In this document: positions 1-33,602 of the stretch, piece after piece
How the letters are laid out: each line of letters starts with the position of its first letter
Position numbering within the stretch: the stretch's first letter is position 1
NCBI GenBank assembly: GCA_905181985.1
Contig: CAJIZW010000052.1
Span: 1 to 33,602, forward strand
Length of the DNA: 33,602 nt
Reading direction: 5' to 3'
Source: an uncultured Paracoccaceae bacterium
Lineage (GTDB): Bacteria; Pseudomonadota; Alphaproteobacteria; Rhodobacterales; Rhodobacteraceae
The notes under the pieces: generated by a model
The model's database searches: none
Told to the model about the DNA's origin: nothing
Seen by the model: only the letters and a program-made list of their open reading frames with translations
Program-made: the position numbers and the translations under genes

Positions 1-706
1 CCTTGTCAGTTAGTGCTTTAATCTCTGAAGATGACAGTTCCGTTATAACTTCCCCATTTTCATTTTTGACTCCAGAAACATCAGTTAGAAGTAGTAACCT
101 ATCCGCCTTTAATGCTGCTGCTATTGCACCAGCTACGGTATCTCCATTAATATTATATGTCTCTCCGCCTTCTCCTAAGCCTATAGGAGCAACGACCGGA
201 ATAAAGCCGGACTTAAACATTTCACTTAAGACGAAGGGGTCTACCTTAGTTGGTTTTCCAACAAAACCAAACTTTGGATCTTCAGGAGTGCAATGTATTA
301 AGTTTGCGTCTTTACCTGAAAGGCCAATACCTTTTCCACCTTGTGTATTAATTGCTTGAACTATTTTTTTATTGATGCTTCCAGAAAGCACCATTTCCAC
401 CACTTTAATAGTTTCCTTGTCTGTGACCCGCTTTCCATCAATAAACTTTGATTTAATATCTAATTTTTCTAACATCTCATTTATCATTGGACCACCACCA
501 TGCACTATAACAGGGTTTATACCAACTTGCTGCATGAGAACGATATCTCGGGCAAAGACTTCCATGTTTTGATCGTTACCCATAGCGTGACCACCAAGCT
601 TAATGACAACTACAGCACCATCGTACCTTTGTAAGTAAGGGAGTGCCTCGGAGAGAGTTTTTGCAGATGTCACCCAGTCATGACTAAGGTTTAATTGCTT
701 TTTCAT
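1..706 (-). CDS. argB: Acetylglutamate kinase (ArgB), 3' end cut by window edge
   Basis: Phosphorylates N-acetyl-L-glutamate with ATP, the second step of the acetylated arginine pathway, in the cytoplasm. I translated the minus strand from the ATG at 704-706; 235 codons are visible and the C-terminus lies beyond base 1. The amino-acid kinase fold is evident: [10 protein letters not shown] near residue 33 (phosphate-binding Lys-Gly-Gly), [11 protein letters not shown] near 66 (acetylglutamate/ATP glycine loop), [12 protein letters not shown] near 190 and [10 protein letters not shown] near 210. About 60 residues should be missing relative to the usual ~295. It is the last visible gene of the minus-strand rpmH-to-argB block, 116 bp after engB, an order common in Alphaproteobacteria. 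I see no strong Shine-Dalgarno. Identification is secure from the motifs. Confidence 0.96.
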
Positions 707-822
707 AGGTTGGTTTTCCAATAACTGAACATTCCATGTATAGTATATTTGGTATATATAGAAGAATTAAGAGTTTTCTACTATATTAAAGCAGATTTCT
801 TGAAATACTGTTTAATTTTCTT

Positions 823-1476
823 TCACTCAAGTGTTGCGATAGCTGATCGTAGATCTGGTATCCCTAGGCCTGTATTGGAAGAGGTAATAATTATCTCTGG
901 ATATGCCGCTGAGTGAGAAGATAAATCATCTGATACTGATTTTATTAAAGCGCTAAAGTCAGGTGATTTTATTTTATCTGTCTTTGTAAGTACAATTTGA
1001 AATGTTACGGCTGATTTATCGAGTGCGCTGAGGATTTCATGATCTACCTTTTTTATACCGTGCCTAGCATCTATGAGAACAAATGCACGCCTAAGGGTCT
1101 GTCTCCCAGACAGATATAGTTTTAGTAAATTTTGCCATTTCTTTACTACTGCTAAAGGTGCTTCTGCAAACCCGTAGCCTGGGAGGTCAACCAAGTAAAA
1201 TTTTTCGCCGATTGAGAAGAAGTTTATTTCCTGCGTTCTTCCTGGTGTATTCGAAGTTCTAGCTAGTGCTTTTCGTCCAGTCACAGCATTAAGTAAACTA
1301 GATTTTCCTACATTAGACCTTCCAGCGAAACAGATTTCTGTTCGATTTGGTAGCGGTAGACCGTCTATAGCGACTACACCTTTTAGAAAAGTGTTTTCAC
1401 CGGCAAAAAGTCTTCTTCCTTCCTCCAGGGCGTCTTTGGAAAGTTCTTTAGATATTTGGAATGTGAATTTAGTCAT
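823..1476 (-). CDS. engB: Ribosome biogenesis GTP-binding protein EngB/YihA/YsxC
   Basis: Essential-type small GTPase of the TrmE-Era-EngA-EngB superfamily, involved in large-subunit assembly. All G motifs are readable in the 217-residue product: G1 GRSNVGKS at 52-59, the switch I segment NTPGRTQEINFF at 76-87, G3 DLPG at 97-100, G4 TKTD at 164-167 and a G5-like TSS at 198-200. Length is normal for EngB. The ATG at 1474-1476 leaves 9 bp after the MOSC gene, so the two are probably co-transcribed with yidC upstream and argB downstream. This neighbourhood (yidC, engB, argB) is a known alphaproteobacterial arrangement. Nothing in the protein looks aberrant. Confidence 0.97.
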   Translation of the reverse strand: MTKFTFQISKELSKDALEEGRRLFAGENTFLKGVVAIDGLPLPNRTEICFAGRSNVGKSSLLNAVTGRKALARTSNTPGRTQEINFFSIGEKFYLVDLPGYGFAEAPLAVVKKWQNLLKLYLSGRQTLRRAFVLIDARHGIKKVDHEILSALDKSAVTFQIVLTKTDKIKSPDFSALIKSVSDDLSSHSAAYPEIIITSSNTGLGIPDLRSAIATLE

Positions 1477-1485
1477 GCCATTAAA

Positions 1486-2229
1486 CTATAATACCGAAAT
1501 GGTATCACCAACCATTATTTTACCAGGCTCTAGAACCTGGCCATAAACTCCAAAGTCTTTATGACCCCAGGTTTCCAGGATCGACAAAGTATCAACGTCT
1601 CGTTCTCCAGTTGTGGGGTTTGCTGTTGTAGCTAAACATCTGACTATACGTTCTTGTATGGCTATTTTGCATTCACCTATTGAAATAATTTTACCTATCC
1701 AATTAAATTCTTCCCATGGGTCTAAACCATCTAACCATAAATTTCCTCTCCATCTTCTAATGTCGAGTTTTTCCCCTAATTTTCTTTCAATGGCTTGGTG
1801 ACTGGTAATGCTATTAAGAGATACCGATGGGTAATCTGTATCTGTCATGCCCCGACCTAAAACTCGAACAACTCTCTCAGATTTTGATCTGTTTTTCGGC
1901 ATTATTGGAGAAACCCATTTTATTAACTCTTCTGAATTTTTTTCTGGATGAATAGTTACTGATTTTAGGTCTGGATGGCTCAAAGTTACTTCTTCGTTGG
2001 ATTCATTCAAAGAAGCATTTATCGCCATTAATTTAGGCGCCTTTGATCCTCTAGAAAAGTTTACACACTCAGCCCAAGAGCCATTATTTGCTTTTGACGT
2101 TTCATGTGCAACAGCCCAACAACGGTCCCAGGGTAGTGTTTTATCTTTACTCAGCTCTACACTGGTAAGCTCTTCTCGGCCGTGACTCTTAATTGGATGC
2201 CTCCATATATGTTTTAATATAGGTGTCAT
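1486..2229 (-). CDS. MOSC-domain protein (YcbX/mARC-like)
   Basis: A 247-residue protein with an N-terminal MOSC beta-barrel-like part (MTPILKHIWRHPIKS at the start) and a C-terminal MOSC domain. The motif VRCLATTANPTTGERD (196-211) contains Cys198, the position that ligates molybdenum in mARC/YcbX relatives. The ferredoxin domain of full-length YcbX is absent, so this is the short form. The family uses molybdenum cofactor to reduce N-hydroxylated compounds or to handle sulfur; the substrate here is unknown. Its ATG overlaps the yidC stop as ATGA (2226-2229), indicating translational coupling, and engB follows after 9 bp. A MOSC gene between yidC and engB is found in several alphaproteobacteria. 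The family call is firm; the reaction is not. Confidence 0.88.
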   Translation of the reverse strand: MTPILKHIWRHPIKSHGREELTSVELSKDKTLPWDRCWAVAHETSKANNGSWAECVNFSRGSKAPKLMAINASLNESNEEVTLSHPDLKSVTIHPEKNSEELIKWVSPIMPKNRSKSERVVRVLGRGMTDTDYPSVSLNSITSHQAIERKLGEKLDIRRWRGNLWLDGLDPWEEFNWIGKIISIGECKIAIQERIVRCLATTANPTTGERDVDTLSILETWGHKDFGVYGQVLEPGKIMVGDTISVL

Positions 2230-4037
2230 TTTTTGTCTGCTTTTTTTCTTTTAAGACTAGACTTAATATTTCCAAAGAGGTCAGGTTTATAACCCTGACT
2301 TCGCATTATTGCATATTGCTGACCAAAGGTCATAACATTGTTGGCGATCCAGTAAACTACTAAGCCACTTGCAAAACTTCCCAGCATAAACATGAAAACC
2401 CATGGCATCCAAGCAAATATCATTGCTTGAGTTGCATCTGTTGGAGCGGGGTTTAACTTTTGCTGAAGCCACATTGATATGCCCAGGAGGATAGGTAGAA
2501 CCCCAATAGATACAAGTGCAAAAATCGTACCAACTTCTGGTGTGCCCCATGGTAAAAGTCCAAATAAATTAAGAATTGATGATGGATCAGGTGCACTTAA
2601 GTCTTTAATCCAGCCGACCCAAGCCTCGTGTCGTAGCTCTATGGTTACAAAAATAACTTTATATAGAGAGAAAAAGATGGGGATTTGTAGTAGGATTGGC
2701 AAACAACCAGCAGCAGGGTTTACTTTTTCTTTTTTGTATAGAGCCATCATTTCGACTTGAAGTTTTTTCTTGTCGTCGCCTACCTTGGCTTTAATTTTTT
2801 CCATCTCAGGCTGTAGATTTTTCATTTTAGCCATCGACACATATGATTTATAAGCCAAGGGAAGAAGAAGAGCTTTAATTAAAAATGTGAGAGCAATAAT
2901 TGAAAAGCCCATATTTCCTATAAACCCATTTAACCAATATAATACTGCAAAGATTGGTTTGGTTAGAAAAAAGAACATTCCCCAGTCAATCGAGTCTAAA
3001 AACCCGTTTATGCCATCTTTTTCGTAATTTTTGATTGTGGCCCATTCTTTTGCTCCAGCGAACAGCTTTGTGGAAATCATTTTTGTATCGCCAGGTGCAA
3101 CATTTACAAGTTTTAACCTTGTTTCAGTTTGATACACCTCTGCACCAGGTACATATTTGGCAACTGAGGTGAACGGAGCGCCAGGTGTTGGAATTAAAGC
3201 AGTCATCCAATACTTATCTGTAAACCCTATCCAACCATTTTCAGATACCTTTGAAATATTAGTGTTTGCAGCTTCTCTAGGTAAAAATGTGAAATCTGGC
3301 ATGTCATCGTAATCAACTTCATCTAACTCGCCGTCGGCCATTGATACAACGCCCTCGTGTAGAATGAAAAAGCCAATAACATCTGGCTCACCGTGTCTTG
3401 CTATTATGCCATAAGGTTGAAGGTCGAAATTTTTAGATGATTTATTTTCAACAGACTGTTCTATTGAAAACATAAAATTTTCATCAACAGAAATTTTTCT
3501 ACGAAAGATTAACCCTTGAGTATTTTCCCACTTTAAAACCACAGGACTATTAGGTTTAATACTACTTCCTCTTTCTATTCCCCATAGAGTTGTGGGACCA
3601 GGAACCTGGTCATAATTTAGGTTTGTTGATCCGGGCGTCCACCCAAACAGTGCGTAATACGCATTAGGACTGTCAGTGGGGGATAAGAGAGCTACGTTTT
3701 TCTTCTTTTCTAAGGTCTCATAGTAGTTTTTAAGTTTTAACTGATCTATTCTTCCACCTAGGAGGGATATAGATCCACTCAAGTTTGGTGTGGAAATTTT
3801 TACTCTTGGAGCTGGAGTTCCTTTTGAATTATTAAGACCTGCTACTGTTTGTGGGATGTTTGATGTCGTATTCACAACTGGTGGCAATAGGCCACTATTA
3901 TTCTTATCTGAAGCCAGCTCTATCGTATTGTCTATATCCTGAGGAAGCTCTTCGGGAGGAAAAAGGAAAAACCAGGTTAGAATTACAAAAAAACTAAGAA
4001 CTGTTGCGAAAATAAGATTTTTATTTTGTCCGTCCAT
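2226..4037 (-). CDS. yidC: Membrane protein insertase YidC
   Basis: Inserts inner-membrane proteins alone or with SecYEG. The 603-residue product has the proteobacterial layout: an N-terminal signal-anchor helix (about 7-28, NLIFATVLSFFVILTWFF), a large periplasmic beta-sandwich domain (about 60-340), and the conserved five-helix OxaI-like core (about 350-580). The core includes AYKSYVSMAKMKNLQP (395-410) and the cytoplasmic hairpin EMMALYKKEKVNPAAGC (429-445). Lys388 sits where E. coli has the groove arginine (R366), so the positive charge is retained. The tail is strongly basic (SLKRKKADKK), as expected for ribosome contact. It overlaps the downstream MOSC gene by 4 bp; ttcA lies 115 bp upstream instead of the usual yidD. 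Confidence 0.98.
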   Translation of the reverse strand: MDGQNKNLIFATVLSFFVILTWFFLFPPEELPQDIDNTIELASDKNNSGLLPPVVNTTSNIPQTVAGLNNSKGTPAPRVKISTPNLSGSISLLGGRIDQLKLKNYYETLEKKKNVALLSPTDSPNAYYALFGWTPGSTNLNYDQVPGPTTLWGIERGSSIKPNSPVVLKWENTQGLIFRRKISVDENFMFSIEQSVENKSSKNFDLQPYGIIARHGEPDVIGFFILHEGVVSMADGELDEVDYDDMPDFTFLPREAANTNISKVSENGWIGFTDKYWMTALIPTPGAPFTSVAKYVPGAEVYQTETRLKLVNVAPGDTKMISTKLFAGAKEWATIKNYEKDGINGFLDSIDWGMFFFLTKPIFAVLYWLNGFIGNMGFSIIALTFLIKALLLPLAYKSYVSMAKMKNLQPEMEKIKAKVGDDKKKLQVEMMALYKKEKVNPAAGCLPILLQIPIFFSLYKVIFVTIELRHEAWVGWIKDLSAPDPSSILNLFGLLPWGTPEVGTIFALVSIGVLPILLGISMWLQQKLNPAPTDATQAMIFAWMPWVFMFMLGSFASGLVVYWIANNVMTFGQQYAIMRSQGYKPDLFGNIKSSLKRKKADKK

Positions 4038-4152
4038 TATGGGACTACCACCTATAATATTTAAATTTAAAATGGTTCAACATCTTGATGTAGAGAAGGT
4101 CAAGCTTTTTCTCGAGATATTTACCGCAACAAGGTTATTAATTAACAGAAAT

Positions 4153-5025
4153 TTAGGTGTTTGGTGTTTTATCACTTTTTAATTTTTTAGGCGCACTATT
4201 CCGTACTAGGCCTTTAAAATCGAATATATTAGTGTCTAACAGGTGAGAAGGATTACTGTTCATCAACCCTCTAAAAATTTTTTGTTTACGCCCAGGATGT
4301 TTTTGTTCCCAACTGTTCAGTAATTCTTTTATATTTTGCCTTTGAAGTCCATCTTGAGAGCCGCAAAGGTCACATGGAATTATTGGGTAGTCCATCGCTC
4401 TTGAAAATTTATCACAATCAGCTTCGGCAACATATGCTAAAGGTCTATAGACGAACACGTCACCCTCATCATTGAGAAGCTTTGGTGGCATTGCGGCTAA
4501 ACGAGAGCCATGAAACAAATTTAACATGAATGTCTCAAGAATGTCTTCTCTATGATGCCCTAAAACAATAGCTGAACAACCTTCCTCTCGGGCAATACGA
4601 TATAGAATACCACGCCTCAACCGGGAACAAAGTGAACAATATGTACGACCTTTAGGTACTTTTTCAGTAACTATTGAGTAAGTATCTTGATATTCTATTC
4701 TGTTAGGTACTCTCATTTCTTTTAAAAACTTTGGTAGTATAGTCGCAGGAAAATTAGGTTGGCCTTGGTCTAAATTACAAGCTAGAATCTCTATGGGTAG
4801 CAGCCCGCGCCATTGTAACTCTGTTAGGGCTGCTAATAGTGTGTAGCTATCTTTGCCACCTGACAGACAAACCAACCAGCGAGCACCTGGCTCTAGCATA
4901 CCGAAGTCACAGATAGCTTGACGAGTTTCCTTGATTATTCGTTTGCGTAGTTTTTTAAACTCAGTTGTAGAAGGCGCATTATCAAATAAGGGATGGATAG
5001 GGGAATTATCAAGCATGGCACACAT
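4153..5025 (-). CDS. ttcA: tRNA 2-thiocytidine(32) synthetase TtcA
   Basis: ATP- and iron-sulfur-dependent enzyme that thiolates C32 of certain tRNAs. The 290-residue protein has the PP-loop SGGKDS at 55-60 and two CxxC pairs, C130/C133 ([12 protein letters not shown]) and C218/C221 (PCDLCGSQ). These match the cluster-binding cysteines of TtcA, and [14 protein letters not shown] (156-169) is also typical. The ATG at 5023-5025 was kept; a second ATG three codons later is possible and neither has a clear Shine-Dalgarno. It lies between yidD and yidC, which are usually adjacent in this class, and the 81 bp to yidD and 115 bp to yidC suggest it may be transcribed somewhat independently. tRNA modification does fit the RNA-processing theme of the block. 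Confidence 0.95.
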
Positions 5026-5093
5026 ATATTGCTGTGTTGAGTATAAGGGAAGTTAAATCTGAGTATATCAAAAATATTCTAGATTATAATATA

Positions 5094-5113
5094 CCCTTAA
5101 GTTTCTCTAAGGG
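5094..5113 (-). terminator. Weak hairpin across the yidD stop codon
   Basis: On the minus strand CCCTTA pairs with TAAGGG around an 8-base loop, overlapping the yidD TAG stop. What follows is AT-rich (TATATTATAATC) rather than a clean T-run, so termination is uncertain. It could act as a processing or partial termination point between yidD and ttcA. Confidence 0.25.
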
Positions 5114-5325
5114 ACATTGTCTATTCCAGAGCTTCCAAGCGGATGACACTTTAGAATCCTTTTGAAAGTTAGATTTATCCCTTTGATCGCCCCATGTTTT
5201 TTTAAAGCGTCTAATGCATAGGCTGAGCAAGTAGGCATGAAACGGCAGTTTGAACCGACCCAAGGTGAAAAGACCAGCCTATATAATCTGATAGGTAGAG
5301 ATAATATGTAAGCAAACGGTGTCAT
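5107..5325 (-). CDS. yidD: Membrane protein insertion efficiency factor YidD
   Basis: Small 72-residue membrane-associated protein that assists YidC-dependent insertion. The family signature is clear: an amphipathic N-terminus (LSLPIRLYRLVFSPWVG) followed by SNCRFMPTCSAYALDALKKH with Cys27 and Cys33, then ILKCHPLGSSGIDNVP, matching the family's usual CHP-x-GxxGxDPVP ending. Its ATG overlaps the rnpA stop by 4 bp (5322-5325, ATGA), so translation is coupled to rnpA. The order rpmH-rnpA-yidD is widely conserved in bacteria. The gene is short but unmistakable. Confidence 0.96.
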   Translation of the reverse strand: MTPFAYILSLPIRLYRLVFSPWVGSNCRFMPTCSAYALDALKKHGAIKGINLTFKRILKCHPLGSSGIDNVP

Positions 5326-5672
5326 GAGTGAACTTTCTTAATAGCCTTATTCAGGTCTTCAATAAGTAAAGAATAATTTCTCTCAAGTGTAGTTTTTGGA
5401 CGCCCAACTAAAACATAGTCCCAACCTGGATTACCCTTTTGTGTCAATGTAGCCTTAGAAATTTCCCTGAGACGCCGTTTTGCTCGATTTCTAGCAACAG
5501 CGTTCCCTAGTTTTTTTGAACAAGTATACCCAACTCTGGTATTTAAGTTACCATCCTGACGGTTTCGACCTTGTAAAAGAAACCCTGGTTGCCCAGAACG
5601 CTTTTCAGCTGCCGCTAATAAGAAATCTCTGCGCTTTAAAATCGTGGTAAGGGTTATTTGAATAATATTCAT
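5322..5672 (-). CDS. rnpA: Ribonuclease P protein component
   Basis: Basic protein subunit of RNase P, which matures tRNA 5' ends together with the catalytic RNA (its gene is not in this window). The 116-residue product carries the RNR signature in KKLGNAVARNRAKRRLRE (53-70), preceded by TRVGYTCSKK (45-54), and an N-terminus ITLTTILKRRDFLLAA typical of the family. The ATG at 5672 follows rpmH by 68 bp. The 3' end overlaps yidD by 4 bp. Length and composition are normal. Expression is probably driven from the rpmH promoter. Confidence 0.97.
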   Translation of the reverse strand: MNIIQITLTTILKRRDFLLAAAEKRSGQPGFLLQGRNRQDGNLNTRVGYTCSKKLGNAVARNRAKRRLREISKATLTQKGNPGWDYVLVGRPKTTLERNYSLLIEDLNKAIKKVHS

Positions 5673-5740
5673 CTTACGCCCTAAAAGGTATATCTCTTAT
5701 AAGTTAAATCTTTATAACAGAGTGTCTTTTTAGGAATTAT

Positions 5741-5875
5741 TTACGCACTCAGCGACTTACGCCCTTTGGCTCTACGAGCATTAAGGATTTTTCTTCCTGC
5801 TTTTGTGGCCATTCTTGCGCGAAAACCATGGCGGTGTTTACGAACTAGGTTAGAAGGCTGAAATGTACGCTTCAT
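5741..5875 (-). CDS. rpmH: 50S ribosomal protein L34
   Basis: Translated by hand from the ATG at 5873-5875: 44 residues beginning [20 protein letters not shown] and continuing with [19 protein letters not shown]. This is the nearly invariant L34 sequence. L34 is a very basic late-assembly protein of the large subunit. It is the first gene of the minus-strand rpmH-rnpA-yidD block; a candidate promoter lies at 5917-5945. No dnaA gene or DnaA-box cluster is present upstream, as usual in Alphaproteobacteria, where rpmH is not at the origin. Confidence 0.98.
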
Positions 5876-5916
5876 AATTAAACATCCCGAATATATAATA
5901 AGTTATTAAGAGGTGT

Positions 5917-5945
5917 CTATTAACGTTAGTATTCGATTAGGTCAA
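5917..5945 (-). promoter_or_regulatory. Candidate sigma-70-type promoter of rpmH
   Basis: Minus strand TTGACC (5945-5940), a 17-base spacer and TAATAG (5922-5917), about 40 bp before the rpmH ATG. The -35 match is strong and the -10 is weak, which is common in this class. Position fits the head of the rpmH-rnpA-yidD transcript. Confidence 0.42.
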
Positions 5946-6033
5946 CGGCCAAAGCATCTTATATTTATAATAATTTATGATTTATAATAAATAATGTCCT
6001 CTAATCAAGGCATACTTTATATATTAGTTATTT

Positions 6034-6050
6034 AATAAGGGTCCCTTATT
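6034..6050. repeat. 17-bp near-perfect dyad AATAAGGG-T-CCCTTATT
   Basis: Two 8-base arms are exact reverse complements around a single T. It lies between the divergent rpmH promoter and tRNA-Arg, about 46 bp upstream of the predicted tRNA -35 element. It may be a protein-binding dyad. As RNA it would fold only as a 7-bp stem with a 3-base loop, with a T-rich stretch following on the plus strand, but no plus-strand gene precedes it to be terminated. Confidence 0.4.
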
Positions 6051-6095
6051 TAGTTGTTTTTTGTTTTGGAGTTAGGTTTGTATGATGAATAATAC

Positions 6096-6124
6096 TTGCA
6101 AAGAAAAGTCTCCAGAGGTACATC
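6096..6124 (+). promoter_or_regulatory. Candidate promoter of tRNA-Arg
   Basis: TTGCAA (6096-6101), a 17-base spacer and TACATC (6119-6124) place a start near 6131, a few bases before the mature tRNA 5' end at 6139. Spacing is ideal; matches are moderate. Confidence 0.33.
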
Positions 6125-6138
6125 CTCCTGACCCCCGC

Positions 6139-6215
6139 GCGCTGGTAGCTCAGTTGGATAGAGTACTTGACTACGAATCAAGGGGTCGGGGGTTCGAATC
6201 CTCCCCAGCGCGCCA
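6139..6215 (+). tRNA. tRNA-Arg (anticodon ACG)
   Basis: A full 77-base cloverleaf can be drawn. Acceptor GCGCTGG pairs with CCAGCGC, the D arm GCTC/GAGT encloses AGTTGGATA, the anticodon arm CTTGA-CTACGAA-TCAAG gives anticodon ACG, the T arm is GGGGG-TTCGAAT-CCTCC, discriminator G is followed by an encoded CCA. The A34 is normally deaminated to inosine by TadA so that one tRNA reads CGU, CGC and CGA. It lies alone, convergent with the folD transcript. Confidence 0.98.
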
Positions 6216-6311
6216 TTAATTTTCCTTGATATAGGAATAAAGCCAAAAAAACTGAAGCTAACCAACCTATTAAGAGATACTAGTGTAAAGCCTTGGAATA
6301 TATTAGGTAAG

Positions 6312-7181
6312 TTATATCCATTTCTCTTCTTTTTGACGTTTATGAGCATGAACGGCATTTTTCATTAACATAGCAACTGTCACAGGGCCAACTCCACCAG
6401 GTACCGGTGTAATCCATCCGGCGATTTCCTTTACAGACTCTGAGTCTACGTCGCCGACTATCTTAGTTACTCCATGCATGTCAGAAATTTGGTTAATACC
6501 TATATCAATTACTGCTGCTCCTGGTTTTATCATGTCTGACTTAATAAAAAGAGGTTTCCCAATTGCCACTATCACTACGTCTGCTCGGCGTGAATGCATG
6601 GCAACGGATCTAGTCATATGGTGGCAAACCGTTACAGTGGCACCTTCTGCCATTAGGAGAAAAGCTATTGGCTTTCCAACAATCTCTGAATGCCCAATCA
6701 TTACAACTTCCAGGCCCTCCATTTTCAAACCGGTCTCCCTAATTAACTCGACTGATGCGGCAGCGGTACAAGGGGCCATTGCAATATCAGAGTAAACAAT
6801 ATTTCCAATTGATGCAGGGTTCATGCCTTCTACATCCTTAAGGGGATGAATGGCTGATTGTAATGATCTAACGTTTATGTGGTTAGGGACAGGTCGTTGT
6901 AATATTATACCCAAAACCTCTGAGCTATCATTGAGCTTTAATATTCTTTGTTTGCATTCTTCCTGAGTTATATCGTGATCCCAAATTTGCTCATTAAATT
7001 TTATCTCTGATTTTCTGGCGGCATTTGCTTGGTTTCTAACATAAATAGCAGTCTCTGGTGTTTGCCCTATGCATATTGAAACTAATGCGCCCATATTATT
7101 TTGATTTACTGAATATGATTTTACGTCAAGTAATATTCGATCTCTAACTGGCAAGCCGCTTAAGTATCTATTTTCTTTCAA
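6312..7181 (-). CDS. folD: FolD-like methylenetetrahydrofolate dehydrogenase with altered cyclohydrolase site
   Basis: FolD proteins oxidise 5,10-methylene-THF with NADP and then hydrolyse methenyl-THF. I chose the TTG at 7179-7181: AAGGA lies 7 bases upstream, 13 bp after the acyl-CoA dehydrogenase stop, and it gives 289 residues with an E. coli-like N-terminus (MKENRYLSGLPVRD). A longer TTG start at 7223 has no Shine-Dalgarno and overlaps the upstream gene. Family landmarks: IYVRNQANAAR (46-56), GIILQRPVP (91-99), KDVEGMNP (115-122), a Rossmann segment MIGHSEIVGKPIA (161-173) and GWITPVPGGVGPVTVAM near the end. The lysine that E. coli has in YVASK is Gln51, and the second Asp of DVDG is Glu118; the usual Arg/Ala of G-R/A-S is His164. 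It is co-oriented and probably co-translated with the acyl-CoA dehydrogenase. Family certain; bifunctionality doubtful. Confidence 0.9.
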   Translation of the reverse strand: MKENRYLSGLPVRDRILLDVKSYSVNQNNMGALVSICIGQTPETAIYVRNQANAARKSEIKFNEQIWDHDITQEECKQRILKLNDSSEVLGIILQRPVPNHINVRSLQSAIHPLKDVEGMNPASIGNIVYSDIAMAPCTAAASVELIRETGLKMEGLEVVMIGHSEIVGKPIAFLLMAEGATVTVCHHMTRSVAMHSRRADVVIVAIGKPLFIKSDMIKPGAAVIDIGINQISDMHGVTKIVGDVDSESVKEIAGWITPVPGGVGPVTVAMLMKNAVHAHKRQKEEKWI

Positions 7182-7194
7182 GGCTTTATCCTTT

Positions 7195-8355
7195 TCAATT
7201 TCTTTGGTTGAAACGTCTTCCAATTAGTGAGGCTGCAATATTTGTCTTTTGAATATCTATTGCTCCTCCAGCTATCCCCCAACCCCATGAATCTCGAAAT
7301 TTTTGTTCAATTGGGTAGTCGCTCGAGTAGCCATAGGCTCCCATAAGTTGCATTGCTTTACCCGTGACTTCACGACAAATCTCATTCGCATAACACTTGG
7401 CTATTGAACTTTCTCCTACTGTTGGGAGTTTGCTATTAGTGTTAGTGACTGCCCGATATAACAACATTCGAGAAGCATCCAACTTCATCTTCATTTCAGC
7501 AATTGAAATTTGCACTGCCTGGAAATCGATAAGTTGTTTTCCAAATTGTTTTCTTTCTTGAACGTAATTGAGCACATAATCAAACGCAGATTGTGCACAT
7601 GCCAGGCTCATAGTGGTATTGCCGCAGCGTTCAAGATCAAATGCTTTCATTAATTTTTTGAAGCCACCTGCCGGTAAAACAATGTTTTCAAGTGGTAAGC
7701 TGATATTATCAAAGTGCATATCTGCGCTTACGACACCCCTCCAACCCATATGCCGCTCTTTTTTTCCAAAACTTAATCCAGGCTGATTTTTTTCGATTAA
7801 AACAGCACCTATTCCATTTGCACCTTGTTCATTGGACATTTTACAGTAAACGACATAAGCATCGGCATGACTTGCTCCTGAGCACCAACGTTTTGTGCCA
7901 TTAACTAAAACTCTACCATTGCTGATTGTGGCACTGGTACTTAGGTCAGTCAGTGCTGAACCAGCGTGTGGCTCAGACATAGCAACTGCTAAAATCATTT
8001 TACCTGAGCATACCTTGGAGAGTGTTTTTTCTTTTAACTTCTCTGATGCAAAATATGAAATAGCTAATGCCGGGCCAAAACAACTTTCAAAAACTGGGAA
8101 TGCGAGTGCAATCGAAATTTTTGCTACTTCTTCGAGTACGAGCACAGCCTCAAAGTTACTCATGCCTAACCCACCATATTTTTGTGGCAGATTGACACCC
8201 AGAAAACCCATGTCAGAGAATTTCTGAATTATTTTCTTGTTAGGGGGTTTACCTGTTAGCTCAATTTGGGCTGCAACTGCAGTTAGTTCGTTTTTAGCAA
8301 ACTTTCGAACAGAGTCCTGTAATTCTATTTGTTCATTTGACAGAGTAAAGTCCAA
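7195..8355 (-). CDS. Acyl-CoA dehydrogenase family protein
   Basis: FAD enzyme that introduces a 2,3-double bond into an acyl-CoA and passes electrons to ETF. The 386-residue protein has the standard three-part fold: N-terminal helices (MDFTLSNEQIELQDSVRKFA), a middle beta domain with AVAMSEPHAGSALTDLSTSA (124-143) and RWCSGASHADAYVVY (156-170), and a C-terminal helical domain with RKQFGKQLIDFQAVQ (268-282). The usual C-terminal base of the YEGT motif is missing (Gly363 in GIAGGAIDIQ), but Glu242 in AFDLERCG matches the glutamate of isovaleryl-/long-chain-type enzymes. Start is TTG at 8353-8355, backed by GAGGTGA five bases upstream. It precedes folD by 13 bp and is divergent from a CoA-transferase. 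Substrate unknown; a branched or short acyl-CoA is possible. Confidence 0.92.
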   Translation of the reverse strand: MDFTLSNEQIELQDSVRKFAKNELTAVAAQIELTGKPPNKKIIQKFSDMGFLGVNLPQKYGGLGMSNFEAVLVLEEVAKISIALAFPVFESCFGPALAISYFASEKLKEKTLSKVCSGKMILAVAMSEPHAGSALTDLSTSATISNGRVLVNGTKRWCSGASHADAYVVYCKMSNEQGANGIGAVLIEKNQPGLSFGKKERHMGWRGVVSADMHFDNISLPLENIVLPAGGFKKLMKAFDLERCGNTTMSLACAQSAFDYVLNYVQERKQFGKQLIDFQAVQISIAEMKMKLDASRMLLYRAVTNTNSKLPTVGESSIAKCYANEICREVTGKAMQLMGAYGYSSDYPIEQKFRDSWGWGIAGGAIDIQKTNIAASLIGRRFNQRN

Positions 8356-8400
8356 TTATTCACCTCAAATATTTTGATTTAACATTCACATTATTATTTC

Positions 8401-8420
8401 ATAGGTTACAATAGGTATCA
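8401..8420. repeat. Tandem 10-bp direct repeat in the divergent promoter region
   Basis: ATAGGTTACA is followed directly by ATAGGTATCA (8 of 10 identical), i.e. two copies one helical turn apart. Next to it, TTGCT-AGT-AGCAA (8423-8435) forms a short dyad. Both lie in the 116-bp gap between the divergent acyl-CoA dehydrogenase and CoA-transferase genes and could bind a regulator or simply be chance in AT-rich DNA. Confidence 0.35.
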
Positions 8421-8471
8421 ATTTGCTAGTAGCAATTATATTAATAAGATTTTTTAGATGAAGGAAACCAA

Positions 8472-9710
8472 ATGACAAATTTCACCAAAGGCACAATGGC
8501 CCTTGAGGGGATAAAAATTCTCGATCTAAGTCGAGTTTTGGCTGGTCCTTGGGCCACTCAAATGCTAGCTGATTTAGGGGCAGATGTTGTTAAGGTTGAG
8601 TCAGTCTTAACTGGTGACGATACACGGTCTTGGGGGCCACCTTTTATTACTAGACCAGATGGTTCAAAGGGTGAAGCTGCGTATTTCTCTTGCGCCAATC
8701 GAAATAAACGGTCAATTACTATCGATTTTTCAAAACCTGAGGGAGCTTCTTTGATCCATGTTCTTTTGCAAGAGGCAGATATTATAGTAGAAAACTTTAA
8801 GGTTGGAGGGCTAAAAAAATACAAATTAGATTATGAATCTATTAAAAAAATCAATCCAAAGATAATTTATTGTTCGATTACTGGCTTTGGTCAGACTGGA
8901 CCATATGCTCACCGGTTAGGTTATGACTTCTTAATACAAGGCATGGGTGGATTAATGAGTATTACTGGTCAGCCCGAAAGCCTTTGTGGTGGAGAACCAA
9001 TGAAGGTGGGTGTAGCCATCTGTGATTTGTTTACAGGAATGAATGCGGGATCTTCAATCTTGGCTGCCTTACATTACAGGAATCGTACGGGTAAAGGGCA
9101 ACATATAGACTGTTCTTTAATGGACAGTCAGGTTTCCATGCTAGCAAATCAAGCATCTAACTGGTTAAATGGTGATGTTGTACCTACTAGAATGGGTAAT
9201 AGTCACCCTAATGTTATCCCTTATCGAGTTTTTGCGTCATCAGATGGACATCTAATAATAAGTTGTGGGAATGACTCACAGTTTCAGAGGTTATGTGATG
9301 CGTTAGGACTTTCAGAAATCTCAAATGATCTTAAGTACAAATCGAATGAAGCTAGGCTTAAGAACAGAGAAGCCCTTGAAACTGAATTACAGTCAGTATT
9401 GGAAAAAATGAAAAAAGAAGATATAATTGAGATGCTAGAAGCGGTAAATGTTCCATGTGGCCCTATAAACAACCTGCCTGAGGTTTTTGCAGACCCACAA
9501 GTTATTTCAAGGAAAACAGAAATTGACCTTAAACGCTCTGATGGTGCTACTATAAAAACAGTTGCTTTTCCGGCGAAGCTCAGTGAGTCACCTGCAACCT
9601 ATAGAAATGCACCGCCAATCTTAGGAGAGCATACTGAAGAAATTTTATTGGACTGGGCAAAACTGTCAGACGAGGAAATTAAATCACTAAGAGAGAAAAA
9701 AGTTATTTAG
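8472..9710 (+). CDS. Class III CoA-transferase (CaiB/BaiF/Frc family)
   Basis: Moves CoA between acyl-CoAs and free carboxylates through an aspartyl anhydride intermediate. The 412-residue product opens with MALEGIKILDLSRVLAGPWA, has DLGADVVKVES (34-44), CANRNKRSITIDF (74-86), and GYDFLIQGMGGLMSITG (150-166). Asp185 in VAICDLFTGMNAG aligns with the catalytic Asp of formyl-CoA transferase. The C-terminal RNAPPILGEHTEEIL is typical of the succinyl-CoA:dicarboxylate branch, but substrate cannot be assigned. The ATG at 8472 has AAGGA seven bases upstream. It is divergent from the acyl-CoA dehydrogenase-folD pair, suggesting a joint acyl-CoA pathway: activation by CoA transfer followed by dehydrogenation. 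Confidence 0.93.
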   Translation: MTNFTKGTMALEGIKILDLSRVLAGPWATQMLADLGADVVKVESVLTGDDTRSWGPPFITRPDGSKGEAAYFSCANRNKRSITIDFSKPEGASLIHVLLQEADIIVENFKVGGLKKYKLDYESIKKINPKIIYCSITGFGQTGPYAHRLGYDFLIQGMGGLMSITGQPESLCGGEPMKVGVAICDLFTGMNAGSSILAALHYRNRTGKGQHIDCSLMDSQVSMLANQASNWLNGDVVPTRMGNSHPNVIPYRVFASSDGHLIISCGNDSQFQRLCDALGLSEISNDLKYKSNEARLKNREALETELQSVLEKMKKEDIIEMLEAVNVPCGPINNLPEVFADPQVISRKTEIDLKRSDGATIKTVAFPAKLSESPATYRNAPPILGEHTEEILLDWAKLSDEEIKSLREKKVI

Positions 9711-9757
9711 TGTAAGATTTTTACGTATGACTTAAAAATTTTATTACGATTAGAGTT

Positions 9758-9833
<76 letters not shown>

Positions 9834-9885
9834 TGATATCGACTGAGTGATTTTTTAAACATTTTGATTAAGAAAACCAAGTGAA

Positions 9886-10224
9886 TTATTCTTCTTCCGA
9901 AGGAACATCTGCTATATCATCAAGACTAACTGTCTCTTCGTCATCATCTTCAAGTAATCCATCATTTTCTAAAAGATCATCTTCTATAACTATATCCTCA
10001 TCATCTTCTAAAACAATTTCTGTGCTTTCTTCCGTGACGTCATTCTCTTTATTTTGCGCGTCAGGTTTGTCAGCTTCCATGGTGCGAGATTTATTCCCTA
10101 GAAGAACCTCAAGAGAAAATTCATGACCACATGCTGGACACAACATTGGATCTTTTTTAAGATCGTAAAATCTTACTGAGCAACTAGGGCAAACACGTTT
10201 AACCCCCCATTCTTCTTTGGGCAT
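9886..10224 (-). CDS. TIGR02300-like FYDLN acidic zinc-ribbon protein
   Basis: A 112-residue protein of an alphaproteobacterial family of unknown function. The N-terminal third is a zinc-ribbon with CPSC (12-15) and CPAC (29-32) flanking RFYDLKKDPML, the variant of the family's FYDLN signature. From about residue 60 to the end the chain is overwhelmingly Asp/Glu (for example LEDDEDIVIEDDLLENDG) and likely disordered. The ATG at 10224 has GAGGA six bases upstream. It is divergent from the YgjP-like gene and next to tRNA-Ala. A nucleic-acid or basic-protein partner for the acidic tail is conceivable, but no function is established. Confidence 0.9.
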   Translation of the reverse strand: MPKEEWGVKRVCPSCSVRFYDLKKDPMLCPACGHEFSLEVLLGNKSRTMEADKPDAQNKENDVTEESTEIVLEDDEDIVIEDDLLENDGLLEDDDEETVSLDDIADVPSEEE

Positions 10225-10372
10225 AATTTTCCTCTTTTCAAATCGAAGATATTCTAGACTAGGCAGTTGCCACAGGCGGAGCTTAGTGTCAAAGACTTTC
10301 CAATATTTTTCTTATGACTTTTAGAATTTTTTGTACTTGTTCACTCAAAATAGTGCGTTAGGGTCTAAATTT

Positions 10373-11074
10373 ATGGATAACACTGAAAAATTACATTCTA
10401 TTACTGTGGGTTTTCCTGAGGTACAGGTTTTCGTAAAAAAATCAAAAAAGGCTAAAAGAGTTTCCCTGAGAGTTTCTGGAGCCAATGGCAATGTTTTTCT
10501 GATTGTTCCAGTTAGAGTTAGTATGCAAGATGCTGAAAATTTTGCGTGTGAGAAAGTAGGGTGGATCCGTAAGCAGTTAGTTAGCAAAGTTGAAAAAACC
10601 TCGGTACAACATGGAACCATTTTACCAATAGGAGGCGTTCCACACAAGATAATAGCTGGTTATGGAAAAAAAATAATATTTAAGGATCGTACTATAATAG
10701 TACCGTTTAAAAGGAAAAGTTTTAATTCTGGTCTGAAAGCGTTTTTGATTGAGTTAGCTCGCCAAAGGTTTTGTGAAAGGACAGACTATTATACTAAATT
10801 GATTGGAAAAGAGTACAGCAGGATAAACATAAGAGATACAAAGTCTAGGTGGGGTTCATGTAGCGCGGAAGGTAACATTTCATATTCGTGGCGACTTATT
10901 TTAGCACCAAACTCTGTCTTAGATTATTTAGTAGTTCATGAAGTTAGTCATTTAGTAGAAATGAATCACTCAATTAATTTTTGGAACGAGGTGGAAACAT
11001 TAATGCCAAACTATAAGGAATTTCGTTCATGGCTAAAGCTAAATGGTGAAAGACTACATTCATATCAATTTTAG
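10373..11074 (+). CDS. YgjP-type zinc metallopeptidase (SprT/WLM-like, DUF45)
   Basis: A 233-residue cytoplasmic protein of the YgjP/DUF45 family. The metal site is complete: VVHEVSHLVEMNHSINFW (187-204) gives HExxH at 189-193 and a third ligand His199. The family motif SRWGSCSAEGNISYSWRL (158-175) precedes it. The N-terminal half is basic and beta-rich (FVKKSKKAKRVSLRVS). I preferred the ATG at 10373 over an upstream in-frame TTG at 10331 because AGGG lies nine bases before it and homologues begin around here. Its substrate is unknown. It is 38 bp upstream of the GntR gene on the same strand, but the operator before gntR argues for separate control. Confidence 0.88.
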   Translation: MDNTEKLHSITVGFPEVQVFVKKSKKAKRVSLRVSGANGNVFLIVPVRVSMQDAENFACEKVGWIRKQLVSKVEKTSVQHGTILPIGGVPHKIIAGYGKKIIFKDRTIIVPFKRKSFNSGLKAFLIELARQRFCERTDYYTKLIGKEYSRINIRDTKSRWGSCSAEGNISYSWRLILAPNSVLDYLVVHEVSHLVEMNHSINFWNEVETLMPNYKEFRSWLKLNGERLHSYQF

Positions 11075-11095
11075 GGGTTTGCTATTATTTAATTT

Positions 11096-11105
11096 TGTGA
11101 TCACA
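11096..11105. promoter_or_regulatory. Predicted GntR operator, gntR copy (TGTGATCACA)
   Basis: Perfect 10-bp palindrome inside TTTTGTGATCACATA (11093-11107), which is identical over 15 bases to the first sucA-upstream site. It ends seven bases before the gntR ATG at 11113, where a Shine-Dalgarno would normally lie, so binding would block transcription or initiation. TTGT...ACA fits the TNGT/ACNA half-sites seen for FCD-type GntR proteins. Confidence 0.72.
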
Positions 11106-11112
11106 TATGTAA

Positions 11113-11793
11113 ATGAGAAAAAGTAAATTAAAACCGTTTAGTTTAGGTTTCGAAGTTAACTCTGAGGTTCAAACGGGTTCGGCGAATGAATATATTTATC
11201 GTTGTTTGAGATCTCTAATAATGTATGGAGAGATTTTGCCTGGAACCTCAATGACCCTAAGAGGGGTAGGTAAGGAGTTTGGGGTTTCTATGACCCCGAT
11301 CCGAGAGGCAGTGAGGCGTCTAGTAGCAGAAGGCGCATTAAATCTTTCTATTTCTGGTCGAATTTCTACACCAGAGTTAACAAATGATCGAATAGAGGAG
11401 TTGGCTTCTTTACGTGCTCTTTTGGAGCCAGATCTTGCTACCCGTGCCCTTCCTCGCGCTCACTCAGCTTTAATAGAAAGGTTGGAAGCTACCAACGCCC
11501 TTATAGCGAAAGCTATAAGGGCCGAAAGCTCTGTAGATTATATTAGGTACAATCTAGAATTTCATAGGTCATTATATTTGAGAGCCCAAGCGCCTGCGAC
11601 ACTTGCTCTATTGGAAACGGTTTGGTTGCAGTTGGGACCAACTATGAGGAGTTTATATGGTAAACTGCAGCGAACTAATTCACCCGAACATCATCAATCG
11701 ATTATAGAGGCATTGAAGGTGGGCGATGAGCCCAGTTTACGTTTGGCTGTTAAAGCAGATGTCACGCAAGGACTTAAACTTTTAGCTCAATAA
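11113..11793 (+). CDS. GntR-family regulator with FCD domain, predicted TCA-cycle regulator
   Basis: A 226-residue transcription factor. The winged helix-turn-helix occupies about 24-88: NEYIYRCLRSLIMYGEILPG, then LRGVGKEFGVSMTPIREAVRRLVAEG (49-74), the classic GntR recognition segment. The rest (about 95-220) is an all-helical FCD ligand domain. FCD metal ligands are only partly kept: His151 (NLEFHRSLY) and His194 (EHHQSIIEAL) remain, while the usual Asp is Asn147 and the last His is Asp216. This suggests altered metal or ligand binding. The gene is convergent with sdhA. Copies of TGTGATCACA lie immediately before it, before sdhC and before sucA, so I infer autoregulation and control of SDH and 2-oxoglutarate dehydrogenase. 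The ATG has no visible Shine-Dalgarno. The effector is unknown; a TCA intermediate is a reasonable guess. Confidence 0.92.
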   Translation: MRKSKLKPFSLGFEVNSEVQTGSANEYIYRCLRSLIMYGEILPGTSMTLRGVGKEFGVSMTPIREAVRRLVAEGALNLSISGRISTPELTNDRIEELASLRALLEPDLATRALPRAHSALIERLEATNALIAKAIRAESSVDYIRYNLEFHRSLYLRAQAPATLALLETVWLQLGPTMRSLYGKLQRTNSPEHHQSIIEALKVGDEPSLRLAVKADVTQGLKLLAQ

Positions 11794-11811
11794 TATATGA
11801 GATTGGATAAC

Positions 11812-11828
11812 TGGTTTAGATCAAACCA
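11812..11828. terminator. Hairpin between convergent gntR and sdhA
   Basis: TGGTTT-AGATC-AAACCA, a perfect 6-bp stem with a 5-base loop, centrally placed in the 61-bp gap between two convergent genes. Neither side has a T-run, so it would be a weak or Rho-assisted bidirectional terminator, or a 3'-end stabiliser. Confidence 0.35.
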
Positions 11829-11854
11829 ATACCAGCATTATGACCTTAAAGTTT

Positions 11855-13657
11855 TTAGTAGACTCGTGCTTTTGGAGCAATTTTCTTTAAATCGATGCCA
11901 CCGTCTTTTTGTTGCGTTAAGGGCTTTAGCTGCACGTCTCTGTACTTTATTGACGTATTTTCCCCACAATACACTAACGAGTGTTTTCGCCACTCTTCGT
12001 CATCTCGCTCAGGATAATCTTCATGCGCATGTGCTCCTCGGCTTTCTTTTCGGGCTTCTGCCGCAACAATAGTTGCTATGGCATTTGGCATTAAATTTGT
12101 TAATTCTAGTGTTTCCATAAGATCAGAATTCCAAATCATTGAACGATCGGTGACTTTTATGTCCGCCATCTTTTTATATACCGCTCTCATTTTTTCCACC
12201 CCTTCTGCTAGTGTTTTCTCAGTTCTAAAGACGGCAGCGTCAGATTGCATTGTTTTTTGCATTTCAAGCCTAAGGTCGGCAGTAGGAATAGCGCCTTTTG
12301 AATACCGCAAATTATCAAATCTATTTAATATTTTATCAACCTCATTTGAAGAAATTGTAGGGTTAGAAGATTTTCTATCTACAACTTTTCCTGCTCGAAT
12401 CCCTGCAGCTCGTCCAAAAACTACTAAATCTATCAAAGAGTTAGAGCCTAATCTGTTTGCTCCATGAACAGATGCACACCCTGCTTCTCCGACAGCCATT
12501 AACCCTGGAACAACTTGATTGTGATCAGTGTCTGTTGGAGACAACACTTCTCCCCAATAATTGGTTGGAATTCCACCCATATTATAATGCACCGTTGGAA
12601 GAACGGGAACAGGGTCTTTTGTCAAATCAACACCTGCGAAAATTCGTGCACTTTCAGATATTCCTGGTAACCTGGTTGCTAGGGTTTCAGCCGGAAGATG
12701 ATTGAGGTTAAGGTGGATATGATCTGAGTGCTCGCCTACTCCACGGCCTTCCCGGATTTCCATTGTCATACATCTTGATACAACATCCCTAGAAGCCAGA
12801 TCTTTATAGGTTGGGGCATATCGTTCCATAAAACGTTCACCCGAGGAATTAGTTAAGTATCCACCTTCACCTCTAGCACCTTCGGTAATCAAGCAACCCG
12901 CACCGTATATCCCTGTAGGATGGAATTGTACGAACTCCATATCTTGTAGAGGCAGCCCTGCTCTTGCTACTAAGCCTCCGCCATCCCCAGTACAAGTGTG
13001 TGCAGACGTTGCAGAGAAATATGCGCGACCATATCCACCGGTCGCTAAAACGACCATTTTTGCTGAAAAGAGATGTAAAGTTCCATCTTCTAGTTTCCAA
13101 CATAGAACACCTTTGCAAGTGCCGTCAGCACTCATTATGAGGTCAATAGCAAAGTATTCGATATAGAACTCGGCATTATTTTTTAATGATTGTCCGTAAA
13201 GTGTATGTAGCATTGCGTGACCTGTTCTATCTGCCGCTGCGCATGTTCGCTGTACAGGAGGGCCTTCACCAAACTCTGTCGTATGTCCTCCAAAAGGTCG
13301 TTGATATATTTTACCTTCTTCTGTCCTTGAAAAAGGTACCCCATAATGCTCTAACTCATAGACAGCTTTAGGAGCTTCCCTTGCAAGGTACTCCATCGCA
13401 TCAGTATCTCCAAGCCAGTCAGAGCCTTTCACTGTGTCGTACATGTGCCATTGCCAATTATCTGGACCCATGTTGGCAAGAGATGCGGCTATTCCACCCT
13501 GAGCTGCGACTGTATGGGATCTGGTTGGAAATACTTTTGTCACACAAGCAGTCTTTAAACCCTGTTCTGCCATACCCAAAGTCGCTCGCAGTCCGGCACC
13601 ACCAGCCCCGACGACTACAACATCATACTCATGTGTTTCATATTTATAAGATTGCAT
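11855..13657 (-). CDS. sdhA: Succinate dehydrogenase flavoprotein subunit
   Basis: Catalytic subunit of complex II, oxidising succinate to fumarate on the cytoplasmic face and passing electrons to SdhB. The 600-residue product has the FAD dinucleotide motif [15 protein letters not shown] (14-28), and [15 protein letters not shown] (46-60) where His48 is the covalent FAD attachment site. Further markers are [20 protein letters not shown] and the C-terminal [20 protein letters not shown] with its substrate-domain basic residues. It is the third gene of sdhC-sdhD-sdhA, 20 bp after sdhD, with GGAG ten bases before the ATG. sdhB is not next to it but about 9 kb away after lpd. It ends facing the GntR gene. 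Confidence 0.98.
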
Positions 13658-13677
13658 TTGCGGTTGTCTCCAAGGGT

Positions 13678-14049
13678 TCAGAAATAGATTCGGATTATTG
13701 AAATTAAATTAATAGCAATTGCACTATAGCAAATTATATTTGCTATAGTGAGGAGTATTTTTTTTGTGGAACCCCTTACATAATCTTCAATTAAAGTTTG
13801 CACACCATATCTAAAGTGTAGCAAACCTATGCACACAGTTAGTACTACTATGATAGCGTTAGTAGGTTTTGAGAGAAAAATATTTGCGTCTTCATAGCTG
13901 GATCCCAGTACCTTACCAAAAGTGAAAATAAATATTGGGGCTACTATCGCTAAAATTACTGAAGTGATTATCATTCTAATATGTTTGTCTGTGCCATTAC
14001 TAGGTTTTTGAAAAAACACCCTTGGATTTATAATCTTAAAATAATTCAT
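13678..14049 (-). CDS. sdhD: Succinate dehydrogenase membrane anchor SdhD
   Basis: A 123-residue three-helix membrane anchor that, with SdhC, binds haem b and ubiquinone. Helices are readable at about 25-45, 63-82 and 97-121. The family segment [16 protein letters not shown] contains His78 and the Asp89-Tyr90 pair, the same 11-residue spacing as E. coli SdhD His71 (haem ligand) and Asp82-Tyr83 (quinone site). Sequence is otherwise divergent, as normal for this subunit. It follows sdhC by 9 bp and precedes sdhA by 20 bp, clearly one operon. Confidence 0.93.
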
Positions 14050-14058
14050 TTTTCTCTT

Positions 14059-14442
14059 TCAGAGATTAATTGCTGTCAATAATGTTAGAACGAAAGATCC
14101 CGCTATCACGCCATAGGCAAGATATTTTGCGTGGATAAGGTCAAATCCGCGGCCTGTATCCCAGTATAAGTGCCTCAGGCCGGCTAAAAAGTGATACCAA
14201 AATGCCCAAAGTGATAAAAACAATATTATTTTGACAAACCAGCTATTTAATATCTTATTTACAACCTCAAAGTTCTCTGAATTTCCAGAAGCAGCAAAAA
14301 TCCACCAAACTATTAGTAGCGATGCGATTAAGAGTGCATTACCAGTTATGCGAGTAAAAATAGATGTAACTGATGTGAACTCGGGCCTATAAATTGAAAG
14401 ATGAGGTGAAAGAGGCCGTTTGCGTTTAGTTGGTTCTTTCAT
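14059..14442 (-). CDS. sdhC: Succinate dehydrogenase cytochrome b556 subunit SdhC
   Basis: A 127-residue membrane subunit of complex II. The signature RPLSPHLSIYRPEFTS (9-24) leads into the first helix, and FWYHFLAGLRHLYWDTGRGF (81-100) contains the HxxxGxRH element (His84, His91) that supplies the haem ligand. Three helices are evident at about 30-50, 68-88 and 105-125. It is the first gene of sdhCDA. AGGA sits six bases before the ATG. Upstream lie a terminator-like hairpin (14484-14514) and a TGTGATCACA site (14560-14569), so regulation at both transcription initiation and leader level is possible. Confidence 0.95.
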   Translation of the reverse strand: MKEPTKRKRPLSPHLSIYRPEFTSVTSIFTRITGNALLIASLLIVWWIFAASGNSENFEVVNKILNSWFVKIILFLSLWAFWYHFLAGLRHLYWDTGRGFDLIHAKYLAYGVIAGSFVLTLLTAINL

Positions 14443-14483
14443 TTAAAATCCTAAAGACTAGATATCCTCGTCATAGATAACAC

Positions 14484-14514
14484 AAAAAACGGTAGTGTCA
14501 CTCCCGGTAACACT
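14484..14514 (-). terminator. Terminator-like hairpin in the sdhC leader
   Basis: On the minus strand AGTGTTAC pairs with GTGACACT (8 bp, one G-U) around the loop CGGGA; ACCG and then six Ts (14489-14484) follow. It lies about 42 bp before the sdhC ATG and downstream of the predicted operator. It could stop read-through from the TauE/SafE gene upstream or act as an attenuator for sdhCDA. Confidence 0.42.
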
Positions 14515-14559
14515 CTATTATTGCGGTATTTTGGCACATATTTGTTAACTTCTGATAAC

Positions 14560-14569
14560 TGTGATCACA
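14560..14569. promoter_or_regulatory. Predicted GntR operator, sdhC copy (TGTGATCACA)
   Basis: Perfect palindrome in ACTTGTGATCACAGTT on the minus strand, centred about 122 bp before the sdhC ATG in a 274-bp intergenic region. Only the sdh operon lies downstream in this orientation. I could not place a convincing -35/-10 pair, so whether it represses or activates is undecided. Confidence 0.68.
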
Positions 14570-14716
14570 AGTTTCTAGTGCTGTTATGAATTGTATCTGA
14601 AATAGTTCGCATATATCATACTGGCCGATATAATAGTTTCTACCTAGTTAATCTAGCATCAGATATGATAGCCACTAAGTTGAACTTTACTTTCGAATTC
14701 ATTTTGAGACATGTAT

Positions 14717-15472
14717 TCAGGTTAGAACCCCATCATAAAGGAGTTTAGTTCCAGCTAAAAACAACAAAATATATGTAAAAATAAAAAATAACGACTCTGG
14801 TATAATTTTATGGGCATACGCTCCAGCTATTGTACCAAAAACTGCTACTGGTGCTAGTAATAAGTCAATCTTTAGAGTTTCCCAAGTAAAAAAACCTAGA
14901 AAACTGTAAGGGGCAATTTTAAAAATATTTATCGCCCAAAATGAAATTACTGTGGTCGACTGATAAAGTGTTTTATTCATTTTTTGAGATAAAAGAAATA
15001 AGGCTACTGGTGGCCCACCTGCATGGCTTATGAAGCTAGTGAAGCCGGCACTAATACCAATAAATAAGCCTATTTTATGATTAAATTTTATTCTAGGTAT
15101 TTTTAGTGTGAAGAGGTTTTTTATGACTTCAAAGCAAACGAAACCTATTGAGATTAACCCAAGAAGAATTTGTATCAGGTTAGGACTTGCTGCTCGATAA
15201 AAAAAGATAGCTATAATTACACCAAATAAACCACCTAGAATAAGAACTTTTGCGTTGATATAATCCCATTTTTTCCAGTATAGCTTTAAAGATACGGCAT
15301 CCATTAACATCAGTAATGGTAACATAATCCCCAATGCTTGAGTGGGTTCAACCACAAGAGCAAGAATAGGTATGCATATAAAAGAGGCCCCACTGCCAAA
15401 GCCTCCTTTTGAAATACCAGCCAGGAGTACAGCAAGGATTGAAAGAACAATAAAAAACGTACTAATATCCAT
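14717..15472 (-). CDS. TauE/SafE-family sulfite exporter-like permease
   Basis: A 251-residue integral membrane protein with about eight hydrophobic helices and almost no soluble part. The N-terminal repeat has GISKGGFGSGASFICIPIL (19-37) and the second repeat has GFTSFISHAGGPPVALFLL, which are the paired TauE/SafE (DUF81) motifs. Family members export sulfite, sulfoacetate or other small anions; which one is transported here cannot be read from sequence. It sits between the sdh operon and mdh, divergent from mdh across 98 bp, and no sulfur-metabolism gene is nearby. Export of an organic acid would fit the neighbourhood but is only a guess. Confidence 0.9.
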   Translation of the reverse strand: MDISTFFIVLSILAVLLAGISKGGFGSGASFICIPILALVVEPTQALGIMLPLLMLMDAVSLKLYWKKWDYINAKVLILGGLFGVIIAIFFYRAASPNLIQILLGLISIGFVCFEVIKNLFTLKIPRIKFNHKIGLFIGISAGFTSFISHAGGPPVALFLLSQKMNKTLYQSTTVISFWAINIFKIAPYSFLGFFTWETLKIDLLLAPVAVFGTIAGAYAHKIIPESLFFIFTYILLFLAGTKLLYDGVLT

Positions 15473-15558
15473 ATAAATTTAAAACCAAATTATTTATGAT
15501 CTTAGCCTTGCGCGACTCTACTCAAAAGTCTAGATCTGACTCCGAAATTAATAAATAA

Positions 15559-16530
<972 letters not shown>

Positions 16531-16595
16531 GTTTAAAAAAATTTACTAGTCTCGGTTACTCTTAATAACACTTAATTAACGTTATTTATAGGTTT

Positions 16596-16605
16596 TGTGA
16601 TCACA
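16596..16605. promoter_or_regulatory. Predicted GntR operator, sucA distal copy (TGTGATCACA)
   Basis: Perfect palindrome in TTTTGTGATCACATA (16593-16607), sharing 15 identical bases with the gntR site. Its centre is 21 bp, two helical turns, from the second copy, so two dimers would bind the same DNA face. Confidence 0.72.
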
Positions 16606-16616
16606 TAAATTTTTAT

Positions 16617-16626
16617 TGTGATCACA
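16617..16626. promoter_or_regulatory. Predicted GntR operator, sucA proximal copy (TGTGATCACA)
   Basis: Perfect palindrome in ATTGTGATCACAAAA, 150 bp before the sucA ATG. It lies roughly 40 bp upstream of the candidate -35 element at 16668, which would suit an activator or an upstream repression complex. The T-run just after it might also end the mdh transcript. Confidence 0.72.
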
Positions 16627-16632
16627 AAACCA

Positions 16633-16655
16633 TTTTTTTTTACATTTTTTTTACA
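16633..16655. repeat. Two long T-runs in direct repeat
   Basis: Nine Ts (16633-16641) then ACA, eight Ts (16645-16652) then ACA: an 11-12 bp direct repeat immediately downstream of the paired operators. Phased T-tracts like these can bend DNA toward the sucA promoter; on the mdh transcript they could serve as a terminator tail. Confidence 0.5.
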
Positions 16656-16667
16656 TTCCTATTTATC

Positions 16668-16696
16668 TTGTCATTTTTCCGTGTCAGAAACTTAAT
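16668..16696 (+). promoter_or_regulatory. Candidate sucA promoter
   Basis: TTGTCA (16668-16673), a 17-base spacer and CTTAAT (16691-16696), leaving an approximately 75-base leader before the sucA ATG. The -35 is good and the -10 is mediocre. Confidence 0.33.
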
Positions 16697-16776
16697 TGGA
16701 GTAAAACCTCTATTATCGTCTGAGAAGATACTTTTACGAGTAGTCAATGGATTATAAAAATTAGTTGGATAATTTT

Positions 16777-19725
16777 ATGTCTGATAAGTTAAGTAATAAA
16801 GACCAAGAACCCTCCTCTGCAATGCAGGGTAGTAATACTTTGTACCTCGAGACCCTTTACCGGCGGTACCTAAAAGACAAGAATGCAGTTCATTCTAGTT
16901 GGAAAAGTTTTTTTGATAATTTAGAAAGCTCTTCAAGTCCGAGTGAAGATTGTAACATTGCACCCAGCTGGGCTAGAATTGATTGGCCCCCTGACGAAAG
17001 TAAGGAGGGTGCCAATTTCTTTGACGATGGTCAGGCTCAAAAAGTTTCAGAAAAATTAAATGCGTTAACTTCTAACTCAGTAGGTTCTGTGTCCGAGGAT
17101 ACAGTAAAAAGAGCCGTTTTAGATAGTATAAGAGCTTTAATGTTAATTAGAGCGTACAGAATTCTTGGTCATTTGGCTGCTGATCTAGATCCGTTGGGAA
17201 TGAGAGAGAAGCCACGGCACCCTGAGCTTAATCCTGAGAGTTATGGGTTTAAAGAATCTGATATGGATAGGCCAATTTTTATCGATAACGTACTTGGCCT
17301 GCAAATAGCATCAATTCGAGAGATTTTATCCATAGTTAAGAGAACTTACTGCGGAACTTTTGCACTTCAATATATGCATATATCGAACCCTGAAGAAGCT
17401 AGTTGGTTAAAAGAACGAATCGAGGGGTTAGGCAAAGAGATCCAGTTTTCCAAAAGGGGTCGTAAAGCAATTCTAAATAAACTTGTTGAAGCAGAGGGCT
17501 TTGAGAAATTCCTTCATGTAAAATATATGGGGACCAAGAGGTTTGGACTTGATGGTGGTGAAAGCCTTATCCCAGCCATGGAGCAAATAATAAAACGTGG
17601 CGGGGCAAGGGGAGTTGAAGATATAATTATTGGTATGCCGCACCGAGGAAGACTATCAGTTTTAACAAACGTATTAGCAAAACCTTATAAAGCAATTTTC
17701 AATGAGTTTCAGGGAGGTAGTTTTAAACCGGAGGATGTAGATGGTTCGGGGGATGTTAAGTATCACCTAGGAGCTTCCTCAGATCGTGAATTTGATGGCA
17801 ACTCGGTTCACCTTTCTTTGTCGGCTAATCCTTCACACCTTGAAGCGGTTAACCCTGTCGTATTAGGAAAAGCGAGAGCAAAGCAAGATCAATTAGATGA
17901 TCATGAACGTAGTCGTGTGTTGCCTGTTCTTATACATGGTGACGCAGCTTTTGCTGGGCAAGGTGTGGTGGCAGAAGGTTTTGGATTATCTGGCCTGCGT
18001 GGTCATAAGACTGGAGGAACAATCCATATCATTGTGAATAATCAAATAGGTTTCACAACAGCGCCACATCTAAGTAGATCTAGCCCATATCCGACAGATA
18101 TTGCGTTAATGGTTCAAGCACCAATATTTCATGTTAATGGGGACGATCCCGAGGCGGTGGTACATGCCGCCAAAGTTGCTACAGAATTTCGGCAAATATT
18201 CCATAAAGATGTGGTCTTAGATATAATTTGTTACCGGCGCTTTGGCCATAATGAGGGTGACGAACCTATGTTCACCAATCCTTTAATGTATAACAGAATT
18301 AAAAAGCAAAAAACGACTTTAGCACTTTATGAGGAACGACTTATAGCTGAAGGCTTGATTTCATCAGATGAAGTTAAGAAAGCCAAGGTAGAATTTCAAT
18401 TAAAGTTGAATGAGGAGTTTGAGGCAGGAAAAAACTATAAACCCGGTAAGGCCGACTGGTTAGACGGAAAATGGGCGCATTTGAAAAGAGATAATAAAGT
18501 TTATCAGAGGGGTGATAAGTTTGTTTCTAAAAAAACCTTTGATGAAATTAGTAAGGCTTTGATTGCAACTCCTGCTAATTTTGAGATACATAAAACCGTA
18601 GCAAGATTACTTTCTGAGAAACAAAAAATGTTTAGTGATAGTGCCAATATAGATTGGTCTACTGCAGAAGCCTTGGCTTTCGGTTCACTTTTAATAGAGG
18701 GATACCCTGTCCGGCTTTCGGGACAGGATTCAGCAAGAGGAACATTTAGTCAAAGGCACTCTGCTCTAGTAGATCAAAGGACAGAAAAACGATATTACCC
18801 TCTTAATAATATAAGGGAAGGACAAGCCAAGTTTGAAGTAATTGACTCTATGCTTTCAGAATATGCGGTTCTAGGCTTTGAATATGGATATTCCTTAGCT
18901 GAACCAAACTCTTTGGTTCTTTGGGAGGCGCAATTTGGAGATTTTGCTAATGGCGCTCAAATTATGTTTGATCAGTTTATTAGCTCTGGAGAGTCTAAAT
19001 GGTTAAGAATGTCTGGACTGGTTATGTTGCTACCTCATGGGTTTGAGGGGCAGGGCCCGGAGCACTCTTCTGCGAGATTAGAACGTTTTTTACAAATGTG
19101 TGGAGGAGAAAACTGGATAGTAGCTAACTGCTCGACTCCAGCTAATTATTTTCATATTTTACGACGCCAAATGCATCGCTCATTTAGAAAACCCCTAGTT
19201 TTAATGACTCCTAAATCTCTTTTAAGAAATAAATTAGCAACCTCGAAAGTTTCTGATTTCTTAAAAGGTTCTAGCTTTCATCGTATCCTGCATGATGATG
19301 CTGAGAAGGAGGGTTCAATGCTAAAGTTAAAGCAAGACTCACATATTAAACGCGTCATTCTGTGCTCGGGAAAAGTTTATTATGATTTACACCAGGCTAG
19401 AGAAGTAAGAGATATCGATGATATCTATATCCTACGTTTTGAACAATTTTATCCGTTCCCATCAAGTGCAGCTATTAATGAGTTAAAGAGATTCAAAAAT
19501 GCTGAAATAATTTGGTGTCAAGAGGAGCCAAAAAACCAAGGTGCATGGACTTTTATGGAACCTAATATTGAATGGGTTCTAACCAAAATTAAGACAAAGT
19601 TCAAAAGGGCATCATACGTTGGAAGACCAGCTTCTGCATCGCCGGCCACCGGTTTGGCATCCCAACATATAATACAGCAGAATGCTCTAATTGATGAAGC
19701 ATTAACAATAGGAGTTAAAAAATGA
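16777..19725 (+). CDS. sucA: 2-oxoglutarate dehydrogenase E1 component
   Basis: Thiamine-diphosphate decarboxylase of the 2-oxoglutarate dehydrogenase complex, yielding succinyl groups for SucB. The ATG at 16777 was chosen over an in-frame TTG four codons earlier; it gives 982 residues, normal for the class. Visible elements: an N-terminal E2-binding segment [15 protein letters not shown], the E1o motif [15 protein letters not shown], the ThDP/Mg site GDAAFAGQG (from 388) with VNNQIGFTT (from about 420), [11 protein letters not shown], and in the C-terminal half [16 protein letters not shown] and [20 protein letters not shown]. It overlaps sucB by 4 bp (ATGA). Two TGTGATCACA palindromes lie upstream. 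The gene heads sucA-sucB-lpd-sdhB. Confidence 0.98.
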
Positions 19726-20969
19726 TACAGGTACGCGTGCCGACACTCGGAGAGAGTGTAACTGAAGCTACGGTCGCAACTTGGTTCAAGAAGATTGGAG
19801 ACCCAATTGCTATTGATGAAATGATGTGTGAGCTTGAAACTGATAAAGTTACGGTAGAAGTTCCATCTCCAATAAATGGTATCTTAGGGAAAATAATTTC
19901 TGGAGAGGGGACTACGGTAGCTATCGGGGCATTATTAGCAGAAATAACGGAAGATGCCTTAGTTCAACAAACAAAAACAAGAAATGAGCAAGAGATAATA
20001 AAGCCGCCAGAACAAAGTACTTCTTCTGCAATTGACGATGTTTCAGTAGAGAATTTAGACATCCAAACCCCTGTCGATGATAGCTTAAAGAATGCTCCGT
20101 CAGCAATAAAGCTAATGGCAGAAAATAGCCTATTGGTTGGTGATGTGGAAGGGACGGGAAGAGACGGTAGAGTAATGAAAGAAGATGTGGTGACAGTTTT
20201 AAACAACTCTGCTGCGACTACAGTGCTTCCTGACATGTCATCCTCTACTCAAGTCGAGAGCCAGGGTTCTAACACAGAGGAGCGAGTGAAAATGACACGC
20301 CTCCGTAAAACAATAGCGGAGCGGTTAAAGAAAAGTCAAAATACTTCAGCGATGCTTACAACCTATAACGAAGTGGATATGACTGAGGTTATGGATTTAA
20401 GAGCTAAATACAAAAGTTCATTCGAAACCAAACATGGCGTAAAGTTGGGTTTCATGTCATTTTTTGTTAAGGCTTGCTGTCACGCTCTTTTTGAAATTCC
20501 AGAGGTAAACTCTGAAATTGATGGTGAATATATAATCTATAAAAAATATGTAAATATGGGGATAGCAACTGGCACACCATCTGGATTAGTGGTGCCAGTT
20601 ATAAACAATGCGGAGACTCTATCCTTTGCCGAGTTGGAGAAAAAAATCTCGGAGAAATCTAACAAAGCTCGGGAAGGACTTTTGTTGATAGAGGATATGC
20701 AGGGTGGTTCGTTTACAATATCAAATGGTGGTGTTTATGGTTCTCTTATGAGTTCGCCTATTTTGAATCCCCCTCAGTCGGGCATTTTAGGGATGCATAA
20801 AATACAAGACCGCCCGGTTGTTATCGATGGAAAAATAGAAATTCGGCCAATGATGTACTTAGCACTCACCTATGACCATCGGGTTGTGGATGGAAAAGGT
20901 GCCGTTACTTTTTTAGTTCGAGTTAAAGACGCCTTAGAAGACCCTAGAAGGTTGTTAATTGATTTGTGA
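19722..20969 (+). CDS. sucB: Dihydrolipoyllysine succinyltransferase (E2 of 2-oxoglutarate dehydrogenase)
   Basis: Core acyltransferase that moves the succinyl group from E1-bound ThDP via lipoate to CoA. The 415 residues divide into one lipoyl domain (1-75) with Lys42 in [14 protein letters not shown], a linker rich in Thr/Ser/Glu, the peripheral-subunit binding domain (about 92-130, [13 protein letters not shown]...[12 protein letters not shown]), and a catalytic domain with [14 protein letters not shown] and [15 protein letters not shown] (His386, Asp390). Translation is coupled to sucA by the ATGA overlap. The lpd gene follows after 121 bp. All catalytic residues are in place. Confidence 0.98.
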
Positions 20970-21090
20970 GATGTTTTAGATAAAAATTAAGTTAGTTTGT
21001 TAGTTTTTCAAAATTGATGAGAAGGCAGGACGAAATGTATTCCAAGGTAATTCTATTTAAAAGTCAGTTCTATCAGTGTGGGTCTCGATT

Positions 21091-22479
21091 ATGACTAACT
21101 ATGATGTAATTATTATTGGTTCAGGACCTGGAGGGTATGTGTGTGCTATAAAATGTGCGCAATTAGGGTTAAAGACTGCCTGCATTGAGGGTAATGAAAA
21201 GCTCGGAGGGACGTGTCTAAATATTGGATGTATTCCATCAAAAGCGCTGCTTTATGCAAGCCATCAGCTATATGAAGCAAAGCACAACTTTGAAAAAATG
21301 GGACTTATTGGTAAAGCTCCAAATGTTCATTTACAAAAAATGATGGAGTATAAAGACGATATAATAAACCAAAATACAAAAGGAATAGAGTTTTTATTTA
21401 AAAAAAATAAAGTTCATCTGATTAAAGGTTGGGCCTCAATCAAGTCCAATACAGAGGTTGTGGTAGATAAAAAAATTTATCAAACTAAAAATATAGTAAT
21501 TGCTTCTGGCTCTAAACCAACTTCAATACCGAATGTGAACATTGATGAGAAGCTAGTGGTTACTTCTACTGGCGCACTGTCACCTAAAAGTATACCAGAC
21601 AAACTTATTATCGTCGGAGCTGGTGTGATTGGCTTAGAGCTTGGGTCAGTGTATTCTAGATTAGGTTCTTCAGTTAAAGTTATTGAGTTTTCAGATAAAA
21701 TTACACCTGGTATGGACTCCGGTTTACAAAAACATTTTAAACGGATTTTAACGAAGCAAGGTTTAGAGTTTGAAATGAATGCGGCAGTGACAAGTACAAA
21801 AACGTTTAAAAATAAAGTTAAAGTTAATTATATAAAAAATGCGGACAAGAGTGAGCACAGCGATGAAGCTGGTATGGTACTTATTGCTACTGGAAGAACA
21901 CCAGTAATCGATCACCTTCAGCTAAGTGAATTGAATATTCAGGTCTCTCCGACTGGAAGAGTTGTGACTGATGGTAACTGGATGACGAATATTAATGGGA
22001 TCTATGCCATTGGAGATGTGATAGATGGGCCAATGTTGGCACATAAGGCTGAAGATGAAGGTATAGCGGTTGCAGAATTGCTTGCAGGGCAGAAGGGTCA
22101 TGTTAACTATGGTTTAATCCCTAGCGTAATTTATACGCACCCAGAGGTTGCTAGTGTTGGCAAGACAGAAGACGATCTAAAAAAGGAAAGCATAGAATAT
22201 AAAGCTGGTAAATTTAATTTTATGGGCAATGGTCGCGCAAAAGCGACGTTTTCTTCTGAGGGTTTTGTCAAGATTCTAACAGATGCAAATAGTGATAAGA
22301 TTTTAGGTGCTCATATTATAGGGCCAATGGCTGGAGACTTAATCCATGAGATATGCGTTGCAATGGAGTTTGGAGCTTCTGCAGAAGATTTAGCTCGAAC
22401 CTGTCATGCACACCCAACATATTCGGAGGCAGTAAGAGAAGCTGCATTAGCTTGTGGAGTGGGTGCTATTCATGGATGA
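21091..22479 (+). CDS. lpd: Dihydrolipoyl dehydrogenase (E3)
   Basis: FAD/NAD disulfide oxidoreductase that reoxidises dihydrolipoamide of 2-oxoacid dehydrogenases. I took the ATG at 21091 ([17 protein letters not shown]) rather than a GTG five codons earlier, as the FAD motif normally starts about six residues in; length is then 462. The redox pair is Cys42/Cys47 in [16 protein letters not shown], the NAD motif is [20 protein letters not shown], and the C-terminal [13 protein letters not shown] holds the catalytic His/Glu. A short reading frame (ATG 21035, stop 21092-21094) overlaps this start as ATGA. Placement after sucAB marks it as the E3 of this complex, probably shared with others. Confidence 0.97.
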
Positions 22480-22528
22480 GACCAAAAAATATATATACGC
22501 AATACCCAAAAATAGTTAGGGACAAGAA

Positions 22529-23308
22529 ATGGTAGAACTTAAGTTACCCAAGAACTCTAGGATAAGTAATGGTAAAATATGGCCGGAACCAGAAAACTCT
22601 AATAATGTTAGAAAATTTAGAGTTTACCGTTGGAATCCTGATGATGAGAAAAACCCAGCAGTGGACACCTACTATGTAGATATGGATTCATGTGGTCCAA
22701 TGGTTCTCGATGCACTAATAAAAATTAAGAGTGAAATAGATCCAACTTTGACCTTTAGGCGATCCTGTCGTGAAGGGATATGTGGCTCTTGTGCAATGAA
22801 TATAGATGGAACAAACACGCTTGCATGTCTTTGTGGCATGGATGAAATTAGTGGTGACGTAAAAATTTATCCATTACCTCACATGGAGGTAGTTAAAGAT
22901 TTAATCCCAGACTTGACTAACTTCTATGCTCAGCATGCAGCTATTATGCCGTGGTTAGAGACTCAAACGGAACGACCGGAGAAGGAATGGAGGCAGTCTA
23001 TCGAAGATAGAGAAAAATTAGATGGACTATATGAGTGTGTAATGTGTGCATCGTGTTCGACAGCCTGCCCTTCATACTGGTGGAATAGTGATCGATATAT
23101 GGGCCCAGCCGCTCTTTTAAATGCGTATAGATGGGTTATAGACTCTCGAGATGAAGCAAAAGAGAAGAGATTAGATGAGTTGGAAGATTCTTTTAAACTG
23201 TACAGTTGTCATACAATAATGAACTGTACGAAAACTTGTCCAAAAGGATTAAACCCTGCAAAGGCGATCTCCTCATTAAAGCAAATGATGGTGGAAAGGC
23301 ACAAGTAA
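22529..23308 (+). CDS. sdhB: Succinate dehydrogenase iron-sulfur subunit
   Basis: Carries electrons from SdhA flavin to the quinone site through three clusters. In the 259-residue product the [2Fe-2S] ligands are C80, C85, C88 and C100 ([17 protein letters not shown]), the [4Fe-4S] ligands C170, C173, C176 with C237, and the [3Fe-4S] ligands C180, C227, C233, by family pattern ([16 protein letters not shown] and [14 protein letters not shown]). AGGGAC precedes the ATG. It lies 49 bp after lpd on the plus strand, separated from sdhCDA (minus strand, about 9 kb away). SDH stoichiometry would then depend on co-regulation of two operons, which the shared palindromes could provide. Confidence 0.97.
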
Positions 23309-23365
23309 ACATTTTATTTTATATCGATTTGCGCATTAATAAGTTGATGAAAAAATAGGTTTTAT

Positions 23366-24136
23366 TTAATGTCCAAAGGGGTCTGATGAATATATTACTT
23401 CTTTTAAGTATAACCCGTTAGGTGTACATACCGGTCCACAAGCAGGGCGTGATTTCGCATTTAGAGCTCTGTTAACCTCTAAGGGCGACCATTTTCCAGC
23501 CCCCACACGCTCTAGCGTGCCTACAAAGCTCCGTATTTGATTATGTAAGTAAGAGCGAGCTTTAAACAAAAACTGGTACTCTACCCCGTTAGGAATATCA
23601 ATTTTATTTATTTCAATAGAGTCAATCGTTCGAATTGGGGACTGAGCTTGACAGAGTGTTGACCTAAATGTTGTGAAGTCATGCGTTCCTACTAGAAAGG
23701 AAGCTCCTTCCTGCATTAAGCCCCAATCTAATTTATGTTTTATATGCCAAACTAAATTTCTGTGATGAGTAAGTGGTGCCCGGCGGACTACTAACTTAAA
23801 GATGTAATGTCGATTAATAGCAGAAAACCGTGCATGCCAATTTTTTTCTACCTCTGCTGCACGAATAATCGAAATTGGGTGAGGTTTTAAATGGAAGTTA
23901 ATGGCTTCTGATAACCGGAATGGGTCCCAGTTTTTTGATAGATTCACATGTGCGACCTGGCCAAGTGCATGAACACCAGCATCTGTTCGCCCTGCACCAA
24001 CTAGTTTTGGTTGATTATTATCTAAGTTCGATAGAGCAGTTTCAATCTCACCTTGAATCGTAGGTAAGCCAATTTGTGACTGCCAACCAAAAAACTGTGA
24101 TCCAGTATATTCAATTTTCAGAGCGTATTTTGGCAT
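23366..24136 (-). CDS. truA: tRNA pseudouridine(38-40) synthase TruA
   Basis: Converts uridines 38-40 in tRNA anticodon arms to pseudouridine. The 256-residue protein begins MPKYALKIEYTGSQFFGWQ, the standard TruA opening, and has the catalytic Asp52 in GAGRTDAGVHALGQVAH. Later conserved stretches are NWHARFSAINRHYIF and FLFKARSYLHNQIRSFVGTL. It is convergent with sdhB (57 bp apart) and divergent from ileS. In many alphaproteobacteria truA follows fmt/def; that partner set is absent here, so this is a stand-alone copy. Confidence 0.96.
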   Translation of the reverse strand: MPKYALKIEYTGSQFFGWQSQIGLPTIQGEIETALSNLDNNQPKLVGAGRTDAGVHALGQVAHVNLSKNWDPFRLSEAINFHLKPHPISIIRAAEVEKNWHARFSAINRHYIFKLVVRRAPLTHHRNLVWHIKHKLDWGLMQEGASFLVGTHDFTTFRSTLCQAQSPIRTIDSIEINKIDIPNGVEYQFLFKARSYLHNQIRSFVGTLERVGAGKWSPLEVNRALNAKSRPACGPVCTPNGLYLKEVIYSSDPFGH

Positions 24137-24253
24137 ATTAGGGCTGCTTTACTTTAATTTATGATGCCTGGCGACTATAAATCACAACAGGTTGAGGGAT
24201 AATTATAAAATGATTCCTTTTTAAATGAAATAGTGCCCTAGGCTTTAATTTAC

Positions 24254-24282
24254 TTGACCTGTAATGGCACCTACCATATATC
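24254..24282 (+). promoter_or_regulatory. Candidate ileS promoter
   Basis: TTGACC (24254-24259), a 17-base spacer and TATATC (24277-24282). It predicts a leader of about 130 bases that includes the hairpin at 24325-24353. The 285-bp truA-ileS gap contains no gene that I can see. Confidence 0.42.
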
Positions 24283-24324
24283 ACCGGCTATGAATTTAAG
24301 TGTTTTAATTTTTAAAATTACTTT

Positions 24325-24353
24325 CCTGACAGTCTAGTCAACAAGACGTCAGG
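24325..24353 (+). promoter_or_regulatory. Stable leader hairpin upstream of ileS
   Basis: CCTGAC and GTCT pair with AGAC and GTCAGG (10 bp, one bulged A at 24331) around an 8-base loop. A second small stem, CACTT/AAGTG, follows about 10 bases later. No T-run follows the main stem, so it is not a terminator; a cis-regulatory leader is possible. Confidence 0.4.
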
Positions 24354-24421
24354 TTAAGCGAAGCACTTGTTAAAAGTGTTTGTGATTTCAGATATTTTTT
24401 TCAATAATCAAGGATGATAAG

Positions 24422-27325
24422 ATGTGTTCGGAAAAAACAGAACCACAAACTGATTACAAAGAAACCTTAAACTTACCAAAAACAGATTTTCCTATGCGGG
24501 CAGGGTTACCTAATCGAGAACCAGGTTGGCTTGAGCGTTGGGAAAAAATAGGAATTTATCAGGAGTTAAGAAAAAAACAGGGAAGAGAGGTATTTACTCT
24601 CCATGACGGCCCACCCTATGCAAATGGTAATCTCCACATAGGACATGCTCTGAATAAGATATTAAAGGATATGGTAGTTCGATCACAGCAAATGATGGGA
24701 AAAGATGCTCGCTATATCCCAGGTTGGGATTGCCATGGACTTCCGATAGAGTGGAAGATCGAAGAGGAGTATCGAAAAAAAGGGTTAGATAAAGATAAGG
24801 TAGATGTAATAGCTTTTCGACAGGAATGCAGAAAATTTGCTGATAATTGGATAAACATCCAACGGTCAGAGTTTAAAAGATTAGGTGTCACAGGAAATTG
24901 GGATAATCCATATCTGACTATGGATTATCATGCAGAGAAGGTTATAGCCGAAGAATTTCAAAAATTCCTAATGAATGGGACACTCTATCAGGGCTCTAAG
25001 CCGGTTATGTGGTCTCCAGTTGAAGAAACAGCTTTGGCAGAAGCTGAAATTGAATACCATGACCATACTAGTCACACTATTTGGGTGGCATTCGACCTAA
25101 AAAATGCTCCTGATAAAATTAAAAATGCTAAAATTGTAATTTGGACGACGACCCCGTGGACGATTCCTTCTAACAAAGCGATCGCATACAGTAAAAAGAT
25201 CTCCTATGGCATGTATGAAATTGTTAGTACTTTAGAGGAAAGTTGGGTGGCTCCAGGGGACCTATATCTTTTGGCAGATGATCTTGCAGAATCTACTCTT
25301 ACTCAGGCCAGGGCCACTAACTTTAAGCGTGTTAAAGATATTTTACCTGAAGACCTAGAGAATACTCAGTGTTTCCACCCTTTTAGTAAGCTTGATGATT
25401 TCTGGTCCTATGATGTACCCTTAATTGATGGGGATCATGTTAATGCAGATGCAGGAACTGGGTTTGTACATACAGCACCGAGTCATGGCGCTGATGATTA
25501 TGAGTGTTTTGTTAAACGAAATTGGTTGGATCGGTTAACCTATAATGTAGGCGAAAAATCAGAATTTTTAGCTCATGTACCGATCTTTGCTGGGTTACAG
25601 GTCTTTGATAGGAAGGGTAAGGAAGGTAAAGCTAATACAGCAGTTATTACAAGCTTAGTTGAAGTAAAAAACATAATTGCGCGAGGACGAATTACTCATA
25701 GCTATCCTCACTCCTGGAGATCAAAGGCGCCTATTATTTTTCGTAATACGCCACAATGGTTCGTTGGCATAGATCGTATTGTTGGTGATAACCAGGATCA
25801 GTATGGTACCACTATAAGAAAGAGGGCTCTAACATCAATTGATGCCTTAGTTCAGTGGACCCCACATACCGGTCGAAATCGATTGTATTCTATGATTGAA
25901 GTAAGGCCTGATTGGGTGCTTTCTCGGCAAAGAGCTTGGGGTGTTCCATTAACTTGTTTTACCAAGAAGAAAACGATTTCAACTGACCCTAGTTTTTTAC
26001 TGCGTAATGAAGAGGTAAATAAAAGAATTTTAGAAGCATTCGAAGTTGAGGGTGCTGATTGTTGGTATAAAGATGGGGCAAAGGATAGATTTTTATTGGG
26101 TTTGGTCGATCCGAATGAGTATGAACAAGTTTTTGATATTCTAGATGTTTGGTTTGATTCCGGATCAACTCACGCGTTTGTTCTGCGGGATAGGGCCGAT
26201 GGTAGTGAGGATGGTCTGGCAGATTTATATCTTGAGGGAACGGACCAACACCGGGGATGGTTCCATTCATCTATGTTGCAGAGCTGTGGTACACGAGGTC
26301 ACGCTCCCTACCGAGGAGTATTAACCCACGGTTTTACACTAGATAATAAAGGGATGAAAATGTCAAAGTCGACTGGCAATACAGTTTCCCCTGACCAAGT
26401 GATAAAACAATATGGAGCTGATATCTTAAGACTTTGGGTGGCTCAATCAGATTATAGTGTTGATTTGAGAATTGGACCAGAAATTCTAAAAGGTGTTGCT
26501 GATAGTTACCGACGGTTAAGAAATACTATGAGATTCCTGTTAGGTTCGTTAAAATCTAATACGATTAGCGATAATACTCCGCATAAGGAAATGCCAGAAT
26601 TAGAGCTATGGGTACTTCACCGAGTTTATGAAATAGATAGGATAGTTCAAAACTGCTATAGCAAATACGATTTTCAGGGTGCTCTTCAAGAAATATTTTC
26701 CTTCGCTACGTCAGATTTATCCTCTTTTTATTTTGATATACGAAAAGATGCTCTTTATTGTGATAATGATACTGATCGTCGGAGAGCTTCAAGAACAGTT
26801 TTAGACATCTTGTTCCACCGACTTACTAGCTGGTTGGCTCCCATATTAGTTTTTACTATGGAAGAGGTATGGTTGGAGCGTTCTGATGACGTAGACAGTT
26901 CAATTCATTTAAACGACTTTCCTGAGACACCAAGTACTTGGGAGAATCCAGAGCTCGCTAAGAAATGGTCGACTATACGCAAAGTAAGAAAAGTTGTAAC
27001 TGGGGCATTGGAGCTTAAACGCCAAGATAAATCTATTGGAGCTTCTCTTGAAGCTGCTCCTTTTATTCATGTTAATGAGGAAACAAAAAAGATTTTAGAA
27101 TCTGTCTCTTTTGAAGATATTTGCATTACTTCAGCCGTTAAAATAACTACTGATCTGGCCCCTAAGGATGCGTTTGTTTTGGATGAAGTCACTGATGTTG
27201 CAGTCATTTTCGAGAGAGCGCAAGGCAATAAATGCCAACGTTGCTGGAAGGTATTGCCGGAGGTTGGTGATCCAATGACTTCTGCCATATGTAGTCGTTG
27301 CAAAGAGGCGTTAGGGGGCGTCTAA
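24422..27325 (+). CDS. ileS: Isoleucyl-tRNA synthetase
   Basis: Charges tRNA-Ile; class Ia synthetase with editing of valine. The 967-residue product has HDGPPYANGNLHIGHALNKI (61-80) with HIGH at 72-75, KMSKS at 646-650, the editing (CP1) domain with IWTTTPWTIPSNKAIAY, and a C-terminal zinc finger C938/C941/C957/C960 (CQRCWKVL...ICSRC). The zinc finger marks the bacterial E. coli-like type. AGGA lies about eight bases before the ATG. Neither ribF upstream nor lspA downstream is present, although they usually flank ileS in proteobacteria. The 3' end stops only 6 bp from the convergent pcs gene. Confidence 0.98.
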   Translation: MCSEKTEPQTDYKETLNLPKTDFPMRAGLPNREPGWLERWEKIGIYQELRKKQGREVFTLHDGPPYANGNLHIGHALNKILKDMVVRSQQMMGKDARYIPGWDCHGLPIEWKIEEEYRKKGLDKDKVDVIAFRQECRKFADNWINIQRSEFKRLGVTGNWDNPYLTMDYHAEKVIAEEFQKFLMNGTLYQGSKPVMWSPVEETALAEAEIEYHDHTSHTIWVAFDLKNAPDKIKNAKIVIWTTTPWTIPSNKAIAYSKKISYGMYEIVSTLEESWVAPGDLYLLADDLAESTLTQARATNFKRVKDILPEDLENTQCFHPFSKLDDFWSYDVPLIDGDHVNADAGTGFVHTAPSHGADDYECFVKRNWLDRLTYNVGEKSEFLAHVPIFAGLQVFDRKGKEGKANTAVITSLVEVKNIIARGRITHSYPHSWRSKAPIIFRNTPQWFVGIDRIVGDNQDQYGTTIRKRALTSIDALVQWTPHTGRNRLYSMIEVRPDWVLSRQRAWGVPLTCFTKKKTISTDPSFLLRNEEVNKRILEAFEVEGADCWYKDGAKDRFLLGLVDPNEYEQVFDILDVWFDSGSTHAFVLRDRADGSEDGLADLYLEGTDQHRGWFHSSMLQSCGTRGHAPYRGVLTHGFTLDNKGMKMSKSTGNTVSPDQVIKQYGADILRLWVAQSDYSVDLRIGPEILKGVADSYRRLRNTMRFLLGSLKSNTISDNTPHKEMPELELWVLHRVYEIDRIVQNCYSKYDFQGALQEIFSFATSDLSSFYFDIRKDALYCDNDTDRRRASRTVLDILFHRLTSWLAPILVFTMEEVWLERSDDVDSSIHLNDFPETPSTWENPELAKKWSTIRKVRKVVTGALELKRQDKSIGASLEAAPFIHVNEETKKILESVSFEDICITSAVKITTDLAPKDAFVLDEVTDVAVIFERAQGNKCQRCWKVLPEVGDPMTSAICSRCKEALGGV

Positions 27326-27331
27326 TAACTT

Positions 27332-28024
27332 TTAGGTTTTAGGTTCAATAATTTGTTGAATGATACCAGCAAAAAGAAGGTAAGATGAGCATATTACCAA
27401 ACCCCAGTGGGCCCAGCTGTTTACGTCAAAGTCTACCCATGCTGCCCACCCTGCAAAAAATGTCCAACTGAGGGTAACAGGTAAAGTTATAGACCTCCAT
27501 TTTTCGGTTCTTACTGGGTGCACAAATTTTAATGGGAAAAACATTGCTATAGCCAGAGCAGAAACTATAATTAAAATTATCCAAAAGCTAGGTTCAAGTG
27601 CAAATATTACAACTGCAACCATATTCCAACAACCTGGAAACCCAGAAAAAGAATTGTCTTTTGTTTTCATGCGATTGTCAGCAAAATACATTGCACTTGC
27701 AAACGTAATTATGATGATTACAAACCAACCGGTCCATCCTTCGAATAGCCCTGACTTGAACAGCGCAAATGCGGGAATGAATACATAAGTTAGGTAATCA
27801 ATGATTAAATCAAGAAGTACCCCATCAAAATTTGGGGCATTTTCTTTAACATTGTATTTTCGTGCTAAGGGTCCATCAATTCCGTCAACAGCAAATGCAA
27901 CTACCAACCATACAAACATTAGAGACCATTTTTCATCTACAGCGGCTAACATTGCTAACATAGCAAAAACTGCGCCAGTTGCAGTAAGTAGGTGTACAGA
28001 TAATGCTTTTACTTTAATGTTCAC
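27332..28024 (-). CDS. pcs: Phosphatidylcholine synthase (CDP-alcohol phosphatidyltransferase)
   Basis: Condenses choline directly with CDP-diacylglycerol to make phosphatidylcholine in the inner membrane, a bacterial pathway found in many alphaproteobacteria. The 230-residue, roughly seven-to-eight-helix protein carries the CDP-alcohol motif as D47-x2-D50-G-x2-A54-R55 with G68, D72 and D76 further on. The stretch VDGIDGPLARKYNVKENAPN followed by LLDLIIDYLTYVFIPAFAL is characteristic of Pcs rather than PssA or PgsA. The wider gap between AR and G is normal for Pcs. Start is GTG at 28022-28024 with only a weak AAAGAG upstream. The call implies choline uptake elsewhere in the genome. Confidence 0.9.
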   Translation of the reverse strand: MNIKVKALSVHLLTATGAVFAMLAMLAAVDEKWSLMFVWLVVAFAVDGIDGPLARKYNVKENAPNFDGVLLDLIIDYLTYVFIPAFALFKSGLFEGWTGWFVIIIITFASAMYFADNRMKTKDNSFSGFPGCWNMVAVVIFALEPSFWIILIIVSALAIAMFFPLKFVHPVRTEKWRSITLPVTLSWTFFAGWAAWVDFDVNSWAHWGLVICSSYLLFAGIIQQIIEPKT

Positions 28025-28096
28025 TAATTACTCTTTAAATAAATATCTTTGTTCTGATGACGATTTTGCATTCATGTCTAATCTAAAATTTATCTG

Positions 28097-29032
28097 TTAA
28101 CCATCCTTTAATGGGTGACTTTGATCATATACTTTCATTAGTTGAGCCGTGTTTACAGCAGTATAAGTTTGGGTTGTTGACAAGGAGGCATGCCCTAAAA
28201 GCTCTTGGATAGTACGCAAGTCACCACCTGCCTCAAGAAGGTGGGTGGCGAATGAATGCCTCATGGCATGAGGCGTTGTTGTTTCTGGAAGGCCCATTTG
28301 AAGCCGTGCCTTCTCTACGAACCTGGTTACGATCCTTGGATTTAATACCCCACCACGAGTGCCTCTAAAAATTGTGTCAGTAGGATTGATCTGAAAAGGA
28401 AGAAGTTTTAGGTAAGTTTTTACGCTTTCTCTAGCAATCTGTAAAACTGGCACTACTCGTTCCTTCCTCCCTTTGCCGAGAATAATCATTGAATCAGGAA
28501 TAGGGGTATCACTGAGCTTCAAGGATAACACCTCTGAAATACGTAATCCACAGCCGTAAAGAAGGGTAATTATTGCTATATCTCTTGCTGATACCCATTT
28601 TTCATCGGCGAGGCTTCCAACAACCTGAATAATTTCAGTTGACGATTTTTTTGACAATGGTCGAGGTAACTTTTTTTGAAACTTTGGAGCTTTAGTTGTT
28701 AAAATAATTGAAGCATCAAAACCTTCTATTTCAGAAAACCACCTAAAAAAACTTTTGATTGAAGATAGTTTCCTTGCTAAAGATCTGGGCGTAACCTTGT
28801 TCTTTTTTTCAGCTGATAACCAACTACGCATATTTGAGTTTGTCAGTTTAATAAATGTGTGTTTTCCATTAGATTCTGATAGATGTGACTCAATAAAATA
28901 AATGAATTTAATTACATCTGCTTCGTAGGCAGTTAATGTATTTTCGGTTAGATTATTTAACGACTTTAAGTTAGAAAGCCAACTTTTAATTCTAGCAGAA
29001 ATACCAATTGAGCTAATTTTTAGATGGTCCAA
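28097..29032 (-). CDS. xerC: Tyrosine recombinase XerC
   Basis: Site-specific recombinase that resolves chromosome dimers at dif with XerD. The 311 residues comprise an N-terminal SAM-like DNA-binding domain (about 12-100) and a catalytic domain with the complete active set: Arg164 (GCGLRISEVLSL), Lys188 (GKGRKERVVPV), His255 and Arg258 (HAMRHSFATHLLEAGG), His281 (LLGHASLSTTQ) and nucleophile Tyr290. The start appears to be TTG at 29030-29032, overlapping the DUF484 gene by 13 bp. The DUF484-xerC pairing is conserved in proteobacteria and supports a housekeeping recombinase rather than an integrase; no att-like duplication is seen nearby. Confidence 0.94.
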   Translation of the reverse strand: MDHLKISSIGISARIKSWLSNLKSLNNLTENTLTAYEADVIKFIYFIESHLSESNGKHTFIKLTNSNMRSWLSAEKKNKVTPRSLARKLSSIKSFFRWFSEIEGFDASIILTTKAPKFQKKLPRPLSKKSSTEIIQVVGSLADEKWVSARDIAIITLLYGCGLRISEVLSLKLSDTPIPDSMIILGKGRKERVVPVLQIARESVKTYLKLLPFQINPTDTIFRGTRGGVLNPRIVTRFVEKARLQMGLPETTTPHAMRHSFATHLLEAGGDLRTIQELLGHASLSTTQTYTAVNTAQLMKVYDQSHPLKDG

Positions 29033-29721
29033 CGTCTTATTACTCGCTCTATAACAGACCCAAAAAAAGCAAGTAGCTCAGTGCCTTTCTTAGGTTCAAA
29101 CTGCGTGGCTGTGTTAGAGCCAATTATTAGTAACGCTGAAAGTTTTTTTTCTCTTAGGTCCAATTGTATAACTGCTTCAGATTTTATGCTGTGGGCCTTT
29201 TCGCCGTATACACTCTCGTTAGGTGACGATACTCGTCTCATAGTCACAGTCTTTTGAAGAAGCTCATTTTCTAAATTTATATAGTTTTTTACTGACCCGG
29301 CTTTAACAACAGAAATATAACTATTTGATTTTATGACTGAGTCCTCAGGTTTTTCCTGTTCAATCATAATATGTATGTGAGATACTTTTAAAGTCTGCTG
29401 AACTGTCCGACAAAGCTGTAACTGTAAGTCTTCAAAGTTATCTGTTTCTAAGATAAGCAAGATAGCCTTGTGAATTAACTCATAACCTGAAATATTTTCA
29501 TAAGCGGCCGCAATAATAGATCGATTTGTTGTTTCCGCCCGTTTTATCTTCGATTCAAGTTTTTCAATAGCGACACTTCTTAAATCAATTACATTTTCAC
29601 CGATGGCATTGCTGTATGTATTAAAGAGTGCTCTCATTACTTCTACATCATCTAGAATAATTTCTGGATTTGACATTACTTTGTTTTTGACTTCGATTAA
29701 TTCGTCAGAGTTTTTTGTCAT
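29020..29721 (-). CDS. DUF484 family protein
   Basis: A 233-residue protein of the DUF484 family, predicted GAF-like. It has an N-terminal helical part with a likely short coiled coil (AIEKLESKIKRAETTNRSII, about 47-66), then a mixed domain ending in a typical RSVQ-like stretch IIGSNTATQFEPKKGTELLAFFGSVIERVIRRW. The latter resembles GAF sequences with a final amphipathic helix. The family commonly sits directly upstream of xerC, as here, but its role is not established. ATG at 29721, 29 bp after the transaldolase stop, so the three genes fsa-DUF484-xerC may share one transcript. Confidence 0.85.
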   Translation of the reverse strand: MTKNSDELIEVKNKVMSNPEIILDDVEVMRALFNTYSNAIGENVIDLRSVAIEKLESKIKRAETTNRSIIAAAYENISGYELIHKAILLILETDNFEDLQLQLCRTVQQTLKVSHIHIMIEQEKPEDSVIKSNSYISVVKAGSVKNYINLENELLQKTVTMRRVSSPNESVYGEKAHSIKSEAVIQLDLREKKLSALLIIGSNTATQFEPKKGTELLAFFGSVIERVIRRWTI

Positions 29722-29750
29722 TTTGTTCTCACAATTATAAAAATCTAATA

Positions 29751-30404
29751 TTAAATAATTTTTTGTCCTGTTTTTAACCAGTCTTGATTGAATACTTCGA
29801 GGCCAGCGCTTGTTAGAGGGTGGTCTGCTAACTGTTTTATTATTTTTGGTGGAACTGTAACAATATCAGCCCCAATAAGAGCGGCTTCTGTGATGTGATT
29901 TACTGTTCGAATAGATGCAACAAGGATCTCTGTATGAAAATCATAATTATCGTATACTTGCTTAATATCAGCTATTAAACTCATTCCTTCAACGTTGATA
30001 TCGTCTAATCGCCCTACAAAGGGTGATATAAAAGCTGCTCCAGCTTTTGCAGCTAATAACGCTTGGTTTACTGAAAAACAGAGGGTAATGTTAACCATGG
30101 CTCCATTGTCACTTAGTACTTGGCAAGCTTTTAAACCTTCCCAAGTTAAAGGTATTTTAACTGCAATGTTTTTTGATATTTTTAGTAGCTCTAAACCTTC
30201 GGCGATCATATCATCGGATTGGGCTGACACCACTTCTGCAGAGATTGGACCGTCAACTATGTTCGAGATTTCTTTGATGACCTCAACCATTTTCTTACCT
30301 GACTTAAGAATAAGTGAAGGGTTGGTTGTTACACCGTCTACTATTCCAAGTTTATTTAGCTCTATAATATCTTTTACTTCAGCTGTATCTATGAAAAATT
30401 TCAT
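29751..30404 (-). CDS. Transaldolase / fructose-6-phosphate aldolase-like
   Basis: Class I aldolase of the small (MipB/TalC) transaldolase subfamily. The 217-residue TIM barrel starts [20 protein letters not shown] with Asp6, has [10 protein letters not shown] (23-32) and Schiff-base Lys83 in [12 protein letters not shown], then [19 protein letters not shown] and [10 protein letters not shown]. Sequence alone does not separate true transaldolase (sedoheptulose-7-P + glyceraldehyde-3-P) from fructose-6-phosphate aldolase; the usual genomic name is fsa/tal. AGGG is eight bases before the ATG. It is divergent from priA by 63 bp, the arrangement seen in many alphaproteobacteria. Confidence 0.93.
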
Positions 30405-30467
30405 TTTCGTACCCTTTTCTAACCCTAATTATACTTCTAAAGTATTATTGGAGGCTCAGACAGTATA

Positions 30468-32648
30468 ATGAAAGCTTTTTTTAAAAAAGGAGAAATTGTT
30501 AGCGTTCAGGTAACACAACCAATAGGAACTGCGTTAAGTTATAAGGTTTCAACAGAAGGCTGCTATCTAGGTTCATATGTTCAGGTCTCTTTGGGACAAA
30601 AAGAGGTTATTGGAGTAGTATGGGGGCCCAGTACTATTAACTTAGAAGTTGATAAAATTAAGGTTATCTTGAAAACTCTTAATGTAATGCCGATGACTAG
30701 CGAATTAATGAAATTTTTAGAGAAAGTTTCTCTTTATACGATTACACCTCTCTCTTCCGTCCTTAGGTTGGCTACACGGGTTCCAAACTTAGGATCTGCT
30801 GAAGTGATGGATAAAAAGTATTCTTTTTATTCGGATGAAATTAAAAAACTAACAACTTCCAGGAGTAAAGTTTTAAATTTTTTAAAAGAAAACCATAAGT
30901 TAAAATTTGAGTTAAGTGAAATTATTAAAAACTGCAATGTCAGTTCATCTGTTGTCCATGGTTTGGTATCACTTGAGGCAGTGTCTGTTGATTGGGTTCC
31001 CCGAGATCAGGAATTTTTACCTCTTAACCCATTGGTGAAAGGCGAAAAATTAACTGAGGAACAGACATCAGCAGTGAAAAAAATTAGAGGAGCGGAGACT
31101 TATAATACTATTTTGCTTAATGGAGTGACGGGGTCTGGAAAGACAGAGGTTTATCTAGAATGTATAGCAGACTGTATTAAAGAAAATAAACAAGCCTTAG
31201 TGCTCTTACCAGAGATAGGTTTGACAGCTGAATTTCTTGCTAGAGTTGAGGCTAGATTTGGTGCGCGCCCAGGAGAATGGCATTCGGGCATTAGTTTGAC
31301 TGAACGCCGAAGGGTTTGGAAAATGGTCTCACAAGGTAAGCTCCAATTAGTTGTTGGAGCTAGGTCTGCGTTATTCCTACCGTTCCAAAACCTTGGACTT
31401 ATTGTGGTCGATGAAGAACATGATCACTCCTATAAACAGGATGATGGAGTCTTATATAATGCTAGAGATATGGCAGTTCTTAGGGGGTCACTCTCAGCTG
31501 CTAGAGTTGTACTGGCCTCAGCAACGCCCTCTTTGGAAAGCTGGGTTAATGCAAGAAAAGGTAAATACTTAGGCGTTGATTTAAAGTGGAGGTATGGTGG
31601 TGCAACATTACCCACTATAACTGCTATTGATATGCGATCAGAAAGTTTGAGTTCTGGGAAATGGATTTCTCCAACGCTTTTGAGTAAAATTAAGGAGAAA
31701 CTTGAAAAAGGTGAACAGACCTTACTATTTTTGAATCGACGTGGATATGCGCCAGTTACTATATGTAGATCTTGTGGAGAACAGATCAGTTGTGACCAGT
31801 GTGATAGTAGAATGGTTCAGCATAGGTTTGTAGAAAGATTAATTTGTCATCAATGTGGGAAGACTTCTAGGATCCCAAATAAATGTAATTCGTGCAACTC
31901 TGATGATACCTTATCGGTTGTTGGGCCCGGAATTGAGAGGTTGGCTGAGGAAGTAACCAAACTGTTCCCAACAGCGCGTGTAGGAGTTTTGTCATCTGAT
32001 CTTTTTACTACTCCGATGTCTTTAAGAAAACAGTTGAGTGAAATAGAAAGTGGTAAAATTGACATAATTGTGGGTACACAGCTTGTTGCAAAGGGCCATA
32101 ATTTTCCTGAATTAACTTTGGTGGGAGTTATAGATGCAGATTTAGGCCTGCAGGGGGCTGATTTACGAGCAGCAGAGAGAACCTTTCAATTGATAAATCA
32201 AGTATCTGGCCGTGCAGGACGTCAAAATAAGCCTGGAGAAACACTTATTCAAACGTATGATCCAGAGCATAGAGTTATAAAAGCTATTCTAGAAGCAGAT
32301 TTAGAAAAATTTTGGTCTCTTGAGGCAAATGATAGAGAAAAGGCTGGGGTGCCTCCTTTCGGCAGATTTGTCGGCATTATCTTATCAGGTGTAAGCCTTA
32401 AGAATGTTGAGGATACTGGAAAAATATTATTTAAAAATAGTACCAATTTACGCAACTTGGGTGTTCAGGTTTTTGGACCTGCGCCTGCACCTTTCTCTCG
32501 TATAAAAGGTAAATATAGGCAAAGGTTGCTTGTGAAAGCCGAACGAAAATTCCCAATACAAAGGTTTCTAAAAGATTGGATATTGACAGTAAAAAGTAGA
32601 AAGGGTGTAAGAATTCAAATAGATATTGATCCGTATAATTTTCTATAG
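30468..32648 (+). CDS. priA: Primosomal replication protein N' (PriA helicase)
   Basis: Superfamily 2 3'-5' helicase that restarts stalled replication forks. The 726-residue protein has an N-terminal 3'-DNA-end-binding domain (about 1-105) and a helicase core with Walker A GVTGSGKTEVY (219-229), DEEH box (315-318) and SATPSLES (351-358). An eight-cysteine zinc region follows (C433, C436, C442, C445, C460, C463, C473, C476), then QVSGRAGRQNKPG (motif VI) and the C-terminal domain. A GGAGG lies 13 bases before the ATG, longer than ideal. In many alphaproteobacteria atpH follows; here it is a prephenate dehydrogenase gene. Confidence 0.97.
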   Translation: MKAFFKKGEIVSVQVTQPIGTALSYKVSTEGCYLGSYVQVSLGQKEVIGVVWGPSTINLEVDKIKVILKTLNVMPMTSELMKFLEKVSLYTITPLSSVLRLATRVPNLGSAEVMDKKYSFYSDEIKKLTTSRSKVLNFLKENHKLKFELSEIIKNCNVSSSVVHGLVSLEAVSVDWVPRDQEFLPLNPLVKGEKLTEEQTSAVKKIRGAETYNTILLNGVTGSGKTEVYLECIADCIKENKQALVLLPEIGLTAEFLARVEARFGARPGEWHSGISLTERRRVWKMVSQGKLQLVVGARSALFLPFQNLGLIVVDEEHDHSYKQDDGVLYNARDMAVLRGSLSAARVVLASATPSLESWVNARKGKYLGVDLKWRYGGATLPTITAIDMRSESLSSGKWISPTLLSKIKEKLEKGEQTLLFLNRRGYAPVTICRSCGEQISCDQCDSRMVQHRFVERLICHQCGKTSRIPNKCNSCNSDDTLSVVGPGIERLAEEVTKLFPTARVGVLSSDLFTTPMSLRKQLSEIESGKIDIIVGTQLVAKGHNFPELTLVGVIDADLGLQGADLRAAERTFQLINQVSGRAGRQNKPGETLIQTYDPEHRVIKAILEADLEKFWSLEANDREKAGVPPFGRFVGIILSGVSLKNVEDTGKILFKNSTNLRNLGVQVFGPAPAPFSRIKGKYRQRLLVKAERKFPIQRFLKDWILTVKSRKGVRIQIDIDPYNFL

Positions 32649-32769
32649 ATGAGTTCAATTAACTAGTGAGTTTTTTAGACTTTTAAATTTTTAAAGGTAA
32701 GGCTAAAAGCATAAGCTACAAATTTAGCAATTAGAGTTGAGTTATTATTAATAAAAAAGAGATAAAATT

Positions 32770-33602
32770 ATGAGTCACATTTACAATAGGGTCACTTTAA
32801 TTGGATTGGGGTTGATAGCGTCTTCTATGGCCCATGCAATGCGCCGGGGAAATCTTGTTGGTAAAATAGTAGGGCATTCGAGATCTGTCGACACACAAGA
32901 AAAAGCAATTTCTTTAGGAATTTTTGATGAGGTTTTTGGTAGTGCTAAGGAGGCAGTAGAAAACTCTGATCTAGTCGTTCTTTGCGTACCTGTCGGTGCC
33001 ATGAGTTCAGTTGCTAAAGAAATCTCAGCATATATGAAGCCTGGTTGTACTCTTACAGATGTTGGTTCAACTAAGCGAGCTGTAATAGACTCAGTTTCAC
33101 CACACGTTCGTGAAGATGTTTTCTTTGTTCCGGCCCATCCAGTGGCAGGAACAGAACAATCAGGACCAGAGGCTGGCTTTGCTGAATTATTTGATAACAG
33201 ATGGTGTTTGATGACGCCCGAGAAAGTTGAAGAGCATAATTTGGATCGGTTAGAGCAGTTAAAACTTTTGTGGACTTCTATTGGTGCAAATGTTGAGCTT
33301 ATGGATCCAGATCACCATGATTTAGTGCTAGCCGTAACCTCTCATGCGCCTCACCTTATAGCCTACACAATGGTAGGTGTAGCTGATGATTTGCGTCGTG
33401 TAACTGATAGTGAGGTTGTAAAATACTCTGCAGCAGGGTTTAGAGATTTCACTAGGATAGCGGCATCAGACCCAACAATGTGGAGAGATGTTTTTTTATC
33501 AAACAAGGACGCGACTTTAGAAATTTTAGGTCGATTTACTGAGGAGCTTTTCGCATTACAACGAGCGATTCGGACTGGTGACGGGGATTACTTACATGAG
33601 TA
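32770..33602 (+). CDS. tyrC: Prephenate/arogenate dehydrogenase, 3' end cut by window edge
   Basis: Oxidative decarboxylation step of tyrosine biosynthesis (cyclohexadienyl dehydrogenase). Translated by hand from the ATG at 32770; 277 codons are visible. The N-terminal Rossmann motif reads VTLIGLGLIASSMAHAMRRG, where the third glycine of GxGxxG is Ala17. Further motifs are DVGSTKRAVIDS, PAHPVAGTEQSGPEAGF (substrate-binding His and the HPxxG element), and VTSHAPHLIAYTM. The dimerisation domain follows with GFRDFTRIAASDPTMWRD. It lies 121 bp after priA on the same strand with a weak AAGAGA ribosome-binding site. Neighbours hisC/tyrB or aroA may continue beyond the window. The symbol is by family custom and NAD/NADP use is not determined. 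Confidence 0.93.
   Translation, partial: MSHIYNRVTLIGLGLIASSMAHAMRRGNLVGKIVGHSRSVDTQEKAISLGIFDEVFGSAKEAVENSDLVVLCVPVGAMSSVAKEISAYMKPGCTLTDVGSTKRAVIDSVSPHVREDVFFVPAHPVAGTEQSGPEAGFAELFDNRWCLMTPEKVEEHNLDRLEQLKLLWTSIGANVELMDPDHHDLVLAVTSHAPHLIAYTMVGVADDLRRVTDSEVVKYSAAGFRDFTRIAASDPTMWRDVFLSNKDATLEILGRFTEELFALQRAIRTGDGDYLHE

Follow-up and report, generated by a model that had tools for sequence, protein, structure and literature searches.

The window, i.e. the whole 33,602-nucleotide stretch of DNA analyzed here, comes from an uncultured Paracoccaceae bacterium and encodes on its minus strand a 289-aa FolD paralogue (positions 6312–7181, stop codon included) in which a Gln replaces the cyclohydrolase lysine. 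We named the gene folD2. Its ORF is open and intact from the TTG start codon at 7181 down to 6312. An alternative in-frame TTG lies further upstream at 7223 and would give a 303-aa product; the TTG at 7181 agrees with the N-termini of the relatives and is closely preceded by AAAGGA. The protein passed the cut-offs of PF00763 (79 bits; cut-off, 32.8) and PF02882 (203 bits; cut-off, 27).

folD2 is the only evident gene in a 966-bp block (6223–7188) that starts just past the 3′ end of a tRNA-Arg(ACG) gene (6139–6215, plus strand), and an acyl-CoA dehydrogenase gene (7195–8355, minus strand) lies 13 nt upstream of the folD2 start. The block is absent from two genomes of the same genus (G001 and G002; loci L177 and L178), where sequence about 90% identical to the window stops at the 3′ end of the tRNA-Arg gene and picks up again in the last part of the acyl-CoA dehydrogenase gene. 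Because these sister genomes have the acyl-CoA dehydrogenase gene without folD2, the link between the two genes is probably positional, and we rejected an old operon of the pair. None of seven reference genes taken from the neighbors of folD2 in the window was found in the 84 FolD2 loci counted. A recent foreign origin was not supported by composition, the GC and GC3 values of the block being equal to those of the host. The acyl-CoA dehydrogenase gene forms a divergent pair with a family III CoA-transferase gene (8472–9710, plus strand), whose product scores highest against succinate-glutarate CoA-transferase, at 522 bits where the cut-off is 750.

Active-site residues of FolD2

Alignment to E. 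coli FolD, in which Y50, K54, Q98, D121 and R191 correspond to FolD2 Tyr47, Gln51, Gln95, Glu118 and His188, bore out the coordinates, strand and residues of the initial annotation. The catalytic Lys of the YxxxK motif is absent and, as had been claimed, Gln51 (codon 7029–7031; all codons are on the minus strand) takes the place of K54; the alignments rejected misalignment as the cause of this difference. The second Asp of DVDG is indeed Glu118 (codon 6828–6830), which aligns with the pterin-binding Asp (E. coli D121, human D125) and retains the carboxylate. The substrate-site Tyr and the catalytic Gln are retained as Tyr47 and Gln95, and the next residue, Arg96 (codon 6894–6896), is invariant across FolD2 rows, whereas canonical FolD has Leu, Phe or Met there (E. 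coli L99). In place of the Arg and Ser that contact the NADP 2′-phosphate, the protein has His164 (codon 6690–6692), correctly named beforehand as the NADP-loop residue, and His188 (codon 6618–6620). The first position is Ala in E. coli (A167) and Arg in other canonical rows, and the second is R191 in E. coli; the Arg/Ser feature is not universal in FolD, since the E. coli enzyme has Ala and Arg there. The predicted structure of FolD2 (AlphaFold; pLDDT, 91.6) had FolD and MTHFD structures as its top PDB matches, with a Z score of 39.3 and an rmsd of 1.6 over 280 residues for 6ape.

Excerpts of published work describe what some of these residues do in related enzymes. The K54N variant of E. coli FolD keeps about 19% of the dehydrogenase activity while its cyclohydrolase activity is undetectable, and methenyl-THF can also hydrolyze spontaneously (excerpt of PMC5688156). 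In the excerpt of PMC9173628, the lysine is argued to help the dehydrogenase step through binding, not catalysis, while what it does for the cyclohydrolase is left open; the KM of human K56E is more than 6-fold higher, and Asp155 of MTHFD2 is bound to the pterin. The pterin-site carboxylate is called invariant in MTHFDs (excerpt of PMC6443876). The NADP 2′-phosphate ligands are an Arg, a His and a Ser, and Tyr52 and Asp125 bind folate (excerpt of PMC3368264). The initial annotation had stated that Lys-to-Gln in the human enzyme abolishes cyclohydrolase and spares dehydrogenase activity; no report on the effect of this substitution (K56Q) was found in the literature searched.

A dehydrogenase-only or repurposed folate enzyme had been proposed at the outset. 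Because E. coli K54N, as described in that excerpt, lacks detectable cyclohydrolase activity, the first half of this proposal stands as the best inference, and loss of the cyclohydrolase is what the sequence of FolD2 best supports; repurposing is favored by part of the gene neighborhoods and by Arg96, Glu118 and Met/Leu120. The loss of Arg and Ser from the NADP 2′-phosphate site suggests NAD+ use, and a changed cofactor is plausible. Both Glu118 and Arg96 are within the pterin site or adjacent to it, and they could either lower the affinity for THF or point to a different substrate.

FolD2 as a sequence subfamily

A pattern scan of named GTDB genomes yielded at least 591 stretches, 557 of which encode a relative, some of them perhaps canonical FolD, and we examined the best 80 of these at least 557 loci. 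Tyr47, Gln51, Gln95, Glu118, His164 and His188 were all present in 80 of the 80, the count for Glu118 being partly biased because one of the two scan patterns contains this residue. Gln51 and Tyr47 lie outside the scan query segment, and His164 and His188 lie inside the segment but outside both patterns. Genome searches with the whole protein as query located 22 FolD2 loci, and all 22 have Q51, E118, H164 and H188, as well as Tyr47 and Gln95. His187, beside His188, is likewise conserved in all of the best 80, whereas a single one of the 22 has Asn at this position.

We compared 107 FolD2 rows, some of which represent one genome reached by two routes (L005 and L050 have common neighbors), with 53 canonical rows. 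Position 51 is Q in 100% of the FolD2 rows versus K in 100% of the canonical rows, and position 118 is E (100%) versus D (100%); positions 164 and 188 are both H in 100% of the FolD2 rows versus R and S, respectively, in 98% of the canonical rows. The Lys and Asp are retained in 33 canonical loci and in 18 canonical copies adjoining folD2. Since the active-site changes are fixed in the 107 FolD2 rows against the 53 canonical ones, they are not due to chance. At 27 positions, at least 95% of the FolD2 rows share a residue that is rare in canonical FolD; these include Leu to Arg96, directly after the catalytic Gln, Phe to Met/Leu120, Asn to Ser124 and Asp to Glu118. The identity of FolD2 to the canonical rows is about 35–41%.

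In an unrooted tree, a single branch with support of 100/100 parted FolD2 from canonical FolD. A quick tree built without the 27 columns, with E. coli FolD and L025 left out as long branches, gave the same split (SH-aLRT, 100). The locus counts and the two trees thus answer in the affirmative the earlier question of whether Gln51/Glu118 defines a clade. We define FolD2 by Q51, E118, H164 and H188 together and by a place on the FolD2 side of the tree; the window protein fits both and, by its sequence, is a member of a discrete subfamily of FolD paralogues. The root of FolD2 is unsure: the branch of the subfamily is long and attaches to E. coli FolD, a placement flagged with a long-branch warning. 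A recent duplication of an alphaproteobacterial FolD was not supported given that long branch. No paper describing the subfamily was found in the literature searched, which is weak evidence, as most subscription journals were outside the search.

So divergent a protein might act on another substrate, such as a modified pterin or a different adduct of formaldehyde, and no longer be an enzyme of cellular THF. In the alignment, several of the 27 FolD2-specific positions map to the pterin site or close to it (Glu118, Met/Leu120, Arg96 and Ser124), and the low identity to canonical rows points the same way. However, Tyr47, Gln95 and a carboxylate at position 118 are retained, and the informative neighbors of folD2 are THF-linked C1 genes (canonical folD, fhs, fdh, tdm and dmm), and we consider this reading unlikely.

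The median dN/dS of FolD2 was 0.042 and the highest value 0.084 (42 usable of 50 pairs), indicating that the subfamily is under strong purifying selection. It is therefore extremely improbable that FolD2 is a catalytically dead or decaying FolD copy without a role, even though two catalytic-site residues are changed and the gene is missing from the sister genomes: besides the low dN/dS values, the changes are identical in 107 of 107 FolD2 rows, the subfamily occurs in 11 families of the class sample and the predicted fold is confident. A decayed pseudogene was rejected by the low dN/dS and by the identical changes across all rows.

Distribution of FolD2 and canonical FolD

A canonical FolD with YVRSK and DVDG motifs is present elsewhere in the window genome, an assembly of 140 contigs totaling 1.70 Mb that is 78% complete. 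This second protein has the Lys, Asp, Arg and Ser and is about 35% identical to FolD2. The search for a canonical FolD and an Fhs elsewhere in the genome that had been recommended at the outset was thus positive for the former, and Fhs is present as well; PurU gave no match over the cut-off in this 78%-complete assembly. Among 60 related genomes besides its own, FolD2 was found in three, at 71% in two (G005 and G035) and at 55% in one (G051). In a class sample of 386 alphaproteobacterial genomes (at least 90% complete, the window genome apart), 22 genomes from 11 families had a FolD2 match of 324–436 bits, and the best FolD match below this range scored 218 bits. Each of the 22 gave two or more FolD matches, indicating that FolD2 is additional to another FolD. 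In a phylum sample of 396 genomes besides its own, 14 genomes had a match at E≤1e-70, all of them within the same class. The titles of the best 80 loci of at least 557 include Rhodobacteraceae, Rhizobiaceae, Hyphomicrobiales, Hellea and the SAR116 cluster. One genome (G299) has two FolD2-level matches (contigs C45 and C16), at 68% and 65% to the window protein. The closest segment match among the matches listed (L036, 94%) lies on a contig labeled as a Thiothrix MAG, Thiothrix being a name from outside the alphaproteobacteria.

Gene neighborhoods of folD2

In Ponticoccus alexandrii, fdh genes, fhs, folD, folD2 and tdm follow one another in this order, with a 4-bp overlap between folD and folD2, and glyA, ppc, other serine-cycle-type genes, glnT and glutamate-synthase-like genes lie further along. 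In Paracoccus aminovorans, folD2 precedes genes for a BCCT transporter and a GlxA-type regulator. A GlxA/GbdR-like AraC-type regulator gene occurs in 11 of the best 80 FolD2 loci of at least 557 (for example L099:1475–2503), and such a gene directly adjoins folD2 in 11 loci; its match to the GbdR model is below the cut-off. This regulator may control folD2.

Using Tmm, Tdm, Dmm, Tmo, GmaS and MgsC as reference proteins, of which Tmm (L109) and Tdm (L034) pass their NCBIfam equivalogs, we found methylated-amine genes near folD2 in 28 of the best 80 loci of at least 557, and genes of at least two kinds in 24. A further 18 of these best 80 have Fdh, Fhs or canonical FolD without methylated-amine genes. 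As these 80 loci rank highest in similarity to the window protein, the figure of 28 describes the close part of the subfamily; in the class and relatives sets, methylated-amine genes lie near FolD2 in three of 20 loci. Near canonical FolD they were found in none of 20 control loci, six from FolD2 genomes and 14 from genomes without a FolD2 hit in our searches (28/80 vs. 0/20; Fisher p = 7e-4, a test that ignores shared ancestry). Our rule for picking ORFs lost FolD2 in 16 of 100 loci, leaving 84 counted, and the neighbor count was repeated on all 100 without the rule. Fhs does not mark FolD2, because it lies near canonical FolD in 11 of 20 loci, versus nine of the best 80 FolD2 loci of at least 557. 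In the class sample, Tdm was found in 11 of the 22 FolD2 genomes versus 25 of the 364 others (p = 3e-7) and GmaS in 12 of 22 versus 60 of 364 (p = 1e-4), neither p value being corrected for ancestry; nine of the 22 have neither protein. A weak Tdm match in G144, at 35% and covering part of the query, was excluded. We conclude that the FolD2 lineage sometimes adjoins genes for methylated-amine breakdown and that the link is statistical.

A second FolD gene lies directly upstream of folD2 in 17 of the best 80 loci of at least 557. FolD is a dimer. FolD2 might then serve mainly as a partner, pairing with canonical FolD in mixed dimers and changing the activity, cofactor use or channeling of the latter, as the tandem genes, their overlap in Ponticoccus and the presence of a second FolD in FolD2 genomes would allow. 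This is quite improbable in our judgment: 63 of the same best 80 loci have no second FolD, although many of them are on short stretches, and FolD2 itself is strongly constrained. It is also not likely that FolD2 is still bifunctional, as a second FolD tuned for catabolic flux in which Arg96 or another residue replaces the lysine. The new invariant Arg immediately after the catalytic Gln and the frequent location of folD2 within C1 gene clusters would suit such an enzyme, but the undetectable cyclohydrolase of the E. coli Lys-to-Asn variant (PMC5688156, in excerpt) and the second FolD that accompanies FolD2 in each of the 22 class-sample genomes argue against it.

Within the window, folD2 is not linked to methylated-amine genes; these lie elsewhere in the genome. 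A gmaS-type gene passes the NCBIfam cut-off (TIGR03105) and mgs-type genes are also present. Beside them are genes for a GcvT-domain protein (DmmD-like), the alpha subunit of a heme-dependent oxidative N-demethylase (PF11927), a 2Fe-2S-domain reductase, a DmmA-family protein that passes its cut-off (NF041259) and a betaine/choline-type ABC transporter. The names Mgs, DmmD and Tmo are putative for genes of this genome and go by similarity. Pieces of formate dehydrogenase are on two contigs, and Tdm was not found in this 78%-complete genome.

The two sister genomes lacking the folD2 block each have only a canonical-level FolD match, as does a third genome of the genus (G003, 74% complete). Their gmaS-mgs region is 90% identical to that of the window genome (G000) and lacks a block of about 9.3 kb adjoining gmaS-mgs, which holds the dmm-type genes and the betaine/choline-type ABC transporter genes (L219:781–10110; contig C53, 15781–25110); similarity resumes behind it. 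A Tdm query scored 130 bits with the DmmD-like protein of the window genome and nothing above 118 bits in G001 and G002. folD2 and the dmm block at gmaS-mgs are thus present or absent together in the three genomes, which is one comparison in one genus, and gmaS and mgs are kept in the two that lack folD2.

Discussion

We think it probable, though well short of assured, that FolD2 is a dehydrogenase-only methylene-THF dehydrogenase, perhaps NAD-linked, that oxidizes C1 units from demethylation beside the bifunctional FolD. 5,10-Methylene-THF would be supplied by demethylases that depend on THF (Tdm, DmmD and other GcvT-domain enzymes), and from the active-site changes and the gene neighborhoods we infer that FolD2 takes this substrate in the oxidative direction, to 5,10-methenyl-THF, the cyclohydrolase step having been lost. 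10-formyl-THF would then be made by the resident bifunctional FolD or by spontaneous hydrolysis, and would be converted to formate and CO2 by Fhs run in reverse and formate dehydrogenase. A FolD2 branch using NAD+ would yield NADH, while canonical FolD would stay NADP-linked. Against this account, NAD use is read from two residues, at one of which E. coli FolD, NADP-dependent according to the excerpt of PMC6443876, has Ala; moreover, the absence of both Tdm and GmaS from nine of the 22 FolD2 genomes and the low count of methylated-amine genes in the 20 wider loci do not favor it. Nor do the gmaS and mgs genes that G001 and G002 retain in the absence of folD2, or the negative search for Tdm in the window genome.

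A broader reading is possible, but we hold it tentatively and regard it as doubtful: an unrecognized, class-wide alphaproteobacterial FolD2 would be NAD+-linked and dehydrogenase-only, with a rebuilt folate and cofactor site, and would form an NADH-yielding dissimilatory branch for methylated compounds, in contrast to the usual NADPH-linked canonical FolD, possibly in a complex of both.

The paralogue occurs in at least 11 families of a single class. Two public relatives, from Ponticoccus alexandrii and Paracoccus aminovorans, are annotated as "bifunctional", which is probably wrong, so that alphaproteobacterial folate C1 flux models may be in error over both the step and the cofactor. If FolD2 is dehydrogenase-only and NAD-linked, this would explain how energy is obtained from the methyl groups of TMA, TMAO and DMA with the NADPH pool undisturbed, and Q51/E118/H164/H188 would be a sequence marker for the NADH-yielding branch.

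Comparison with known enzymes

The predicted FolD2 resembles bifunctional FolD and the MTHFD1/MTHFD2 domain in its two-domain fold, with Z scores of about 36–39 for most of the PDB chains listed, and shares with them both Pfam domains and the catalytic Tyr and Gln. Unlike bifunctional FolD, it has Gln for Lys, Glu for Asp and His/His for Arg/Ser, together with 23 other consistent differences. Against the NCBIfam FolD models its best score was 262.8 bits (cut-off, 411), and none was passed among the matches listed (25 of 30); the canonical FolD of the same genome passes one, NF010785, among the 25 matches listed for it. Given that the catalytic Lys, the pterin-site Asp and the NADP Arg/Ser pair are all replaced, we classed FolD2 among FolD-fold paralogues and did not count it as a bifunctional FolD.

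Dehydrogenases of this reaction that act apart from a cyclohydrolase are known from published work. Yeast MTD1 (1EDZ) is a precedent for a monofunctional NAD-dependent 5,10-methylene-THF dehydrogenase, and its fold is like that of the predicted FolD2 (Z, 29.2; rmsd, 2.4 over 267 residues). The identity in this structural alignment is 25%, and the comparison is one of fold. The excerpt of PMC11064299 words the MTD1 activity as cyclohydrolase only, while it describes the dehydrogenase interconversion. In Methylobacterium, the dehydrogenase of C1 metabolism is split from the cyclohydrolase as MtdA and Fch (excerpt of PMC4543880); this pair is likened by description, whereas FolD2 itself matches the FolD Pfam domains. 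Peptostreptococcus productus has a bacterial monofunctional dehydrogenase, also likened to FolD2 by description, which is NADP-dependent (excerpt of PMC6443876).
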